A stretch of 64,000 nt of DNA from Prevotella sp. (GTDB lineage Bacteria; Bacteroidota; Bacteroidia; Bacteroidales; Bacteroidaceae): contig JALCDQ010000001.1 of the NCBI GenBank assembly GCA_022641735.1, positions 124,001 to 188,000 of the forward strand, in the 5' to 3' direction. The stretch's first letter is position 1; each line of letters begins with the position of its first letter. The position numbers and the translations under genes are program-made. The notes below the pieces were generated by a model. The model saw nothing but the letters and a program-made list of their open reading frames with translations. It searched no databases and was not told where the DNA came from. Positions 1 through 64,000 of this stretch are shown in pieces.

Positions 1-58
1 TACACAAAGGTTTCTTCGATAAGGAAGGCTCCTTAGGTCAAAAGACAGGTGGAACATT

Positions 59-955
59 CTATTTCGTCTGTTCTCGATTTCTCAATTCTGTAGGAGACAT
101 CCCGAAATGCTTCCTTACAAATGTTCCAAAAAGAGAAATATTGATGAACCCGAGTTTATTGGATATCTCTTTGATGGATAGTTCTGTATGGAAAAGATTA
201 TATCGGATATCCTCCATCGTGTATTCCACTATCCATTCCGAAGCACTCTTGCCACTGTACTTATGGCAAATCATCGAAAGGTATTTAGGAGTAATGCAGA
301 GGTCCAAAGCATAACTTCCCACGGGTTGCCGCTTCACATGATTATGCGACAACATGTTCAGGAAACGATTAAAAAGCACTCTGCCTCGAGATACCTCATG
401 CTCATCTTGCGCATTGACACTGCTTTCCACCAGTCTGCACATATCCAAAAGCATGGCTCTCACGATGCTCTGCATAATTAAAGACTGATTTTCGCGTGGA
501 TGGTCCATCTTGTATTTTATGAGACTATAATACAAGCGGAACTGCTCTTTGTCTTCACTTGGGAGCTTCACCACATTGCGTTTGCGGATATACACCATCA
601 GATTCCATTTGTCGAGCTCACCTCTCAGCAGACCTTGCATGATTCTATCGGAAAGGCAAAGTATCTTGCATTCGAAATCAACACTAATCATGTAGTTATC
701 CAGTATTACATTGGCCGCACTAAGGAGTACTTCATCCTGATAAAGCATCAGTTTGCGGTCATTGATATCAAACTGAATTTTACCTTTAGAGCACAAGATG
801 ATGAAATTCATTTTAGCATAAAGGGGGGATATTTCTGTAAGATCCCTCACATTATCTATAATGACAATGTCCCCATCAGAATAATCCACTATGGGATTGC
901 CCTGATTCAGTTGATCGATATCAACTTCCTGAATAATCATTTTTCTAGCATTCAT
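59..955 (-). CDS. AraC-family transcriptional regulator
   Basis: The C-terminal ~85 residues form the two helix-turn-helix motifs of AraC/XylS regulators (SIKEISNKLGFINISLFGTFVRKHFGMSPTELR). The ~200 N-terminal residues look like a cupin-type sensor domain, as in Bacteroidota regulators of this kind. I place the start at MNARKMII (298 aa), not at the track's 997, because a TATATTTG -7 box lies at about 978-985 inside the longer ORF. The gene diverges from the HlyD/ABC-2 export operon at 1140 and is its likely regulator; this is inferred from position. The ligand is unknown. Confidence 0.85.
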   Translation of the reverse strand: MNARKMIIQEVDIDQLNQGNPIVDYSDGDIVIIDNVRDLTEISPLYAKMNFIILCSKGKIQFDINDRKLMLYQDEVLLSAANVILDNYMISVDFECKILCLSDRIMQGLLRGELDKWNLMVYIRKRNVVKLPSEDKEQFRLYYSLIKYKMDHPRENQSLIMQSIVRAMLLDMCRLVESSVNAQDEHEVSRGRVLFNRFLNMLSHNHVKRQPVGSYALDLCITPKYLSMICHKYSGKSASEWIVEYTMEDIRYNLFHTELSIKEISNKLGFINISLFGTFVRKHFGMSPTELRNREQTK

Positions 956-1101
956 ATTGAAACCTTTTGTTTTGCAAATATCGGCAAATATACGCATTTT
1001 TAGTGTTCTTTTTTACTATATTTCTCAGAAAAAAGCCCATCACTTCCTAAGAATCACTCTTTTAAAGAAATATTAAACACTGATAGGGCTTAAATTGTAA
1101 C

Positions 1102-1109
1102 TATATTTG
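1102..1109 (+). promoter_or_regulatory. Promoter -7 box of the export operon
   Basis: TATATTTG matches the Bacteroidota -7 consensus TAnnTTTG. The ORF track starts the downstream ORF at the TTG inside this box, which cannot be translated from this promoter, so the ATG at 1140 is used instead. I see no -33 TTG at the usual distance, which may mean activator dependence. Confidence 0.7.
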
Positions 1110-1139
1110 CACCCAAATAAAGACAATTCAAACAAAGGT

Positions 1140-2126
1140 ATGTATTCGAGTAAGCGAATCTTTAAGAGTAGGATTTTCATATCAGCTGCAACTATCTTGG
1201 CAGCTGCCATTATACTAATTGTTTTCGGATTACTAAAGAAAACTCACAAGTCAACCTTACAGGGGCAATTAGAAAACACCGATTACAGAGTCTGCTCTAA
1301 AGTCCCATCAAGAGTGGTCAGATTTCTTGTTCATGAAGGACAGAGTGTTCACAGAGGTGACACATTGGTTATTCTTAGCGCTCCAGAAGTCAATGCTATG
1401 GAAAAACAGGCAACAGCCTCCCGAGATGCTTCGGAGGCTGTTGCTGATTTAACACAAGAAGGAACTCGAAAAGAAGCTATCAGCAGTGCTTATGATGTCT
1501 GGCAACAGGCCAAAGCACATACAACCATCGCGCAAAAGACCTTTCAAAGGATGAATAATCTCTACCAGCAAGGGGTAATATCTGCCCAACGCAGGGATGA
1601 AATAAAGGCTGAATATGAGTCGGCTATTGATGCAGAGAATGCCGCAAAATCTCAATATGACATGGCAGAAAACGGATTCAGAAGTGAGGAAAAACGTGTC
1701 TCTGCAGCTGATGTTGACCGTTCCCAAGCCAAGATAGAACAAGTCAAAGCCATGCTCAACGAGACCGTTATCACGGCAGTCACGGATGGCTATGTGGCTG
1801 AAATGTTTGTGGAAGTGGGCGAATTCGTAAACACGGGCGCTCCAATTATGAACATCAGTACTTACAACTATTGGTTTACCTTTAATATAACGGAAGACAA
1901 ACTTCCCGGAATTGACGTCGGCAGGCATATCCGCATCTATATTCCAGCCCTGAACGAGACGATTCCAGCAAGGGTGAAACTCGTGAAGAACGAGGGTAAC
2001 TTTGCCGCATGGAAGGCTACACGGGCTCTGCAAGACATTGATTTAAAGGTCTTTGAAGTGCAGGCTGAGCCATTAAAGCCTCTTCGTCATCCACATGAAG
2101 GCATGTCGGCAATCGTTGTAAAATAA
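1140..2126 (+). CDS. HlyD-family membrane fusion (adaptor) protein
   Basis: This 328-aa protein has one N-terminal membrane segment (about residues 9-32). Two half-lipoyl motifs (RVVRFLVHEGQSVHRGDTLVIL and DGYVAEMFVEVGEFVNTGAPIMNI) flank a long alpha-helical hairpin, followed by a beta-barrel region. This is the layout of periplasmic adaptors that join an inner-membrane exporter to a TolC-type channel. It is followed after 15 nt by two ABC-2 permeases and is clearly in operon with them. No TolC homologue is present nearby. The substrate is unknown; drug or lipid efflux is typical of the family. Confidence 0.9.
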   Translation: MYSSKRIFKSRIFISAATILAAAIILIVFGLLKKTHKSTLQGQLENTDYRVCSKVPSRVVRFLVHEGQSVHRGDTLVILSAPEVNAMEKQATASRDASEAVADLTQEGTRKEAISSAYDVWQQAKAHTTIAQKTFQRMNNLYQQGVISAQRRDEIKAEYESAIDAENAAKSQYDMAENGFRSEEKRVSAADVDRSQAKIEQVKAMLNETVITAVTDGYVAEMFVEVGEFVNTGAPIMNISTYNYWFTFNITEDKLPGIDVGRHIRIYIPALNETIPARVKLVKNEGNFAAWKATRALQDIDLKVFEVQAEPLKPLRHPHEGMSAIVVK

Positions 2127-2141
2127 AATCAGCATATCAAT

Positions 2142-3326
2142 ATGAAATACAAGTCATCGACAATACGCAGGATACAGAGCATCAGCAGAAGAGAAATACG
2201 CACGTTTTCGCGTCGTCCGTTATTCCTTTTCTGTATGATTATCGCGCCCCTTACTTGTATATTTTTCTTCACTTCGCTGATGAAAGCAGGCCTCCCTACC
2301 CGTCTTCCGGCTGCCGTTGTGGATGAAGACAACACTCATATCACCCGTATCATGTTGCGGATGATGGATTCTTTTGAAGATGTCAACTTAACACATATAT
2401 ATCGTTCTTTCGGAGATGCACGGCAAGCCATGCAACGGGGAGAAATCTACGGCTTCTTCTATCTGCCCAAAGGCATTACCAAAGAGGCAGAATCCAGCAG
2501 GAAGCCAAGGGTTTCTTTCTATACCAACGATGCCTATTATGTACCCGGGAATCTGCTGATGAAGGACATGAAAACCTGTTCGGAACTGATAGGACTGGCC
2601 TTAGTGCGGGCTAATCTATGGGCTAACGGCTATACGGAACATGATGCCTTGGGCATCATTCAACCGATTGTCATCGAAGCGCATCCGATGAAGAACTCGT
2701 TTCTAGATTATTCCGTCTATCTGAACAACATGCTTGTCCCTGGCATCATCATCTTGCTCATCATGCTCTCCACCACTTACTGCATCGGCATGGAATGGAA
2801 AAACAACCGGCAGAAGGTGTGGTTTTGGATGGCAGGAGAGTCGGTATGGGTTGCTCTCATTGGAAAATTATTGCCGCAAACAGTAGTTTATAGCATCATC
2901 ATGATTTTCATGGATGTCGTATTCTTCCGCTATCTGGGCTATCCCTGCAATTGCGGAATTGCCATGATGATGTTTATCAGCGTTCTCACCGTATTGTCTT
3001 CACAGGGATTCGGCGTGTTCCTATTCGGTCTGATGGCCGGTGAGATGCGCCTTGCCATGTGCATCTGCTCGCTTTGGGGCATTCTTTCGTTCTCCTTGGC
3101 TGGCTTCACTTATCCCGTAACGGCAATGAATCCCTTCCTCAGGGCCCTTGCCGTATGGTTCCCTTTGCGGCATTATTACCTGATGTATGTGGACTTGGCA
3201 CTCGATGGATACAGTATTAGATATGTCTTGGATTCGTTATGTTGGATGATAGGCTTTTGCTTGTTGCCTTTCCTTACGACGTCAATATACCACAAGGCAT
3301 TCTTGAAATATGAATATTTAAAATAA
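2142..3326 (+). CDS. ABC-2 type permease, first of pair
   Basis: This 394-aa membrane protein has the ABC-2 permease plan (COG0842, YhhJ/YbhR-like). One membrane helix lies near residues 24-45, a periplasmic domain of about 130 residues follows, and five or six C-terminal helices complete it, including the WFPLRHYYLMYVDLALDG region typical of the family. It lies between the adaptor gene and a second, diverged permease gene, so the two probably form a heterodimer. No ATP-binding subunit is encoded in the operon. The substrate cannot be told from sequence. Confidence 0.88.
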   Translation: MKYKSSTIRRIQSISRREIRTFSRRPLFLFCMIIAPLTCIFFFTSLMKAGLPTRLPAAVVDEDNTHITRIMLRMMDSFEDVNLTHIYRSFGDARQAMQRGEIYGFFYLPKGITKEAESSRKPRVSFYTNDAYYVPGNLLMKDMKTCSELIGLALVRANLWANGYTEHDALGIIQPIVIEAHPMKNSFLDYSVYLNNMLVPGIIILLIMLSTTYCIGMEWKNNRQKVWFWMAGESVWVALIGKLLPQTVVYSIIMIFMDVVFFRYLGYPCNCGIAMMMFISVLTVLSSQGFGVFLFGLMAGEMRLAMCICSLWGILSFSLAGFTYPVTAMNPFLRALAVWFPLRHYYLMYVDLALDGYSIRYVLDSLCWMIGFCLLPFLTTSIYHKAFLKYEYLK

Positions 3327-3343
3327 CGATTTGACTTAACAGA

Positions 3344-4507
3344 ATGAATGATTTCTTACATATTTGGTATCGGGAACTGACTACAATCCTGCATGACAAG
3401 GGCATCATGATATTCATCGCCTTTGTCCCGCTCTTCTATCCTTTGCTCTATTCGTATATCTATACGAATGAGGTGGTAAGGGATGTGCCTGCTGTGGTTG
3501 TAGATTATAATCATTCACACTTAAGCCGGGAGTTCTTGCGGAAGGTGGATGGCACGCCGGATGTGAAGATTCTCACTTGCTGCGAGTCTATGTTCGAAGC
3601 ACAGGAATATATCAAAAACCATCAGGCTTTTGGCATTATACAGATTCCACAGACGTTCACAGCAGATATTCTGCATGGTGAACAAACTTATGTCGGCCTT
3701 TATTGCGACATGAGCAGTCTGCTATATTATAAAGGATTGTTGCTGGCTTGCACCAACGTGTCGCTTGACATGAACCGTGACATTAAAATCCGGAAGCTCG
3801 CAACAAGTGCTATTAGCCGGGAAGATGAGGAAATCACGAAGATGCCTGTGGATTATGACCATGTTCATATATTCAATCCACAGTCGGGATTTGCCTCTTT
3901 TCTCATCCCTCCAGTGCTCATGTTGATTATCCAACAGACACTGCTGCTCGGTATCGGAATGCAAATGGGAAGTACACGTGAGGAATATATGGGGTGCTTC
4001 ATACCTTTCGACCGCCATTACAAGAATATCATCTCTATTCTCATGGGCAAAACCTTGGTCTATCTGATGATTTACTTCATCATGGCAATTTATATGTTTT
4101 CATTTGTTAACTCAATCTTCAGCCTTCCACAATTGGGACAATTCTGGACATTGGTTGCATTTATCATCCCCTATATCCTTGCGTGCATCTTCTTTTCCAT
4201 CACGCTTTCGTCGCTCATCTACAGGCGCGAAGACTGCATATTCATCTTCGTTTTCATGTCTGTGCCGATGCTCTTCCTCTCCGGAATATCATGGCCTGCC
4301 TCGGCAATGCCTGAGTTTTGGAAACTTTTCTCCTATCTCTTCCCTTCCTCATTGGGCATGAATGCCTACGTGCGCATCATGAGTATGGGGTGCAATCTGC
4401 AAGAGATAGCACCACTGTATTTCGGCATTTGGCTGCAAGTGGGCGTCTATTTCGGCACTTCCTGCCTTGTATACGTCCGACAGATGAGGAAGATGAAACT
4501 TGCATAA
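3344..4507 (+). CDS. ABC-2 type permease, second of pair
   Basis: This 387-aa protein has the same topology as the preceding gene: an N-terminal helix, a periplasmic domain (DVPAVVVDYNHSHLSREFLRKVDGTPDV) and a C-terminal bundle ending in WPASAMPEFWKLFSYLFPSSLGMNAYVRI. The PAVVVD.. start of the periplasmic domain is shared with its neighbour (PAAVVDEDNTH), showing that the two are paralogues. It ends the operon that begins at 1140. Nothing in it binds ATP, so an ATPase must come from elsewhere or the pair works differently from classical ABC exporters. Confidence 0.87.
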   Translation: MNDFLHIWYRELTTILHDKGIMIFIAFVPLFYPLLYSYIYTNEVVRDVPAVVVDYNHSHLSREFLRKVDGTPDVKILTCCESMFEAQEYIKNHQAFGIIQIPQTFTADILHGEQTYVGLYCDMSSLLYYKGLLLACTNVSLDMNRDIKIRKLATSAISREDEEITKMPVDYDHVHIFNPQSGFASFLIPPVLMLIIQQTLLLGIGMQMGSTREEYMGCFIPFDRHYKNIISILMGKTLVYLMIYFIMAIYMFSFVNSIFSLPQLGQFWTLVAFIIPYILACIFFSITLSSLIYRREDCIFIFVFMSVPMLFLSGISWPASAMPEFWKLFSYLFPSSLGMNAYVRIMSMGCNLQEIAPLYFGIWLQVGVYFGTSCLVYVRQMRKMKLA

Positions 4508-4533
4508 TTTTACCTTATTTATACTATAAGGTG

Positions 4534-4564
4534 TTGGAGTTCTCCTAAATAAATTATATCTTTG
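4534..4564 (+). promoter_or_regulatory. Promoter of DUF6078 gene (TTG-N20-TATCTTTG)
   Basis: TTG at 4534-4536 and TATCTTTG at 4557-4564 are separated by 20 nt, a good Bacteroidota promoter. The track's ORF start at 4562 is the TTG inside the -7 box; the ATG at 4589 fits a short leader. Confidence 0.75.
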
Positions 4565-4588
4565 CATATCGAAAAGAATATAATCTAT

Positions 4589-5047
4589 ATGGAAAAGAAA
4601 ACTACTGACATCAAAATCAACTATGATGACGTTCCATTAAGTTGGAAACATTGTTTCTATGAGGCATGCCCGATGAAGGCGGAATGCCTTCATTACCAGA
4701 CGGGAAAAGTCCTTCCTGACGACAAGAATTTCGGAATGGCCATCTATCCAAACGCATTGAAAGACGGCAAATGCCGCTTCTTCAAGGAGATACGCATCAT
4801 AAACGCGGCATGGGGATTCAACACTATCTTCCAAGAAGTGAAGAGCAAGGACGACACTCCGTTGCGAAGAGAAATCAAAGACTACTTAGGAAGCAACGGC
4901 ACTTACTACAAATATCATAATGGGGATTTGCTCCTTACGCCGGAACAACAGGCTTGGATTATTGCTCTTTTTAAGCAATACGGCTATTCAGAAGGGTTAA
5001 CCTTCGACCATTATGTGGCTATCTTAGATTACAACTGCGGTTTGTAA
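4589..5047 (+). CDS. DUF6078-family protein
   Basis: This 152-aa cytosolic protein resembles the DUF6078 family of Prevotella and Bacteroides, whose function is unknown. It contains a Cys-rich N-terminal stretch (CFYEACPMKAECLHY) that could bind metal, and a C-terminal helical part with LTPEQQAWIIALFKQYGY. It has its own promoter and stands alone between the export operon and the convergent thrS. Its stop codon (TTGTAA) is the first part of a 22-bp tandem repeat array that fills the downstream gap. Confidence 0.75.
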   Translation: MEKKTTDIKINYDDVPLSWKHCFYEACPMKAECLHYQTGKVLPDDKNFGMAIYPNALKDGKCRFFKEIRIINAAWGFNTIFQEVKSKDDTPLRREIKDYLGSNGTYYKYHNGDLLLTPEQQAWIIALFKQYGYSEGLTFDHYVAILDYNCGL

Positions 5048-5129
5048 CGTGGTTACACACGGCTTGTAATGTGGTTACACACGACTTGTAATCACGTTAC
5101 AAACGACTTGTAACGTGGCTATAAGCCAT
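5042..5129. repeat. 22-bp tandem repeat array (4 units)
   Basis: Four units of period 22 start with TTGTAA: ttgtaacgtggttacacacggc, ttgtaatgtggttacacacgac, a third variant reading ttgtaatcacgttacaaacgac, and a fourth degenerate one. Units carry a GTAAC/GTTAC dyad. The first unit begins in the last codons of the DUF6078 gene. Looser copies continue to about 5180 (aacgtgattacaagccatgg). Confidence 0.85.
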
Positions 5130-5210
5130 TAATAACCTGACTATCTATCGCGAATAACGTGATTACAAGCCATGGATAATCTCCCTATGTGCCGCTTTCA
5201 GGCATAAAGA

Positions 5211-5247
5211 AAGCCCCGATATTCATCGTCATTGAACATCGGGGCTT
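5211..5247 (-). terminator. Terminator of thrS, possibly bidirectional
   Basis: AAGCCCCGAT and ATCGGGGCTT form a perfect 10-bp stem with a 17-nt loop, followed on the minus strand by TTCTTTAT. It lies between the convergent DUF6078 and thrS genes. Confidence 0.85.
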
Positions 5248-5268
5248 ATGCTGTAAGTCGTTTTCAGA

Positions 5269-7221
5269 TTAATTCTCAGCAGACTTCAACTGCTCAGCCA
5301 CTATCTTATTGATGCGCTCAGCAAATTCTTCTATCTTCATAGTAGCCTGCTCGCCGCCGCCTTGCTCACGCATAGAGACGAGGCCTTCGGCAGCTTCCTT
5401 CTCACCGACGATAATCATATAAGGCACGCGCTTCAATTCATTGTCACGCACTTTGCGCCCTATCTTCTCGTTGCGGTCGTCGATATAGCCCCTTACACCT
5501 TTCTGTGCAAACACTGCATTCACCTTCTCTGCATAGTCATTGAACTTCTCCGAGATAGGCAAAATGGCCACTTGGTCAGGCGCAAGCCACAGAGGGAAGT
5601 GACCGGCAGTATGCTCGATGAGCACTGCTGTGAAGCGTTCGAGAGACCCAAAAGGAGCACGGTGAATCATCACAGGCGTCTGCTTGCTGTTATCTTCTGC
5701 TGTATATTCGAGTTTGAAGCGTTGCGGGAGGTTGTAATCAACCTGTATGGTACCCAATTGCCACTTTCTTCCAATGGCGTCTTTCACCATGAAGTCGAGC
5801 TTAGGGCCATAGAAAGCAGCCTCTCCAATCTCCTCATGAGCCTTCAATCCCTTCTCTTGGCAAGCCTCACGAATGGCATTCTGGCTCTCTTCCCATATCT
5901 CATCAGAACCGATATATTTCTCTTTATCCTTCGGGTCACGAAGACTTATCTGGGCTTCATAGTTCTCGAAGCCGAAGATTCCGAATACTTTCTGGATGAT
6001 ATCAATCACATTCTCAAACTCTTTCTTTACTTGGTCAGAGCGCACAAAGATGTGGGCATCATCCTGAGTAAACGTGCGCACACGGGTCAATCCATGCAAC
6101 TCACCGCTCTTCTCATAGCGGAACACCGTGCCGAACTCAGCAATGCGCAGAGGTAAATCCTTGTAACTGCGAGGCTTACGAGCGTAAATCTCACAATGGT
6201 GAGGGCAGTTCATCGGCTTCAACATGTATTCCTCATCCTCCTCAGGAGTGTGGATAGGCTGAAAGGCATCCTTGCCATAATGAGCATAATGCCCTGATGT
6301 CACATAAAGGCTCTTGCCTCCGATGCCCGGAGTGATGACCTCCTGATAGTTGTAAGGACGCAAAAGACTGCGCAAAAGTTCCTGAAGACGAAGGCGAAGC
6401 TGCGTTCCCTTCGGCAACCAAATTGGCAATCCTTTGCCTACACGGTCAGAGAACATGAAGAGTTCCATCTCTTTTCCAATCTTACGATGGTCACGTTTCT
6501 TGGCCTCCTCAAGCATTACGAGATACTCGTCGAGCATCTTCTTCTTTGGGAAAGTTACACCATAGATACGCGTCATCTGCTCTCTTTTGGCATCTCCACG
6601 CCAGAAAGCACCAGCCACAGAAGTAATCTTGATGGCCTTGATTTCACCTGTTGACATCAAATGAGGTCCACGGCAAAGATCGGTAAAGTTGCCCTGCGTG
6701 TATGTAGAGATAGTTCCATCCTCCAAATCCTGGTCTATATGCTCGCACTTATACTCCTGTCCGTCAGCCTTGAATTCCTTCAGAGCGTCAGCTTTGGATA
6801 CATCACGGCGCACAACCGGCTCGTTTTTCTTGGCCAATTCACGCATTTTCTCCTCAATCTTAGAGAAGTCATTCTCCGAGATAGCCGTGCCTTTAGGAGG
6901 CATCACATCATAAAAGAAGCCGTTCTCAATGGCAGGTCCGAACCCAAACTGTATGCCCGGATAGAGCTCTTGCAAAGCCTCAGCCAGCAAGTGAGCTGAT
7001 GTATGCCAGAATGTGTGCTTGCCCTCATCGTCATCAAACTTATAAAGGGCGATTGTAGCGTCCTTTGTGATAGGACGGTTTAACTCTGTTGTTTCACCAT
7101 TTACACCGCAAGATACAACGTTGCGAGCGAGGGCCGGTGAGATACTCTCGGCGATTTGTAACCCAGTTACACCCTCTTCGTACTCACGAACAGAGCCATC
7201 TGGAAAAGTAATTTTAACCAT
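5269..7221 (-). CDS. thrS: Threonyl-tRNA synthetase
   Basis: Charges tRNA-Thr with threonine in the cytosol. The domains are in the expected order: an N-terminal TGS domain ([16 protein letters not shown]), the editing/SAD region with [11 protein letters not shown], a class II core with the zinc Cys in [10 protein letters not shown], motif 2 ([24 protein letters not shown]), motif 3 ([13 protein letters not shown]) and a C-terminal anticodon-binding domain. The 650-aa length is normal. I chose the second Met, since a TATCTTTG promoter box at 7262-7269 lies inside the track's longer ORF. No T-box-like leader is visible. The TPR gene lies just upstream. Confidence 0.97.
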
Positions 7222-7261
7222 AACAATGATACAATTATTGTATTTAACTAAAAATATGATG

Positions 7262-7269
7262 CAAAGATA
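7262..7269 (-). promoter_or_regulatory. Promoter -7 box of thrS
   Basis: On the minus strand this reads TATCTTTG, a perfect TAnnTTTG match 41 nt before the chosen thrS start. It shows that thrS can be transcribed independently of the upstream TPR gene. Confidence 0.65.
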
Positions 7270-7315
7270 ATAATAATTTTGCAATCAAAATCATTATTGG
7301 AGATAAATCATCAAA

Positions 7316-9286
7316 TTACTTTGATTTACTGAATTGCTTGATGACACTATAGGCTTCATAGATACCCAGCTCTCCTGCACGGCTCAAATCACGGATACCG
7401 CTGGTCTTATCGCCATTCTTGCAATAAGCAATTCCACGATTATAATAGGCTTCAGCAAGGTTTCCATCAAGTTGAATGGCCTTGTTGTAGTCGTCAATAG
7501 CGTTGGTATATTCCTTTTGGGTGGCATAGATATTACCCCTATTGAAGAACAAATAGGCATTCTTAGGACTCAATTTGATGGCGCTGTCCAAGTCTTCCTT
7601 TGCTTTCATCATCTTGAGTTTCACGTCCACTCCATTAGATGCATTGAAGTCATTCATCATCGTTTGGCAAACCGCCCGCTCCCAATAAGCCATCACAGAG
7701 GTGCTGTCTATCTGCAGATAAGCAGTCAAGTCGTTGATGGCGGCATCATAATTCTGAACAACACAATAAGCAACGGCACGCTGAAGGAGAACTCCCTTGA
7801 TGTTCCTCACATCCTTTGCTGCGGCAATCGATGAGGAAAGGGTGTCTATCTTGACAAAGTAAGCTTTCGACTGAACCTCTGTCAACTGGGCAGGATTGCA
7901 GTTTACATAAATCTTCGACTGTGGTTTCTGATGCGTATTGAAGTCTTCCACATCATGGTCAAATGCCTGATAAGACTTTATGCCATTATTATATTGAATA
8001 TAGGAAAGCTCATACATCGGCATGAAATTAGCCTCCACAGCCTTGTTCTGTACTTGTCCGCGGTAAGCACTCTTATACTCGTGCTCCACTTCGTTCTCAT
8101 CCGCCTCCACAAGTTGATTGTATTTCTCAGGATCTATCTCGCTTCTCTTCCTGACAGCCTTACGCTTGTTCTTGCTCCAACGTGGTTGAATGCCGAGGTG
8201 CTTGTCCATCTGAGCATGGAAGATGCGGAACTCGTCCAGCTCAGCCTTTGCCGTCAAGCCCATCCTACGATAAGCCCTTGCCCGATAAGAAAGGCCTGTC
8301 CAGAAGTTAGGGAACTGATTGATAACCAGCGTATAATCACGTACGGCATCCCGCAAATTGCCTGTTCGGTCGTTGAGCAATGCCCTATTGAAGATAGCAA
8401 GGAAGTTCTTCGGCTCCATCTTGATGATGAAATCGAAGTCGGAAATGGCTCTGTTGTCATCACCCAACTGCATTCTGAGCTGGCCGCGATTGTAATGAGC
8501 AAGGAAATTGTTAGGGTCGAGGTCGAGAGCAGTATCATAATCCGACATCGCTCCTCGCAGATTATTATAGCTATAACGAGCCATAGCTCGGTTAACATAG
8601 TTGCCTACGGTCTTCGGCTTTAAGTGGATTGCCTTAGAAAGATATTTATCGGCATCCTTCCATTGCTGACGCGAAAGGGAAATATAAGCTCTGGTCGTCC
8701 AGGAATCACCATCATAAGGGTCAAGTTCCAAACTCTTATCCAGCCATTTGGCAGCATTTGTCGTGTCTTTCTCATGCAAATAGATTTCTGCATTCAACGC
8801 ATAGGCATTGGCAAAGTTGCTCCATTTCTTCACAATGGTATCCACGTCCAAGTGCGCCTGCTTGTAATCCTTGACGTTCATGCGGCAGATTGTCCTGTTA
8901 TACCAATAGTTACGCTGGTCAGGATTCAACTTGATGGCCATTCCATAATCATCAATAGCCGGCTGATATTTCTCTTGTTTAATCCTGCAAATGGCCCGTA
9001 AGTCATAAATACCATCAATGTAAGGATTCAAACTGATGGCTTGTGTGGCGTCATTCTCGGCTCCTACAAAATCTTCAAGATAATATTTTGCAGCACCACG
9101 ATATTGCCAAGGCTCGTAAAGATAGGGCTTTAAGTCTATGACCTGATTGAAATACTGGATAGAAAGCACGTAATCCTCATAGTGAAGAGCCACCTCTCCA
9201 CTCGTCAACAGCCGGTCGGTATTATATTGAGCAAAGCCCGACAGACTGAATATTGACAACAACAGGATTACAAACCTTCGTTTCAT
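7316..9286 (-). CDS. Exported TPR-repeat protein
   Basis: This 656-aa protein starts with a signal peptide (MKRRFVILLLSIFSLSGFAQ). It then has about a dozen tetratricopeptide repeats in two blocks, about residues 25-350 and 500-650, with typical signatures such as AEAYYNRGIAYCKNGDK and FLAHYNRGQLRMQLGD. A non-TPR linker rich in charged residues separates the blocks. It probably acts as a periplasmic or surface scaffold; no catalytic motif is seen. It sits 7 nt after def and before thrS, a gene order common in Bacteroidota, but its precise role is unknown. Confidence 0.85.
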   Translation of the reverse strand: MKRRFVILLLSIFSLSGFAQYNTDRLLTSGEVALHYEDYVLSIQYFNQVIDLKPYLYEPWQYRGAAKYYLEDFVGAENDATQAISLNPYIDGIYDLRAICRIKQEKYQPAIDDYGMAIKLNPDQRNYWYNRTICRMNVKDYKQAHLDVDTIVKKWSNFANAYALNAEIYLHEKDTTNAAKWLDKSLELDPYDGDSWTTRAYISLSRQQWKDADKYLSKAIHLKPKTVGNYVNRAMARYSYNNLRGAMSDYDTALDLDPNNFLAHYNRGQLRMQLGDDNRAISDFDFIIKMEPKNFLAIFNRALLNDRTGNLRDAVRDYTLVINQFPNFWTGLSYRARAYRRMGLTAKAELDEFRIFHAQMDKHLGIQPRWSKNKRKAVRKRSEIDPEKYNQLVEADENEVEHEYKSAYRGQVQNKAVEANFMPMYELSYIQYNNGIKSYQAFDHDVEDFNTHQKPQSKIYVNCNPAQLTEVQSKAYFVKIDTLSSSIAAAKDVRNIKGVLLQRAVAYCVVQNYDAAINDLTAYLQIDSTSVMAYWERAVCQTMMNDFNASNGVDVKLKMMKAKEDLDSAIKLSPKNAYLFFNRGNIYATQKEYTNAIDDYNKAIQLDGNLAEAYYNRGIAYCKNGDKTSGIRDLSRAGELGIYEAYSVIKQFSKSK

Positions 9287-9293
9287 GCCTCAC

Positions 9294-9854
9294 TTATCTT
9301 TTCAAAGGCTTGGTACGATAGGCACAACGGTATCTGCCTTGCATCATTGCCTTGAGCTTATTACGGATGAGTTGCTTGCGTAAAGGACTGACTCTGTCCA
9401 CGAACATCGTGGCTTCCAAATGGTCGAACTCATGTTGCATCACGCGTGCAAGATAGCCATCCACCCACTCATCATGCTCCTTGAAGTCCTCATCCATATA
9501 CTTCACATGGATGCGTGTAGCACGGGTTACATTCTCATGAACGCCCGGAATGCTCAAGCATCCTTCTTCCATCGTTTCCGTCTCACTGTCATCATGTTCA
9601 AGAATATGCGCATTGATAAAGGCACGATGAAAGCCCTTATATTCCGGAAAGTCATCTTTCAGCACGTTGAGGTCGATGACCACCACGCGGATAGCTTTGC
9701 CTATCTGAGGTCCGGCAAGTCCAACGCCCTCTGAAGCAGCGAGCGTTTCAAACATGTTTTGTATCAATTCTTTTAATTCCGGATAGTCGGTTGGTATATC
9801 CTGAGCTACCTTGCGGAGTACCGGCTGTCCATATATATAAATAGGTAATATCAT
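9294..9854 (-). CDS. def: Peptide deformylase
   Basis: Removes the formyl group from the N-terminal Met of new proteins. All three family motifs are present in order: GVGLAGPQIG (about residue 45), EGCLSIPG (about 98) with the metal-ligand Cys, and the metal site QHEFDHLEA (about 142) with HExxH replaced by the HEFDH form normal for this enzyme. The 186-aa length is normal. It lies downstream of ruvX and upstream of the TPR gene, probably one transcript. Confidence 0.97.
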   Translation of the reverse strand: MILPIYIYGQPVLRKVAQDIPTDYPELKELIQNMFETLAASEGVGLAGPQIGKAIRVVVIDLNVLKDDFPEYKGFHRAFINAHILEHDDSETETMEEGCLSIPGVHENVTRATRIHVKYMDEDFKEHDEWVDGYLARVMQHEFDHLEATMFVDRVSPLRKQLIRNKLKAMMQGRYRCAYRTKPLKR

Positions 9855-9931
9855 TCGATAAATGTAAATATTTGAAATCTAATAATTAATATCGTTATCT
9901 CTCTGCCTGCAACAAGACTTATAAAGAATGG

Positions 9932-10345
9932 CTACTTGCGGGCATTCATCCAGTCTTGAAGAATAATCGTGGCACTAATCTCATCCACTAAGCCCTTGTT
10001 CTCACGACGGGCTTTCTTGCCAATACCGCTATCGAGGATGGTGCGATGCGCCAATATGGAGGTGAAACGCTCGTCGTAATATTCGATAGGAACTTCAGGA
10101 TGGTGCTTTTTCCATCGGTTAACGAACTGCTCAACGCGTTCAAGATTCTCGCTGGGCTGCCCATTTGGCTGTGTAGGTTTCCCTATAATGATGCGCTCTA
10201 CCTGTTCTTTTTGAATGTAAGCACCGATAAAGTCATACAGCTCAGACGTAGAAACAGTGACCAGACCATTTGCAATTATCTGCAATGGATCGGTCACTGC
10301 TATACCTGTTCGTTTCTTACCGTAATCGATGGAAAGTATCCGCAT
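9932..10345 (-). CDS. ruvX: YqgF/RuvX-type pre-16S rRNA nuclease
   Basis: This 137-aa protein of the YqgF family has an RNase H-like fold. It begins MRILSIDYGKKRTGIAVTDP with the first catalytic Asp, has IIGKPTQPNGQPSENLERVEQF in the middle, and ends with the conserved YDERFTSILAHRTI and KGLVDEISATIILQDWM segments with acidic catalytic residues. In E. coli the homologue trims the 16S rRNA 5' end. Its start is 3 nt from the end of the upstream SPOR lipoprotein gene, so the two are co-transcribed. Confidence 0.95.
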   Translation of the reverse strand: MRILSIDYGKKRTGIAVTDPLQIIANGLVTVSTSELYDFIGAYIQKEQVERIIIGKPTQPNGQPSENLERVEQFVNRWKKHHPEVPIEYYDERFTSILAHRTILDSGIGKKARRENKGLVDEISATIILQDWMNARK

Positions 10346-10348
10346 CCA

Positions 10349-10843
10349 TTACTTTTTATACAACAGCCATGCGTCAGGATAGCTGGCGGAACGGAACTGA
10401 TTGCGGCTCTGCACTGCAGCGGCCTTGTCATCGTTGGTAGAAGCTATGACACGATACATATTACGGGCAGAATTAAAGGCTATCTGAGCCTGATATCCTG
10501 CTGCCTTCAGTGTGTTCTGCAAACCTTCAGCATTAGCTTTCAAGGAGAAAGAACCCACCACTACGCTGTAGCTCTTCAATCCTGCACCACTGACAAGAGT
10601 AACGTCTTCAGTGCGTACAGTTGCGTTGTCTACATTATCTATAACTGTAGTCTGTGAAGCAGGCTGCTCAACGATAGGAGCCACAACGGGAGCTTGGGTC
10701 TGAGGCTGCTGTTGTGCAGTCACGCTTTCCTGAGCTCTTGCCTTCTCGTATGCCTTCTTGTAAGCACTTTCTTTACTAGAACCACAACTTGCCAATGTCA
10801 AGGCAACACACAAACTTACACTTAAAACCAAATATTTCTTCAT
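10349..10843 (-). CDS. SPOR-domain lipoprotein
   Basis: This 164-aa lipoprotein has signal peptide MKKYLVLSVSLCVALTLASC with lipobox LASC. A Gln/Pro/Val-rich linker of about 60 residues follows, then a C-terminal SPOR domain (SYSVVVGSFSLKANAEGLQNTLKAAGYQAQIAF...). SPOR domains bind peptidoglycan stripped of stem peptides, usually at the septum. It is first in the ruvX-def-TPR run. A weaker -7-like box, TATCTTCG on the minus strand at 10894-10901, may be its promoter. Confidence 0.9.
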   Translation of the reverse strand: MKKYLVLSVSLCVALTLASCGSSKESAYKKAYEKARAQESVTAQQQPQTQAPVVAPIVEQPASQTTVIDNVDNATVRTEDVTLVSGAGLKSYSVVVGSFSLKANAEGLQNTLKAAGYQAQIAFNSARNMYRVIASTNDDKAAAVQSRNQFRSASYPDAWLLYKK

Positions 10844-10995
10844 ATTCTTCTTAACTGGTATTTGAAATTAAACTTATATTTCATATTTTGTTGCGAAGAT
10901 ACGAATTATCCTTTAAATATGAGGAAAAATGGCACATAAAGTTTGTTAAATCAACTAAAACGAAGTAATTTAACAAAAAATGGCTGCCTTTTTTA

Positions 10996-11025
10996 TTGCT
11001 ATTCTGATTTCTTTTATTACATTTG
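10996..11025 (+). promoter_or_regulatory. Promoter of the YtxH operon (TTG-N19-TACATTTG)
   Basis: TTG at 10996-10998 and TACATTTG at 11018-11025 are separated by 19 nt, close to the Bacteroidota consensus. This gives a leader of about 55 nt before the ATG at 11087. Confidence 0.75.
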
Positions 11026-11086
11026 CCAATACTAAATGCCGCAAGGCAAAAAGATGAAAATGTTTAATTATTAAATTATTATCATT

Positions 11087-11305
11087 ATGAAGACTTTAGG
11101 TTATATTGGAGCTTTCCTCGGTGGTGCCCTTGCCGGCGCTGCTTTAGGTTTGATTTTCGCTCCTGAAAAGGGAGAGGAAACACGTAACAAGATTTCTGAC
11201 GCTGTAGACGAATTCTGCAAAAAACACGATATCAAGCTATCCCGCAAGGAAGTGGATGATTTGGTAGATGACATTAAAGACGCAGCTACAGACGCTGCTG
11301 AATAA
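11087..11305 (+). CDS. YtxH-domain small membrane protein
   Basis: This 72-aa protein has a Gly/Ala-rich membrane segment (YIGAFLGGALAGAALGLIFAPEKGEETRNKI), the signature of the YtxH family. A short amphipathic acidic tail rich in Asp and Lys follows. Family members are often stress-induced; the molecular role is unknown. It is first of three close-spaced genes (gaps of 8 and 4 nt), with a good promoter upstream and a terminator after the third. Confidence 0.85.
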   Translation: MKTLGYIGAFLGGALAGAALGLIFAPEKGEETRNKISDAVDEFCKKHDIKLSRKEVDDLVDDIKDAATDAAE

Positions 11306-11313
11306 TCTCATCG

Positions 11314-11664
11314 ATGTTCTCCAACGACAGAAACATTGAAACTATTGGGCAACTCGTAGAAGTGCTCAAGCATTATATTGGGCTTCAGAGTGAATATGTG
11401 AAGCTCAATATAGTGGAGAAAGTGGTGCGACTGCTCACTGCGGCGACGATAGGAATTATCATCGTAGTGTTGTTGTTGCTCACTTTAATCTACCTCTCTT
11501 TTGCCGCCGCTTATGCACTTGAGCCCCTTACAGGATTGGGAGGAGCATTCTGCATCATCGGAGGAGTGTATCTTTTGCTGCTCATCCTTTGCCTTGTCTT
11601 CCGCAAACGCTGGATAGAAAGGCCACTCGTGAGATTTCTTGCCAGTCTTTTAATGGAGAAATAG
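11314..11664 (+). CDS. Holin-superfamily (DUF1469-like) membrane protein
   Basis: This 116-aa protein has two long hydrophobic helices (about residues 43-70 and 78-104) after a soluble N-terminal helix (IGQLVEVLKHYIGLQSEYVKLNIVEKVVRLL). This matches the putative actinobacterial holin-X/phage-holin-3_6 (DUF1469) family, which in bacterial chromosomes usually accompanies YtxH-type genes rather than phage lysis genes. A role in envelope stress is inferred only from the neighbour. Confidence 0.75.
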   Translation: MFSNDRNIETIGQLVEVLKHYIGLQSEYVKLNIVEKVVRLLTAATIGIIIVVLLLLTLIYLSFAAAYALEPLTGLGGAFCIIGGVYLLLLILCLVFRKRWIERPLVRFLASLLMEK

Positions 11665-11668
11665 CCTT

Positions 11669-11947
11669 ATGACGGAAGATAATTATACAAGCTATAACTC
11701 ACTTTCTGAAATCAGAATCAGAAAGGAAACGCTCCTGAAAGACATCAGGAAAGACGATGAACAGATAAGAACGAAGTGGAACGACTTATTCCGTAAGTCC
11801 GAAACACCAACCGCCTTCAGGCACTCAAAACGTTTCGGCGCCTTGCTGAATACGGGTGCAGGCCTCTTGGATGCCGCTATACTGGGATGGAAGCTCTATC
11901 ATAAGTTCAGTGGAAACTCCTTCTTTGGCAGACGAAAAAGAAGATAA
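11669..11947 (+). CDS. Small hypothetical protein of the YtxH operon
   Basis: This 92-aa protein has a charged N-terminal half (SLSEIRIRKETLLKDIRKDDEQIRTKWNDLF) and a C-terminal half with one weak amphipathic or membrane segment (GALLNTGAGLLDAAILGWKLYHKF), ending in basic residues (GRRKRR). I recognise no domain with certainty. It is the last gene of the operon, 4 nt after the holin-like gene and before a strong terminator, so it probably works with the two membrane proteins. Confidence 0.7.
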   Translation: MTEDNYTSYNSLSEIRIRKETLLKDIRKDDEQIRTKWNDLFRKSETPTAFRHSKRFGALLNTGAGLLDAAILGWKLYHKFSGNSFFGRRKRR

Positions 11948-11955
11948 TCAACGAT

Positions 11956-11984
11956 TAAGCCTCCTCTATTAAGGAGGCTTTTTT
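11956..11984 (+). terminator. Rho-independent terminator of the YtxH operon
   Basis: AAGCCTCC and GGAGGCTT form a perfect 8-bp stem with an 8-nt loop, followed by TTTTT. Confidence 0.9.
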
Positions 11985-12062
11985 ATGCAAAAGCCTTTCT
12001 GAAAATCACCCTTTATGACCCTCAAGATAACTCCTTGAAAAGCAAACAGTTATCTTAAGTCG

Positions 12063-12150
12063 ACCAAAACAAGTTGTTTTACTCACCAAAACAAGTTGTT
12101 TTACCTACCAAAACAAATTGTTTTGGTCAGTAAAAGACCATTGTTTACAA
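12063..12150. repeat. 22-bp tandem repeat array (4 units)
   Basis: Units start at 12063, 12085, 12107 and 12129, exact period 22: accaaaacaagttgttttact, two near copies, then agtaaaagaccattgtttac. Each unit contains an AAAACAA/TTGTTTT-type dyad. The array lies in a 381-nt gap between convergent genes; the rest of the gap (12151-12328) shows no gene. Confidence 0.88.
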
Positions 12151-12328
12151 ACCTATCAATCATTGATTACTTCCGAGAACACTATCAATAGAAAAATGAA
12201 AGACCATTGAAGACCTGCCGAATGATAATTTCCATCAACTAAGGAAATAGCAGCTACGACTGCTCTTTGTGGTTACTATTTAAACAACCAAATATCTTGA
12301 CATTTCAAGAAAGATAAGACAGAGGGCT

Positions 12329-13090
12329 CTAAAGTTCAATTTTCAGCCCGTCATAGGCAAATTGGAAGCCTTCGGGAAGCTTACTATTAGCCTCATCATG
12401 AAAGCCTATCTGATGGGTCATGTGGGTAAAATAAGTGCGACGAGCCCCTACTCTACGGGCAAAATCGATAGCCTCATCCACCAACATGTGGCTGTGATGC
12501 TCCTTATTCCATCGCAATGCGTTCACCACAAGAGTATCTACATGCTGCAAATAGTCAAACTCCGTCTCCTCAATAGTCTTCATATCGGTGATGTAAACGA
12601 AACTTCCAAAGCGGAAACCGAGGATTGGCAGACTATCGTGCAACACTCGAATTGGCAGAATTTCGATGTCGCCAATCTTGAAAGGAACGTGTTTGTAGAT
12701 GGTGTGAAGACTCAATTTGGGCACTCCGGGGTAAAGTTTTTCAGTGAAACAATAAGGCATATTGTGCTTCAAAGTCCGTTCTGTGCGCTCGTTGGCATAG
12801 ATGTTGATGTCGCCGAAAGCGCAGAAAGGACGGAGGTCATCTATCCCCGCAACATGGTCGTAATGACTGTGGGTGATGAGAACGGCATCGAGAGGCTTGA
12901 AAGGCAACGGCATCAACTGTTGCCGAATGTCAGGCCCGCAATCAATAAGGATGCGTGTGTGCTCTGTTTCCAATAAGGCTGCAGCACGAAAACGCTTGTC
13001 GTGAGGGTCGTTGCTATGACATACCGCACAACTGCATCCTAAGGATGGAACCCCTCCGGAAGTACCTGTACCTAAGAACGTAAGCGTCAT
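12329..13090 (-). CDS. MBL-fold metallohydrolase (PhnP-like)
   Basis: This 253-aa enzyme of the metallo-beta-lactamase superfamily has the di-metal motif THSHYDHVAGIDDLRPF (HxHxDH) near residue 75, a Cys-rich N-terminus GTSGGVPSLGCSCAVC and later metal ligands (ITDMKTIE, HMLVDEAIDFARRVGARRTYFTHMTHQIGFH). The layout is that of PhnP-like phosphodiesterases and the RNase Z/YycJ neighbourhood. The physiological substrate is unknown. Its start overlaps the murB stop by 4 nt, so the two are translationally coupled. Confidence 0.88.
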   Translation of the reverse strand: MTLTFLGTGTSGGVPSLGCSCAVCHSNDPHDKRFRAAALLETEHTRILIDCGPDIRQQLMPLPFKPLDAVLITHSHYDHVAGIDDLRPFCAFGDINIYANERTERTLKHNMPYCFTEKLYPGVPKLSLHTIYKHVPFKIGDIEILPIRVLHDSLPILGFRFGSFVYITDMKTIEETEFDYLQHVDTLVVNALRWNKEHHSHMLVDEAIDFARRVGARRTYFTHMTHQIGFHDEANSKLPEGFQFAYDGLKIEL

Positions 13091-14112
13091 CTGATATTTA
13101 CCTCCGGGTTGATTTCTATGTCAAATTTATTCTTGACATCCTTACGAATGGTCTCACAAAGGTGGAGAATGTCTTTTCCGGTAGCTCCGCCAAGGTTCAC
13201 AAGCACCAAAGCCTGCTTGCTATGAACCCCTGCTTTGCCAAGATTACGACCTTTCCAGCCACACTTGTCAATCATCCATCCTGCTGGTATCTTCTCATGT
13301 TGGGCATCAATCGTATAGTGAGGAATCATTGGATATTCAGTAGCCAATTGTTCATATTTTTCATGAGAAACAATAGGATTCATGAAGAAACTGCCTGCAT
13401 TGCCTTGAATCTTTGGGTCCGGCAATTTCTCCTGACGAATTTCTATCACCGTATCTCTCAATTGTTGGGCAGTTGGTTGCTGTATTTTCTTCTCTTCAAG
13501 CTTAGCCCGAATGTTTCCATAATCAAGTTTCGGCGTGAAAGTTCTTGACAATTTATAGGTAACGGAAGTAATCAGATACTTGTCTTTCCATGCATGCTTG
13601 AACTTGCTTTGCCGATAACTATATTCGCAGTCATCATTCTTAAAAGTCAACGTGTTACCTGTAGCTATCTCCACTGCTTGCACTTCACTGATTACATCTT
13701 TAGCTTCAGCGCCATAAGCACCGATATTTTGGATGGCTGAAGCGCCCACTTCGCCGGGTATCAACGACAGATTCTCCATACCATGATAACCCTTCTCCAC
13801 GGCATAAGCCACCACTTCATCGAAAGTAGTGCCTGCCCAACAACGCAGATAGACGCTATCCGCCTGATTGTCAGACTTCACCATCTCTACATCAAAACGA
13901 TTTTCAGGCGATATAACCGTACCTTGATAATCACCGGTAAGCAAGAGATTGCTGCCTTCTCCTAACAAGAGCAAAGGGCGGTCATCATCTTTCAGCGCCC
14001 GCACTATTTCCATGGCCTCCTCAACAGATGAGTATTCCAAATAGCGACTGCATTTGGCATCAATGCCAAAAGTGTTGTGCTCCAGCAGAGAAAAGTCTTG
14101 CAAATCCTTCAT
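13087..14112 (-). CDS. murB: UDP-N-acetylmuramate dehydrogenase
   Basis: Reduces UDP-GlcNAc-enolpyruvate to UDP-MurNAc in peptidoglycan synthesis, using FAD and NADPH. The FAD-binding segment is seen (LLLGEGSNLLLTGDYQGTVI, PGEVGASAIQNIGAYGAEAKDVI), as is the catalytic Ser in NAGSFFMNP and the C-terminal HSKQALVLVNLGGATGKDIL. The 341-aa length fits the E. coli-like type I enzyme. It lies directly after the DUF4348 lipoprotein gene with no gap, and overlaps the metallohydrolase gene. Confidence 0.96.
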   Translation of the reverse strand: MKDLQDFSLLEHNTFGIDAKCSRYLEYSSVEEAMEIVRALKDDDRPLLLLGEGSNLLLTGDYQGTVISPENRFDVEMVKSDNQADSVYLRCWAGTTFDEVVAYAVEKGYHGMENLSLIPGEVGASAIQNIGAYGAEAKDVISEVQAVEIATGNTLTFKNDDCEYSYRQSKFKHAWKDKYLITSVTYKLSRTFTPKLDYGNIRAKLEEKKIQQPTAQQLRDTVIEIRQEKLPDPKIQGNAGSFFMNPIVSHEKYEQLATEYPMIPHYTIDAQHEKIPAGWMIDKCGWKGRNLGKAGVHSKQALVLVNLGGATGKDILHLCETIRKDVKNKFDIEINPEVNIR

Positions 14113-14967
14113 TTAACTGTTGAATTTCATGAGTTTCCATCGTCCTCCCTTATTACGGAACGTCATCTCAATCTCGAGTCCGTTGGCAATGCCACGCACC
14201 ACGAATATCTTCTGATTACTTTCCGTATAGGTCTGACCATAGAGAATATTATAGATGACTCCATGCGGAATCAAGGCAGGTTTGAACATTGGCCATTGCT
14301 CAGGCGCCATCGTGCCCGTAATGTCATGAAACTCATCATCAGGGTCAGGAGCTGTAAACGTCACCGCTTCATTCATACTGCGTATCTGATAGGCAGAATC
14401 GACGGCAAACTTCTTGTAAAACCTAAGGAAACTGGCATTGTTATTTTGATACATAGGCTTGTAGTTGATAGAAGTGAGCATCCACAAACCATTGATTCGA
14501 TTGAAGAGATACTGCTTTACGGTGCTCGTCTTGAAGAATATTTTCTCCACAACGACATGGTCTATCGTCGTATCCTTCACCACTTGCATCTGCTTGTGAT
14601 TATCAAAGATAAGCGTATAGTAATCTTGTCGCATGAAAAAGCGGTCTATCACCCACTGAGGCTTTTGTATCTGCTTTTCCAATTTGCCGTTACGATATAT
14701 CGACAAAGGGAAATTTATGCGCTTAACCTGTAGTTTCCGATTTCCTGCAAAGTTAAAGAAGAAGTCATCAAAAAGCTCATCTGCAGCCTTCGAAACGGGT
14801 TGCTCCTCTATAATAGACTCCATTGTATCCACCGCAGAAGTATCAATCACGGAGTCCGTATTCGTACTATCTACAGCAGCTGGCTTCTTATTAGAACATC
14901 CTGCTGTAGAAAAACTCACTATCGTAATAATGAGCAATACCATGAAAAGAAACGCACATTTCTTCAT
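14113..14967 (-). CDS. DUF4348-family lipoprotein
   Basis: This 284-aa protein has signal peptide MKKCAFLFMVLLIITIVSFSTAGC with lipobox (STAGC) and a Thr/Ser/Asp-rich linker. A ~220-residue C-terminal domain resembles DUF4348, a Bacteroidota family of unknown function (LFDDFFFNFAGNRKLQVKRINFPLSIY, RGIANGLEIEMTFRNKGGRWKLMKF). It abuts murB, so an envelope role is plausible but unproven. A TAATTTTG -7 box on the minus strand at 15011-15018 is the likely promoter. Confidence 0.8.
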   Translation of the reverse strand: MKKCAFLFMVLLIITIVSFSTAGCSNKKPAAVDSTNTDSVIDTSAVDTMESIIEEQPVSKAADELFDDFFFNFAGNRKLQVKRINFPLSIYRNGKLEKQIQKPQWVIDRFFMRQDYYTLIFDNHKQMQVVKDTTIDHVVVEKIFFKTSTVKQYLFNRINGLWMLTSINYKPMYQNNNASFLRFYKKFAVDSAYQIRSMNEAVTFTAPDPDDEFHDITGTMAPEQWPMFKPALIPHGVIYNILYGQTYTESNQKIFVVRGIANGLEIEMTFRNKGGRWKLMKFNS

Positions 14968-15010
14968 TTTATATTTCTCTTAGCCTCCTCTTGAGCTCTC
15001 AAATTTTGTG

Positions 15011-15018
15011 CAAAATTA
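15011..15018 (-). promoter_or_regulatory. Promoter -7 box of DUF4348-murB operon
   Basis: The minus strand reads TAATTTTG (TAnnTTTG), about 43 nt before the DUF4348 start and divergent from the pheS promoter. Confidence 0.6.
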
Positions 15019-15060
15019 CAACTTTATTTCGATATATTTCTTATTTTGCCGTAAAAATAT

Positions 15061-15068
15061 TATCTTTG
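15061..15068 (+). promoter_or_regulatory. Promoter -7 box of pheS
   Basis: TATCTTTG is a perfect Bacteroidota -7 element, 27 nt before the ATG at 15096. It rules out the track's upstream start at 14991. Confidence 0.7.
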
Positions 15069-15095
15069 CACGAAAATTGTAACATCAACAAGATT

Positions 15096-16133
15096 ATGAT
15101 ACTTGATAAAATAGATGAACTTCTGCAAGAAGTAAGCAACCTCTCAGCCAAAAATGCTGAGGAAATAGAACAAATGCGCCTGAAATACTTGAGTAAGAAA
15201 GGCGAGATTTCAGCATTGATGGCCGACTTCCGCAATGTGGCAGCAGACCAGAAAAAGACAGTGGGAATCAAAATCAACGAGTTGAAACAAACGGCTCTCA
15301 ATAAAATCAATGAGCTCAAAGAGCAAATGGAAACAGCCGAGGAGAACAGCAACGACATCGACCTTACACGTACTGCTTATCCTGTTTCTTTAGGTACACG
15401 CCACCCGCTGACCATCGTTAAAAACGAGATTATCGATATATTCTCCCGCATGGGCTTCACTTTAGCTGAAGGACCAGAGGTTGATGACGACCTACACGTC
15501 TTCACTAAGCTCAACTTTGCAGCAGATCATCCCGCACGAGATATGCAGGATACGTTCTTTGTTGAACAGAATCCGAATGATGTAACGAAGAATATTCTCC
15601 TGCGCAGCCATACTTCCGGTGACCAAAGTCACTATATGGAGTGCCATCAACCGCCAATCCGCATTATCTGCCCAGGACGTGTTTACCGCAATGAAGCTAT
15701 CTCTGCACGTGCCCATTGCTTCTTCCATCAGGTGGAAGGACTGTATGTTGACAAGAATGTAAGCTTCACTGATTTGAAACAAGTGTTGCTCACATTCGCC
15801 CGTGAGATGTTCGGCGCCGATACGAAAATTCGTCTTCGCCCGAGTTATTTCCCATTTACAGAGCCAAGCGCAGAAATGGATATCAGTTGCCACATCTGTG
15901 GTGGAGAGGGTTGCGCGTTCTGTAAACACACCGGATGGGTTGAGATTTTGGGTTGTGGAATGGTCGATCCAAACGTCTTGGAGTCATGCGGCATCGATAG
16001 CAAGGTTTATACTGGCTATGCTTTCGGTATGGGTGTTGAGCGCATAACGAATCTGAAATATCGCGTAAGCGACCTTCGCATGTTCTCTGAAAACGATACC
16101 CGCTTCCTCGAGGAGTTCCAAGCAGCATTATAA
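15096..16133 (+). CDS. pheS: Phenylalanyl-tRNA synthetase alpha subunit
   Basis: Catalytic subunit of the PheRS heterotetramer. An N-terminal coiled coil (ELLQEVSNLSAKNAEEIEQMRLKYLSKKGEI) is followed by the class II core with MQDTFFVE, RSHTSGDQSHYM, FHQVEGLYVDKNVSFTDLK, RPSYFPFTEPSAEMDI and the motif 3 region GYAFGMGVERITNLKY. A Cys-rich insert (CHICGGEGCAFCKHTG) could bind zinc. It is 345 aa from the chosen ATG. The beta subunit gene is not in the window. A GNAT gene begins 1 nt after its stop. Confidence 0.97.
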   Translation: MILDKIDELLQEVSNLSAKNAEEIEQMRLKYLSKKGEISALMADFRNVAADQKKTVGIKINELKQTALNKINELKEQMETAEENSNDIDLTRTAYPVSLGTRHPLTIVKNEIIDIFSRMGFTLAEGPEVDDDLHVFTKLNFAADHPARDMQDTFFVEQNPNDVTKNILLRSHTSGDQSHYMECHQPPIRIICPGRVYRNEAISARAHCFFHQVEGLYVDKNVSFTDLKQVLLTFAREMFGADTKIRLRPSYFPFTEPSAEMDISCHICGGEGCAFCKHTGWVEILGCGMVDPNVLESCGIDSKVYTGYAFGMGVERITNLKYRVSDLRMFSENDTRFLEEFQAAL

Positions 16134-16134
16134 T

Positions 16135-16620
16135 ATGGCAAGGTCCATCCGCAAGTCCACGATTGCCGACCTCGACAGCATTATGCTTCTCATCGATTGC
16201 GGGAAGCAAATCATGCGTGACAATGGCAATATGGAACAGTGGAACGATGGTTATCCAGACCGTAAGACAATACTGACAGATGTCGCTAATGGCAACAGTT
16301 ATCTCATTTTAGATGATGAAGAGCCCATAGCGACATTTGCTTTTATCAAAGGGCCTGACCCCAGTTATCTGAAAATTTATGATGGACAATGGAGCAATGA
16401 AGAGCCCTATTATGTGGTGCACCGCATTGCCAGCAAAGCTGGGAAACATCATGTATTCAAGGATTTGATGGATTTTTGCTTCTCAATAGCGACCCACATC
16501 CGCATAGACACTCATCCTGACAATACCATTATGCAACACGTTATCCTGCGATATGGCTTCACCTATTGCGGCATCATCCATCTTTTAAGAGGTGGAAAAC
16601 GATTGGCTTACTTGAAATAA
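16135..16620 (+). CDS. GNAT-family N-acetyltransferase
   Basis: This 161-aa protein has the GNAT fold: N-terminal SIRKSTIADLDSIMLLIDCGKQIMRDNGN, a central beta strand YLILDDEEPIATFAFIKGPDPSY, an acetyl-CoA-binding region VHRIASKAGKHHVFKDLMDFCFS, and IRIDTHPDNTIMQHVILRYGFTYCGIIHL, typical of small-molecule acetyltransferases. The acceptor is unknown. It follows pheS by 1 nt and is probably co-transcribed, though a functional link is doubtful. Confidence 0.88.
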   Translation: MARSIRKSTIADLDSIMLLIDCGKQIMRDNGNMEQWNDGYPDRKTILTDVANGNSYLILDDEEPIATFAFIKGPDPSYLKIYDGQWSNEEPYYVVHRIASKAGKHHVFKDLMDFCFSIATHIRIDTHPDNTIMQHVILRYGFTYCGIIHLLRGGKRLAYLK

Positions 16621-16662
16621 ACGGTTATCAAGGGGACAAACAACCGTCTTTAGCAAGGCTTT

Positions 16663-17151
16663 TTACAGTTTTTCTGCCAATGTAAAAAGGTAATCTGACA
16701 ATCTATTCATAAACTTCAGCACCATCGGATGTAATGGACAAGTGTGGCTAATCGTACAAAGACGACGCTCAACAGTACGCGTTTTCGTGCGTGCAAGATG
16801 CAGAAAAGCCTCTATCTGACTGCTTCCAGGAACGACAAAATCAAATTTCTCACTCCCTTGAAACTGCTCTATCTCCTCTTCCATCTGCTTCAAAGTCACC
16901 TCAAAATCACGAACTTCGAGGTCTCCACATGCTGCCACATAACTCATAATCTGCATCAGCAGGCTCTGGATGCCCTCCAACTTCACGTTATAAACAGAAC
17001 CTTTCGGCAACATCGACCGCGCTACGCCCAATAAAGCATTGAGTTCATCTATCTCGCCATTGGTCTCAATGCGCATATTATCTTTCTCCACACGGCGTCC
17101 ATCACCAAGACTCGTCATGCCACAATCGCCTTTTTTGGTAAATATCTTCAT
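16663..17151 (-). CDS. PduO-type ATP:cob(I)alamin adenosyltransferase
   Basis: Transfers adenosyl from ATP to cob(I)alamin, making coenzyme B12. The 162-aa protein begins with the family ATP-binding signature KIFTKKGDCGMTSLGDGRRVEKDNMRIETNGEIDELNALLG. It ends with the conserved helix RTVERRLCTISHTCPLHPMVLKFMNRLSDYLFTLA. It is the last gene of the cobalamin uptake operon, 10 nt after the btuC-like permease, so imported B12 is adenosylated by a product of the same transcript. Confidence 0.95.
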   Translation of the reverse strand: MKIFTKKGDCGMTSLGDGRRVEKDNMRIETNGEIDELNALLGVARSMLPKGSVYNVKLEGIQSLLMQIMSYVAACGDLEVRDFEVTLKQMEEEIEQFQGSEKFDFVVPGSSQIEAFLHLARTKTRTVERRLCTISHTCPLHPMVLKFMNRLSDYLFTLAEKL

Positions 17152-17161
17152 CTTTTTCTTC

Positions 17162-18151
17162 TTATTTTCGTTGTAATATCACATATATAATCACAGGAGC
17201 ACCGATGAAAGGAGTCACTGCATTGAGTGGAATAATGCCTATTTCTCCAGGCAAAAAACAGATAAGATTGCACAAGAGAGCCACTGCTGCGCCTGTCAAC
17301 AACGTTGCAGGGAGAAGTTGGCGATGATTTTCTGTCGTCAAAAGCAACCTTGCCATGTGGGGAACGGCTAATCCCAAGAAGGCTATAGGGCCGCAAAAAG
17401 CGGTGCTTACAGCCGTCAGAATGCCAGTAATCAACAGCAACCAGTTGCGCAAATGAATCGTGTTGATGCCCAAATTCTCAGCATATTGTTCACCTAAAAG
17501 TAGCGCATTGAGGGGCTTGATGAGCAAGATGGAGGCCAAAAGGCCGATGACTGTCACCATTGCAAACACTGGCATCTGCGCCATTGATACTCCTCCGAAG
17601 TTGCCCATGCCCCAAACCATATAGGATTTCACCCCTTCTTCAGTGGCAAAAAAGTTGAGAAGGGAGATGGCAGAAGAAGCCAAAAAGCCAATCATGATGC
17701 CAATGATGAGGAGCATCACACTGTTTCTGACCACTGTAGAGAAAAAGAAGATGATGGCCGTGACCACCATTGCCCCGATGAATGCTGCCAAAAGCACGGA
17801 AACAGTGCTATGCAACAGGGTTACGGGAGCCAGCATCACGAGGGCAACCGCTAATCCCGCACCACTATTAATGCCAAAAATATCAGGGCCTGCCAATGGA
17901 TTTCGGAAGGCCGTCTGCAACATCAAGCCACTCACGGAAACGGCTGCACCACAAAGGATTGCCGTAATGGCTTGTGGCAAACGCGACTCCAAGATAATGA
18001 AACGCCAACTTTCCTTCTCGCCATCGACACCTATTAATATATGCCACACATCCCTTATCGGAATCTGAACGCTTCCGATGACCAGATTGAGCATAAACAA
18101 AATGACGATGAGCAAGCCCAATCCAATGCAATATCTGATGCCTTTATTCAA
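17162..18151 (-). CDS. btuC: Cobalamin ABC importer permease (BtuC/FecCD family)
   Basis: This 329-aa membrane protein of the FecCD/BtuC family has about ten hydrophobic helices and the hallmarks IILESRLPQAITAILCGAAVSVSGLMLQTAFRNPLAGPDIFGINSGAGLAV and FCGPIAFLGLAVPHMARLLL. It is assigned to B12 because it lies in the riboswitch-controlled btuB-btuG-btuF run and is followed by the adenosyltransferase. Its start overlaps the end of the binding-protein gene by 8 nt. No cognate ATPase (btuD) is found in the operon. Confidence 0.9.
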   Translation of the reverse strand: MNKGIRYCIGLGLLIVILFMLNLVIGSVQIPIRDVWHILIGVDGEKESWRFIILESRLPQAITAILCGAAVSVSGLMLQTAFRNPLAGPDIFGINSGAGLAVALVMLAPVTLLHSTVSVLLAAFIGAMVVTAIIFFFSTVVRNSVMLLIIGIMIGFLASSAISLLNFFATEEGVKSYMVWGMGNFGGVSMAQMPVFAMVTVIGLLASILLIKPLNALLLGEQYAENLGINTIHLRNWLLLITGILTAVSTAFCGPIAFLGLAVPHMARLLLTTENHRQLLPATLLTGAAVALLCNLICFLPGEIGIIPLNAVTPFIGAPVIIYVILQRK

Positions 18152-19211
18152 GTCGTTGATAATATTTCAAACCTCCAAGATTGACTCCCGGATGCAATAA
18201 TTGTATCAATTCACGCAATAGAAAGTCAGGACGGAAACTCACTTCTTCAAAGTAAGGCGTCACGGTAGTATTACATTCGTAGATATTCCCTAAACGAAAG
18301 GCTTTCAAACCATCATAGCCATAAAACTCATTCAATAAATCCTGCTTGCTCATAGGCTTCACGCCATTGAAGCGGAAAGCCCAAATATCCGTGTTGCCAG
18401 CCTTATCAAGCACCTCTTCAAACGGCAAAGGCAACGAGCCACTATGCTTATCGGAGGCAAAGGCATAGCCTCCATGGGCATCGCTGATAAGGATTCCCAA
18501 GGAACTTTGCCCTCCCGGACAATACCATACAGCACCCGTTTTCCGCTCCGTAAGTACTGATTTCCCCTTCGGCAAACGCTTCGCAAAGGCCTTCAAAGCA
18601 CTGTAGGTGGAGTCCACCTTATTAAATAAGGAGTCAGCCTCACGTTCCTTTCCGAAAAGGAGACCATAGAATTTCATCCATTCTGCCCTTCCTAGCGCAG
18701 AAGTCTCCATGTAATCGGCAGCCTCAATGATAGGAATGCCCAGTTTTTCGAGCTTTCCATAGCCTCCCGAATTCTCAAAAGGAGAGACCAAAAGTGCATC
18801 GGCTTTGAGGTCGATGATTTTCTCCACCATGGGCGACAGGCCGTTTCCACAATCCTCAACCTTGCCTTTCTTCACCCTATTCTTCATATCCGGCAACACC
18901 ATATATTGCAAATCGCACACGCCCGCAATGTTATCTTGAGCATGCAAGTAATAGAGAAGTTGGCAATGAGACGACGTGAAGACCACCGCACGATGATAAG
19001 GATGCGTAATATCGTATTCATGCAGTATCTTTCCTTGATGCCATGGGTCCTTGATAGTGACGTGCATATGGTCCTTATACTTCACCATCGTGAGGAGCGT
19101 GGCATACTTCATGGGCACCGTATCGCCCTGCCCTTCAGCAGAAGAAACCATTCTTCCGTTGCAAGAGCAAAGCAACAAGAGCGACAAAAAGAAAGATAAC
19201 AGCCTCGTCAT
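18144..19211 (-). CDS. btuF: Cobalamin-binding ABC substrate-binding lipoprotein (BtuF-like)
   Basis: This 355-aa protein has a lipoprotein signal (LLSFFLSLLLLCSC) and the two-lobed class III binding-protein fold of BtuF/FhuD (HPYHRAVVFTSSHCQLLYYLHAQDNIAGVCD; VEKIIDLKADALLVSPFENSGGYGKLEKLGIPIIEA). It lies between the btuG-like gene and btuC. The ligand is inferred to be cobalamin from the operon and its riboswitch; an iron siderophore is less likely. Confidence 0.88.
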   Translation of the reverse strand: MTRLLSFFLSLLLLCSCNGRMVSSAEGQGDTVPMKYATLLTMVKYKDHMHVTIKDPWHQGKILHEYDITHPYHRAVVFTSSHCQLLYYLHAQDNIAGVCDLQYMVLPDMKNRVKKGKVEDCGNGLSPMVEKIIDLKADALLVSPFENSGGYGKLEKLGIPIIEAADYMETSALGRAEWMKFYGLLFGKEREADSLFNKVDSTYSALKAFAKRLPKGKSVLTERKTGAVWYCPGGQSSLGILISDAHGGYAFASDKHSGSLPLPFEEVLDKAGNTDIWAFRFNGVKPMSKQDLLNEFYGYDGLKAFRLGNIYECNTTVTPYFEEVSFRPDFLLRELIQLLHPGVNLGGLKYYQRLE

Positions 19212-19216
19212 CGTCG

Positions 19217-20323
19217 TTATTTATAAATTACCTGGGCATGACTTTTGAAGACCAAAGTGCCCGGATTCACGCCAATGGTATATTTTTTCTTGAGCGCACC
19301 AGCACTGCTATAGCGATAGAGAGCGCCATCCGTAGTATAACTTGCTGAACTTGGATAATCCGGATTAGGGCTCAGAGCCGCGATAAAGATGTCTCCCGAG
19401 ACGGGGTCAGCTCCTATTGAATAAGGGAATTTAGGGCCTTCTATCGAGAGTGAAGCGGTTGTTTGGGCGGTCACATTATACACTCCATAAGTAGGTGTAA
19501 CGCCATAAGGGGCATTCACATAATAGAGATTGTTCCCGTCATCATAAGCCATCATCGTGGCATCGGTGATTTTCGTCACGCTATCATTATATTTGCTGAT
19601 ACGCTCGAGGCAGGCCTTCACATCGCTATAGTTGCCTGAGCAAAGCACATAGACATACGTTCCATCCGTCAGAAGCTCGGTCGGATTCTTCTCAACGGTG
19701 ATTTCCTTCTCCACTGCCAACGTGCTTTTATTTATGCGGAGAACAGTGCTCAGATAATAATCAGGGTCTGTATATTGCTTAGTAGCATCGGTAGAGTTGC
19801 ACACATAGATGTAACCATTCAGCACCACAATGCCCTCAAGATGAGAACCCAATGTGTTGGAGGTCTTCGCAATCTGATGAGTCTTCGCATCGATTTTGCT
19901 CACTTTGCCCGTATAGGATGTCACATAGACATAGTCGCCATCAGTGGCCACCTCGCGCGGAGACGTCACCGAGACTTGAGCTACTGACTTATAGGTGGAG
20001 TCATTGATGACTTCTACCCTGTTTTCATCAGTGCATGCAACATATAATTCTTGATTGGCAAGCACCGCATTGTTAGGTGTTCCGCCTAAAGAACGCGCGT
20101 TTGCACTCTTGAAAATGCCACGATTGACGGTTTCAGTGTTATAATTCAGATAGTCGAGAGACCCGTTAATCTGGGAATAATAACTACCTTCATTGACGAT
20201 GAAGACCCCATCGGCAACCACTGAATACGTACGGCCAGGCAGGTAATTGTTGTCATCACCACATGCCGTAAACACTGTAAGGCCTAATAAAAGGCACAAC
20301 AAACTTGATAAATACTTCTTCAT
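19217..20323 (-). CDS. btuG: BtuG-like surface beta-propeller lipoprotein
   Basis: This 368-aa lipoprotein (LTVFTACGDDN) has YncE-like beta-propeller repeats such as GTPNNAVLANQELYVACTDENRVEVIND, SPREVATDGDYVYVTSYTGKVSKIDAKT and NPTELLTDGTYVYVLCSGNY. In Bacteroides, BtuG caps the outer-membrane channel BtuB and binds B12 very tightly at the cell surface. Length, lipobox and place between btuB and btuF agree with that role. The 302-nt gap to btuB holds a 22-bp repeat array. Confidence 0.85.
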   Translation of the reverse strand: MKKYLSSLLCLLLGLTVFTACGDDNNYLPGRTYSVVADGVFIVNEGSYYSQINGSLDYLNYNTETVNRGIFKSANARSLGGTPNNAVLANQELYVACTDENRVEVINDSTYKSVAQVSVTSPREVATDGDYVYVTSYTGKVSKIDAKTHQIAKTSNTLGSHLEGIVVLNGYIYVCNSTDATKQYTDPDYYLSTVLRINKSTLAVEKEITVEKNPTELLTDGTYVYVLCSGNYSDVKACLERISKYNDSVTKITDATMMAYDDGNNLYYVNAPYGVTPTYGVYNVTAQTTASLSIEGPKFPYSIGADPVSGDIFIAALSPNPDYPSSASYTTDGALYRYSSAGALKKKYTIGVNPGTLVFKSHAQVIYK

Positions 20324-20464
20324 ATCTCCTTAATTTTATTGATTTTTCTATATCATTCTTACTTGTTTTCTCGCCATTTGCAGAACTTCCCCATTGCTAT
20401 GAATGGTCTTCTGCTTTCTGAAAGAATACCCCTCGGCAAACCGCCTGCTGTAAAGGGCTGCGTA

Positions 20465-20552
20465 AATCAGGCTGTTTTACTCGATGAATCAGGCTGTTTT
20501 ACTGAGTGAATCAGCCTGTTTTACTCGGTAAAAGACTATTGTTTACATGACA
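20465..20552. repeat. 22-bp tandem repeat array (4 units) inside the B12 operon
   Basis: Units start at 20465, 20487, 20509 and 20531: aatcaggctgttttactcgatg, two near copies and aaagactattgtttacatgaca. The period is exactly 22. The array lies in the gap between btuB and btuG, 3' of btuB on the transcribed strand. No gene is seen in the rest of 20324-20625. Confidence 0.88.
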
Positions 20553-20625
20553 GATAACCATCTTATGGATTGTCATCAACGGTTTCCAAGTTTCCAAAAG
20601 GTTATTTTCCATCTTTCTTCATGCC

Positions 20626-22602
20626 TTATATTTCCATAATCAACGTCATTCTCCACGACCTTCCGGGCATCGGATAATGAGCCACGAGGTCGTATTGCTT
20701 ATTCGTAAAGTTCATCATTGCGGCGCGAGCCGTCAACTTCATGGCACGCAAAGAGAAAGTATGCCATACGCTGGCGTTCATCTCCACGAAGCCTGCCATT
20801 CGAGTGCCATCCTCGTGGCCATTGGTTGTAAAACGCTCATTCATTCCGTCAAAGGAATACGTGAGGTTAGCGATTGGGTTATGCCAAGTGAACGTATTGC
20901 TGAAAATATGCTCAGGTGTATAGGCTATCTGATTATTGTAATACTCAGAAGCCTTATTCGTACGGTTCTCCGCCCTTTGCCAACTATAGTTTCCAGTGTA
21001 TTCAAGAGCCTGCTTGGAAGTGATGTTCCATCGGGCATTTGCTGTCACATCCACCCCGAAAACCATGACTTTGGCAAGGTTCATCATCTTCCAAACGAAC
21101 ATATTGAAAGGTATTGCGACTATCTTATCGTCCACCTTATTTATATAGGCATCCGTCGTAAACTGAGTTTCCCATCGTTTCGACTGCTTGCCATAAGTGA
21201 TGCCGAGGTTCCACTGATTGGCCTTTTCAGGCTTCAAAGAAGTGCTTCCGATGTGGTAGAAATAGAGTTCATTGAAGGTAGGCATCCGATAAATACTCTT
21301 CCAAAAAGCCCTGATATACAGGTCCTCATCGGCCAAAAGGCGATAAGAAAGACTCAAAGAAGGCGAAAGACGATGACCGTTAGCCCCCGCATCTCCCATT
21401 CGAATCTCATTCAGATAATTGCTCCAAAGGGCCCGAGCGACAAAGGTGAGCCGTTCATTGCTGACCTTTGCGGAAAGCGATTGCAATATCGAGTGGCGCG
21501 AAGGACGCTCATAAGAGGTCTGATTGCTCGTGAGCAGATTGAAGAAATAATCGCCTGAATAATCCATGGAGAACCAACTGAGCGGGCTATACATCATCGC
21601 CAGGGAGGCATAATATTCCTGTTGATAATAGCGGGAATCAACGATTCCACTGCCGGAATTGCCGTTGTGGTAATCGCTCTTTGCCCAATTATACTTCACA
21701 TTGCCCTGCAAAGAGAACTTTTCGCTCATTCGGTCCTTATAAGTCAATTGCATAAAGGCATTCTGTTCCTTTAAAGTCTCATCGTTCTCATTGGTATATA
21801 GGTGGACAATTCCAGGCAACTGACGGTTGTTATCGTAATAATAAACCTTGCCGGAAAGGCTCTGCCTATCGGTCATCAACCACAAAATGTTGCCCTCGAT
21901 ATGACCCGCATTCATCTTGCTGTTTTGCCGATGCTCAGTGGTTATCAAGTTTCCATTATACAATTTGAAAGGATAGTCGTTGTCAGAATGCGTAAATTCG
22001 CCCATCAGAGACACCGAAAGGCGGTCGGAAAGGCTCTGCCCATAATAGAGAGAAGGCACGATGGTGTTCCAAGAGCCATAAGTCAAGCGGGCTTTCAGAT
22101 GCCCCTGACGGTCAGAAACGGGAGGCCTGATGTTGTCGATAGCCAACGAGGCCGCCGTAGAAGCATTTCTTGCAGGTTGGAAAATATCATCTCCATCCCC
22201 AATAATCATCTTCAACAGGCTCACATTATCTAAGGAATAGCGCGAAAGGTCGATTTCTCCTGTCTGGCAATCACTCAAGGCTATGCCATCATAAAGAATG
22301 CCTGTATGTCGGCTTCCGATGCCTCTTACCGATACAGTCTTCATTCCTCCAGCGCCTCCATAATCCCTTATGGTGATTCCGGCAATATGAGTGAGGGCAT
22401 CCGCCATCGTCTGAATGCCGAGTTCCAACATCCGCTGATTGCTCATTTGCTGAAGAGGCACGGAGGCGGCAAGGGCATTATGGCTCTTAGACAACACTTC
22501 CACGCCCTGCAAAGAATGTACTTTGCCGGCAATCGTATCTGTCTGAGCGCCCACGCTCAAAGGCAAGAACAGCAGTAAAAAAACAGCCACTACCTTACTC
22601 AT
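20626..22602 (-). CDS. btuB: TonB-dependent cobalamin receptor (BtuB-like)
   Basis: Outer-membrane TonB-dependent channel of 658 aa. A signal peptide (MSKVVAVFLLLFLPLSVGAQ) is followed by a plug domain (LGIQTMADALTHIAGITIRDYGGAGGMKTVSVRGIGSRHTGILYDGI) and a 22-strand-type barrel to the end. It lacks the N-terminal carboxypeptidase-like domain of SusC proteins, as expected for vitamin or metal receptors. I start it at MSKVV because the longer track ORF runs into the cobalamin riboswitch. It is first in the B12 operon. Confidence 0.92.
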   Translation of the reverse strand: MSKVVAVFLLLFLPLSVGAQTDTIAGKVHSLQGVEVLSKSHNALAASVPLQQMSNQRMLELGIQTMADALTHIAGITIRDYGGAGGMKTVSVRGIGSRHTGILYDGIALSDCQTGEIDLSRYSLDNVSLLKMIIGDGDDIFQPARNASTAASLAIDNIRPPVSDRQGHLKARLTYGSWNTIVPSLYYGQSLSDRLSVSLMGEFTHSDNDYPFKLYNGNLITTEHRQNSKMNAGHIEGNILWLMTDRQSLSGKVYYYDNNRQLPGIVHLYTNENDETLKEQNAFMQLTYKDRMSEKFSLQGNVKYNWAKSDYHNGNSGSGIVDSRYYQQEYYASLAMMYSPLSWFSMDYSGDYFFNLLTSNQTSYERPSRHSILQSLSAKVSNERLTFVARALWSNYLNEIRMGDAGANGHRLSPSLSLSYRLLADEDLYIRAFWKSIYRMPTFNELYFYHIGSTSLKPEKANQWNLGITYGKQSKRWETQFTTDAYINKVDDKIVAIPFNMFVWKMMNLAKVMVFGVDVTANARWNITSKQALEYTGNYSWQRAENRTNKASEYYNNQIAYTPEHIFSNTFTWHNPIANLTYSFDGMNERFTTNGHEDGTRMAGFVEMNASVWHTFSLRAMKLTARAAMMNFTNKQYDLVAHYPMPGRSWRMTLIMEI

Positions 22603-22652
22603 ATTTGTTTCTTTTCGCACTCCTCCTCGAGAGTTGAATTGATGATAGCAAT

Positions 22653-22790
22653 GGCAGGTCTTCTGACTTACGGCCAATAGGCGTCTTCCCATTCTTCTTC
22701 AGATAGTGACTTCGTGCCTATCAATAATGCCGATTACAGCAGCGGGACTGCTCAGGACTTACACCTGATTCCCTTTTTAATCAGTTTATG
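22653..22790 (-). promoter_or_regulatory. Cobalamin riboswitch upstream of btuB
   Basis: On the minus strand the core reads GGGAATCAGGTGTAAGTCCTGAGCAGTCCCGCTGCTGTAA in two consecutive pieces, the standard AdoCbl aptamer core. It ends with the B12 box AGTCAGAAGACCTGCC (plus 22653-22668). It lies between the promoter box at 22806-22813 and btuB at 22602, so it should repress uptake when cobalamin is plentiful. Confidence 0.96.
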
Positions 22791-22805
22791 AACCAATTGC
22801 ATTTG

Positions 22806-22834
22806 CAAAGATACGAAAAAAATGAGTAACCCAA
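22806..22834 (-). promoter_or_regulatory. Promoter of the B12 operon (TTG-N18-TATCTTTG)
   Basis: The minus strand shows TTG (22834-22832) and TATCTTTG (22813-22806), 18 nt apart, just upstream of the riboswitch. Confidence 0.75.
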
Positions 22835-22889
22835 GCAGGATTACTCTTATTTTTTTCTTGCAAAAAAATATCTTTACACCCCGATGCCC

Positions 22890-25800
22890 TTAAGGGTTCA
22901 AGGTGTAAGGATAGCTGACAAGGGTTACAGGACCCAGTAAACCAGAGGATTGCAAAGGTGAATCTGCCTTCCATGAAGTGACGGGTTGCCACGTGAGACG
23001 ATTGCTTTCAGGAAGCGATTTATCACGGATAATGCGATTCTGCCAATCGTTTACGACCTCTATCTCCAACGTATTAGTGCCTGATTTGAGGGCATTGGAG
23101 ACGTTAACTTCGTAAGGATAGGTCCAAACTCCACCCACTTCTTGCCCATTGAGCTTAACTTTCGCCATGACCATCACCTCTCCCAAGTTCAGATAAACTG
23201 ACCCTACAGGGCGCTTATTAAGTTTGAAAGAGGTGGCATAAGTAGCCGTTCCTGAGAAATATTTGATGGAATCATTGCTATTTTGAGTCCAATCGGTCAG
23301 GGAAGAGAACATCACAGGACTTGCTGGGCCTCCTCTTTTGGCCTCGAAAGAGACTTTCCAAGGCTCGCTAATGGTCTTGAGAAGAGTGCCTGAAGGATAG
23401 TTTTTGCCCTCTGCAGAGACCTTTTCAGAGTCTGGAGAGAACACGATGAAGGCACTTTCATACGCTTTTAACTCGATGGGAACTTCGGTTGTCTGCGCCT
23501 GATGCTTATATTCAGGCAACCTTCTAACCTCTGCCAATTGTGGATTCCATAGTTCAGGACTCATGTTTTTCACACGGAATGAGGCATCAAAGGCTATATT
23601 CTTATCGCTTTGATTGGAGATAAAATAAAGTTGATTGCCGTCTTGCAATGCCCGATGGATAAACAATACAGGCAAAGAATAATCGGAAACCTGAAAATCA
23701 GGGACGACATTCATGTCGGCAAAGATTTCTTCCAAAGAGGCATTCGTATAGATTTTGCCCTTTCCATAATCACAAACACGCAATGGAAAACCATGTGCCG
23801 TCTGCCATAACTCTGATGCAAGCGCTCGCACTTGCTCATCTGCTTGCGGATAATTCTGCAAACTTGGCGAGCGGTTAGGTGCTGGGCCTAAGACAACAAG
23901 CCCTTCTTTGATGAGTTCTTTGAGCTTTTCCAAGAACTCAGGGCGCATCGTCTGTATCTGCGGAAGTACCAAAACACGATATTGCATGCCACTATTTAAA
24001 GTCAGCAATCCGTCTTGCATCTTGGCATATTTCATGAGAACCTCCGCATTGATGTAATCAAAAGAATAGCCTTTCGGTATCTCCGGCGTTCTTACACCCG
24101 TCATTTTAGGGGCATCCTCGCCAATAAAGTAAGCCACATCGGCAATATATCGGCCCTGTTGCAACATCATATTGCAACGCTTCAGGTATTGAGTAAAGAA
24201 GTGCAATTGCGAGAACCACGTGTTGTGACGATTGAATTCATTGCCAAAAGGAGCATTGATGCCTGGGATGCGGTCATCAGGTTGGGAGATACAGACATGC
24301 AATAAAGTCGAGTTGATGCCCTCCGTGAAAAAGCGGTCTCCACGTTGCTTCATCTCACCAGGATAGCGTGAGAAGTCAGGACCGCCACAAGTGAACGACT
24401 CTGCCCATATCTTCTGCTTCCCATAAATATGTCCGCACGATGACGCGGCCCTGTTTTCTATGTTGCCCAAGGTGCCTGTACTCCAGAATTCTCCTGCCAC
24501 TTCATCAGATTGCCCACCATATTGCAGGAACTCAGCAGGGAATCCCCAATGGCCATAATTCTCTAACCACGTGGTCAAACCATGCTCGTTGCTCACCTTC
24601 TTCAAGCCTCCGACATAATCATAAGCAATCTTGTCGGCCACCAATCGACGCAAATCCCAAAGGAAACGGTCAGATTGTTCCTTAGAACCAACGACAACTC
24701 CCTTGAACACGGGCAGATATGGGATTGGGTCATAGCCATATTGCCGCACGAAATCCACAGCCATCGAATCGGTCCAATTTTGTCCGCCAGTCTCATAACT
24801 ATCAGCAACGACGATGCGGAAAGTCTTTCGGTCGGCCTCTGGAATCCGTTTCAAGATTTGCCCGATGAAGCTCTCAAAATGGCTGGCAATGTGCTCTTTG
24901 CTCATCTTATCCACTTCCAACCCTCTCCCTTCAGGAGGTGCAGGCGTGTTGGTCTGACCTGTCGGCACCATAGCCGTTCGCATAATGGCCCATTGACCCT
25001 TAGGAACATTCCATGACAAAGTGCCATCAGAGGCCAGATTATGGGTTATATCGATGACCTTATCGATAGGAACCACCGAGGTGGTGCTTGTGTTTTCGGG
25101 TTCTTGCCGCCACATATAATCATAGAAAAGAGGCTGAGTGCCCGGGTACATCTTAGCGAAGGTCTTCTCAGGATAGCGCTCTATCTGCGGCACATCAGAA
25201 AGGTTGATGCTCTCTATCGTGCCTGCCTTGTCCTTATCGATTATCAAACGGAACTCTGAAGCCTTGCATTCAGGCAGCGAGATAACGATTGGGGCATATC
25301 TGTCAAAACCTACATTAATATAGACATTGCTTCTGTCGATGTTGAATTTACAAAGAGAACGATACGCTCCATCGACCTTTACGAGCAATTCCGCGGGTGT
25401 CTTGACCTTCTTATGCACCATTTGGATGGTCAGCGTACGCACCGTTTCGGGCTTTTTGCTCACCAAATCGATGACGGAAGCATGATGCAAATCCTGCTGG
25501 GGAACGAAAGAACACGTCTGTGCTACATAGGGATAGGCAAGGACTTTCACATCCTGTGCGTCCTCTCCTACGGCCGGAAGCTTCGCCTGTAAACGCTTAG
25601 GACCCGTCACAAGGGTCTGATTGGAAGCCAAATAGCGCATTGCCTGCGAAGGCTTCACCCATGGACCGCCCGACTGGCTCCAGCCAGGACTATTGAAAAT
25701 GCCTATTTCTATATCCAGTTCCGATGCTGTTTTCAAGGCAGCATGAAGGATGTCCCACCATTCATCCGTGAACATTTTCACCTTGCCATAAGGTATATTC

Positions 25801-26057
25801 TGCGTGACAAAACCAATATATGCCCGGTTGATGCCCTGCTCCTTCATGGCTTGAAGGTCCTTTATCACTCCCTCTTTAGAGAGATTGTCAGCCATCCAAT
25901 ACCAATACACGCCCGTCTGCTGGGTGCTGGGAATATTCAAGAAAGTCTTCTTGATGGAAGCCGTCGATGATTGGCTGGAAGACTGGGCATACAATTTTTG
26001 ACTGCCCCAAACAAGCAGAGCAGCAAATAAAAGGCAACAAACAAAAAATCTTTTCAT
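22890..26057 (-). CDS. Secreted GH106-like alpha-L-rhamnosidase
   Basis: This 1055-aa exported enzyme has signal peptide MKRFFVCCLLFAALLVWGSQKLYAQ. The N-terminal catalytic part carries GH106 signatures (VYWYWMADNLSKEGVIKDLQAMKEQGINRAYIGF, IGIFNSPGWSQSGGPWV, EVAGEFWSTGTLGNIENRAASSCGHIYGKQKIWAESFTCGGPDFSRYP). The C-terminus holds a galactose-binding-like beta-sandwich (VYLNLGEVMVMAKVKLNGQEVGGVWTYPYEVNVSNALKSGTNTLEIEV). GH106 enzymes remove L-rhamnose from plant pectins such as rhamnogalacturonan II. It follows the EEP-family gene by 23 nt; no SusCD pair is nearby. Confidence 0.9.
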   Translation of the reverse strand: MKRFFVCCLLFAALLVWGSQKLYAQSSSQSSTASIKKTFLNIPSTQQTGVYWYWMADNLSKEGVIKDLQAMKEQGINRAYIGFVTQNIPYGKVKMFTDEWWDILHAALKTASELDIEIGIFNSPGWSQSGGPWVKPSQAMRYLASNQTLVTGPKRLQAKLPAVGEDAQDVKVLAYPYVAQTCSFVPQQDLHHASVIDLVSKKPETVRTLTIQMVHKKVKTPAELLVKVDGAYRSLCKFNIDRSNVYINVGFDRYAPIVISLPECKASEFRLIIDKDKAGTIESINLSDVPQIERYPEKTFAKMYPGTQPLFYDYMWRQEPENTSTTSVVPIDKVIDITHNLASDGTLSWNVPKGQWAIMRTAMVPTGQTNTPAPPEGRGLEVDKMSKEHIASHFESFIGQILKRIPEADRKTFRIVVADSYETGGQNWTDSMAVDFVRQYGYDPIPYLPVFKGVVVGSKEQSDRFLWDLRRLVADKIAYDYVGGLKKVSNEHGLTTWLENYGHWGFPAEFLQYGGQSDEVAGEFWSTGTLGNIENRAASSCGHIYGKQKIWAESFTCGGPDFSRYPGEMKQRGDRFFTEGINSTLLHVCISQPDDRIPGINAPFGNEFNRHNTWFSQLHFFTQYLKRCNMMLQQGRYIADVAYFIGEDAPKMTGVRTPEIPKGYSFDYINAEVLMKYAKMQDGLLTLNSGMQYRVLVLPQIQTMRPEFLEKLKELIKEGLVVLGPAPNRSPSLQNYPQADEQVRALASELWQTAHGFPLRVCDYGKGKIYTNASLEEIFADMNVVPDFQVSDYSLPVLFIHRALQDGNQLYFISNQSDKNIAFDASFRVKNMSPELWNPQLAEVRRLPEYKHQAQTTEVPIELKAYESAFIVFSPDSEKVSAEGKNYPSGTLLKTISEPWKVSFEAKRGGPASPVMFSSLTDWTQNSNDSIKYFSGTATYATSFKLNKRPVGSVYLNLGEVMVMAKVKLNGQEVGGVWTYPYEVNVSNALKSGTNTLEIEVVNDWQNRIIRDKSLPESNRLTWQPVTSWKADSPLQSSGLLGPVTLVSYPYTLNP

Positions 26058-26080
26058 GGTAGGATATTATCTTAAAGTCG

Positions 26081-26947
26081 TCAGAACTCTATCTTTGCGA
26101 AGACCGGATAATGGTCAGAGAGACTATGACGGACGAGTTTCCCATCAGCTCCTGCACGCCAATCGGTATCATTGAGGATAGCATAACGCATCACTTTCAC
26201 GGCTTTGGAGACAAAGATGTGGTCGATGCGACTATCCGTATAGACTTCAGTCTTAAAGTCATTAAACGACCCATTGGGTGCAAAGCGATACTTCGCATTA
26301 GCATAACAGTCTTTCAAGAGGTCTGAATTCGAGAATATCGTATAGATTTCATCATGCTGGTCGACATTGAAGTCACCCGTCAAGATGACTGGCTCATTAG
26401 TCTTCATCAGTTCTTTCATCTTCTGCATGATGAGTTTTGCGCCTTCCCTACGGGCTACCACGCCGATATGGTCCATGTGGGTATTGAAGAAATAGAACTT
26501 GCGTTTGCTCACTTTATCCTTGAAATAGCCCCATGTGCATATTCGTTTGCATGCTGCATCCCAGCCAAGTACGGGCTTTGTAGGGTCTTCTGCCAACCAG
26601 AAATGACCACTATTGAGCAACACGAAACGGTCTTTCTTATAGAAGATAGGCGAATATTCGCCGTCTTCTTTCCCGTCTTCACGCCCTACGCCAAGATAAG
26701 CATAGTCAGGCAAAGCGGCAAGCATATCGATGACTTGTTGATGATTGACCTCCTGAGAGCCGAAAAGGTCAGGAAAAACGAAGTTGATTTCCTCACACAT
26801 CGCCTTCCTGCGCTGGTCCCAACCATCATAGTTCTTATAGTCACCCTTATTGTTATTGCGCACATTATACGTTCCCACGGTGAGTCCCTGAGCGTTGATG
26901 GCAAGCGTCATAAACAGACTTAATACGAATAAAATTGTTTTTTTCAT
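26081..26947 (-). CDS. Secreted endonuclease/exonuclease/phosphatase-family protein
   Basis: This 288-aa protein has signal peptide MKKTILFVLSLFMTLAINAQ and the EEP (DNase I-like) fold: VGTYNVRNNN, FGSQEVNHQQ, NTHMDHIGVVARREGAKLI, LTGDFNVDQHDE, SRIDHIFVSKAVKV and the C-terminal SDHYPVFAKI. All the metal and catalytic residues (N, E, D, N, D, H) appear present. The substrate could be a nucleic acid, sphingomyelin-like lipid or phospho-sugar. It shares a transcript with the GH106 gene. Confidence 0.88.
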   Translation of the reverse strand: MKKTILFVLSLFMTLAINAQGLTVGTYNVRNNNKGDYKNYDGWDQRRKAMCEEINFVFPDLFGSQEVNHQQVIDMLAALPDYAYLGVGREDGKEDGEYSPIFYKKDRFVLLNSGHFWLAEDPTKPVLGWDAACKRICTWGYFKDKVSKRKFYFFNTHMDHIGVVARREGAKLIMQKMKELMKTNEPVILTGDFNVDQHDEIYTIFSNSDLLKDCYANAKYRFAPNGSFNDFKTEVYTDSRIDHIFVSKAVKVMRYAILNDTDWRAGADGKLVRHSLSDHYPVFAKIEF

Positions 26948-26984
26948 TTCAGGTTTAGTTTTTAAAGATTTGTCATATTTGCTA

Positions 26985-26992
26985 CAAAGATA
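26985..26992 (-). promoter_or_regulatory. Promoter -7 box of the EEP-GH106 operon
   Basis: The minus strand reads TATCTTTG, 37 nt before the EEP-family start. The remaining gap to 27188 holds no gene; an imperfect AAGAAAGAAGC/GCTTTCTTCTT hairpin surrounds a GGAACGTTCC palindrome near 27110-27140. Confidence 0.65.
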
Positions 26993-27188
26993 AGAATAAA
27001 AATTGGAAAACTATGGCAAAAAGAGAAAAATATCATTGTAAATTAATGTTTTCAGTGATTTTCGCTAAAGAGTGGTGAAGCCAAGAAAGAAGCAATGGAT
27101 AGTTGTTAAGGTGGGAACGTTCCGCTTTCTTCTTTATGTTGAGCAATCATCTTATCCAAGTCCAAAGCTTTTGCGTTTCAGTACAAAT

Positions 27189-27266
27189 ATTTTGAGAAAA
27201 CTGATAATTATCGAGAAATAAATTTTGAGAAAATTGCAAAATATGGCTAAAAAGATTTTGAGATTT
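27189..27266 (+). repeat. Three 33-bp-phased direct repeats upstream of the DUF4143 ATPase gene
   Basis: ATTTTGAGAAAACTG at 27189, ATTTTGAGAAAATTG at 27222 and ATTTTGAGATTTCTG at 27255 are spaced exactly 33 nt. The last copy supplies the TTTTG -33 element of the promoter. They may be operator sites on one face of the helix. Confidence 0.6.
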
Positions 27267-27287
27267 CTGTAAAAACACTTATCTTTG
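27256..27287 (+). promoter_or_regulatory. Promoter of DUF4143 ATPase gene (TTTTG-N19-TATCTTTG)
   Basis: TTTTG at 27256-27260 and TATCTTTG at 27280-27287 are spaced by 19 nt, an essentially ideal Bacteroidota promoter. The -7 box is half of a TATCTT/AAGATA dyad and also overlaps an 11-bp inverted repeat whose partner abuts the ATG at 27382. Confidence 0.8.
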
Positions 27288-27381
27288 CAGAAGATAAGCT
27301 GCATTTTGGCATAATATTCAAGCATGCTTGATGATTCTGCTCTCGATATGCATTATCCTTGTACCTTAAAATAAGTGTTTT

Positions 27382-28722
27382 ATGACAAAGAAAATATTTA
27401 AACGTAAAATCTACGACCGTTTGCTTGCGTGGAAACAAGAAGAAAACGGAGAGAGTGCTATTCTCATCCAAGGTCCACGCCGTGTTGGCAAATCCACCAT
27501 CGCTGAGGATTTTGCACGTCGTGAGTATAAGTCCTATATTCTGATAGATTTTTCTAAGGTCTCAGGTGAAATAAAGTCTCTCTTTGATGACCTTACAGAT
27601 CTTAACTACATATTTCTTAGGTTACAGACTGCATATAAGGTAGAACTTCACGAAAGAGACTCTGTCATTATATTTGATGAAGTACAGTTGGCACCTAAGG
27701 CTCGACAGGCTATCAAGCATCTTGTCAAAGATCATCGTTATGACTACATAGAAACAGGTTCGCTGATTTCGATTAAGAAGAATGTAAAAGGCATCCTTAT
27801 TCCCAGTGAAGAGGATAAAATCGATATGTACCCGATGGATTATGAAGAATTCAGATGGGCATTGGGTGATGAAGTGACAATTCCATTGCTGAGGAAGTTC
27901 TTTGGACTCAAGAAGCCTTTGGGTGATGCTGTCCATCGCAAGATGATGCGTGATTTCAGACTTTATATGCTTGTTGGCGGTATGCCTCAAGCTGTGGAAA
28001 AATACATTGAGACTAATAATCTTAGCAAGGTGGACGAAGTGAAACGCCGCATTCTGAATCTATATGAGGACGACTTCAGAAAGATAGATTCTAGTGGTAT
28101 CATGAGTGATATATTTGATTCCATCCCGGCTCAACTAACTTCAAATGCTCGTCGTTTCAAGGCTGCTACGGCTAACGATGGAACCCGTCATGAAGTGATA
28201 ACAGAACTGATTCCCGACATGGTCGATTCCATGACCATCAGACAGGCTCTTCATGCCAATGACCCCGCTACTGGATTATCAATGAACCTTGACCTTGATG
28301 CCTATAAGCTATTCTTGTGTGACACAGGCCTTTTTGTGACATTGGCATTTAAGGACAAGGATGTAACAGAGAATATAATTTATAATAAATTGCTGAGTGA
28401 TAAGCTAAGTGCCAATCTTGGCTATGTGTATGAGAACGTAGTAGCCCAAATGCTTGTGGCGCGTGGTGACAGACTCTTCTATCACACCTTTCCCAACGAA
28501 AGTGGCAAACACAACTATGAGATAGATTTTCTGCTTTCACGTGGTAATAAGATATGTCCGATAGAAGTCAAGTCGTCTGGCTATAAGACGCATGCTTCCT
28601 TAGATGCATTCTGCGAGAAATTTTCTTCACGTATAGGAGAAAAATATCTTATCTATACAAAGGATTATTTCCGTGACAAAGACGTGACTTACTTGCCCGT
28701 ATATATGACAGGTCTGATATAA
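27382..28722 (+). CDS. AAA_14/DUF4143 ATPase
   Basis: This 446-aa protein of the AAA_14-DUF4143 type has Walker A GPRRVGKST (about residue 33) and Walker B VIIFDEVQLAPKARQAIKHLV, followed by TGSLIS. A middle region holds MLVGGMPQAVEKYIETNN, and a C-terminal nuclease-like domain has EIDFLLSRGNKICPIEVKSSGY, resembling a PD-(D/E)XK core. Such genes are abundant and often present in several copies in Bacteroidota; their function is unknown, with defence or DNA transactions suggested. It stands alone with an elaborate upstream region. Confidence 0.88.
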   Translation: MTKKIFKRKIYDRLLAWKQEENGESAILIQGPRRVGKSTIAEDFARREYKSYILIDFSKVSGEIKSLFDDLTDLNYIFLRLQTAYKVELHERDSVIIFDEVQLAPKARQAIKHLVKDHRYDYIETGSLISIKKNVKGILIPSEEDKIDMYPMDYEEFRWALGDEVTIPLLRKFFGLKKPLGDAVHRKMMRDFRLYMLVGGMPQAVEKYIETNNLSKVDEVKRRILNLYEDDFRKIDSSGIMSDIFDSIPAQLTSNARRFKAATANDGTRHEVITELIPDMVDSMTIRQALHANDPATGLSMNLDLDAYKLFLCDTGLFVTLAFKDKDVTENIIYNKLLSDKLSANLGYVYENVVAQMLVARGDRLFYHTFPNESGKHNYEIDFLLSRGNKICPIEVKSSGYKTHASLDAFCEKFSSRIGEKYLIYTKDYFRDKDVTYLPVYMTGLI

Positions 28723-28835
28723 ACACCGACTAATCTTCAAATATTTCTATTCAATTCACCGGATAAAAAGCAAAAAATGGAACTTCACATCACGTGCAAT
28801 TCCATTCGAGAGAGGGTTTTATGGGAACTAAAACC

Positions 28836-29243
28836 TTATTCTTCCGTCGGCTCTGATTTGGGCTCTTTCTTCTCCATATAGCGTTGGATGAAGAAGGAGG
28901 CAAGAAGTCCTAAGCCCACACCGCAGGCGATGATAATCCAATAGCCTACATTCGCTATGTCCAAACCACCAATGAGGCAGTCTACCGAATAACCTACTCC
29001 CAAACCTAAGAGTACGCATGAGGCGCGAAGAGTGCCGTAATTCTTGGTGTCCTTTTCTTGTTCCGGTTTGACAATCAATAACTTAGCCGTTTCCGCATCT
29101 ACATGATTCTCAATGATAGACTTGCGGATTTCACTCTCAATCTGTCGTTTTCTCATCTGTGCAATCATGCCAAAAACAATGGCTACGATAGGGATTGACA
29201 TCGTGAGAACCACTGCAAATAAACCTATAACACTATTATCCAT
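28836..29243 (-). CDS. DUF6249-like membrane protein
   Basis: This 135-aa protein has an N-terminal membrane helix (VIGLFAVVLTMSIPIVAIVFGMIAQMRKRQIE), a cytosolic charged segment (IRKSIIENHVDAETAKLLIV) and two more helices near residues 72-110, ending in an acidic tail (KKEPKSEPTEE). The layout matches DUF6249, a Bacteroidota family found with ECF sigma genes. It is third in the sigma operon, 19 nt after the 105-aa membrane protein, and may take part in sigma control. Confidence 0.75.
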   Translation of the reverse strand: MDNSVIGLFAVVLTMSIPIVAIVFGMIAQMRKRQIESEIRKSIIENHVDAETAKLLIVKPEQEKDTKNYGTLRASCVLLGLGVGYSVDCLIGGLDIANVGYWIIIACGVGLGLLASFFIQRYMEKKEPKSEPTEE

Positions 29244-29262
29244 AATTTAAATATTTAATTGA

Positions 29263-29580
29263 TTAAACTTCCATTTTAAACTCACTGATGGCTTTTGATG
29301 ACAAGATGAGCGTCGAGACGGCAAGTATTGCCACACTGACCATCATCGGCAGGGTCTTTCCGAGAGAGAGAAGATGATAGCAGGTGAAGCCCATCAGCAG
29401 TATCACAAGCGGCAATCCGAAGGCAAACGCTATCATGCGCACCCAGTTGCGGGCCTTCGTTTTGCGGGCAGAGCGCTTCACTGTGCGCATCACTCGGCCG
29501 TTAACCTCATCGAGCAACTGCTCTCTCTGCAAGGCCTCTTGTATCAGAGTCTCCAACTCCTGTTCATTCATTTCCTTCAT
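29263..29580 (-). CDS. Small membrane protein, candidate anti-sigma partner
   Basis: This 105-aa protein has a soluble N-terminal part of about 45 residues (MNEQELETLIQEALQREQLLDEVNGRVMRTVKRSARKTKARNW) and two membrane helices (about 46-66 and 78-96). Its gene overlaps the end of the sigma factor gene by 17 nt, the usual position for an anti-sigma factor. The N-terminal part is too short to be a classical zinc anti-sigma domain and has no HxxxCxxC. The role is inferred from position only. Confidence 0.65.
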   Translation of the reverse strand: MKEMNEQELETLIQEALQREQLLDEVNGRVMRTVKRSARKTKARNWVRMIAFAFGLPLVILLMGFTCYHLLSLGKTLPMMVSVAILAVSTLILSSKAISEFKMEV

Positions 29581-30100
29581 TTTGCATCTGTTTTCTTAAT
29601 CGTTCTCTAATTCTGTGCAGTTTTACAAGCACATTGGCTTGCGTCATCTTGAGAGTTTCGGCCACCTCCGATGTCTTCATCTGCTGATAATAGAACATCT
29701 TCAGTATGCGCCGTTCTTCCTCCGGCAGGGTACTTACAGCCCTTTCCATCACCTGCAACCGCCGCTCATGGTCTTCTGAGAATCCTTCCTGTTCTGCCAC
29801 TTCCACGCGTTGCTCGTCAAGGGAAGCCGTCGGTCGTTGCCGCTCTTTGCGTAAGGCATCCAGCGAGAGATGTATTGCGATAGTCGTAATCCATGAGCCC
29901 AAGCTCGCTCCTTGCCAGTTCTCGAGGCTGCTGAAGGCTCGGATGAAGGCTTGCTGAGTGATGTCTTTCGCCATCTCCTCACGGTGCACCAGGGTCATGG
30001 TCTTCGAGAATACGAGTCCCGAATATCGGTTCATTATCTCGCCATAGCTTTGGGTGTCGCCCTGCTGCAATATCTTTTTTACTATCTCTTGATCGTCCAT
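29564..30100 (-). CDS. ECF-type RNA polymerase sigma factor
   Basis: This 178-aa sigma-70 family protein has region 2 (YGEIMNRYSGLVFSKTMTLVHREEMAKDITQQAFIRAFSSLENWQGASLGSWITTIAIHLSLDALRKE) and region 4 (AVSTLPEEERRILKMFYYQQMKTSEVAETLKMTQANVLVKLHRIRERLRKQM), with no region 3, so it is an ECF sigma of the RpoE-like type. It leads a three-gene operon with two membrane proteins. A TAATTTTG -7 box at 30137-30144 on the minus strand is the likely promoter. Confidence 0.93.
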   Translation of the reverse strand: MDDQEIVKKILQQGDTQSYGEIMNRYSGLVFSKTMTLVHREEMAKDITQQAFIRAFSSLENWQGASLGSWITTIAIHLSLDALRKERQRPTASLDEQRVEVAEQEGFSEDHERRLQVMERAVSTLPEEERRILKMFYYQQMKTSEVAETLKMTQANVLVKLHRIRERLRKQMQNEGNE

Positions 30101-30136
30101 TTTTGAATGTCTAACACTTTAAAGACCGACAAAAGG

Positions 30137-30144
30137 CAAAATTA
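30137..30144 (-). promoter_or_regulatory. Promoter -7 box of the ECF sigma operon
   Basis: The minus strand reads TAATTTTG, a TAnnTTTG match 37 nt before the sigma start. It looks like a housekeeping-type promoter rather than an obvious autoregulated ECF site. Confidence 0.55.
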
Positions 30145-30486
30145 TTACATCTTGAAGGCAACTTTTTTTCAAAAACCCTCGATGCCGATGTGTTCGGTGC
30201 ATTGTTCCCATCCAATGCTTGCAGGCCTTGAGCGTGGCCTATCTCGGCATGTACTTCTGCGGAAGAGAATGGATTGCAGAGGCCGATGCAGGCAGAATCC
30301 CAATATCCCAGAATGTCCAATAAGTCAAAGAGCGCTTCGTCATCTCATCGCTTCCGGATAGCGGAAAGACGGCTTTCTTCAGGGTTCTTTTCGGATGCCG
30401 TCCTGATTCGTATCTGTGGCGCCTTCAGACACATCAGAAATCGGCCATGCGATTCGTCCCCTTTCGTGGTGCGAAAGATTGCCAAC

Positions 30487-30565
30487 CGAGAGCAGAATCA
30501 TCAATGCTTGCTTTTGATGTCGTGCCAAGGTGCAGCTTATCTTCGCTTTTCACAATGCAAAGATA
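30487..30565 (-). repeat. Interspersed repeat with dyad-embedded -7 box (second copy)
   Basis: The minus strand reads TATCTTTGC-N10-GCGAAGATAAGCTGCA, then TTGGCA and TTGATGATTCTGCTCTCG. The 5' leader of the DUF4143 gene at 27280-27350 has TATCTTTGCA, GAAGATAAGCTGCA, TTGGCA and TTGATGATTCTGCTCTCG in the same order. No gene follows this copy. A third, partial copy lies at 62483-62508. Confidence 0.75.
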
Positions 30566-30596
30566 CTACAAACGAAAAGCAAAAGGGGAATTATCG

Positions 30597-30656
30597 CGAC
30601 TTATCGAGACTTATCGGGACTTATCGCGACTTATCGAGACTTATCGGGACTTATCG
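30597..30656. repeat. Minisatellite of 10-bp units in a 30-bp higher-order repeat
   Basis: Six 10-bp units cgacttatcg, agacttatcg, ggacttatcg occur twice in the same order, giving two identical 30-bp blocks. A partial unit (ttatcg) precedes them. No gene is evident in this part of the gap. Confidence 0.9.
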
Positions 30657-30693
30657 AAAGCGGAAAGTACGATAAACAGAGGGATTGCGAGAG

Positions 30694-30885
30694 TTTTGTA
30701 ACAAATGTAACAAATGTAACACCCATTTTTAGTACCTTCCTGTTTTCTGAGGAAAAAAATTGGGAAATATAACTTAATAATATATATATAATAATTAATA
30801 TTATTATATATATATTATTAAACTGAAGTCCGAAAAACGGAAGGTACTAAATTTAACTGTTACAAACGTTACAAACGTTACAAAA
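30694..30885. repeat. 192-nt inverted repeat with TGTAAC iterons and perfect AT palindrome
   Basis: The left arm 30694-30747 (TTTTGTAACAAATGTAACAA...TTTTTAGTACCTTCC) and the right arm 30832-30885 are imperfect inverted copies of 54 nt. Each arm carries three GTAAC iterons 9 nt apart. Between them lies a 48-nt palindrome (30774-30821) with 22-bp perfect arms made only of A and T and a TAAT loop. No gene is nearby; 30101-31589 as a whole has no convincing CDS. Confidence 0.85.
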
Positions 30886-31103
30886 TCATCCGATTCATCC
30901 ATTCTGAAAGGAGAAACCAACGTTTCACGCCCCTACTTGACCAGCCCATAAGTTGAGATGAAATGCCTTCGATAAATTGAATCTGAAGGAAGACGAAAGT
31001 GCCCACATGCCTGCTCTCCTATGCCCTTTTCATCTATTCTGACCTTTGACCTGCGAGATTAGGTAAAATCGTATTTTTCGGTTTAAAGATTATGTTAAAA
31101 GAT

Positions 31104-31134
31104 TTGGAATTTCAGATTTTTTTTCCTATCTTTG
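31104..31134 (+). promoter_or_regulatory. Orphan promoter (TTG-N20-TATCTTTG) without a downstream gene
   Basis: TTG at 31104-31106 and TATCTTTG at 31127-31134, 20 nt apart, form a strong promoter match. A 7-bp inverted repeat TGTATCA/TGATACA (31133-31139, 31153-31159) sits at the expected transcription start. Downstream is only a 16-codon ORF (MLAEPDTPDPFMVESL), so a small RNA or a gene remnant is possible. Confidence 0.55.
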
Positions 31135-31540
31135 TATCATGCTTGCTGAACCTGATACACCTGACCCCTTCATGGTGGAATCCCTGTAAAAAGGGAGGAT
31201 TTCGGGCTCAAAAAATAACTGAAATGAATGGGCACAAAGAACCCCTGTTCCCAAAATGACACTCTCGCGCCATGCTTTTCTACGCCATCGCATCGGCACA
31301 GACATTTGGGGGCTTGAATCAGGGGATTTCTCGAAGATGGAGTGCTATCGTGCCCGAAAAAATCAGGACAACTCGGCATCGTGGCGTTGATTGCTATGAC
31401 GAGAATGACGAGTGAAAGGAAGTGATGCGGAGAGCGGCGACATTACTTTTGGGATAGGTATGCACCTTGCCGATGACACTGCGGATTAAAAGCTACATGG
31501 AGTCAACCTAAATCAGGAAACTACAGACACGTGAAAAAGA

Positions 31541-31585
31541 TTTTTGTAACGTTTGTAACAAATGTAACACCCGATTTTAGTACCT
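31541..31585 (+). repeat. Third copy of the TGTAAC-iteron arm
   Basis: TTTTTGTAACGTTTGTAACAAATGTAACACCCGATTTTAGTACCT, quoted here as consecutive pieces of one 45-nt match, parallels the left arm at 30694 in the same direction. It ends 4 nt from the histidine kinase stop codon. Confidence 0.8.
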
Positions 31586-31589
31586 CACA

Positions 31590-32660
31590 TCAGTCTGATT
31601 TGTTGGCATTCTTCATGTTCACGGTGAAAGTATGCAATTGCTCCTTGAAGTCGTAGCTGACCGTCCATTTATAATAATCACATACCTGCCTTACGATGGC
31701 CAATCCCAATCCATTGCCTCGCTGATTGCGCGCAGGATTATGAAAACGGCTGAAAAGCATTTCTGTATCTAACTTCGGAGAAAGCGAATAGTTGCTCACT
31801 TCCAGCCTATCCGTATCGAGCACTATCTTCACATTCATGCCTTCCTCCGCATTGCGAAGGGCGTTCACCACCAGATTGTTTACCAATACCTCCACCAATA
31901 TCCGATTTGCATCCAGCTTCACATCGGCTTTTTGAATTAAGGAAATGCCTGTAGGATAGAGCCTTTCATAACCCGGCATCAGTTCCTGAATGACCTCCGA
32001 TAAAGAGAATACTTCCTTATCCTCATATTGTTTGTTCTCGATTTTCGCCAAAAGAAGCAGACTCTTATTGAGATGGTCTAATCGTCGGGTCACCGAATAC
32101 ATATTATCTACGATGTCGGATTCCTTTTCACTCAAGTTTTCTTGCAGCAACATGTCGAGGTCGGCACGGATAACAGCAATGGGAGTCTGCAACTCATGGG
32201 AAGCATTCTCCGTGAATTCCTTCTGTATTTTATAGCTTCGGGTATCCCTTTCAAGCAAGTCGGTAAGCGAAGACGACAACTGATTGAACTCCCTGACATT
32301 GGTTTCATGAAAAGTGGGGACCTCATCCTTGCCTAATTTGAAGTGCTCTATCTTCTGCAAAATCTCATAAAAAGGAGTCCATAGATTCTTGGTAACCAAG
32401 CGGATAGTCAGCAAGACAGAAGCTCCTACGGCAATGGCAATGAGCACATATTGGAACAACATGCCCACCATTACATCACGCTCAAGGTCGATATCCTCAT
32501 CAATCTTTTGCCCTGCCTTATAAGACTTCACCACGTCTATCAGGTCTTCAGCATAATAGCGGGTGGTTACATAGTAAAAAACAGGTATGCACAAAATCAG
32601 GATTACCACGATGACTATCGTGAGCCTGGTCATTGTCTTGTTGAGTAGAGTTTTCGTCAT
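31590..32660 (-). CDS. Two-component sensor histidine kinase
   Basis: This 356-aa inner-membrane kinase has two membrane helices (about residues 12-32 and 68-90) around a short periplasmic loop of about 35 residues, then a HAMP-like linker. The HisKA box FTENASHELQTPIAVIRADLDML carries the phospho-accepting His, and the HATPase has NLVVNALRNAEEG and RGNGLGLAIVRQVCDYY. The short sensor loop recalls PhoR/PmrB-type kinases that sense the membrane or cationic compounds. It follows the response regulator by 4 nt. Confidence 0.94.
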   Translation of the reverse strand: MTKTLLNKTMTRLTIVIVVILILCIPVFYYVTTRYYAEDLIDVVKSYKAGQKIDEDIDLERDVMVGMLFQYVLIAIAVGASVLLTIRLVTKNLWTPFYEILQKIEHFKLGKDEVPTFHETNVREFNQLSSSLTDLLERDTRSYKIQKEFTENASHELQTPIAVIRADLDMLLQENLSEKESDIVDNMYSVTRRLDHLNKSLLLLAKIENKQYEDKEVFSLSEVIQELMPGYERLYPTGISLIQKADVKLDANRILVEVLVNNLVVNALRNAEEGMNVKIVLDTDRLEVSNYSLSPKLDTEMLFSRFHNPARNQRGNGLGLAIVRQVCDYYKWTVSYDFKEQLHTFTVNMKNANKSD

Positions 32661-32664
32661 AGGC

Positions 32665-33339
32665 CTAAACTATCCATTTATAACCAGCCCCATAGAGAGT
32701 TCTGATGCATTCAGGACAGCCCGTACTATCGAGTTTTCGCTTCAAATTCTTGATATGAGTGAATACGATGTTGAAGTTATCCATCATATCCGCCATCTCT
32801 CCTGTTAAGTGCTCGGCTATCGCCATCTTTGAGATTACCTTGCCGCTATTGCACACCAAGAAGAGCAAAAGTTCATATTCCGTCTTCGTAAGGGACAGCA
32901 TTTGTCCGTTAGCCTTTGCCTCTTTGCTCTGCATATTGATTTCCACAGGACCGCTTTTGAGCAGGTTGTTGTTGTGGGAATAACGCCGGCGCATGAGCGC
33001 AAAGACGCGAATCTTCAGTTCTGAGAGGTTGAAAGGCTTGGAGATGTAATCATCCGCACCAATCTCAAGACCCTCAATCTTGTCATCGACACTGTCTTTT
33101 GCCGACACGATAATCACCCCTGTATCGGGCTTATGCTGCTTGATATGGCGAAGCACATCAAGCCCATTACCATCCGGCAACATCAAGTCGAGCAAGACGC
33201 AATCGTAATCGTAGACACCCACCTTCATCAGCGCATCGCTGATAGTGAATGCCTGTTCGCAAAGGTACTCGTCAGCAGAAAGAAATTTCACGATACTGTC
33301 TGACAGCCTTCGCTCATCTTCAACAATCAATATCTTCAT
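32665..33339 (-). CDS. OmpR-family response regulator
   Basis: This 224-aa protein has a receiver domain (KILIVEDERRLSDSIVKFL; phospho-acceptor Asp in VLLDLMLPDGNGLDVL; switch Lys in DYISKPFNLSEL) and a C-terminal winged-helix DNA-binding domain (LSLTKTEYELLLFLVCNSGKVISKMAIAEHL; FTHIKNLKRKLDSTG). I start at MKILIVEDE rather than 12 residues upstream, as is usual for the family. It lies between the ArnT-like gene and its cognate kinase in one operon. Confidence 0.94.
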   Translation of the reverse strand: MKILIVEDERRLSDSIVKFLSADEYLCEQAFTISDALMKVGVYDYDCVLLDLMLPDGNGLDVLRHIKQHKPDTGVIIVSAKDSVDDKIEGLEIGADDYISKPFNLSELKIRVFALMRRRYSHNNNLLKSGPVEINMQSKEAKANGQMLSLTKTEYELLLFLVCNSGKVISKMAIAEHLTGEMADMMDNFNIVFTHIKNLKRKLDSTGCPECIRTLYGAGYKWIV

Positions 33340-33386
33340 CTTATAATAGTGCAAAATTAATAAAATAAATGACAAACAAGAAATAA

Positions 33387-34676
33387 TTACATAGTTTTTA
33401 CACTTGGATTAATAGCAGGCATGCTCAATCCTATGAAGAAAATGGCCATTAAAACACCATAAGCAATCAACTGCAAAGTCTGGCTAAGCGTATGATGGCG
33501 GGCTTCATAAATAGCTTTTCCACTCATCAACGTCAAGGCTCCTGAAGCGAAATAGACTGATACATTATTCAACCATTGCATTCCTGAAAGCTTCGACAAC
33601 AAAATGATGACCGGTATGGAGAAGCAGAAAAGGAAGGCAGGCACCAATGCGAGGATTTTAGCCCACTTCTCCTCCTCAAAGCGCGCGATAAGACTTGCGG
33701 AGAGAAAGACGGCAAAGGGGAATGCCGGCAACAAGTAGATGGCCAGCTTACCACTGATGAGTGACAACAAAACGATGCTGGAAAAGACGATACTGAAAAA
33801 GAAACGCTGTAAATCAGTGAGATAGACGCGCCTGTAAAGAGCCACTCCCATCGCTCCTATCATCAATAAAGTCCATGGTTGCCAAGCATAAAGGACCGAT
33901 ATCAAGTAATAATAGAACGGGCGATTATGATGGAAAGAGTTCACCGCACGACCAACCGTCTGATGGAAAAGCAGGTTGTTTATATAGTCAGGACCGCCTT
34001 CCAGATAGGTAGCCGTAAACCAAAGGCCACACGCGACAACGAGTATCAGCCAGAAACGCCATCCGAAACACTTAGCGGCAAAGCGTGTCTGCTTCTTCAA
34101 AACAAGAAAGGTGATGATGCCCACAACGGGAATCAGCAGTCCTAAAGGTCCTTTTGTGAAGATGGCAAGGAACACCCAAAGCGCAAACAAAAAGTTTTCC
34201 TTGGGGGAATATTTCTGATACATCCGCCAAAACGAGCGCAAGGCAAGGAGTATGAAAAAACTCATGAGCATATCCATCCTTACCACAAAGGCCGCACCCA
34301 CAAACAAACCGCACGACATCAGCATCAAACAGGCCGTCAGACGATGACCAGCATCCATCTCCTCAGCCATCCAGTCGTTGATGATTTTCGTCATCCATAT
34401 AGCTGGAATAAAGGAAAACAGACTCAAATAAATCATCTGATAACCACCCGTAAGCCAGCGGCAAAGCATCACAATCCATATATAAAGAGGTGGTTTGTCG
34501 GCATAAGGCACTCCATTCAGTGTGAAAGAGAAGAAATGACCCTCACGGAGAGCCTCGTTGGCAATGGTCAGATAGCGCATTTCATTCTCCGGTGTAAACG
34601 TTCGGAGTATTAAAATTGGAATGAAGGCAACGATGACGAAGAACCACATCGTATCAAACTTCAGGAAACTTTTCAT
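33387..34676 (-). CDS. ArnT-like GT39/GT83-family glycosyltransferase
   Basis: This 429-aa polytopic membrane protein has the dolichyl-P-mannose mannosyltransferase/ArnT signature near its N-terminus (FTPENEMRYLTIANEALREGHFFSFTLNGVPYADKPPLYIW), with about eleven further helices. ArnT adds aminoarabinose to lipid A from an undecaprenyl carrier; related Bacteroidota enzymes use other sugars. It is shorter than E. coli ArnT (about 550 aa), lacking most of the periplasmic C-terminal domain. It overlaps the PAP2 gene by 4 nt. Confidence 0.85.
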   Translation of the reverse strand: MKSFLKFDTMWFFVIVAFIPILILRTFTPENEMRYLTIANEALREGHFFSFTLNGVPYADKPPLYIWIVMLCRWLTGGYQMIYLSLFSFIPAIWMTKIINDWMAEEMDAGHRLTACLMLMSCGLFVGAAFVVRMDMLMSFFILLALRSFWRMYQKYSPKENFLFALWVFLAIFTKGPLGLLIPVVGIITFLVLKKQTRFAAKCFGWRFWLILVVACGLWFTATYLEGGPDYINNLLFHQTVGRAVNSFHHNRPFYYYLISVLYAWQPWTLLMIGAMGVALYRRVYLTDLQRFFFSIVFSSIVLLSLISGKLAIYLLPAFPFAVFLSASLIARFEEEKWAKILALVPAFLFCFSIPVIILLSKLSGMQWLNNVSVYFASGALTLMSGKAIYEARHHTLSQTLQLIAYGVLMAIFFIGLSMPAINPSVKTM

Positions 34677-35296
34677 ACTTTCGATTCAATTAAATGATAC
34701 ATATTTTGGAGATATCCTTTCCATTCTAAATTGCTTAAGAAGTGGTATAAATAGGCCATAATCCGTGCACAAACGAATCCGATGATAAGTCCTACGAGGA
34801 TATCACTGGGATAATGAACGCCTAAATACATTCTTGAATAGCAGACGATGAGCATCCAGCCACATAATAGCCAGCCAATCACTTTCTTACGAGTGGTATA
34901 AAACCAAAAGAAAGTCAATCCCGCAGAATTGGCGGCATGACTGGAAGGGAAACCATTACTGCCTCCATGGTATCCGAAAACCGTGTGAATGTAAACTGAA
35001 AGGGGATTGTCGGGGTTGGAAGGTCTCATTCTGCACACCAAAGGTTTCAGTAGGCCAGATGTCACTTGGTCGGTCATGACAATGCAAACAACCACGGCTA
35101 TCATCCACAAAATCACATTCCGCCGACTCTTATTTCTGGAGATGACGACAAAGAGCATGATATAGAGGGGTATCCACAATATCTTGTCACTGAAAAGGAA
35201 CATAATGACATCACTCAACTGACTATGCCACCCATTAATAGCAAGCAGGAGTTGACTATCTATTGTACTAAGTAAGTATTGAATATCATTAAACAT
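34673..35296 (-). CDS. PAP2-family membrane phosphatase
   Basis: This 207-aa membrane protein has the three-part PAP2 catalytic signature: KPLVCRMRPSNP, GFPSSHAANSAGLTFF and SRMYLGVHYPSDILVG. It carries five or six helices. PAP2 enzymes dephosphorylate undecaprenyl pyrophosphate or lipid A (LpxE/LpxF). Its coupling with an ArnT-like gene and a two-component system suggests lipid A or carrier-lipid work; this is inferred. It is the first gene of the operon. Confidence 0.9.
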   Translation of the reverse strand: MFNDIQYLLSTIDSQLLLAINGWHSQLSDVIMFLFSDKILWIPLYIMLFVVISRNKSRRNVILWMIAVVVCIVMTDQVTSGLLKPLVCRMRPSNPDNPLSVYIHTVFGYHGGSNGFPSSHAANSAGLTFFWFYTTRKKVIGWLLCGWMLIVCYSRMYLGVHYPSDILVGLIIGFVCARIMAYLYHFLSNLEWKGYLQNMYHLIESKV

Positions 35297-35496
35297 GCTT
35301 CGACCTTTAAACCGGGTGTAAAAGTACAGATGAAATCTGAAGAAATTCTGAAGAAATAGTCAAAGAAGCGTTAATGTTCTTTAAAGATTAAGAGAAAAAA
35401 GAACAATAGCCACAAAAAAGGAATTTTTGATTACTGATAATTCAAAAAAAATTGCCACCTTTGCAAGGTTATGGTAAACTCTTTGAATAATTAAAT

Positions 35497-36507
35497 ATGA
35501 AAACTATTAGAATCTTTTTCATCGCCCTTCTTTGTTTAGGGCTGACTACAACACAAGCTCAAAATACAGGAAAGAGAAACCGTTTGAAAGTAGGACTTGT
35601 GCTTGGAGGCGGTGGAGCCAAAGGCGCTTCCGAAGTGGGAGTGTTGAAATATATCGAGAAATCCGGCATTCCTATTGACTATATTGCAGGAACGAGCATC
35701 GGGTCAATCATTGGCGGACTCTATTCTTGCGGCTATCGCTCTGCTGATTTGGATTCCATGTTCCGTTCACAAGAATGGAAAACGCTCCTTGGAGATAGGG
35801 ATGATGACTTGAAAGGAGCCGTTTTGAAGAAGAAAAACGGAGTAGTTTATATGTTCGGATTTCCTGTTGGAAGGAAAGGCTCTGCACTTGCAGACTCCTC
35901 AATAGGAGCAATCCGTGGCGATAATATCATTCATCTGCTCGACTCGATGACCAATCGCCATGACTCCATATCATTTGATAAACTCCCTATTCCGTTCCGT
36001 TGCATCGCTACTGACTATAAACATCATAAGGAAGTGGTGCTTTCCAGTGGATGGCTACCTCAATCCATGCGGGCAAGTATGGCCATACCAGGTGCTTTCA
36101 AGCCCGTGGAAATCGACTCCATGGAATTACTCGACGGAGGCCTCATCAATAATTTACCGGTTGATGTGGTGCGTGCTATGGGAGCAGATGTGGTGATTGC
36201 CATCGACCTCACGCAAAACAAGCATGAAGGGGAAAAGCAAAAGAAAGCCCCGTTGATACTCCGCAAAGCCAAAACAGAGTTCGGGCAATTGGCAAAATGG
36301 GCCATTACCCGTCCTGACTTGATAAAATATGAGAAGAACAGAACAGATGCCGACGTCTATATCAACCCTCCTCTGAAAGGCTATGGAGCAGGAAGCTTCA
36401 GCAGCAAGAGCATTAAAGAGATGATTGAAATCGGCTATTTATCGGGTAAGGCGGCTTTAGATGATTTGATAGCCCTGAAGAAGAAAGTGATGCGAGGAAA
36501 GAAATAG
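35497..36507 (+). CDS. Exported patatin-like phospholipase
   Basis: This 336-aa protein has signal peptide MKTIRIFFIALLCLGLTTTQAQ and a patatin domain with oxyanion loop GLVLGGGGAKGASEVGVL, nucleophile elbow AGTSIGSIIGGLY and catalytic Asp in LLDGGLINNLPVDV. Family members hydrolyse phospholipids. It lacks the C-terminal BamA-like barrel of many Bacteroidota relatives (RssA/PlpD type), so it is probably periplasmic and soluble. Single gene; a terminator follows. Confidence 0.92.
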   Translation: MKTIRIFFIALLCLGLTTTQAQNTGKRNRLKVGLVLGGGGAKGASEVGVLKYIEKSGIPIDYIAGTSIGSIIGGLYSCGYRSADLDSMFRSQEWKTLLGDRDDDLKGAVLKKKNGVVYMFGFPVGRKGSALADSSIGAIRGDNIIHLLDSMTNRHDSISFDKLPIPFRCIATDYKHHKEVVLSSGWLPQSMRASMAIPGAFKPVEIDSMELLDGGLINNLPVDVVRAMGADVVIAIDLTQNKHEGEKQKKAPLILRKAKTEFGQLAKWAITRPDLIKYEKNRTDADVYINPPLKGYGAGSFSSKSIKEMIEIGYLSGKAALDDLIALKKKVMRGKK

Positions 36508-36513
36508 CAAAGA

Positions 36514-36547
36514 AAAAGGAGGCTCTTTTCAAGTCTCCTTTTATTTT
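36514..36547 (+). terminator. Terminator between patatin and zinc-ribbon genes
   Basis: AAAAGGAGGCT and AGTCTCCTTTT form an 11-bp stem with one G-T wobble and a 7-nt loop, followed by ATTTTT. The genes on either side converge on it. Confidence 0.88.
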
Positions 36548-36552
36548 TGTCT

Positions 36553-37401
36553 TTAATCTTCAGTTTCTTCTTTCTTGTCTTCCGTTTCCTCTTTCTTCGC
36601 GGTTCTACGGATAGAGCGCTTGCGTTTTGGCTTTTCTTCTGCCGTAGCAATCTTCACTCCAGCCAAATCAGGGTCAATCATGATGCGGCCGCAATACTCG
36701 CAAACGAGAATCTTCTTATGCATCTTGATATCCAATTGACGCTGAGGTGGTATCTTATTGAAGCAACCTCCGCAGGCATCACGCTGCACTACGGTGATAC
36801 CCAAGCCATTGCGGGCATTCTTACGAATACGTTTGAAGCTGTTGAGAAGACGTGGTTCTATCTTAGCCTCCAGCTCGCGAGCCTTCGTTTTGTATTTCTC
36901 TTCCTCGTCACGAGTTTCTTGCATGATTTCCTCAAGTTCACCTCTTTTCTCTTCGAGAGCCACATTACGGTCGGCAATGAGTGATTGAGTGTCTTCCATC
37001 TCCTTCTTCTTCTCGTCGATTTTCACCGTTGCTTCCTTGATTTTCTTGTTGCAAAGCTCGATTTCCAGTGTCTGGAATTCAATCTCCTTGCTCAAAGTGT
37101 CATACTCGCGGTTGTTCTTCACATCGTCCAATTGAGCCTTATAGCGGGCAACACTCGTTTCAGCCTGAGCTATATCGCCTTTCTTCTGACCCATTGCGGC
37201 CTCAAAGTCAGCTATCTCACCTTGGATTTTCTCCACACGGGTGTTAAGTCCTTCTATCTCATCTTCCAAGTCCTGCACTTCCAAAGGAAGCTCACCGCGC
37301 AATGCACGCTTGTCGTCGATTGCCGACAAGATAGTCTGCAACTGATAAAGAGTTTTCAGTTTCTCTTCTACCGTCAAATCTGTTGGATCTTTTTTTGCCA
37401 T
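36553..37401 (-). CDS. C4-type zinc-ribbon coiled-coil protein (COG1579-like)
   Basis: This 282-aa protein has a long coiled coil of about 180 residues (EDEIEGLNTRVEKIQGEIADFEAAMGQKKGDIAQAE...) followed by a zinc ribbon with Cys pairs in RDACGGCFNKI and ILVCEYCGRIM. A basic then acidic tail (KPKRKRSIRRTAKKEETEDKKEETED) ends it. Helicobacter HP0958 of this family chaperones flagellar or RNA partners, but the Bacteroidota role is unknown. It begins 3 nt after the Nif3-like gene, so the two form an operon. Confidence 0.9.
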   Translation of the reverse strand: MAKKDPTDLTVEEKLKTLYQLQTILSAIDDKRALRGELPLEVQDLEDEIEGLNTRVEKIQGEIADFEAAMGQKKGDIAQAETSVARYKAQLDDVKNNREYDTLSKEIEFQTLEIELCNKKIKEATVKIDEKKKEMEDTQSLIADRNVALEEKRGELEEIMQETRDEEEKYKTKARELEAKIEPRLLNSFKRIRKNARNGLGITVVQRDACGGCFNKIPPQRQLDIKMHKKILVCEYCGRIMIDPDLAGVKIATAEEKPKRKRSIRRTAKKEETEDKKEETED

Positions 37402-37404
37402 ATT

Positions 37405-38193
37405 TTATAAGTAAATTATAGGATTGGTGCAAACCTCAGTGAGACAACATCTCACGCCGGGACACTTCTCCTCGATGATTGATTTAAATATTTCATTCGT
37501 AAATTGTTCACTCTGATAGTGGCCGATGACGGCTATCTGTATCTCCTGGTCATGCCCGAAGAACTCATGATAGTGCATCTCGCCCGTCACAAAGGCATCT
37601 GCGCCCTTCTCTATCGCTTCCTGCAAAAGGAAAGAACCGGCACCTCCACAGAGGGCAACCTTCTTTATTTCCCTACGAATCAACTGATTAGCCTGCACGC
37701 ATTCCACATCGAATGTCTTCTTGAGCATCAATATGAAGTCGTCAGCAGCCATGGGTTCACTGAAACTTCCGATAACTCCTTCGCCGCCATCAACGTTTTC
37801 CACCGTCTTCAGCGACCCGAAGAAAGAGAGTTCGTGAAGGCCCATCTTCTCGGCAATCTTATAGTTTACGCCTCCTTGAGCACTATCCATATTGGTGTGC
37901 ATGGATGCGATTGTGATGTCGGCACGGATTGCCTTCATCACCGTCCGTTGCACATAGTCTTCGCCGGAAATACGGCTCAACTTATGGAAGATGAGCGGGT
38001 GATGAGAGATTATCAGATTGCAACCGCGCCGAATGGCTTCGTCGACAATCTGTTCAGTCACGTCCAGACACAATAAAGCCCCTGAGACTTCCGCTTCTGT
38101 TAATCCTATTTGCAAGCCGGCATTATCAAAGTCTTCCTGCAAGGGCAGAGGCGCGAATCGTTCAAGGGCGTTAACCACTTCTATAATTTTCAC
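37405..38193 (-). CDS. Nif3-like dinuclear metal-centre protein
   Basis: This 262-aa Nif3/YbgI-family protein carries metal-binding motifs (NLIISHHPLIFHKLSRI, ASMHTNMDSAQGGVNYKIAEKMG, GEMHYHEFFGHDQEIQIAVIGHYQSEQF) and AFVTGE. YbgI has been linked to GTP cyclohydrolase I-like activity, but the role is unsettled. I use the GTG at 38193 (VKIIEVVNAL), because the track's start is the TTG of the -7 box TATCTTTG at 38215-38222. It is co-transcribed with the zinc-ribbon gene. Confidence 0.92.
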   Translation of the reverse strand: MKIIEVVNALERFAPLPLQEDFDNAGLQIGLTEAEVSGALLCLDVTEQIVDEAIRRGCNLIISHHPLIFHKLSRISGEDYVQRTVMKAIRADITIASMHTNMDSAQGGVNYKIAEKMGLHELSFFGSLKTVENVDGGEGVIGSFSEPMAADDFILMLKKTFDVECVQANQLIRREIKKVALCGGAGSFLLQEAIEKGADAFVTGEMHYHEFFGHDQEIQIAVIGHYQSEQFTNEIFKSIIEEKCPGVRCCLTEVCTNPIIYL

Positions 38194-38214
38194 GCTAAAT
38201 ATAAATCTAGATTG

Positions 38215-38222
38215 CAAAGATA
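38215..38222 (-). promoter_or_regulatory. Promoter -7 box of Nif3 operon
   Basis: The minus strand reads TATCTTTG, 22 nt before the GTG start, so the leader is very short. A 22-bp repeat array lies about 140 nt further upstream. Confidence 0.7.
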
Positions 38223-38357
38223 CTACTTTTTATCTGATTTCAGCATGGAGGAAAGCGGTTTTTAATATTTTTTAATTTTATTGTTAAGCATCGGCAGGAC
38301 AAAGAGTCTTCTCGCTATTTGAAACTACTTGAAAATGAGGTGATTGCAAAGACGATT

Positions 38358-38445
38358 GTAAAAGACTATCTTTTACCCTGTAAATAACGGTCTTTTACCT
38401 TGTAAACAACGATTGTTTACCTCGTAAAAAGCCATCTTTTACAAT
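38358..38445. repeat. 22-bp tandem repeat array (4 units), best-preserved dyads
   Basis: The units are gtaaaagactatcttttaccct, gtaaataacggtcttttacctt, gtaaacaacgattgtttacctc and gtaaaaagccatcttttacaat, exact period 22. Each unit is itself an inverted repeat (GTAAAAGA/TCTTTTAC). The array lies 3' of the nuclease gene (stop at 38485) and 5' of the Nif3 promoter. Confidence 0.92.
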
Positions 38446-38484
38446 GCCTTTCATCATCACTCTTCAAAAAGGAGGTTTTCTTGC

Positions 38485-39321
38485 CTACCAATCATTGAGG
38501 TCTTCCTCGCTCTCAACGGCTTTTTCCACGTCATCGGGCAACGATGGGAAGAAGTCTATGCCAGTAATTCGCTCTATCTGGTCAATCGAGTTTACGTAGT
38601 CGCCTTTTGGCCGATTGCCAGGCTCGTTCTTATAGATGAATCCGATGGCCTTAGGAGTTCCCTGCATGCAGAGCACCACTTTGAAGAAGGCTTCAGGCAC
38701 AGTGATGCGGTTCTGCCCTATCGTCTTATGCTTGCTTCGATAAAGGATAGGCCCGCAAACGATGTAAATGTCGCCGTATTCCTCTGCCCATTTGCGGCAT
38801 TGTATCTCCATTTCATTCCAGTCTCCTTCGTTCAGATTATGGTCTTGCGGACACATATTGGTGAAGAGAAAGCAGTCTTGCTGAGCCTGCTCATCCCATT
38901 TATTATCGGCGGAAGGACACATGTGGCCACGGTCATAACCAGAGCGCTGATAATCATAGGTGTTAGCTCTCGGTGTCGGCACATCCATATCCTCTTGGAA
39001 AGGAATGCCGCCACGCTTGTAAGGACCTGTCGTATGGTCGGCCGTGAGATGCCATGCCACCCAATTAGGGATGCGCAAATCCTTATTATAAGACACGGTA
39101 TATCCCGTGCGTCGCAATATCTGCTCGGCTCTGTCCTTAAGAGGAGCTGGGATTTCAAGCGTTCCCTTCGGGTCACTTTTCTGTTGGGTGGAAGCCTGTT
39201 TCTGCTCTTCTTTAGGGGCATTTGAGGCAATTCCTCCCATGAGAGGCTTATGCGTGAAATTAAGACAACCCGCCAACAAGCAGGCAAAAAACAACAAGAA
39301 GGAGAAATGTTTCATTTTCAT
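38485..39321 (-). CDS. DNA/RNA non-specific endonuclease, lipoprotein
   Basis: This 278-aa protein has a lipoprotein signal (FSFLLFFACLLAGC) and a Lys/Gln/Ser-rich linker. The beta-beta-alpha-metal nuclease domain (NUC1/Serratia nuclease family) has the catalytic SGYDRGHMCPSADNK and the metal Asn region FLFTNMCPQDHNLNEGDWNEMEIQCRKWAEEYGDIYIVCGPI. It is probably surface or periplasmic and degrades nucleic acids for nutrition or defence. Its ATG shares one base with the stop codon of the preceding permease gene. Confidence 0.92.
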   Translation of the reverse strand: MKMKHFSFLLFFACLLAGCLNFTHKPLMGGIASNAPKEEQKQASTQQKSDPKGTLEIPAPLKDRAEQILRRTGYTVSYNKDLRIPNWVAWHLTADHTTGPYKRGGIPFQEDMDVPTPRANTYDYQRSGYDRGHMCPSADNKWDEQAQQDCFLFTNMCPQDHNLNEGDWNEMEIQCRKWAEEYGDIYIVCGPILYRSKHKTIGQNRITVPEAFFKVVLCMQGTPKAIGFIYKNEPGNRPKGDYVNSIDQIERITGIDFFPSLPDDVEKAVESEEDLNDW

Positions 39322-40088
39322 TATTTACCTTTCAATTTATCATATTCATCGAATGAATATCTGCGTGCGGCCCATAAAGTGATGAGCAGGGAGGTCAAAG
39401 ACGTGGAAAAAAGGAGGATGAGAATAAGCAACTGATAGCAAACGGCCGCTATCAGAGTGACTCCACTCATCAACATAACCCACAAAATGACAGGTGCAAC
39501 CCCCACTACCATATATCCCATCGAGGAAATCCACGGTGAGGCCGACTTCTGCAAAGCGCGTCGTACAAAATAATTTACAGCTTCCTTATGGGTGGCCCCA
39601 TTGCCCAAAAGATAATAATAAAGGGCTGAATGATGCTGCAACCCTGAATAATAGACTGACAGAGCATTAGCATTCACCCCTATCATCGACCCAATCAGCA
39701 ACCCTATAACGGGTATGAAATATCTTGCATCGAATGGATTTTTCAGTCCTGCAACGAAGAAAAGGAAGTAAAGACCTATGACAAGAGCACTGGAAAGGAG
39801 GCCTACAAACACAGGTATCACATACTTACTGCTCTTCAATCGGGCTTTCCCCACCATCATCACAGCAGCTGCCAATGCCATCAAAACAATCCATAAGATG
39901 TTGAGTAACACGTTGTTCCATTGTAAAATGAAGTAGAGGCAGAAGCCTGTCAGCGCCAGCCATACCGTCATTTTGCCAAAAGCCACGAGTGCTTTCTGCA
40001 TGAGATTGATGCGAAAAGCATAGAGAATATAAAGTGGAATGGCCAATAGCAACAGGCCTAAAACAAATCCTAATAGAGTGATTTCCAT
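39321..40088 (-). CDS. FetB-like (UPF0014) ABC permease
   Basis: This 255-aa protein has seven or more hydrophobic helices. It matches the UPF0014/FetB layout, including FIPVIGLLIGSMIGVNANALSVYYSGL, a cytosolic coupling loop LGNGATHKEAVNYFVRRALQKSASPWISSMGYM, and a C-terminal pair of helices with LLFSTSLTSLLITLWAARRY. E. coli FetAB is reported to export iron. It follows the ATPase gene by 15 nt and is translationally coupled to the nuclease gene. Confidence 0.8.
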   Translation of the reverse strand: MEITLLGFVLGLLLLAIPLYILYAFRINLMQKALVAFGKMTVWLALTGFCLYFILQWNNVLLNILWIVLMALAAAVMMVGKARLKSSKYVIPVFVGLLSSALVIGLYFLFFVAGLKNPFDARYFIPVIGLLIGSMIGVNANALSVYYSGLQHHSALYYYLLGNGATHKEAVNYFVRRALQKSASPWISSMGYMVVGVAPVILWVMLMSGVTLIAAVCYQLLILILLFSTSLTSLLITLWAARRYSFDEYDKLKGK

Positions 40089-40103
40089 TTCTGTGAGTTA
40101 TTA

Positions 40104-40718
40104 TTAAACGCTTTCTTTATCTAATGAAATATGTTTATCAAAGAGCCTTACCAGTGACTCATCTTGCAAAACGACAATGGCACTGACGCCATCATGATTC
40201 AATCGGCGGATATACTCTATCTCCCGACCCATCTGCAAGTCATCCAAAAGCAGGATAGGCTTCTTCAGAAGACCTTCCATGGCAAGCATGATGCATTGCA
40301 ACGAACCTTTATCCAAACTGCTCGGAGCGGCCTTGCAGATGCTTTCTTCTAAGCCTGATTGTTGCAATTCTGCAATAATCATTTCCTTTGAAATATCTTT
40401 ACGCTGATTGATTTTCAAATCCAAGATTCCATCTATCCAGTTTTCCACCGTCTCATAAGGCAATTCGAGGCTTTGCGGCAGATAGCACATTCTTTGCCGA
40501 AAATAAGCGGCAGACATCTTATTGACCACCTCTCCCTCAATGGTAAAATAACCCTTATCGAAAGGCAACAAACCTTGCATAGCGAGCAGAAGAGCGGTCT
40601 TGCCAGTACCCTGCCTTCCCGTAATGCACAGATTCTCACCACTTTCAAGTTTCAATGATAGATTGTTTACTATCTGTTGCCCTGCTATGGATAGAGAGAC
40701 GTTTTTAAACTCAAGCAT
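40104..40718 (-). CDS. FetA-like ABC ATPase with degenerate motifs
   Basis: This 204-aa ABC ATPase has Walker A GRQGTGKT and Q-loop LPQSLELPYETVENWI. In place of LSGGQ it has SSLDKGSLQC, and Walker B is followed by Asp not Glu (ILLLDDLQMG). The H-loop position has Gln (VVLQDESL). It pairs with the FetB-like permease. The short length fits FetA (about 225 aa). The altered catalytic residues suggest slow or regulatory ATP use. Confidence 0.8.
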   Translation of the reverse strand: MLEFKNVSLSIAGQQIVNNLSLKLESGENLCITGRQGTGKTALLLAMQGLLPFDKGYFTIEGEVVNKMSAAYFRQRMCYLPQSLELPYETVENWIDGILDLKINQRKDISKEMIIAELQQSGLEESICKAAPSSLDKGSLQCIMLAMEGLLKKPILLLDDLQMGREIEYIRRLNHDGVSAIVVLQDESLVRLFDKHISLDKESV

Positions 40719-40741
40719 ATAAGAACTTCATCATATTTTTG

Positions 40742-40749
40742 CAAAATTA
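40742..40749 (-). promoter_or_regulatory. Promoter -7 box of fetAB-nuclease operon
   Basis: The minus strand reads TAATTTTG, 24 nt before the ATPase start and divergent from the aguA promoter. Confidence 0.55.
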
Positions 40750-40783
40750 CAAATAAATCTCCAAAGATATGAATTTATTTCGC

Positions 40784-40791
40784 TATCTTTG
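40784..40791 (+). promoter_or_regulatory. Promoter -7 box of aguA-aguB
   Basis: TATCTTTG lies 19 nt before the ATG at 40810. The track's start at 40789 is the TTG within this box. Confidence 0.7.
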
Positions 40792-40809
40792 CCTAAAAAT
40801 ATTTCAATC

Positions 40810-41850
40810 ATGCCGAAAAAGGAGTGTTATCTGCCTGCAGAATGGGAGCCACAGAGTGGAATTCAACTCACTTGGCCTCATGAAGATACTGACTGGAAGC
40901 CGTATCTTCAGGAGATTACATCGGTGTTTCTCCAACTTGCAGAGGTGATTCTTGTCCACGAGAAACTCTTGATTGTCTCACCAAACATCAAAGCCACGGA
41001 GGCACTCATCAAGGAACATATCGACAAAAGTCTGCTCGAAAACTTACGATTGATGGAATGTGACACCAATGACACTTGGGCGCGTGACCACGCTTTCATC
41101 TCTCTCAAGGGTGCGGAAAGCCCTCTCCTGCTCGACTTCAAATTCAATGCTTGGGGAGAGAAATTCGATTGGCAGAAAGATAATGAGATAAATCGGAATC
41201 TCTCTGAATCAGGCCTTTTGAAGGGCATCTATAAGGATGAAGAGGACTTTATCTTAGAGGGTGGCTCAATAGAAAGTGATGGCAAAGGAACGATTTTCAC
41301 CACCAGCACTTGCCTTTTGGCTCCTCATCGCAACCAACCCCTCACTCAGGCAGAGATAGAGAGCCAACTGAAGCATCGCCTTCAGGCGCAACGCATCGTA
41401 TGGATAACCCATGGATGCCTCACGGGTGACGATACCGACGGGCATATCGACACACTCGTACGCACGGCTCCAAACGACACCTTATTATATGTAGATTGTG
41501 AGGATGAGGGCAATCCGCAATATATGGAACTCAAGGCAATGGAACAACAACTGAAAACCCTGAAGACTTTGGAAGGTAAACCCTATCGATTGCTTCGACT
41601 TCCTATGCCTGATAAGATCGTTTTTGATGGCGAACAATTGCCTGCGACCTATGCTAATTTCTTGATAATCAACGATGTTGTCATCGTTCCCACTTATGGG
41701 CAAGAAGCCAAAGACAAGGAGGCTAAGCGCATCATTGCCACCGCTTTCCCTGAAAGAAACATCATTGGCATCGATGCCCGAATCATTATTCGTCAGCATG
41801 GGTCTATCCATTGCCTGACGATGCAATATCCCGAAAATGTAATTATCTGA
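40810..41850 (+). CDS. aguA: Agmatine deiminase
   Basis: Converts agmatine to N-carbamoylputrescine. The 346-aa protein has the family landmarks YLPAEWEPQSGIQLTWPHEDTDW, CDTNDTWARDHAFI, DFILEGGSIESDGKGTIFTT, GCLTGDDTDGHIDTLVR and the catalytic Cys near the end (QHGSIHCLTMQYP). It lies 10 nt before aguB, which carries out the next step, so the pair makes putrescine from agmatine. The start is fixed by the promoter box upstream. Confidence 0.96.
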   Translation: MPKKECYLPAEWEPQSGIQLTWPHEDTDWKPYLQEITSVFLQLAEVILVHEKLLIVSPNIKATEALIKEHIDKSLLENLRLMECDTNDTWARDHAFISLKGAESPLLLDFKFNAWGEKFDWQKDNEINRNLSESGLLKGIYKDEEDFILEGGSIESDGKGTIFTTSTCLLAPHRNQPLTQAEIESQLKHRLQAQRIVWITHGCLTGDDTDGHIDTLVRTAPNDTLLYVDCEDEGNPQYMELKAMEQQLKTLKTLEGKPYRLLRLPMPDKIVFDGEQLPATYANFLIINDVVIVPTYGQEAKDKEAKRIIATAFPERNIIGIDARIIIRQHGSIHCLTMQYPENVII

Positions 41851-41860
41851 TATAGAGAAT

Positions 41861-42760
41861 ATGAAAGAACTGAAAATAGGCCTTTTGCAACAACACAACA
41901 CCGCCTCGCAAGAAGACAATATGCGCAGATTGGCGGAAGGTATTACCGACCTTGCAAAGCGTGGAGCCCAACTAATCGTGCTTCAAGAATTGCACAATAG
42001 TCTTTATTTCTGCCAAGTGGAAGACGTTGCCAACTTCGATTTTGCCGAAACAATACCTGGCCCTTCCACAGGTTTCTATGGTGAACTGGCAAAACAATTG
42101 GGGGTGGTCATTGTCACTTCACTCTTTGAGAAACGTGCTCCAGGCGTATATCATAACACGGCCGTGGTTATCGAAAACGATGGTTCGATAGCAGGAAAAT
42201 ATCGCAAGATGCACATTCCCGATGACCCTGCTTATTATGAAAAGTTCTATTTTACCCCTGGTGACCTCGGTTTTCACCCCATCGACACAAGCGTTGGCCG
42301 ACTGGGAGTACTTGTCTGCTGGGACCAGTGGTATCCCGAAGCAGCCCGTCTCATGGCTTTGCAGGGCGCAGATATGCTTATTTACCCTACTGCCATCGGT
42401 TATGAAAGCAGTGATAGCAAAGAAGAACAGCAACGACAACGTGAGGCATGGACAACTGTGATGCGTGGTCATGCCGTTGCCAATGGGCTTCCTGTGATAG
42501 CTGTAAACAGAGTTGGCTATGAAGAGTCTCCTTGTCCTATTGGAGAAAAATCATTCCAAGGCATCCAATTTTGGGGCAGTAGTTTCGTGGCAGGCCCACA
42601 AGGCGAACTCCATTATCGTGCTTCGGATAACGAAGAAGAAAGTGTTATCGTGAATATCGACCTTGACCATAGCGAGCAAGTACGCCGTTGGTGGCCATTC
42701 TTACGTGATCGTCGCATCGATTCCTATGGCGATATCACTAAGCGATTGATTGATGAGTAA
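41861..42760 (+). CDS. aguB: N-carbamoylputrescine amidase
   Basis: Hydrolyses N-carbamoylputrescine to putrescine, CO2 and ammonia. The 299-aa protein is of the nitrilase superfamily with the catalytic triad Glu (QLIVLQELHNSLYFC), Lys (GKYRKMHIPDD) and Cys (LGVLVCWDQWYPEAARLMALQGADML). Plant-like features such as FYFTPGDLGFHPIDTSVGRLGVL support the substrate. It ends the two-gene putrescine operon; a strong hairpin follows. Confidence 0.96.
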   Translation: MKELKIGLLQQHNTASQEDNMRRLAEGITDLAKRGAQLIVLQELHNSLYFCQVEDVANFDFAETIPGPSTGFYGELAKQLGVVIVTSLFEKRAPGVYHNTAVVIENDGSIAGKYRKMHIPDDPAYYEKFYFTPGDLGFHPIDTSVGRLGVLVCWDQWYPEAARLMALQGADMLIYPTAIGYESSDSKEEQQRQREAWTTVMRGHAVANGLPVIAVNRVGYEESPCPIGEKSFQGIQFWGSSFVAGPQGELHYRASDNEEESVIVNIDLDHSEQVRRWWPFLRDRRIDSYGDITKRLIDE

Positions 42761-42771
42761 AGGGAAAATGG

Positions 42772-42809
42772 CTTTTCCTGATTGTTTGATTTCCTTCAAT
42801 CAGGAAAAG
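42772..42809. terminator. Hairpin between aguB and the MFS gene
   Basis: CTTTTCCTGATTG and CAATCAGGAAAAG form a perfect 13-bp stem with a 12-nt loop between convergent genes. Neither side has a clean T-run, so termination is likely but not certain. Confidence 0.65.
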
Positions 42810-42810
42810 T

Positions 42811-44094
42811 CTACTCCTCTTCTTCGGCTTCTTTCATTCCAAAATGAGCATCTACCTTCAGGAAACAGGCTATAATGAATGGGAGAATACAACAAATCAG
42901 CACGATGATGAAGAACATTCGATAGCCCACCGCATCAGCTAAAGCACCCGCAAACAAACCTGGAAGCATCATACTCAATGCCATAAAACCAGTACATAAT
43001 GCGTAATTGCTGGCTTTATGCTCACCTTGGCTGAAATAGATCGGGAGCAACATATAAGCACAAAAACCGAATCCATAACCAAGAGCCTGAAGGAATACGG
43101 CTATATTGATGGCTATCAGACTTTGTGGCATGACATAAGCTAAATAGATGTAAGCAATATTTGGGATAGTGATGGCTCCCGTCATCGGCCATAGCCATTT
43201 CTTCAATCCATCCCGACTAACAAAAATCCTACCGATAATACCACCAACAAGCAGTCCGATAACTCCCACTGTACCATTGACTAATCCAAACTCTTGTGGT
43301 GACAAGGCCAGTCCAAACTTACTGCCTGATGCCTGCAAAAAGAGTTGACTCACTGGGGTAAGCAACGCCTCAGGTAAACGGAAAAGCAGTATGAATGCAA
43401 GAACTATGAATATCTGCTTTTGTTGAAAGAATGCTTTACTGGTTTCGAGGAAATCTGCAAAGATTTCATGAGCATTCTTCTCATGATGTCCCACATCTCC
43501 TTTCGGGTAAGGAAGAATGAAGTTGTGGTAGAGATAAAAAGCGATGAAAAGTCCTGTCAGACCATAGAATATCAATCCCCAAGAAAATGTTATCTGATTG
43601 CGAAACATTACTTGTAAGACTCCCGCCAACATGATGAGCACTCCTTTGCCGAAAATCATTGACAAACGATAGAATGCTGGACGGATGCCTACGAAGAAAG
43701 ACTGCTCATGCTGGTCAAGGCTAAGCATATAAAAATCATCGGCTGCCACGTCATGAGTGGCACTTGAAAACGCCATAATCCAAAAGAAACAGATGGAACC
43801 TTGTAACCACCAGTCTGATTGAATGGTAAATGCCACACCTGCATAAGCTGCTCCTAAGAGCAATTGCATCGTGTTTACCCACCATCGTTTGGTCTTAAGC
43901 AGAGTGAGGAACGGACTCCATAAAGGTTTCAACACCCATGGAAGGTAGAACCATGAAGTGTAGAAGGTTACCTCGGCATCGCTCAATCCCAGCTGCATAT
44001 AGATTTCTATGCTGAGGAGAGTTACTGCCACGTAAGGCAATCCTTCTGCAAAATAGAGAGTCGGAACCCAACTCCATGGTGTCCTTGCTTTCAT
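42811..44094 (-). CDS. AmpG-like MFS permease
   Basis: This 427-aa major facilitator protein has about twelve helices. The N-terminus TPWSWVPTLYFAEGLPYVAVTLLSIEIYMQLGLSDAEVTFYTSWFYLPWVLKPLWSPF is characteristic of AmpG-type muropeptide permeases, which import anhydro-muropeptides released from the wall. It directly follows (2 nt) the large GT2-DUF4922-SpoIID gene, which carries a peptidoglycan-lysing domain, so a role in cell-wall recycling is likely. Confidence 0.83.
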   Translation of the reverse strand: MKARTPWSWVPTLYFAEGLPYVAVTLLSIEIYMQLGLSDAEVTFYTSWFYLPWVLKPLWSPFLTLLKTKRWWVNTMQLLLGAAYAGVAFTIQSDWWLQGSICFFWIMAFSSATHDVAADDFYMLSLDQHEQSFFVGIRPAFYRLSMIFGKGVLIMLAGVLQVMFRNQITFSWGLIFYGLTGLFIAFYLYHNFILPYPKGDVGHHEKNAHEIFADFLETSKAFFQQKQIFIVLAFILLFRLPEALLTPVSQLFLQASGSKFGLALSPQEFGLVNGTVGVIGLLVGGIIGRIFVSRDGLKKWLWPMTGAITIPNIAYIYLAYVMPQSLIAINIAVFLQALGYGFGFCAYMLLPIYFSQGEHKASNYALCTGFMALSMMLPGLFAGALADAVGYRMFFIIVLICCILPFIIACFLKVDAHFGMKEAEEEE

Positions 44095-44096
44095 CT

Positions 44097-47000
44097 TTAC
44101 TTATAGATTTTCTTTATTTCAGCACCTTTATAATAATGCAAGAGTATCTCATCATATTTATATCCTTTCTCTCCCATCACAGCAGCACCTATCTGGCAAA
44201 GGCCTACACCATGCCCCCATCCTGCTCCTATGAGTTCAAACGATTGTGGAATGCCGTCTTTCACGTCTTTCTTATCCACCACAAAAGCACTGCTATAGAG
44301 ATGGCTTTCACTCAAAGCGCGACGTATCTCCAGTTCCTTACCAATCGTAAAAGTACGCTCTGAACCCACAATCTTCAACTTGGAGAGACGACCACTCTTA
44401 CCTCTTTCAAGAGGAATAAGGTCTATTATCTTGCCAAAATCCATCTTCAACTTGCGGGAAATGAGTTCAGAGATTTGCTCTTGGGTATAAGTTACATGCC
44501 AACGATAGAAGTCGGAAGTCTCCTGGTCATAGTCATTGAGCACTTGAGAAAGTACCTTGCGATCTTGCGTATTGCAGAAAGCATCAGGGTTAGAACGTAT
44601 CCATTTATCAGCATTTGCCTCTATTGTCAAATCTGGAACAGACCCTTCAGCATCATCTCTGATAGCCTTCAAATAAGACTTTGGCGTATCTTCCCAGCAA
44701 TACTGATATTCTTCAGAAACCCCACCACAACTTTTAGAAAAGCGGGCGTCACATATCTCGCCATCAGAATATAGTATCTGGCCACGCGTTGCCTTGATTG
44801 CCTCCACCACATGATGACTCGTTTCCTTGGTAATTCCTTGATAGCGCTGGCAATGGTCATCAGCACAAACATCGAAAATTGTATGGTCTTCACGGTCATA
44901 CCAACGAATAAGTTCATCCTCTTTCTTGATAAAAGAGAAGAAATTATTACCTCCTTCACTCAACTGCTGGCGTTTCATCATCTGCGCTAAAAGCCAACTT
45001 CGGGAGATGACGGCATGCGCTTTGAGAAGTTCAAGGCTTGAAGTTGCGCTCATCTCACTGGATATCACGCTCTCCAAATATTCCTCCACAGGCAACTCAT
45101 TGATAGCACATATTTTGTCCTCTTCCACTACAAAGTGGAGCGTACCAGCAAAAGTCTGGGTCTCCTTGCGTTCCCAATGGAAATTCACACCAATTGTGAC
45201 ATCATTAAGAGAAAACGAGGCATCGGGAGATTGCGGTTGAAAGACAAGCTCACGATATTGATTGCCATTCCAGAGAACACTTCCCTCTGAGAATTGTGCT
45301 ACCTGTTCCCCTATGATTTCCTCACCTTTTGCAAGATAAGGCTTATTTAAAGTGAAGTGAATCTCGGCACCACTGACGATGCCCACACTGACTTCGGGTT
45401 CTTTCTTATAAAAATTCATTTGCTTCTCGTCGTTATTTTCGGTTATTTGATTTCTTAATTTATCCTCTATCTGTTGCATTCCTTCGGGCGACACGCACAC
45501 CTCTTTTAATATAGAGGCAGCCATCTCTGCGGTCAGCCTTTGAAAGTCTTTCTCTCGCGCAGTGATAAAGAGGCCCGCCATGTCGATGGCACCAGGGCTA
45601 ATCATCAGTCGTTCAGAGTCTTGAAGGAAATAACAATCAGGGCGATGTTTCTTTCTTGGGAACACCAAACTCAACTGTTCATCATCTTTCCGCCAAGCAA
45701 CGATATTCATCATGGGCTCAGTATCTCCTTCTTGCATTGGCAAAGCTTTATAAAGCAGATGAAAGAGGCTTTCGTCACTCTCCTCATGTCGGCTTCTGAT
45801 AAGAAAGAGCGGACAGATGAAATCCTTCACTACTGAGATATTTTCCTCTTCATTGAGCGCATGCACAACTTCAAGGTTTCTGCTCAAACGTGGCCATTCT
45901 GTCTGCAAAGGAAGCATGCCACTGGTGCCACCTTGGAAGTGCAGATGGTCAGGCGCTGATGCCCCACACTTAGGGCCATTGTAAAAGACCATCAAATCGC
46001 TATATACAGAGAGAATTCTATGAATCCCATTATAATGCTGAAGGATGCTCTGAGGCTGATGGCGACGTGCTGGTATTGTGAAATGAAGCGGCAAGATCGG
46101 AAATGGATTGACGAGCATTTCAAAATTTCCGTCTATCCTCTTTGCCCTTTGCTCTTTCGGCCGATTCTTCTCGCAAAGGAAGCAAGGCCGCTCGGCAATA
46201 GCCTCTTTATCGAGATTAGCACCTGTGGAAACCATTCGGGCAGGGTTATATTGCACCTTCAAGGTCATATCGCCACAAGCAAGTTCTTTCGTCTGAATAT
46301 CCCGAAGGTCATGGAATTGCTCACGTGCAAAATCCCATATCTCCAATTGTCGATTGAAAAACCGCTGCAAACTATCATAAGCCATGATGTCATCTTTGCC
46401 TGAAAGCATCTGCTGACGGGCATTTACCTCCAACGTGCGAATCCTATCTTTATAAAGATTATTGGCATTTATCTGCTCGATATTCAACTCATGGTCGCTG
46501 TTGCCTTCCCATCTTCTACTAATGGAAAGTTCCTCAAATATGCGCCCGATGCGATAGCGACGCGAGAAAACGAGGCCTACCGCATAATCCTCTCCATAAC
46601 TGACATTAGGGAAACCAATCTGTCTTATCAGGGGTGTGAAGAATGCCCGCGGAGCTCCGATTCCATTAACGCGCAAGAGATTGTTGCAACCATTCTCTTC
46701 TGTCCATTCCCTATGCTCTATCAAACCTGGAGGAAGGGTGTTAAGATGGAAGTCGCATAGGCGATAGCTACCCACCACCATCGCTAACTTTTCTTTATGA
46801 AATTTCTCAACAATACGTTGTAAAGATTTCGGGGAAGAGAACAAATCATCACTATCCAATTGCACCGCAATCCTGCCACAATGTTCATCATTGACAGCCA
46901 AGTTCCAGCAACCCCCAATGCCCAAATCTACACGCTCAGGTAAAAGACGATAGATTGCCTTGCTTTTAACGGCTATTTGGTCGATAAGTAACGGTGTTTT

Positions 47001-47870
47001 ATCGTGTGAATGGTTATCTATTACAATCACATTAAATGGGAAGGTAGTTTTCTGCTCTAAAGCCGAGTTTAAAGCATCTGCGATAGTCTTCTCGCGATTG
47101 AGCACAGGGATGATAACTGAAGCCTCAACCTCAAAATCCTGCTCGCTGAAATCAGGCTGCTCATAGAGCGATGTATCTATCAGTGCTCCAATCTTGCGTA
47201 AATGTTCCGTGACAGCTTTTTCCATTTCCAATTGCACCTCACGGTTATTCGGATTGACATAATCAAACTGACTTTCACCACTCTTTTTCAGCCCTGATTC
47301 TTGCTCCGTATAGAGAGATTCATTCAGATGAAAAAGTTCACCATTTCTACTTAAGAAAAGTCGGAGGTCATAGAAGCCTGCATACTGATAATCTGGATGT
47401 TGCTCCAAAACATATTCATGCAGTAAGGAAGCCTTGATGAGGACCAGTTGACCGAAGTCGAATTCATCTCTAAGACTGCCTTTCTGATAGTCGATAACCG
47501 GATGATTTCTGCGCTCATTGCCCTCCATGGAATAATGGTCGGCAAAGACCATCGCAGCATCTTCATCAGAAGCAACCCGCAAAAAACGCTCGAGAGCACA
47601 ATAACCCAACTGAAAGGGATTGCCCTTCAGGCTCAGCAAGACAAAAGAGGCATCCGTCGAAGCTTCTATCTGAAGCATCGTCTTTGAGGACGACAGATTA
47701 TCCACCTCTATCAGATGGCAATCTTCAACAGAGGGGTTCTCTTTTTTGAAATCCTTGGAAACCAAGAGGTTAATATGCTGTATCGTCTGACTTTTCCGCA
47801 ATTCATCGAGTGTTTTTCCAAATATAGACAGGTCATCACACGGTAAAAAGCAGTCTATCCTTTCTCTCAT
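44097..47870 (-). CDS. GT2 - DUF4922 - SpoIID/LytB fusion protein
   Basis: This 1257-aa protein has no signal peptide. In order there is an N-terminal GT-A-like region (1-230), a GT2 glycosyltransferase (about 245-480; ASVIIPVLNREKTIADALNSALEQ, VQLDSDDLF), a DUF4922 segment (about 520-830; HIT-like DHLHFQGG, FLCEKNRPKEQR), and a SpoIID/LytB domain (about 880-1257; VEEYLESVISSEMSATSSLELLKAHAVISRSWLLAQ, GAGWGHGVGLCQIGAAVMGEKGYKYDEILLHYYKGAEI). SpoIID is a lytic transglycosylase of bare glycan. Next to an AmpG-like permease it may process imported wall fragments in the cytosol. Confidence 0.85.
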   Translation of the reverse strand: MRERIDCFLPCDDLSIFGKTLDELRKSQTIQHINLLVSKDFKKENPSVEDCHLIEVDNLSSSKTMLQIEASTDASFVLLSLKGNPFQLGYCALERFLRVASDEDAAMVFADHYSMEGNERRNHPVIDYQKGSLRDEFDFGQLVLIKASLLHEYVLEQHPDYQYAGFYDLRLFLSRNGELFHLNESLYTEQESGLKKSGESQFDYVNPNNREVQLEMEKAVTEHLRKIGALIDTSLYEQPDFSEQDFEVEASVIIPVLNREKTIADALNSALEQKTTFPFNVIVIDNHSHDKTPLLIDQIAVKSKAIYRLLPERVDLGIGGCWNLAVNDEHCGRIAVQLDSDDLFSSPKSLQRIVEKFHKEKLAMVVGSYRLCDFHLNTLPPGLIEHREWTEENGCNNLLRVNGIGAPRAFFTPLIRQIGFPNVSYGEDYAVGLVFSRRYRIGRIFEELSISRRWEGNSDHELNIEQINANNLYKDRIRTLEVNARQQMLSGKDDIMAYDSLQRFFNRQLEIWDFAREQFHDLRDIQTKELACGDMTLKVQYNPARMVSTGANLDKEAIAERPCFLCEKNRPKEQRAKRIDGNFEMLVNPFPILPLHFTIPARRHQPQSILQHYNGIHRILSVYSDLMVFYNGPKCGASAPDHLHFQGGTSGMLPLQTEWPRLSRNLEVVHALNEEENISVVKDFICPLFLIRSRHEESDESLFHLLYKALPMQEGDTEPMMNIVAWRKDDEQLSLVFPRKKHRPDCYFLQDSERLMISPGAIDMAGLFITAREKDFQRLTAEMAASILKEVCVSPEGMQQIEDKLRNQITENNDEKQMNFYKKEPEVSVGIVSGAEIHFTLNKPYLAKGEEIIGEQVAQFSEGSVLWNGNQYRELVFQPQSPDASFSLNDVTIGVNFHWERKETQTFAGTLHFVVEEDKICAINELPVEEYLESVISSEMSATSSLELLKAHAVISRSWLLAQMMKRQQLSEGGNNFFSFIKKEDELIRWYDREDHTIFDVCADDHCQRYQGITKETSHHVVEAIKATRGQILYSDGEICDARFSKSCGGVSEEYQYCWEDTPKSYLKAIRDDAEGSVPDLTIEANADKWIRSNPDAFCNTQDRKVLSQVLNDYDQETSDFYRWHVTYTQEQISELISRKLKMDFGKIIDLIPLERGKSGRLSKLKIVGSERTFTIGKELEIRRALSESHLYSSAFVVDKKDVKDGIPQSFELIGAGWGHGVGLCQIGAAVMGEKGYKYDEILLHYYKGAEIKKIYK

Positions 47871-47897
47871 CTATGTGAAAAATTTTTTATTTGACTG

Positions 47898-47905
47898 CAA
47901 ATATA
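47898..47905 (-). promoter_or_regulatory. Promoter -7 box of the GT2-SpoIID/MFS operon
   Basis: The minus strand reads TATATTTG, 28 nt before the start at 47870, divergent from the rlmN promoter. Confidence 0.6.
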
Positions 47906-47948
47906 ACACAAATTACGGAAAAACGAGCCAAAATTGACAATTTTTCTT

Positions 47949-47956
47949 TATCTTTG
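47949..47956 (+). promoter_or_regulatory. Promoter -7 box of rlmN operon
   Basis: TATCTTTG lies 25 nt before the ATG at 47981 and excludes the track's start at 47891. Confidence 0.7.
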
Positions 47957-47980
47957 CACCATAAAAAAGGAAGGCAAGCT

Positions 47981-49021
47981 ATGAATCTTGGAAAGAAAGC
48001 ACTTCTTGGCATGACGCTCGATGAACTGAAGACGGTTGCTCGAGAGTCGGGAATGCCCGCTTTTACAGGCGGTCAGATGGCGAAGTGGATCTATTCGCAA
48101 CATGTGAAGAGCATCGATGAGATGACGAATATCTCCAAGCAAAATCGGGAGAAACTCGAGCAACTCTATGAGATTGGATGCGCTGCACCCATCGACGCCC
48201 AACACTCCAAGGACGGCACTATCAAATATCTCTTCCCTACAGAGAATGGGAAATTCGTGGAAACTGTCTATATTCCAGAGGAAGACCGTGCCACGTTATG
48301 CGTTTCCTCACAGGTGGGATGCAAGATGAATTGCCTTTTTTGCCAAACGGGTAAACAGGGGTTTGAAGGGAGCCTAACAGCCACCGATATCCTCAATCAA
48401 ATCTACTCGCTTCCCGAAACGGAGAAGCTCACAAACATCGTGTTTATGGGGCAAGGTGAACCGATGGACAACCTCGATAATGTACTTCGTGCTACTAATA
48501 TTCTCACTGCCCCTTATGGTTGGGCATGGAGTCCTAAACGCATCACGGTGAGCAGTGTGGGCATCAAAAATAAACTGAAACGATTTCTCGAAGAAAGCGA
48601 ATGCCACGTGGCCATCAGCCTCCACACGCCTATTCCAGAGCAAAGAGCAGAACTGATGCCAGCTGAAAAAGGCATGTCGATAAAAGAGGTGGTGGAACTC
48701 TTGAGAAATTATGATTTTTCCCATCAGCGTCGTCTTTCCTTTGAATACATCGTTTTCGGAGGCGTCAACGACTCTCAGTTGCATGCCCGCGAGTTAGTGA
48801 AACTGCTCAAAGGACTCGATTGCCGCATCAACCTCATCCGCTTCCATCAGATACCGAATGTACCTCTACATGGCGCTGATGACAAAAAGATGGAGATTTT
48901 CCGTGATTATCTCACCAATCATGGCATATTCACGACGATAAGAGCAAGCAGAGGTCAGGATATCTATGCTGCTTGTGGTTTGCTCTCAACGGCTAAAAAG
49001 ATAGAGAATGAAAGGCATTAA
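47981..49021 (+). CDS. rlmN: 23S rRNA (A2503-C2) methyltransferase
   Basis: Radical-SAM enzyme that methylates A2503 of 23S rRNA, and A37 of some tRNAs in other bacteria. The CxxxCxxC iron-sulfur motif is seen as VGCKMNCLFCQTGKQG, followed by VFMGQGEPMDN and RITVSSVGI. The C-terminal methyl-carrying Cys is in DIYAACGLLS. The 346-aa length is normal. The N-terminal LDELKTVARESGMPAFTGGQMAKWIYSQHV is the accessory RNA-binding part. The next gene overlaps its end by 14 nt. Confidence 0.97.
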   Translation: MNLGKKALLGMTLDELKTVARESGMPAFTGGQMAKWIYSQHVKSIDEMTNISKQNREKLEQLYEIGCAAPIDAQHSKDGTIKYLFPTENGKFVETVYIPEEDRATLCVSSQVGCKMNCLFCQTGKQGFEGSLTATDILNQIYSLPETEKLTNIVFMGQGEPMDNLDNVLRATNILTAPYGWAWSPKRITVSSVGIKNKLKRFLEESECHVAISLHTPIPEQRAELMPAEKGMSIKEVVELLRNYDFSHQRRLSFEYIVFGGVNDSQLHARELVKLLKGLDCRINLIRFHQIPNVPLHGADDKKMEIFRDYLTNHGIFTTIRASRGQDIYAACGLLSTAKKIENERH

Positions 49022-49913
49022 GCGGCTCATATTGCTCTCTGTTCCCTTACTCTTCACTGCATGTGGCGATGGCGGAATGCTTCCTGCAAGCAGTGGAAAG
49101 CCTTATGAGGCTGTAGTAGTGAATGACCAGAATGATTCTATCAGCCACCTTTTGCAGCAAGAAGTAGAGGGACTTCCACAAGCAGAGCCCATGTTTGACG
49201 TCACCTCTATCAGGAAAGCGGAAATGAAAGGCATCATGAAGTTGGCACGTTGCATCGTCTTTTTCGACAAAACGACACCCTTACGCATTGAGAAAAATGT
49301 ATATGCAAAGCCGCAAATCATCGTGCATACAGATGGAAGTCATCAAGAGGAGTTGCTGAAACTCCTCAATAGATTTGAGATAACAGCTCAAATAGCCAAT
49401 TTGAAAAGAAAGCAGAACATAAAGGCGCAAACAGAGATAAAGAAGATGTTCGGCGTGTCAATGCTCATTCCCGCCGACCTCACTGCAATGAAAAAAGGCA
49501 AAGATTTCCTTTGGATATCCAACAATACAGCCACAGGAATGAAGAATATCTGCATCTATACATTCAGAAGTAAATCCATGAGTATGAACAACCCTCAACG
49601 TGACAGCATCTTTCGTGCCAATATCAAGGGTGAAACTGATGGAATGTACTTGAAGGCAATAGACCAAAAGGTAGTCATTGAAGGGAATCCGAAGAATCCC
49701 AAATTCAAATTAAATGGCTTATGGGAGATGGAAAACGATGCTATGGGAGGTCCTTTTGAAGAACATATCCAGCGCATCAAAGATCACTATATTGCCGCTT
49801 TTGCCTTTGTTTATGCCCCCGAAATGAAAAAAAGAAATCTCATGAGGCAGTTGGATGCCTCTTTATATACATTAAAAAATAATCAACTATGGAAGAAAGA
49901 AAAATTCGTGTAG
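49008..49913 (+). CDS. DUF4837-family lipoprotein
   Basis: This 301-aa lipoprotein (LLSVPLLFTACGDGGMLPASSGKPYEAVVV) matches DUF4837, a Bacteroidota family of unknown function. The N-terminal third holds a conserved MFDVTSIRKAEMKGIMKLARCIVFF region; the middle has FGVSMLIPADLTAMKKGKDFLWISNN; the end has LNGLWEMENDAMGGPFEEHI. It overlaps rlmN by 14 nt and pdxA by 25 nt, so it is tightly coupled in this operon. Confidence 0.88.
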   Translation: MKGIKRLILLSVPLLFTACGDGGMLPASSGKPYEAVVVNDQNDSISHLLQQEVEGLPQAEPMFDVTSIRKAEMKGIMKLARCIVFFDKTTPLRIEKNVYAKPQIIVHTDGSHQEELLKLLNRFEITAQIANLKRKQNIKAQTEIKKMFGVSMLIPADLTAMKKGKDFLWISNNTATGMKNICIYTFRSKSMSMNNPQRDSIFRANIKGETDGMYLKAIDQKVVIEGNPKNPKFKLNGLWEMENDAMGGPFEEHIQRIKDHYIAAFAFVYAPEMKKRNLMRQLDASLYTLKNNQLWKKEKFV

Positions 49914-50992
49914 CCATTACACACGGCGATACCAATGGTATCGGATATGAACTTATTTTTAAAACATTCAGTGATCCCGAGATGCTTGAGCTATGTACGC
50001 CTATCATCTACGGTTCTCCTAAGGTTGCTGCCTATCATCGCAAGGCTCTTGATATGGAGGCGAACTTCAGTATTATCAATAAGGCTGAGGAAGCTAAAGA
50101 TGGCCGTGTCAACCTGCTCACCGCTTTTGATGATGAAATCAAGGTGGAAATCGGACAACCAAGTAAAGAGGCCGGACATGCTGCTCTCATGGCACTTGAT
50201 AGGGCTCTCACTGACTATCGTGACCATCTTTTTGATGTGCTGGTTACTTGCCCTGTCGATAACGACAGTATACAAGGTGAAGGTTTTGACTTTAAAGGTC
50301 AGACAGCCTATATTCAAGAGTGCTTTTCTGAAGATGCCAAAGCCATGATTATCTATGAAAACGAGGCTATCAGAATAGGCTTGATGACAGATAATGTCGC
50401 TCTCAAAGACGTTTCAGCAAATATCACCAAAGATAAGCTGACGGATAAGATTACGGCTTTTGCTCTCTCACTGAAAAGAGATTTCCGCATTTCTAACCCT
50501 CGGATAGCCGTGCTCTCACTGAATCCTAAGGCTGGAAAGGAAGAAGAAGAAATCATTACACCGGTCATCAATGAACTTTCAGAAAAGAGTATCAATGCTT
50601 TTGGTCCTTATCCTGCTGATAAATTCTTTGCCGAACATCTCTTCGACCGCTTCGATGGAGTTCTTGCCATGTATCATGACCAAGGTATTGCCCCAGTCAA
50701 GGCCTTATATACTTTATCCAACGTTGAATTTACAACGGGTCTTCCTTTAGTAAGAACTGCACCCGAGCAAGGCGTAAACTTTGAACTTGCAGGAAAAGGA
50801 ACAGCTGATGAAAATTCTTTACGTCATGCTATTTATCTTGCGATAGATGCTTGGCGCAATCGCAAAGAATATGACGAAGCGTTGGCAAACCCATCTCCAA
50901 AGCTATATCACGAAAAACGTGACGAAAGTGAAAAGGTAAGATTTTCCATTCCTAAGAAACACGAAAACAGTATCAAGGAGCGCGAGGAATAG
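49889..50992 (+). CDS. pdxA: PdxA-family 4-hydroxythreonine-4-phosphate dehydrogenase, altered metal site
   Basis: This 367-aa protein is the full length of PdxA, the NAD-dependent enzyme of pyridoxal phosphate synthesis. Recognisable motifs are VAITHGDTNGIGYELIFKTF, VTCPVDNDSIQGEG, AMYHDQGIAPVKAL and FTTGLPLVRTAPEQGVNFELAGKGTAD. Two of the three metal-binding His positions appear to be Gln: GQTAY where the family has GHTEY, and PEQG where it has xHGT; only YHDQG keeps His. It may therefore be less active or have a changed substrate. Confidence 0.88.
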   Translation: MEERKIRVAITHGDTNGIGYELIFKTFSDPEMLELCTPIIYGSPKVAAYHRKALDMEANFSIINKAEEAKDGRVNLLTAFDDEIKVEIGQPSKEAGHAALMALDRALTDYRDHLFDVLVTCPVDNDSIQGEGFDFKGQTAYIQECFSEDAKAMIIYENEAIRIGLMTDNVALKDVSANITKDKLTDKITAFALSLKRDFRISNPRIAVLSLNPKAGKEEEEIITPVINELSEKSINAFGPYPADKFFAEHLFDRFDGVLAMYHDQGIAPVKALYTLSNVEFTTGLPLVRTAPEQGVNFELAGKGTADENSLRHAIYLAIDAWRNRKEYDEALANPSPKLYHEKRDESEKVRFSIPKKHENSIKEREE

Positions 50993-51019
50993 CCATAAGT
51001 AGAGGAAATCCAAAACAGC

Positions 51020-52009
51020 ATGAAAAAGAAATACCAGAACGGCTTCTTCATTTTCGGTCTGACTGTACTAATCATTATGATTACTCAGTTGGACTTTGCT
51101 TCCGTTTGGAGAGGCCTTCAACATGCTGGTTACTGGTTCTTTGCCGTTGTCTTACTATGGGCATTTCTTTACCTATTCAACAATGGAGCATGGTGGCTGA
51201 TTATCAGAAGCCAGCAAGGTGACACGAAGAACGTGAATTTTTGGTGGCTTTACAAGATTACGGTTTCTGGATTTGCCCTCAATTATGCTACTCCAGGCGG
51301 CCTAATGGGTGGCGAACCTTACCGCATCATGGCCCTTGCACCAAAAATAGGCACAGAACGGGCTTCCTCATCGGTCATTCTTTATGTGATGACACACATC
51401 TTTGCTCATTTCTGGTTTTGGTTTTTATCTATATTTCTTTACATTTTCACGCAGAGCATGACGGTCTTTATGGGGATTCTTTTCTTAGCTATAGGATTAT
51501 TCTGCATTCTCGGTTTATGGTTTTTCATTTCGGGATATCACAAAGGATTAGCCAACAGAAGCATGAACTTGCTACGCCATCTCCCATTGGTGAAGAAATG
51601 GGCAGCACCTTTCATCGCCAAACATAAGGACCAACTTGACAATATTGATGTTCAGATAGCTGCTCTTCATAAGCAAAATCCAAAGACATTCATCAGTTGC
51701 GTGCTTTTGGAACTGACATGCCGATTTTCCTCAGCCCTTGAGATTTTCTTCATCCTTCTTGTGCTCATGCCCAGCGTCAACTATATCCAATGCATCCTCA
51801 TTTTGGCTTTCACCTCACTGTTTGCCAACTTGCTTTTCTTCTTGCCCCTCCAATTAGGCGGGCGTGAAGGAGGCTTTCTGATGTCCACTACAGGACTTGG
51901 ATTTGCGGCCAATGCAGGCATTTTCGTCGCATTAATTGTAAGAATTCGTGAGCTCGTATGGACGGGTATCGGATTACTACTCATAAAGTTAGACAAGAAA
52001 AAATCATAA
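51020..52009 (+). CDS. Flippase-like membrane protein (UPF0104/LPG synthase TM family)
   Basis: This 329-aa integral membrane protein has about eight helices and the family features of the lysylphosphatidylglycerol synthetase TM region/UPF0104. Examples are [48 protein letters not shown] and [22 protein letters not shown]. It lacks the soluble synthase domain of MprF, so it is more likely a lipid flippase or transporter. The gene follows pdxA by 27 nt. Confidence 0.85.
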
Positions 52010-52048
52010 AAAAACTGCCAAAATTGCAGTTATGTCGAATAAAATGTG

Positions 52049-52056
52049 TAATTTTG
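52049..52056 (+). promoter_or_regulatory. Promoter -7 box of the sigma-54 activator gene
   Basis: TAATTTTG lies only 7 nt before the ATG at 52064, with a TTG at 52024-52026. The mRNA would be leaderless or nearly so. Confidence 0.6.
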
Positions 52057-52063
52057 TCACCCA

Positions 52064-53317
52064 ATGAATACATCGGATCTTCAAAAGTTAAAGCAAAGAT
52101 ACAACATCGTTGGTAACAGCGATGATTTGAATCATGCGCTCGACGTGGCCTTACAGGTAGCGCCGACTGACCTTTCGGTGCTGATTGTGGGTGAGAGTGG
52201 CGCAGGAAAAGAGATTATTCCCCGCATTATCCACGATAATTCCCCACGCCGCAGAGAGAAATATTTTGCTATTAATTGTGGCTCTATTCCTGAAGGAACT
52301 ATTGACAGCGAGCTTTTCGGTCATGAGAAAGGCTCTTTCACTGGCGCCATTGGTGAGAGTGAAGGATATTTCGGTGTGGCGAACAGGGGTACTATTTTTC
52401 TCGATGAAGTCGGCGAATTACCCCTTGCTACACAGGCAAGACTCCTCAGAGTGCTGGAGACCGGCGAATATATCCGTGTAGGCGGACAAAGCATCATAAA
52501 AACGGATGTGCGTATCGTGGCCGCAACCAATGTGAACATGCGCAAAGCTATCAGCGAAGGTCGTTTTCGTGAAGACCTCTATTATCGTCTGAACACCATC
52601 CCTATCCAAATGCCTCCACTCAGAGACCGCGGACAGGATATCCTATTGTTGTTCCGTCTCTTCGCCATGCAGATGGCAGAAAAATATAGGTTGCCAAAGA
52701 TTACGCTTACAGAAGATGCAAAACAACTTATGCTGAGCTATAAATGGCCAGGTAATGTGCGGCAACTGAAGAATATCACTGAACAAATGTCTGTCTTGAG
52801 CGAAAACCGTGAGATTGATGCTGATACCCTATCTCACTTCATTCCACGTGACCAAGAGAGCACCGAACTCGCTACCATCTCCACAGGAGGAACTCATTCC
52901 TATGAAAATGAACGTGAGATACTCTATAAAATACTCTTTGAACTGCGGGGCAACGTGTCTGACTTGAAGCAGGATATGAACTCGTTACGCAAGCAGCTTG
53001 ATGATGCCAGAAGTTTGAATGGTGCCAATGGCTTTCAAAGTCATATTACCTCTTATAGTCCGGATGAAAGTATGCCATCCCCTATTAACAACATCCCTAT
53101 TCCTCCACAACCACAGGCTGAAGAAGCTGAAGTTGAAGAGATAAAAGGTGATGAGCAAGATGACCTCAATCTGACCAGCATAGGCAGGCAGATGGTTGAG
53201 AAAGCACTCTCCAAGGCTAAAGGCAATCGCAAGAAAGCAGCCAATGCTCTCGGAATCTCTGACAGAACTCTCTATAGAAAGATAAAGCAATATGGTCTTG
53301 ACACAAAAAAGAAGTAA
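52064..53317 (+). CDS. Sigma-54-dependent Fis-family activator without receiver
   Basis: This 417-aa protein has an AAA+ sigma-54 interaction domain (about residues 15-240) with Walker A VGESGAGKE, the sigma-54 contact loop as GSFTGA instead of the usual GAFTGA, Walker B GTIFLDEVGELP and arginine-finger region FREDLYYRLN. A low-complexity linker and a C-terminal Fis-type HTH (GNRKKAANALGISDRTLYRKIKQYGL) follow. No N-terminal receiver is present. It is conserved next to lptE and secG in this phylum; its targets are unknown. Confidence 0.93.
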   Translation: MNTSDLQKLKQRYNIVGNSDDLNHALDVALQVAPTDLSVLIVGESGAGKEIIPRIIHDNSPRRREKYFAINCGSIPEGTIDSELFGHEKGSFTGAIGESEGYFGVANRGTIFLDEVGELPLATQARLLRVLETGEYIRVGGQSIIKTDVRIVAATNVNMRKAISEGRFREDLYYRLNTIPIQMPPLRDRGQDILLLFRLFAMQMAEKYRLPKITLTEDAKQLMLSYKWPGNVRQLKNITEQMSVLSENREIDADTLSHFIPRDQESTELATISTGGTHSYENEREILYKILFELRGNVSDLKQDMNSLRKQLDDARSLNGANGFQSHITSYSPDESMPSPINNIPIPPQPQAEEAEVEEIKGDEQDDLNLTSIGRQMVEKALSKAKGNRKKAANALGISDRTLYRKIKQYGLDTKKK

Positions 53318-53318
53318 G

Positions 53319-53828
53319 ATGAAACGCAAACTTTATTTGCTCACCGCAATGATGACCATCATCTTGGTATCCTGCTCCGTTAGCTATAAATTCAATGGAG
53401 CCAGCATCGACTACACCAAGACCAAAACTATCACGTTAGTTGATTTCCCCAACCGATGCAGCTATGTATGGGGACCTATGGCGCCACTCTTCAACAACGC
53501 TCTCAAGGATGAATTCGCCAACCATACCCACCTAAGCCAGGTGAAACGTAATGGTGATATGAAGATAGAAGGTGAAATCACACAATACTCACAGCGCAAC
53601 AAGTCAGTTTCCAGCGAAGGATATTCTGCTCAGACTGAACTTTCGATGACTGTCAATGTGAGATTTACCAACAATGCCAACCATCAGGAAGACTTTGAAC
53701 GCCAGTTTACGGCATCACAAGTCTATGAGACTACAAAAAATCTGAACTCCGTACAGGAGGAACTTGTCACTGAAATGGTAAAAGACATCGTGAATCAGAT
53801 ATTCAATGCTACTGTTGCAAACTGGTAA
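53319..53828 (+). CDS. lptE: LptE-family lipoprotein
   Basis: This 169-aa lipoprotein (MKRKLYLLTAMMTIILVSC) has the Bacteroidota LptE signature: SVSYKFNGASIDYTKTKTITLVDFPNRCSYVWGPMAPLFNNALKDEF, then beta strands and a C-terminal helix VQEELVTEMVKDIVNQIF. LptE plugs the LptD barrel that inserts LPS in the outer membrane. I use the internal ATG (MKRKLY) just after the stop of the sigma-54 activator (TAAGATG), giving a coupled start. Confidence 0.9.
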   Translation: MKRKLYLLTAMMTIILVSCSVSYKFNGASIDYTKTKTITLVDFPNRCSYVWGPMAPLFNNALKDEFANHTHLSQVKRNGDMKIEGEITQYSQRNKSVSSEGYSAQTELSMTVNVRFTNNANHQEDFERQFTASQVYETTKNLNSVQEELVTEMVKDIVNQIFNATVANW

Positions 53829-53860
53829 GCATCAGACATTCAGATAATTGAAAACAGGTT

Positions 53861-54622
53861 ATGGATTTAGTGCAATTGATTAAACACCCCGAAACGATGG
53901 ACAAGGAGACCCTTTATGATCTCCGCAGTCTCATTGCGCTCTATCCATACTATCAGAGTGCCCGCCTGCTCATGCTGCAGAACCTCTATGTGCTCCACGA
54001 CCCGACTTTCGATGAAGAACTTCGTAAAGCTGCTATCTACATCACTGACCGAAAAGTCATCTTCAACCTTGTGGAAGCTGCCCATTATAAACTTCAGGAA
54101 CCTAAGAAGAATCCAGAGCAGGCCACGGCTCAGCATACTGGTGAGGACCGCACCATTGCCCTCATTGACAATTTCCTTGAATCCATCCCTACGGAGGAAG
54201 CCGACAAGGAAAGCAAGAAGCGCAAGCCCACTCCAGCAGATGCCGCCATTGATTATGTGAGTTATCTGCTCGAAACTGAAAGCCCTGACGATGCCCCGGA
54301 AACTCCAGAAGCACCACAGATGAAAGGTCATGAGCTCATCGATAACTTCATCCGCAATGATGGTGGGAAGATAGATCTCAAAGAAGAGCCAGAATATCTT
54401 CCGGAAATCAATGAGGAATCAGAAAACAGCGGCGAGAATGAAAGCTATTACACCGAAACTTTATCTCGAATTTACATCCAACAAGGAAAATTTGAGAAGG
54501 CTTTGGAAATAATTAAGCGTTTAAATTTGAATTATCCAAAAAAAAGTGCTTACTTTGCAGACCAAATGCGTTTCTTGGAGAAACTCATCCGCAATAGTAA
54601 CGCAGCAAAAGGAAATAAATAA
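53861..54622 (+). CDS. TPR-like cytosolic protein between lptE and secG
   Basis: This 253-aa acidic protein has no signal peptide. The N-terminal half is helical (MDKETLYDLRSLIALYPYYQSARLLMLQNLY), the middle is acidic and low-complexity, and the C-terminal 50 residues form a single TPR-like hairpin (YYTETLSRIYIQQGKFEKALEIIKRLNLNYPKKSAYFADQMRFLEKLI). It is a family conserved at this locus in Bacteroidota. I cannot assign a function. It lies 32 nt after lptE and 20 nt before secG. Confidence 0.8.
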   Translation: MDLVQLIKHPETMDKETLYDLRSLIALYPYYQSARLLMLQNLYVLHDPTFDEELRKAAIYITDRKVIFNLVEAAHYKLQEPKKNPEQATAQHTGEDRTIALIDNFLESIPTEEADKESKKRKPTPADAAIDYVSYLLETESPDDAPETPEAPQMKGHELIDNFIRNDGGKIDLKEEPEYLPEINEESENSGENESYYTETLSRIYIQQGKFEKALEIIKRLNLNYPKKSAYFADQMRFLEKLIRNSNAAKGNK

Positions 54623-54642
54623 TAAAAATAAAACAATAAAAA

Positions 54643-55044
54643 ATGGTTTACACATTATTCGTAGTACTTATCGTACTTGTTTCTATCCTGATGGTTTTCA
54701 TCGTACTCATTCAGGAATCAAAGGGAGGAGGCCTTTCTTCCCAGTTCTCTTCTTCAAATCAGATTATGGGTGTCCGCAAGACCACTGATTTCGTAGAGAA
54801 ACTCACTTGGGGCCTTGCTGCCGCTATGGTCATTATCAGCGTAATCTGTGCCTATATAGCACCTACAGCTACTACCGACCAGAGCGTGCTCGAACAGAAT
54901 GCAACAAAGACAGAAACTACCAATCCAGTGAATACACAAGGATTCGGTACAGGAAAGCCAGCTACTGGCGCTGCAACTGGTGCTCAGCAAGCTCCAGCTC
55001 AGGCTCCAGTTGCTCCTACGGCTCCAACCGCACCAGCCAAGTAA
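54643..55044 (+). CDS. secG: Protein translocase subunit SecG
   Basis: Accessory subunit of the SecYEG channel. Two membrane helices (about residues 2-22 and 52-72) flank the conserved cytosolic loop IQESKGGGLSSQFSSSNQIMGVRKTTDFVEKLTWGLA. The C-terminal ~45 residues are Thr/Ala/Pro/Gln-rich low complexity (GAATGAQQAPAQAPVAPTAPTAPAK), common in Bacteroidota SecG and of no known role. The tRNA-His gene follows 88 nt later with its own promoter. Confidence 0.95.
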   Translation: MVYTLFVVLIVLVSILMVFIVLIQESKGGGLSSQFSSSNQIMGVRKTTDFVEKLTWGLAAAMVIISVICAYIAPTATTDQSVLEQNATKTETTNPVNTQGFGTGKPATGAATGAQQAPAQAPVAPTAPTAPAK

Positions 55045-55065
55045 CTTTTCAGCAAAAATTTTCGT

Positions 55066-55092
55066 GATTTGTTTGGATAATCCAAATAAATC
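55066..55092. repeat. 27-nt near-perfect palindrome between secG and tRNA-His
   Basis: GATTTGTTTGGAT and ATCCAAATAAATC pair across a single central A with one mismatch. It includes the TTTG -33 element of the tRNA promoter and lies after secG; it may be a weak secG terminator or a binding site. Confidence 0.6.
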
Positions 55093-55103
55093 ACGTAACT
55101 TTG
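55072..55103 (+). promoter_or_regulatory. tRNA-His promoter (TTTG-N20-TAACTTTG)
   Basis: TTTG at 55072-55075 and TAACTTTG at 55096-55103 form a good promoter. A perfect CGCCTAAA-GAGA-TTTAGGCG hairpin at 55108-55127 would form in the tRNA 5' leader. Confidence 0.8.
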
Positions 55104-55132
55104 CACCCGCCTAAAGAGATTTAGGCGCACAT

Positions 55133-55208
55133 GGTGGATGTAGTTCAGTTGGTTAGAGCGTCAGATTGTGGTTCTGAATGTCGTGGGTTCGAGTCCCACC
55201 CTCCACCC
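55133..55208 (+). tRNA. tRNA-His (GTG)
   Basis: The cloverleaf has anticodon GTG in CAGATTGTGGTTCTG, T-arm GTGGGTTCGAGTCCCAC and the extra 5' G (G-1) facing C73 expected for tRNA-His. CCA is not encoded. The acceptor stem has one apparent mismatch (T6 with C67). Its last 19 bases plus one flanking T are the attachment core of the integrated element. Confidence 0.95.
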
Positions 55209-55209
55209 T
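55190..55209 (+). repeat. Left attachment site in tRNA-His
   Basis: CGAGTCCCACCCTCCACCCT, within the tRNA 3' end, is identical to 62275-62294; bases on both sides differ. Confidence 0.93.
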
Positions 55210-55250
55210 AAATGCTAAGTAGTTGGTTATCAATTATTTAGCATTTTTTG
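55210..55250 (+). terminator. Element-supplied terminator after tRNA-His
   Basis: AATGCTAA (55211-55218) and TTAGCATT (55238-55245) pair across a 19-nt loop and are followed by TTTTG. Confidence 0.7.
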
Positions 55251-55270
55251 TTTTATCTCGTCTAAGCATT

Positions 55271-55293
55271 TTTATGCTACATTTATGCTACAC
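55271..55293 (+). repeat. Putative integrase arm-type site, left copy
   Basis: TTTATGCTACATTTATGCTACAC in two pieces of one 23-nt sequence, itself a tandem of TTTATGCTACA, recurs exactly and in the same orientation at 62136-62158 near the other end. Confidence 0.75.
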
Positions 55294-55296
55294 CCA

Positions 55297-55340
55297 CAAA
55301 AAAAGCCGCTGCAAATCCTCACGGACTAACAACGGCGGCA
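55297..55340 (-). terminator. Terminator of the element's minus-strand operon
   Basis: On the minus strand a GCCGC...GCGGC stem is followed by TTTTTTTG. The stretch from here to 55622 has no gene; a further hairpin GGGGGTA/TACCCCC lies near 55515-55541. Confidence 0.65.
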
Positions 55341-55622
55341 AAATTTTCATGTGTGCAAATATAGGTATTATTCCCCAATCCACCAAATAATTAACATATA
55401 ATTTCAAACGTGCTTTGCTCTGGCTCCCATCTGTGAGGATGACCGACTGACTAAGCCTCATCACATCACTCAAGCCATTACAGGCGGATATAATCGACAT
55501 GGGCACCGATATATGGGGGGTATCATTTTATAAGTACCCCCATACCATGCCAAACCCCACTACGCCCCTTGCCCCACTCCTCCGACTAAAAAACCAAAAA
55601 CGGCTGTGGGGCTTTCTGTGCA

Positions 55623-55871
55623 TCAAGTCCGAGCCTTTTCCTCGTCTATTCCCTGTTTTTCGTGAAGGTCTATTATCGCCCTGTTAATAGCCATAATCGT
55701 GAGCTTATCAAGTGGCAAGTCGCTTCCATCAAGTTCATACGACCAATTCCCATCGCATGGATTTATATACTTCATCGTTACTTCATAACAATCGCCTTCA
55801 ACATCTACCATTGCGGACAAATCCACAACGTATTTTGTTTCTTCCAGACTCTTGATTTTAAAACTTTTCAT
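55623..55871 (-). CDS. Small element protein, unknown
   Basis: This 82-aa protein is predicted as mostly beta strand in its first 60 residues (MKSFKIKSLEETKYVVDLSAMVDVEGDCYEVTMKYINP), with a short C-terminal helix (IMAINRAIIDLHEKQGID). I recognise no domain. Its opening resembles that of the next gene upstream (MK-FKI--LxE--xVVD versus MKKDFKIGVPKLQEASFVIDV), so the two may be distant paralogues. It is the last gene of the element's minus-strand run. Confidence 0.6.
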   Translation of the reverse strand: MKSFKIKSLEETKYVVDLSAMVDVEGDCYEVTMKYINPCDGNWSYELDGSDLPLDKLTIMAINRAIIDLHEKQGIDEEKART

Positions 55872-55880
55872 TTTGACTAT

Positions 55881-56150
55881 CTATTTACTTGCCTTCTGAC
55901 CGCTTCGGGCATTGCGTTTATCATTGAATACTTCCTTTGCAAAAGCACTTCTAACAAGTGATGCTATTGCGAAAAGTGCCTTCCTCAAGAGTTCCAAATC
56001 TCCGTAACAATCCACCACCTTATAATCTGGCAAGTTGTATTTTACTTCTCCATTGCCATCTATAAAAGTTTTGCACTTTGTTCCGTTCACATCAATTACA
56101 AAACTTGCTTCCTGCAACTTTGGAACGCCTATTTTAAAATCCTTCTTCAT
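55881..56150 (-). CDS. Small element protein overlapping the primase gene
   Basis: This 89-aa protein has an N-terminal beta-rich part with DVNGTKCKTFIDGNGEVKYNLPDYKVVDCYGDLE and a C-terminal helix with basic end (LLRKALFAIASLVRSAFAKEVFNDKRNARSGQKASK). No family is recognised. Its start overlaps the primase stop by 4 nt, so it is translationally coupled and probably assists replication or copy control; this is inferred from position. Confidence 0.62.
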   Translation of the reverse strand: MKKDFKIGVPKLQEASFVIDVNGTKCKTFIDGNGEVKYNLPDYKVVDCYGDLELLRKALFAIASLVRSAFAKEVFNDKRNARSGQKASK

Positions 56151-57304
56151 ACTACTAACTCCAAATTTAAATTATCTACTAACGTACCGATAACAGGATT
56201 TGCCTGTATCATCCTTTTAAGTGCCTTCTCTGCATCTGTCATTGGCTTCTGGCATTGTTCTTCATCAAGCTCATCCGGTGCTATCACATCGCTTGCTATT
56301 GGCTCCATATCTGCAAGCAGCAAATCGGCAATATCGAATTTCTTTTTCTTCTGCTGCTGTGTGGCATATCTCTCGCAAAAGTCCGATACCATGAATTTGG
56401 CAAAGGTCATTTCTTCGGATTTAGCCTTCCATGTTGTAAAGGTTTCCCCTGTGGTGTCTGTGTCCGGATATACTTCAACATCACGCCCTTCAAGTGCCTG
56501 TAACATATCGGGCTTGAAATAATCAAATCCTCCGCATGATAGCCAATTGAATTTTGGATAAACCATGCTACATATAAAAGCAGTCTTTTCACCTTCGACC
56601 AAGCGAACAGGCTTATCCGGATAGGCTTTAAGAAGGTGCTGACCATATAGACATTGAACCAGATTAAAGCCCTGCAATCTCATTATACTATGCGCCCAAT
56701 TAACGCCAGATTCCTTTATCCTGTGCCCTGTGTCGCCATCGTATGCTATGACCTTGCCACTCCTCACCTTTAAAGCCTCATCTATCTGCCAATAAATAGT
56801 GCTGCCGTTCCGAGTGCTGCCCATATAATAAAGGGCGCAAGCTTTTTCAAGTTCTTCAGTAGTGAAATATCCGCAAAGGTAATATATCAAGTTGTTCTGC
56901 GTGCTTTGGCTCTGGTAAACTATATCCTTATTAATATAAGAAGGTGCCTGCGGCGGCTCCTGCCGAGTAGTCGCTTGATAGGGTGTAAATCTATAAGTTG
57001 AGGCTCTGGCTCCATCCTCATACACATCTAAGTTGTATCTACGTGCAAGAAATTTGACCGCATCCGGATAGGGTAGTTTCTCCATCTCCATGATGAAATT
57101 AATGACATCACCACCCTTTCCACACCCAAAACAATGATATATCTGCCTCGAAGGTAAAACAAAAAAGGATGGTGTCCTCTCATTGTGAAACGGACATATA
57201 CCTTTATAAGATACTCCGCATTTCTTGAGTTCTACATAATCGCTAATAACATCTACTATATTAGCAACTTCTTTAATTCTGTCTATCGTTTGGCTGTCTA
57301 TCAT
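56147..57304 (-). CDS. CHC2 zinc-finger primase with toprim-like domain
   Basis: This 385-aa protein starts with a DnaG-type CHC2 zinc finger (VELKKCGVSYKGICPFHNERTPSFFVLPSRQIYHCFGCGKGGDVINFIMEME). A DUF6371-like toprim region follows, with VRLVEGEKTAFICSMVYPKFNWLSCGG and VEVYPDTDTTGETFTTW in place of the EG and DxD toprim motifs. Such primases serve replication of mobilisable Bacteroides elements. It sits 68 nt after the RepA-like gene, across the GTTTCC repeat cluster. Confidence 0.88.
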   Translation of the reverse strand: MIDSQTIDRIKEVANIVDVISDYVELKKCGVSYKGICPFHNERTPSFFVLPSRQIYHCFGCGKGGDVINFIMEMEKLPYPDAVKFLARRYNLDVYEDGARASTYRFTPYQATTRQEPPQAPSYINKDIVYQSQSTQNNLIYYLCGYFTTEELEKACALYYMGSTRNGSTIYWQIDEALKVRSGKVIAYDGDTGHRIKESGVNWAHSIMRLQGFNLVQCLYGQHLLKAYPDKPVRLVEGEKTAFICSMVYPKFNWLSCGGFDYFKPDMLQALEGRDVEVYPDTDTTGETFTTWKAKSEEMTFAKFMVSDFCERYATQQQKKKKFDIADLLLADMEPIASDVIAPDELDEEQCQKPMTDAEKALKRMIQANPVIGTLVDNLNLELVV

Positions 57305-57319
57305 CGTCTTAATTTTAGC

Positions 57320-57474
57320 GTTTCCGTTTCCGTTTCCTTAAGAGATGGAAACAGGAAACAAGCATTATCTCATCAAAAAGGCAATACCTCCTCATCGTTT
57401 CCTTTATTGTTTCCTTCCGTTTCCTTTAGAAACACATTGGAAACGTTGCTATCTGTTTCAGTGTTTCCGTTTCC
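57320..57474. repeat. Cluster of 11 GTTTCC hexamers, candidate origin
   Basis: GTTTCC occurs on the plus strand at 57320, 57326, 57332, 57397, 57409, 57419, 57463 and 57469, and inverted (GGAAAC) at 57347, 57354 and 57439. The cluster spans the 3' end of the RepA-like gene and the gap to the primase gene; in the protein it is read as a GNGNTE/GNNKGN low-complexity tail. Confidence 0.7.
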
Positions 57475-58473
57475 TCCATCTAAGGGTTTGGGAACAAGTA
57501 ACGACCTTTCAACTCTACGGATAATCTTACTAACATTTCCTTTGGTGCATCCTATTTCGCTGCCTATCTGCTCATAAGTCTTTCCTTGCCGTTTCATCTG
57601 CATTATACGTTCATATTTCTCGCCTGTCGTATCATCCACCTTTGCAAGTGCTTCAAACGGCGTTCTATTTCCTGTATCTGAAAAGCACATATTTTCAGAA
57701 AATCGCAAGTCGTAACTCTCATATTTGTATTGTGCCGGCAAGTAGTTTCCTTTGACGATACAAAGGTGTTTAATATCCGGATTCTGCAAGTCGGACCGCA
57801 ATTCCATCACTAAGCGCATTTTAGCCTCTAAGCCCTGCGAACCAATAAGATTATTTTTAGATGGAGCCAATTCTTCAGTCCGCTTTCCGCAATGATGCAA
57901 GAAGAAGAAAAGGCATTGATATTTATTTGCTAATTGCTCAAACTCATTTAAGAAGGTCCGTACCTTATTATTCTGATTCATCTCTCCACCATATAAATCT
58001 GAAAAGCAATCAATAAAGACGACATCCACCGGCTCACTCTCAAGCTGCTCATCAAGTTTTTTTGTCAAGTCTGTAACATTGAATAAGAATTTCATATTAC
58101 CAAGCAATTCTGTATTTATATTCATATCTTTCGCTTGTCTACGTATCAAGTAGCAAATCGCTGTTTCGTCATCCTCTGTACTCACATATATGGCTTTATG
58201 ATATTCTGCATTGATAGCCATCCCCAGAAAACTTTTAGACTCCGATACTATCGAAAGGGCGAGAAACCTAAGGAACGCTGATTTGCCTGTATCGCTTGCC
58301 CCTGCTATGCAAACAATCCCAGACTTTGGCAATATAGGCTCCACGAGTGTGGGGATATTCTCTACATCTCTTTCATACAGGACTTTAGCAGAAATAAAGT
58401 CGCTTTTCTGCTCTTGAGGCTGCGCCTTCTCTAAGTCAGCCTGCAACAATTCTTTTATTTTCCTTTTTGCCAT
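57373..58473 (-). CDS. RepA-like AAA ATPase (replicative helicase type)
   Basis: This 366-aa protein of the AAA_25/RecA-fold RepA type has Walker A ASDTGKSAFLRFLALSI (about residue 60) and Walker B VVFIDCFSDLYGG, followed by FFFLHHCGKRTEELAPSKNNLIGSQGLEAKMRLVMEL. Near residues 300-325 is an HTH-like segment (QGKTYEQIGSEIGCTKGNVSKIIRRVERS), unusual for plain RepA helicases. The low-complexity C-terminus is encoded by GTTTCC repeats. It probably loads or unwinds at the element origin and works with the primase. Confidence 0.87.
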   Translation of the reverse strand: MAKRKIKELLQADLEKAQPQEQKSDFISAKVLYERDVENIPTLVEPILPKSGIVCIAGASDTGKSAFLRFLALSIVSESKSFLGMAINAEYHKAIYVSTEDDETAICYLIRRQAKDMNINTELLGNMKFLFNVTDLTKKLDEQLESEPVDVVFIDCFSDLYGGEMNQNNKVRTFLNEFEQLANKYQCLFFFLHHCGKRTEELAPSKNNLIGSQGLEAKMRLVMELRSDLQNPDIKHLCIVKGNYLPAQYKYESYDLRFSENMCFSDTGNRTPFEALAKVDDTTGEKYERIMQMKRQGKTYEQIGSEIGCTKGNVSKIIRRVERSLLVPKPLDGGNGNTETDSNVSNVFLKETEGNNKGNDEEVLPF

Positions 58474-58476
58474 ACC

Positions 58477-58767
58477 TTATTTATTATAAGTGTGTTTATA
58501 CTTGCCCACTCCATCACTTTCAGCACGCTGTATCTCACTTTCTGCAAACAGGACTCGACGACCTATTTTAATAGGCGTTATCTTACCATCTTTCACGTAA
58601 CTGCTAAGAGTGGGCAACGTGATATTCCACCTATCACAAACCTGCTTCCGAGTGTATCGGTTTTCATCTACAACTTGCGGTGCATTAGCCGCCATTGCTT
58701 CACTTACTGCATCCTTTATAATAGGCTGCAAGAGATTTCTAAGCATTTCTGTAATTTCTTCGCTCAT
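58477..58767 (-). CDS. Excisionase-like helix-turn-helix protein
   Basis: This 96-aa protein has an N-terminal helical segment and a MerR-like/HTH_17 winged helix (RYTRKQVCDRWNITLPTLSSYVKDGKITPIKIGRRVLFAESEIQRA), the form found in excisionases and directionality factors of Bacteroides elements. It lies 3 nt before the RepA-like gene, so excision and replication genes are co-expressed. A role with the integrase is inferred from family and context. Confidence 0.85.
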   Translation of the reverse strand: MSEEITEMLRNLLQPIIKDAVSEAMAANAPQVVDENRYTRKQVCDRWNITLPTLSSYVKDGKITPIKIGRRVLFAESEIQRAESDGVGKYKHTYNK

Positions 58768-58893
58768 AATCTTTTCTTTTAAAGTTTATGCTGCAAAGAA
58801 ACAAAGAATAAAAGAAAACAGAATAAAAAAAAAGTTGTTATAAGTTGAAACAATAATTAACAACCTACAACAACCTGTAAAGACTAAATTTTA

Positions 58894-59655
58894 TTACTTT
58901 TCTTCAAAGATGATGACATTAGACGATTTTACTCCGGCATTTGGATTTGTTACTCGCATATATTTAGAAATAGCCTCCCAACTTCCGTTAATTTTAAATT
59001 CCGACTCGAATTCTTTTCTCGAAGGTGCTTTGCTAATATATCCTTTTTGGCACGCCTTGAACATGACGGCACCGACCATTGCACCACCCTTGTCATCAAT
59101 AAGGAAATGTAATCTCTTTTTGAGTTTCTCCTTGTCATCGTACTGAATTATACTATCAAATGTTTTTTCGGGCAGTGCATTGTTTGTCTTGTCATTTGCT
59201 ACTTTGCTTGCAGATTCCTCTTTCCCATTTAAAACGCCATAAACACCGGTCTTAATATCTACTGATTCCTGTTGAGGCTCTGGAGCCTTCGGCATGATTT
59301 TATCACGGATTTTTTCGCACTCGCTATGGTAACTCTTACATATTTGAAAAAAGCATGAAATATAAGATTCTTCATCATACGATTCTTGATAATTATGTTT
59401 TTCCAAACTCTTTTTATCTTTAGATATATATTTTTCGTATGGCTGTAACTTGTCATACGCTTCAATCGTATATCTCTTTGCTCTCATTAGACTATCATGG
59501 CTTGTATAAAAAATAACTTCATCGTAATAATGTGTTGCATTACCATTCTCTAAACTGCATATTAAATCAAATATTTGAGGGAAATAGTCAATATCTAATC
59601 CCTTATAATGCTTCAAAAGCCTTTTTTCAAGTTTACTTATGTTTTTCTTATCCAT
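58894..59655 (-). CDS. Element protein of unknown function, 253 aa
   Basis: I do not recognise this protein. It is hydrophilic, with an N-terminal helical region rich in Lys, Tyr and Glu (MDKKNISKLEKRLLKHYKGLDIDYFPQIFDLICSLENG), a variable linker around residues 125-165, and a compact C-terminal ~85 residues (LHFLIDDKGGAMVGAVMFKACQKGYISKAPSRKEFESEFKINGSWEAISKYMRVTNP). The C-terminal part resembles a winged-helix or cargo-type module seen in several Bacteroides element proteins. It has no signal or membrane segment and is AT-rich. Confidence 0.7.
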   Translation of the reverse strand: MDKKNISKLEKRLLKHYKGLDIDYFPQIFDLICSLENGNATHYYDEVIFYTSHDSLMRAKRYTIEAYDKLQPYEKYISKDKKSLEKHNYQESYDEESYISCFFQICKSYHSECEKIRDKIMPKAPEPQQESVDIKTGVYGVLNGKEESASKVANDKTNNALPEKTFDSIIQYDDKEKLKKRLHFLIDDKGGAMVGAVMFKACQKGYISKAPSRKEFESEFKINGSWEAISKYMRVTNPNAGVKSSNVIIFEEK

Positions 59656-59695
59656 AAAAATTTTGCCTTTAAATTTATATCTGCAAAGATAATAT

Positions 59696-60097
59696 TTATT
59701 TTAATAGGTTGTTTGTTATCGTGTGGGATTTAACAAATTCGGGGCTTACTACTGCATCCACTGCATAAAAGTGGGAAAACGCCATACAGGTAACCTTTAT
59801 CTTTTGATAATTAGGATTATAGCAGCATATTTCAATATAAGGAAACCAATCATTATATTTAATAAGTTCTTTTACTACAAATACGCCATTATTCATTTGA
59901 AGGGCGATTAACCTTCCTTCCTGTCTGGTCATTTCCGCTTCTGTGCATTGTATTTCGTGAATTAACAGGCAATCCTTATCTCTCACCCTGTTAGGCGATT
60001 TCGGGCTATCCATGCAATCGCCTTTTACATGTATCATAAATCCGTTTGGGCTGTGCACGTTTAGGCTGCTTATATCAATTTCTTTTTCTTTTTTCAT
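59696..60097 (-). CDS. Stand-alone S24/LexA-fold protein 1, Cys for Ser
   Basis: This 133-aa protein has the layout of the S24 (LexA/UmuD/CI) peptidase domain without a DNA-binding part. The nucleophile box reads VKGDCMDS where GDSM is usual, followed by VRDKDCLLIHEI (normally DGDxVxV). The Lys of the dyad is kept (GVFVVKELIKY), and strands such as YIEICCYNPNY and a last strand FYAVDAVVS follow. It is adjacent to a paralogue. It may be a Cys-type self-cleaving switch or a non-cleaving binding partner. Confidence 0.7.
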   Translation of the reverse strand: MKKEKEIDISSLNVHSPNGFMIHVKGDCMDSPKSPNRVRDKDCLLIHEIQCTEAEMTRQEGRLIALQMNNGVFVVKELIKYNDWFPYIEICCYNPNYQKIKVTCMAFSHFYAVDAVVSPEFVKSHTITNNLLK

Positions 60098-60117
60098 AAC
60101 TTTAAAACTGCTGCTGT

Positions 60118-60462
60118 TTATTTTGGGATTACTTCATCCACTACATAAAACGCCCTTATCTTATTAACAGGAATAACAAAAGTTTCAAACTTTGGCACGT
60201 AAAAACAGACTTCAATTGCATTCGGATAGAAAAACCGATAAAGTTCTTTTACTGCAAAATCCTTTTCGGAAAACCTAATAACTATAAGTTTATGCAAAGA
60301 ATTTAGCAAGTTAGTGAAATTTATATCCACCCTGTGAATTCCGAGCCAATAGCCATTTTTAACTCTCATTGGCGAAAACTCGCTATCCAAGCAATCGCCA
60401 CGTACTTCCATAGTAAACGGACTATATCCATCTGCCAAATCTTTGTTTCCCATTGTTTCCAT
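60118..60462 (-). CDS. Stand-alone S24/LexA-fold protein 2, Cys for Ser
   Basis: This 114-aa paralogue of the next gene has MEVRGDCLDSEFSPMRVKNGYWLGIHRV, the S24 box with Cys for the nucleophile Ser, the retained Lys in DFAVKELYRF, and IEVCFYVPKFETFVIPVNKIRAFYVVDEV at the end. It has no helix-turn-helix domain. It is first of the pair, between a hairpin-rich 206-nt gap and its paralogue (20-nt spacing), so the two are probably co-expressed and may pair with each other. Confidence 0.7.
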   Translation of the reverse strand: METMGNKDLADGYSPFTMEVRGDCLDSEFSPMRVKNGYWLGIHRVDINFTNLLNSLHKLIVIRFSEKDFAVKELYRFFYPNAIEVCFYVPKFETFVIPVNKIRAFYVVDEVIPK

Positions 60463-60504
60463 ACTATATATTTTTAAAATTCGTTTGCGTTGTTCCTTGT
60501 TTTT

Positions 60505-60664
60505 AAATACCCATTTTTTGGGGTATTTAGATTTATTACTTCTTAATAGGTGGATTTCTACCCATTTAAGTGTTTGTAGGTGATTTCATTAATTCCGTAA
60601 ATTCTACGGATTTAAGACTTTGCCAAAACAGGATTCCGTTCTGATAGGTGGATTTCCACCTATC
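60505..60664. other. Cluster of stem-loops between S24-like genes and integrase
   Basis: AAATACCC/GGGTATTT (60505-60528), CCGTA/TACGG (60595-60609) and the palindrome GATAGGTGGA-TT-TCCACCTATC (60643-60664) lie close together. The half-site ATAGGTGGATTTCTACCCAT near 60544 resembles the last. No T-run follows any, so they are more likely binding sites or structured DNA than terminators. Confidence 0.65.
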
Positions 60665-60668
60665 ACCA

Positions 60669-62084
60669 TTATATCGCTTCATGATGATTACTTTTTAATT
60701 TTCTGGCTGTGCTCATCGCCACTTCATCGTTGCCTGTGCGTATATAATGCTCAAACACTATCTCGCTGCTGTGCCCGGATATTTTCATTATCTCCCTGTT
60801 GGTAAGTATGTGCTTATTGTACAGGCACGTGATACCAGAACGGCGTGCGCTGTGCCCTGTGATAATATCCCACTTCGGGCGTGATGGCTGTCCCTTCTCG
60901 TTCCTTTTAAATAGGTCTGCGCCATCGTGGTACTCTCTGTATCTCTGTTCACTTCTTCGCTCTGCTGCTGTTAGTATAGTGGTAAACATTTCATTAAGTG
61001 ATGGAACGTTATCGGATAACTGCTTCATTATATCTTTTAGATACCTGTTAAAACTCTGTAAAGGTATATCGGAAATGTGTGGGAAATTATAGCCATACTT
61101 CTTGCAAATCGTTTCCATCCTGTCATCATAAAAAGGGATGACAACACTTGAACCTGTCTTTTGCTGTACTAAGCGACAACAGGGCGTGCCATCCTCAAGA
61201 GGCTCTGCAAAGTTATCTTTATACAGGCTCATATAATCGCTATATCTCTGGCATAACAACGTGCCGAGTACAAACATATCACGTGTGCGCTCTCTCTCGC
61301 CTGTCAGTGGCATATCATACAGGGCTTGCAGTTCTTCTTCGTTTAGGTACGTTGCTGCTCTCATCTGCTCATCTTTCACCTTGCGTTCCTTCCAGACTTT
61401 CAAAGAAACGGCGTTATGGTTGAGTCCTTCCTCTGCTGCTGCATTACATAACTTGCGAAAGCAAATGACGTACTTCGTAATCGTCTTGCTCATCAAGCCC
61501 CTTTTGTTCTCCAGATACTTGCTAAAACCATCCGCCACCTTCTTATCTATTCCATCAAAGGTTAAGTGCTTACCCTTGCAAAAGTCTGTCAGATACCGAC
61601 CGAATTCACGCCAGACTTTAAGACTGCCTGCGCTGTATCTCTTATCTGCGCCGTGTCTTATATCGCCGTTGCTGATACCTTCATAAAACTCACGATAGTA
61701 GTTAAGAACGGAAAGACGTTCTTTTAGTTGCTCTTGCTCTGCCTTGATACGTTCCTTCTCCTGCTGCTCTCTGGCTTCCTTATACGCTATGTTAGCGACT
61801 ACGTTGTTAATCGCCTGCTTGTCATATACGCCCGTATCTATTAGATTATCCACTGCATCACGGATGGCAAAGAGTTTCTTGAACAACTCACCATTGGCAC
61901 GCTGATACTTGTCATTGATAGTATTACCAATTACCTTTGCTCTCCACATATCCGAGTCGCTTGTCTTGAGTAATGTATTAACCATGATATTAAGTGCCTT
62001 CCGGCTCTCAGTTTTGCGCCGTTGAATACGAATGTATATTGAGGCTTCTCCGCTTTTTTCTGATAAAATGAAAAACTTTGCCAT
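60669..62084 (-). CDS. Tyrosine-type site-specific integrase
   Basis: This 471-aa tyrosine recombinase of the Bacteroidota type has an N-terminal arm-binding region (FILSEKSGEASIYIRIQRRKTESRKALNIMV), a SAM-like core-binding domain (GKHLTFDGIDKKVADGFSKYLENKRGLMSKTITKYVICFRKLCNAA) and a catalytic domain. The catalytic domain has Arg in LGTLLCQRYSDYMSL, HSARRSGITCLYNKHILTNREIMKISGHSS with the HxxR box, and the final Tyr in FEHYIR. It lies next to the right attachment site, as usual, and should catalyse integration into tRNA-His. Confidence 0.95.
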   Translation of the reverse strand: MAKFFILSEKSGEASIYIRIQRRKTESRKALNIMVNTLLKTSDSDMWRAKVIGNTINDKYQRANGELFKKLFAIRDAVDNLIDTGVYDKQAINNVVANIAYKEAREQQEKERIKAEQEQLKERLSVLNYYREFYEGISNGDIRHGADKRYSAGSLKVWREFGRYLTDFCKGKHLTFDGIDKKVADGFSKYLENKRGLMSKTITKYVICFRKLCNAAAEEGLNHNAVSLKVWKERKVKDEQMRAATYLNEEELQALYDMPLTGERERTRDMFVLGTLLCQRYSDYMSLYKDNFAEPLEDGTPCCRLVQQKTGSSVVIPFYDDRMETICKKYGYNFPHISDIPLQSFNRYLKDIMKQLSDNVPSLNEMFTTILTAAERRSEQRYREYHDGADLFKRNEKGQPSRPKWDIITGHSARRSGITCLYNKHILTNREIMKISGHSSEIVFEHYIRTGNDEVAMSTARKLKSNHHEAI

Positions 62085-62115
62085 AACTTAAAACGTTTAA
62101 TTAATATTACTTTTG

Positions 62116-62123
62116 CAAAGATA
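62116..62123 (-). promoter_or_regulatory. Promoter -7 box of the integrase gene
   Basis: The minus strand reads TATCTTTG, 32 nt before the integrase start and next to the arm-type repeat, so integrase binding could repress its own gene. Confidence 0.65.
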
Positions 62124-62135
62124 CAAAAATATTTC

Positions 62136-62158
62136 TTTATGCTACATTTATGCTACAC
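62136..62158 (+). repeat. Putative integrase arm-type site, right copy
   Basis: Exact 23-nt copy, in the same orientation, of the sequence at 55271-55293 (tandem TTTATGCTACA). Confidence 0.75.
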
Positions 62159-62274
62159 TAATTTTATTTCGTTTTATCTTATTTAACAATTAAAATCTTA
62201 ATATGTTGATTATCAATGAATTATGTTTATCTTACTTTTTATCGTAAAACAATTAAAATATAGGAAATTACGTG

Positions 62275-62294
62275 CGAGTCCCACCCTCCACCCT
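62275..62294 (+). repeat. Right attachment site
   Basis: CGAGTCCCACCCTCCACCCT, the displaced copy of the tRNA-His 3' end. Confidence 0.93.
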
Positions 62295-62300
62295 TAGAGG

Positions 62301-62336
62301 TCCTTGCAAGTTAAATACTCGCAAGGATTTTTCTTT
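62301..62336 (+). terminator. Original tRNA-His terminator, now orphaned
   Basis: TCCTTGC and GCAAGGA pair across a 13-nt loop and are followed by TTTTTCTTT. It lies just beyond the right attachment site, where it would have ended the tRNA gene before insertion. Confidence 0.85.
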
Positions 62337-62482
62337 ATACCTCCCATAATTTGCTATTATTAATCCAATGATGTCAAAGAACACATGAAAGCGTCTGTGG
62401 CAGTTTTCTTTTGCTGCCACCTTATTAAGTAGATGCCTCATCCACATAATACAATTGTTTAAGTAGCATACGCGATTGTACT

Positions 62483-62508
62483 TATCTTCGCTTTCGCCCG
62501 CAAAGATA
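62483..62508 (-). repeat. Dyad-embedded -7 box repeat (third copy, partial)
   Basis: The minus strand reads TATCTTTGC-GGGCGAAA-GCGAAGATA followed by AG, as in the copy at 30538-30565. No convincing gene lies downstream; 62337-62719 otherwise shows only a GTGGCAG/CTGCCAC hairpin near 62398. Confidence 0.65.
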
Positions 62509-62719
62509 CTAAATCAAAAAGCCTTTTCCAAATTTCAGGGCTCGCCAGATGGGCTTTTCTGACTTCGAGACTGTTAAATATGTTTAAGCAGAAAGAGAAA
62601 AGTCCGTTATCATGCTTCTGCATCATAGGCATAAAAGACATGGCTGCCATTGATGCCGTACACATATTGAATGTGCTTGTGCCTATCTTTGAACTATATA
62701 CATGTAGGCCAATTACCTG

Positions 62720-62785
62720 CTAAAAGGCCGTTAGAAAGAAGGTAAAAGACCATTGTTTACCCCCAAAAAGACCATCTTTTACTTT
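62720..62785. repeat. 22-bp tandem repeat array (3 units)
   Basis: Units at 62720 (degenerate ctaaaaggccgttagaaag), 62742 (gtaaaagaccattgtttacccc) and 62764 (caaaaagaccatcttttac) keep a 22-bp period. The array lies 3' of the gene ending at 62807. Confidence 0.8.
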
Positions 62786-62806
62786 TGAGGGGATAATGCT
62801 TGATAA

Positions 62807-63583
62807 TCAATGCTTTCGCAGATACTCTTCCTTTCCTGGAAAGGTAAGGTCGCCGAAGGCGCCTTGCCCGAATTCAAAAACTACATATTTATTATATGGG
62901 ATGAATTCCTCACCCTCCCTATAGGCTTTGTATTCCTTTGGAGTCATCGCACGATGATAGAGGATAAAACTATACATACCCATACCGACACGCTTATATC
63001 CGATTTCAGTATATTCAGAATGGGAATCTGTTGAAATGGAAATACAACCCAAGTTCTTCAATTTCGCCTTGATATGCTCAAGTTCCTCTTGCGACAAACC
63101 GACAACTTTCATCAAAGAATCTCTTTTTACATTCGCGTCATCCCAATGCTGGGAAATAAGCGTATCATGAGGGGCTTTTACATGGAAAATCGCAATGGTG
63201 TCGTCTTCGAACTCCAAAGTCAGGGTTGATTTGGGAATCAAGGCCTTATGAGTATAAGCCGCAAGAGCATTCAACTCCACTTTGTTGTCCTCATAAAAGC
63301 CCGCCATCTGCTCAGGACTACATTTTTCTGACAGAAAGGAAAACAAGAAAAAGAGGATGTTGAAGATGCCTATTCCAAAGAGAATCCTTTGATTTAGAGT
63401 TCTAAGCCTGCATGATTTGATGAAAATAACTAAAGAGGCTATCACCAAAGGGATAGTAATGAAAAACAATGCAGCCGCGAGAAAGATGATAGTCACGTCT
63501 GTTTTCCATAACGAATATATGAGTATGGTCACCAGAACCATCACGATATACTTCAATAGAAGAATCATTTTATCTTCCTTCAC
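62807..63583 (-). CDS. Membrane protein of unknown function
   Basis: This 258-aa protein has three hydrophobic helices in its first 100 residues (ILLLKYIVMVLVTILIYSLW, VTIIFLAAALFFITIPLVIASLVIFI, ILFGIGIFNILFFLFSFL). A ~155-residue soluble C-terminal domain follows (LTLEFEDDTIAIFHVKAPHDTLISQHWDD, YKRVGMGMYSFILYHRAMTPKEYKAYREG). I recognise no family. It begins 4 nt after the subtilase gene and is probably co-transcribed; a link to protease function is possible but unproven. Confidence 0.7.
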   Translation of the reverse strand: MKEDKMILLLKYIVMVLVTILIYSLWKTDVTIIFLAAALFFITIPLVIASLVIFIKSCRLRTLNQRILFGIGIFNILFFLFSFLSEKCSPEQMAGFYEDNKVELNALAAYTHKALIPKSTLTLEFEDDTIAIFHVKAPHDTLISQHWDDANVKRDSLMKVVGLSQEELEHIKAKLKNLGCISISTDSHSEYTEIGYKRVGMGMYSFILYHRAMTPKEYKAYREGEEFIPYNKYVVFEFGQGAFGDLTFPGKEEYLRKH

Positions 63584-63587
63584 CTCT

Positions 63588-64000
63588 TTAAATTCTTATC
63601 AAAGCAGAGCCCGTTGTCGCCTTAGTATAGCCATTTACCTGCACTGCAAAAACTCCATGAGGAAGAGAAGTGAGGTCTATTTGGTAGCTCTGATTGCCCG
63701 AAGCAAAGGATTTTTGCCTGATTTTCTGTCCTCCTAAAGAATAGACAGCCACTGAAAATCCATGTTCTGCAGGCGCATCAAACGTGATATTGACCTGCTG
63801 ATTATCGATGGGAAGGATGGTGACTTTCGTCGGTTGAGTCGTGGAAAGCCCGGGCACATTGCTCAATTCAAGCACTTTTAAGAGGCCTTTATAGACATCT
63901 ATCTGCCCATAACCATATTCATTATTCGGATAAGAGAGCGAAGCATCAGGATGAGAGCAAGTCTCACTGAACACCTCTTTTATCTTTGCAGGCGTCAAAG
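63588..64000 (-). CDS. Subtilase (S8) family protein, C-terminal part, cut by window edge
   Basis: Only the last ~137 residues are in the window. They begin with the end of a subtilisin-like catalytic domain (LTPAKIKEVFSETCSHPDASLSYPNNEYGYGQIDVYKGLLKVLEL), where TxxAxIK and YGYGQIDVYKGL are typical. A beta-sandwich tail resembling a type IX secretion sorting domain follows (FDAPAEHGFSVAVYSLGGQKIRQKSF..QSYQIDLTSLPHGVFAVQV). Catalytic residues lie outside the window. The track's start at 63998 is an internal TTG, not the real start. Confidence 0.82.
   Translation of the reverse strand, partial: LTPAKIKEVFSETCSHPDASLSYPNNEYGYGQIDVYKGLLKVLELSNVPGLSTTQPTKVTILPIDNQQVNITFDAPAEHGFSVAVYSLGGQKIRQKSFASGNQSYQIDLTSLPHGVFAVQVNGYTKATTGSALIRI

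Follow-up and report, generated by a model that had tools for sequence, protein, structure and literature searches.

Inverted iteron arms about an A/T palindrome in Prevotella: a possible relic or satellite of an origin-like element family of Bacteroidales

An intergenic structure in the Prevotella sp. window (the whole 64,000-nt stretch of DNA that was analysed) has three iteron arms, two of which face each other across a palindrome made only of A and T. Judged from its sequence, it may be a relic, or a non-autonomous satellite, that has no genes of its own and belongs to a family of origin-like cis elements in Bacteroidales tied to a chromosomal replication module, a tentative reading to which we give somewhat less than an even chance. 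The element family is widespread in Bacteroidales and is apparently undescribed and unnamed; its iteron strings were not found in open-licence PMC papers.

The whole structure lies in a 1.5-kb gap, with no convincing ORF, between a gene for an ECF-type sigma factor (29564–30100, minus strand) and one for a sensor histidine kinase (31590–32660, minus strand; response regulator at 32665–33375). ARM1 (30690–30740, plus strand) carries TGTAAC iterons at 30697, 30706 and 30715 (GTAACAnnn in an alternative reading) and then TTTTTAGTACCTTCC at 30726–30740, while ARM2 (30839–30885, minus strand) is an inverted copy of ARM1 with GTTACA iterons at 30859, 30868 and 30877 plus GGAAGGTACTAAA. The aligned inverted arms (30694–30750 and 30829–30885, 57 nt each) are 75% complementary, and each has three TGTAAC/GTTACA words at 9-nt spacing (TGTAAC-N3) and one TTTAGTACCTTCC motif. 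A first-pass annotation of this DNA had described inverted arms with three iterons each at 9 nt, and the statistics bear it out: the double iteron has six matches in 64 kb against 0.19 expected, and the arm alignment scores 44 against 16.9 ± 2.3 in 1000 shuffles (maximum 30). Between the arms lies the A/T-only palindrome (30774–30821, no strand assigned), previously called a perfect 48-nt palindrome; it does have 22-bp perfect arms, but around a 4-nt centre, so that strictly its structure is 22+4+22 and the 48-mer is not self-complementary throughout. Its arm of 22 is far longer than any from 100 shuffles of the 1.5-kb intergenic DNA, which reach no more than 9, and the 64-kb window has no other palindrome whose arms measure 12 or more. 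The shuffles exclude the inverted arms and the palindrome as products of chance. As single-stranded DNA, 201 nt of the locus are predicted to form one hairpin of −40.2 kcal/mol (z = −9).

Both arms of the earlier two-arm description are thus real, but it missed a third, about 0.65 kb away. ARM3 (31538–31588, plus strand) has the orientation of ARM1, iterons at 31545, 31554 and 31563 and TTTTAGTACCT, and abuts the histidine-kinase stop codon; its 31538–31585 portion is 88% identical to the left arm. The spacer between ARM2 and ARM3 (30886–31537, no strand assigned) is non-coding, an ORF check and an Rfam search having given no convincing ORF and no Rfam match, and a putative promoter of Bacteroidetes type (TTTG ... 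TATCTTTG; 31103–31135, plus strand), picked out by eye only, points from within it to ARM3. Immediately outside ARM1 is a 10-nt tandem repeat, GACTTATCGR, in about six copies (30590–30657, plus strand). Two further observations concern the surroundings. A 58–72-nt intergenic repeat, 82–83% identical, occurs three times in the genome (window 27290–27345 and 30487–30544, and L439:15536–15604). Away from the element, window 56147–62084 is probably an integrated mobilizable element, with genes, named by eye from sequence, for a CHC2 primase (56147–57304), a RepA-like ATPase (57373–58473) and a tyrosine recombinase (60669–62084).

Comparable structures exist in the same 2.56-Mb genome (81.5% complete), of which 2.31 Mb were scanned. 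Double iterons and arms of the TGTAAC type occur at the window locus only. A second perfect A/T palindrome, of 44 nt, lies at C1:361585–361628 between 60-nt arms that are 90% complementary; the iteron word of this second element is ATCACA, and it too has three arms, the third lying 332 nt past ARM2. Two further solo arms with its word are found within 9.4 kb, and ATCACA-type arms of comparable similarity are absent from the rest of the scanned DNA. These solo arms (L341:14963 and L342:4317) surround the core genes rsgA, frr and ksgA, one lying between convergent genes beside rsgA and one upstream of a HigBA-like toxin-antitoxin pair. Contig C4 of this genome and G127:C53 had suggested that mobile islands are bracketed by arms, but this is kept as a hint only, because the arms of the second element surround core genes as well. 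The third kind is a unit of about 590 bp with 7-nt TAAAAAA arrays and a shared TTTAGTACCTT motif, present in at least seven copies, 80–91% identical, each intergenic and with unrelated neighbours. Thus three iteron kinds coexist in this genome, each uniform within its loci. The ends of the TAAAAAA unit carry direct repeats, ATTTTACAAA-TT-GAATT, and its flanks at L335, L374 and L435 bear a 9-nt iteron family, C-N-GAGAACT, as outer inverted arms, as if elements were nested. The sole DUF3987 gene of the genome is on a different contig from the window, with HU-HIG and DUF5675 genes, and is flanked by one TAAAAAA-kind copy and a solo arm. In two genomes HU-HIG (PF18291) genes are found no more than about 0.4 kb from iteron arms (L377:13296–13760 and L467:5748–6554), and their products may be alternative arm binders. 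An operon at L456:4038–15728 has an inverted-iteron element on one side and a DUF3987-like gene on the other; its proteins (tubulin-like, large Ppx-like, ZorA- and ZorB-like, DUF4357 and a non-specific nuclease) give it the look of an unusual defence operon.

Beyond this genome, the triple iteron is present in 27 of 301 family genomes, in many cases as inverted pairs about A/T palindromes. A scan of 85,000 genomes, using two inverted double iterons as the query, gave at least 119 loci, mostly in Bacteroidales, a count biased to TGTAAC since that word was used for the scan; the underlying data are draft genomes with crude ORF calls. Among the 119 matches listed, 95 show the layout with an A/T-rich gap of 80–170 nt, and 31 of those 95 contain a perfect palindrome arm of at least 10, against 0.85 expected. 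Read inward, the window arms give GTAACA and most rumen copies GTTACA; because TGTWACA is nearly self-complementary, this difference in orientation is only apparent and amounts to one base. Flanking genes vary from copy to copy, divergent, convergent and tandem pairs being hosts alike, and the perfect-palindrome copies share no conserved neighbour. Several wider searches were negative: the window locus found nothing in plasmid, phage and viral collections or in Rfam, TTTAGTACCTTCC as a wider marker was not enriched over a reversed control in 120 genus genomes, and the palindromic layout was mostly absent from viral matches to the arm patterns (6 of 144), which were set aside.

In 14 of the 95 loci, again among the matches listed, the element belongs to a cluster with a gene for a protein of about 435 aa (p435), and in 10 of these 14 it lies about 45 nt (usually 45–47) upstream of the p435 start. 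After p435 comes a primase of CHC2/TOPRIM (DnaG-type) kind, and the order of the module, orfA–orfB–element–p435–primase, is operon-like. In a protein-based, unbiased set, inspection by eye finds an inverted-iteron element upstream of 23 of 23 stand-alone p435 genes. Under the stricter rule of a script, by which the same exact 6-mer must occur two or more times in each orientation, 30 of the 32 modules tested have the element, 20 of the 22 protein-found ones among them. The iteron words of the modules (GTTTCA, GTTCCA, GTATCA, ATCTCA, ATCACA and others) are uniform inside one element and differ between elements. Modules with the same word have slightly more similar p435 (permutation p 0.001) and orfB (0.01), with 0.08 for the primase, a likeness that could be explained by shared ancestry. 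Fragments of the p435 N-terminus lie beside 12–13 solitary elements (one, L055, may be cut by a contig end), so that many solitary copies are remains of modules. The protein p435 is homologous, at about 30% identity, to the C-terminal half of DUF3987-type proteins of 760–850 aa; DUF3987 has been predicted to act as a replicative helicase in mobile elements (PMC5862659). The last 60 residues of p435 are confidently modelled with a winged-helix fold, at a mean pLDDT of 87.6 and with values over 90 for most of the segment; the PDB matches of this fold are mostly MarR/IclR-type winged helices at weak E-values of 0.03–0.1.

These relatives suggest how an element of this kind might work. A module protein, p435 being the first candidate through its winged helix, would bind the 9-nt iterons, three in each inverted arm; the intervening A/T core would melt or extrude as a cruciform; and the helicase-like p435 and the primase would load at the opened core, as at an iteron origin. 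The iteron sites would probably also control the promoter downstream. Since each element has a private iteron word, cross-reaction between related elements in the same cell would be avoided. All three steps, binding, melting and replication, are inference here. What counts for the origin-like reading is the anatomy, the recurrence, the position in the modules, the decayed modules beside solitary copies and the uniformity of the word within an element. Tandem iterons, three of 9 nt in each arm, and an A/T melting region, the 48-nt A/T-only core, are what an iteron-type origin has. A proven precedent is the genomic island SGI1, which is integrated and has an oriV made up of iterons together with an A/T region that contains an inverted repeat (PMC7826253). 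Counting against it, the window locus has no replication gene, as had been noted before, neither helicase-like nor primase genes, and no p435, HU or DUF3987 remains; an adjacent cognate replication gene is present in the module-associated relatives. DnaA boxes show no excess at the window element (6 loose matches against 6.2 expected), and they are not universal in the element family either. In addition, p435 has a degenerate Walker A, its whole-protein structure model is unusable (pLDDT 41), and it is missing from plasmid, phage and viral collections, so that no extrachromosomal form is known. The link between the window and the gene-carrying form is one of architecture and iteron type, not of sequence homology: module-associated elements have an asymmetric A/T core, the window type a perfect palindrome. 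That the window copy descends from a p435–primase module is a further inference, since the locus keeps no trace of the genes and the perfect-palindrome type shares with the module type its layout and iteron type but not alignable sequence. The solo arms of the second element around rsgA, frr and ksgA are not explained by a simple origin relic.

The first-pass annotation had suggested an origin-like site or the trace of a mobile cassette, and had judged that a mobile or replication role would be unlikely if the arms occurred nowhere else and had no conserved neighbours. The layout does recur, with conserved neighbours in the module form, and the idea thus survives, even though the TGTAAC arm is a single-locus feature of its own genome. 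It is supported in part, by relatives in which the layout stands directly in front of the DUF3987-like gene and its primase, and by the decayed gene beside solitary copies; no transposase or integrase is recognised in the examined modules, and no target-site duplication is found. The latter results bear equally on the view that the structure is a MITE-like transposable repeat, whose arms would serve as terminal inverted repeats, the element being non-autonomous and mobilised in trans by a transposase. A short, non-coding, A/T-rich element dispersed intergenically fits this view, as do the near-identical copies at separate sites of one genome (L066/L087) and the multi-copy TAAAAAA unit, a related layout, in the window's own genome. 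However, target-site duplications are not above chance (5 observed against 3.0 expected in 94 elements), with none at the window and none visible at the TAAAAAA unit; no parent transposon with matching ends was found, the modules having no recognised transposase; the window word is confined to its one locus; and third and solo arms are a poor fit to simple terminal repeats. We consider this explanation unlikely. For a comparison with an empty site, the sigma-factor homologues of the genus, merely 40–48% identical, are too distant.

Regulation offers another explanation, in which the arms would be clustered sites for a local transcription factor, regulating either the sigma-factor gene or a transcript of the spacer, while the palindrome would merely bend or melt DNA. 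The element does lie upstream of the ECF sigma gene, with a two-component system next to it; in the modules it stands where the promoter of p435 would be, and could be no more than a promoter or operator of the module; and the promoter-like sequence falls between ARM2 and ARM3. A dedicated operator is nevertheless rather unlikely, given that flanking genes differ everywhere and that gene pairs of every orientation host copies. Quite improbable is a structure with no present function, a quasi-palindrome enlarged and homogenised by template switching during replication, which would have made the arms similar and perfected the core. Two papers (PMC8604942, PMC8794818) describe such switching as homogenising inverted-repeat arms and as creating and maintaining hairpins, and it would account in part for the likeness of the arms and the locus-private words, and for extra local arms, but it leaves unexplained the three evenly spaced iterons of each arm, the fixed site upstream of p435 in the modules tested and the spread of arms over 9.4 kb at the second element. 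An invertible segment, with a promoter flipping between ARM2 and ARM3, is very improbable, for although these are 44-nt inverted repeats 656 nt apart about the promoter-like sequence, a topology repeated at the second locus, the ORFs up to about 5 kb away include no invertase gene, and the arms, being arrays of iterons, do not look like the crossover sites of invertases; solo arms also occur elsewhere.

The analysis ties a widespread Bacteroidales cis element to a concrete gene module, p435 and primase. The locus-private iteron words offer a natural experiment on the diversification of DNA-binding specificity between copies that coexist, and the reading of these words by a winged-helix helicase-like protein is a directly testable prediction. 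A bolder proposal, which we regard as rather improbable, sees in the family a new class of selfish element of the chromosome. A helicase-primase module would then spread with no help from a recombinase, via its inverted-iteron/palindrome cis site, with diversifying words making each copy a private incompatibility group and gene-less copies, the window's included, living as satellites.

Among known systems, REP/BIME sequences resemble the element in occurring solo and as inverted pairs in intergenic DNA, but its single arms are iteron arrays rather than hairpins with a GTAG/CGTC tag, and no adjoining RAYT gene was seen. MITEs such as BrickBuilt of Porphyromonas gingivalis (PMC4596501) are likewise non-coding, intergenic and A/T-rich, with inverted repeats, internal short tandem repeats and a Bacteroidales host; unlike them, the element lacks a target duplication and a parent transposase, varies its word from copy to copy and has extra solo arms. 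The DUF3987/VirE-type primase-helicase modules of mobile elements (PMC5862659) are similar in that p435 is homologous to full-length DUF3987-type proteins and is paired with a primase. They differ in that p435 stands alone, corresponds to the C-terminal half only and has the degenerate Walker A; no description of a cis element of the inverted-iteron kind for them was found in the literature searched. Iteron origins of plasmids and the oriV-RepA of SGI1 differ in that the element has two to three inverted arms about a centred perfect A/T palindrome, iterons of 9 nt rather than the 16 nt of SGI1, no known Rep family and no DnaA boxes, the window copy being without a rep gene. They are similar in their tandem iterons with an adjoining A/T-rich region that contains an inverted repeat, and in the adjacent replication gene of the gene-carrying relatives, and the element-private iteron words resemble the incompatibility groups of iteron replicons.
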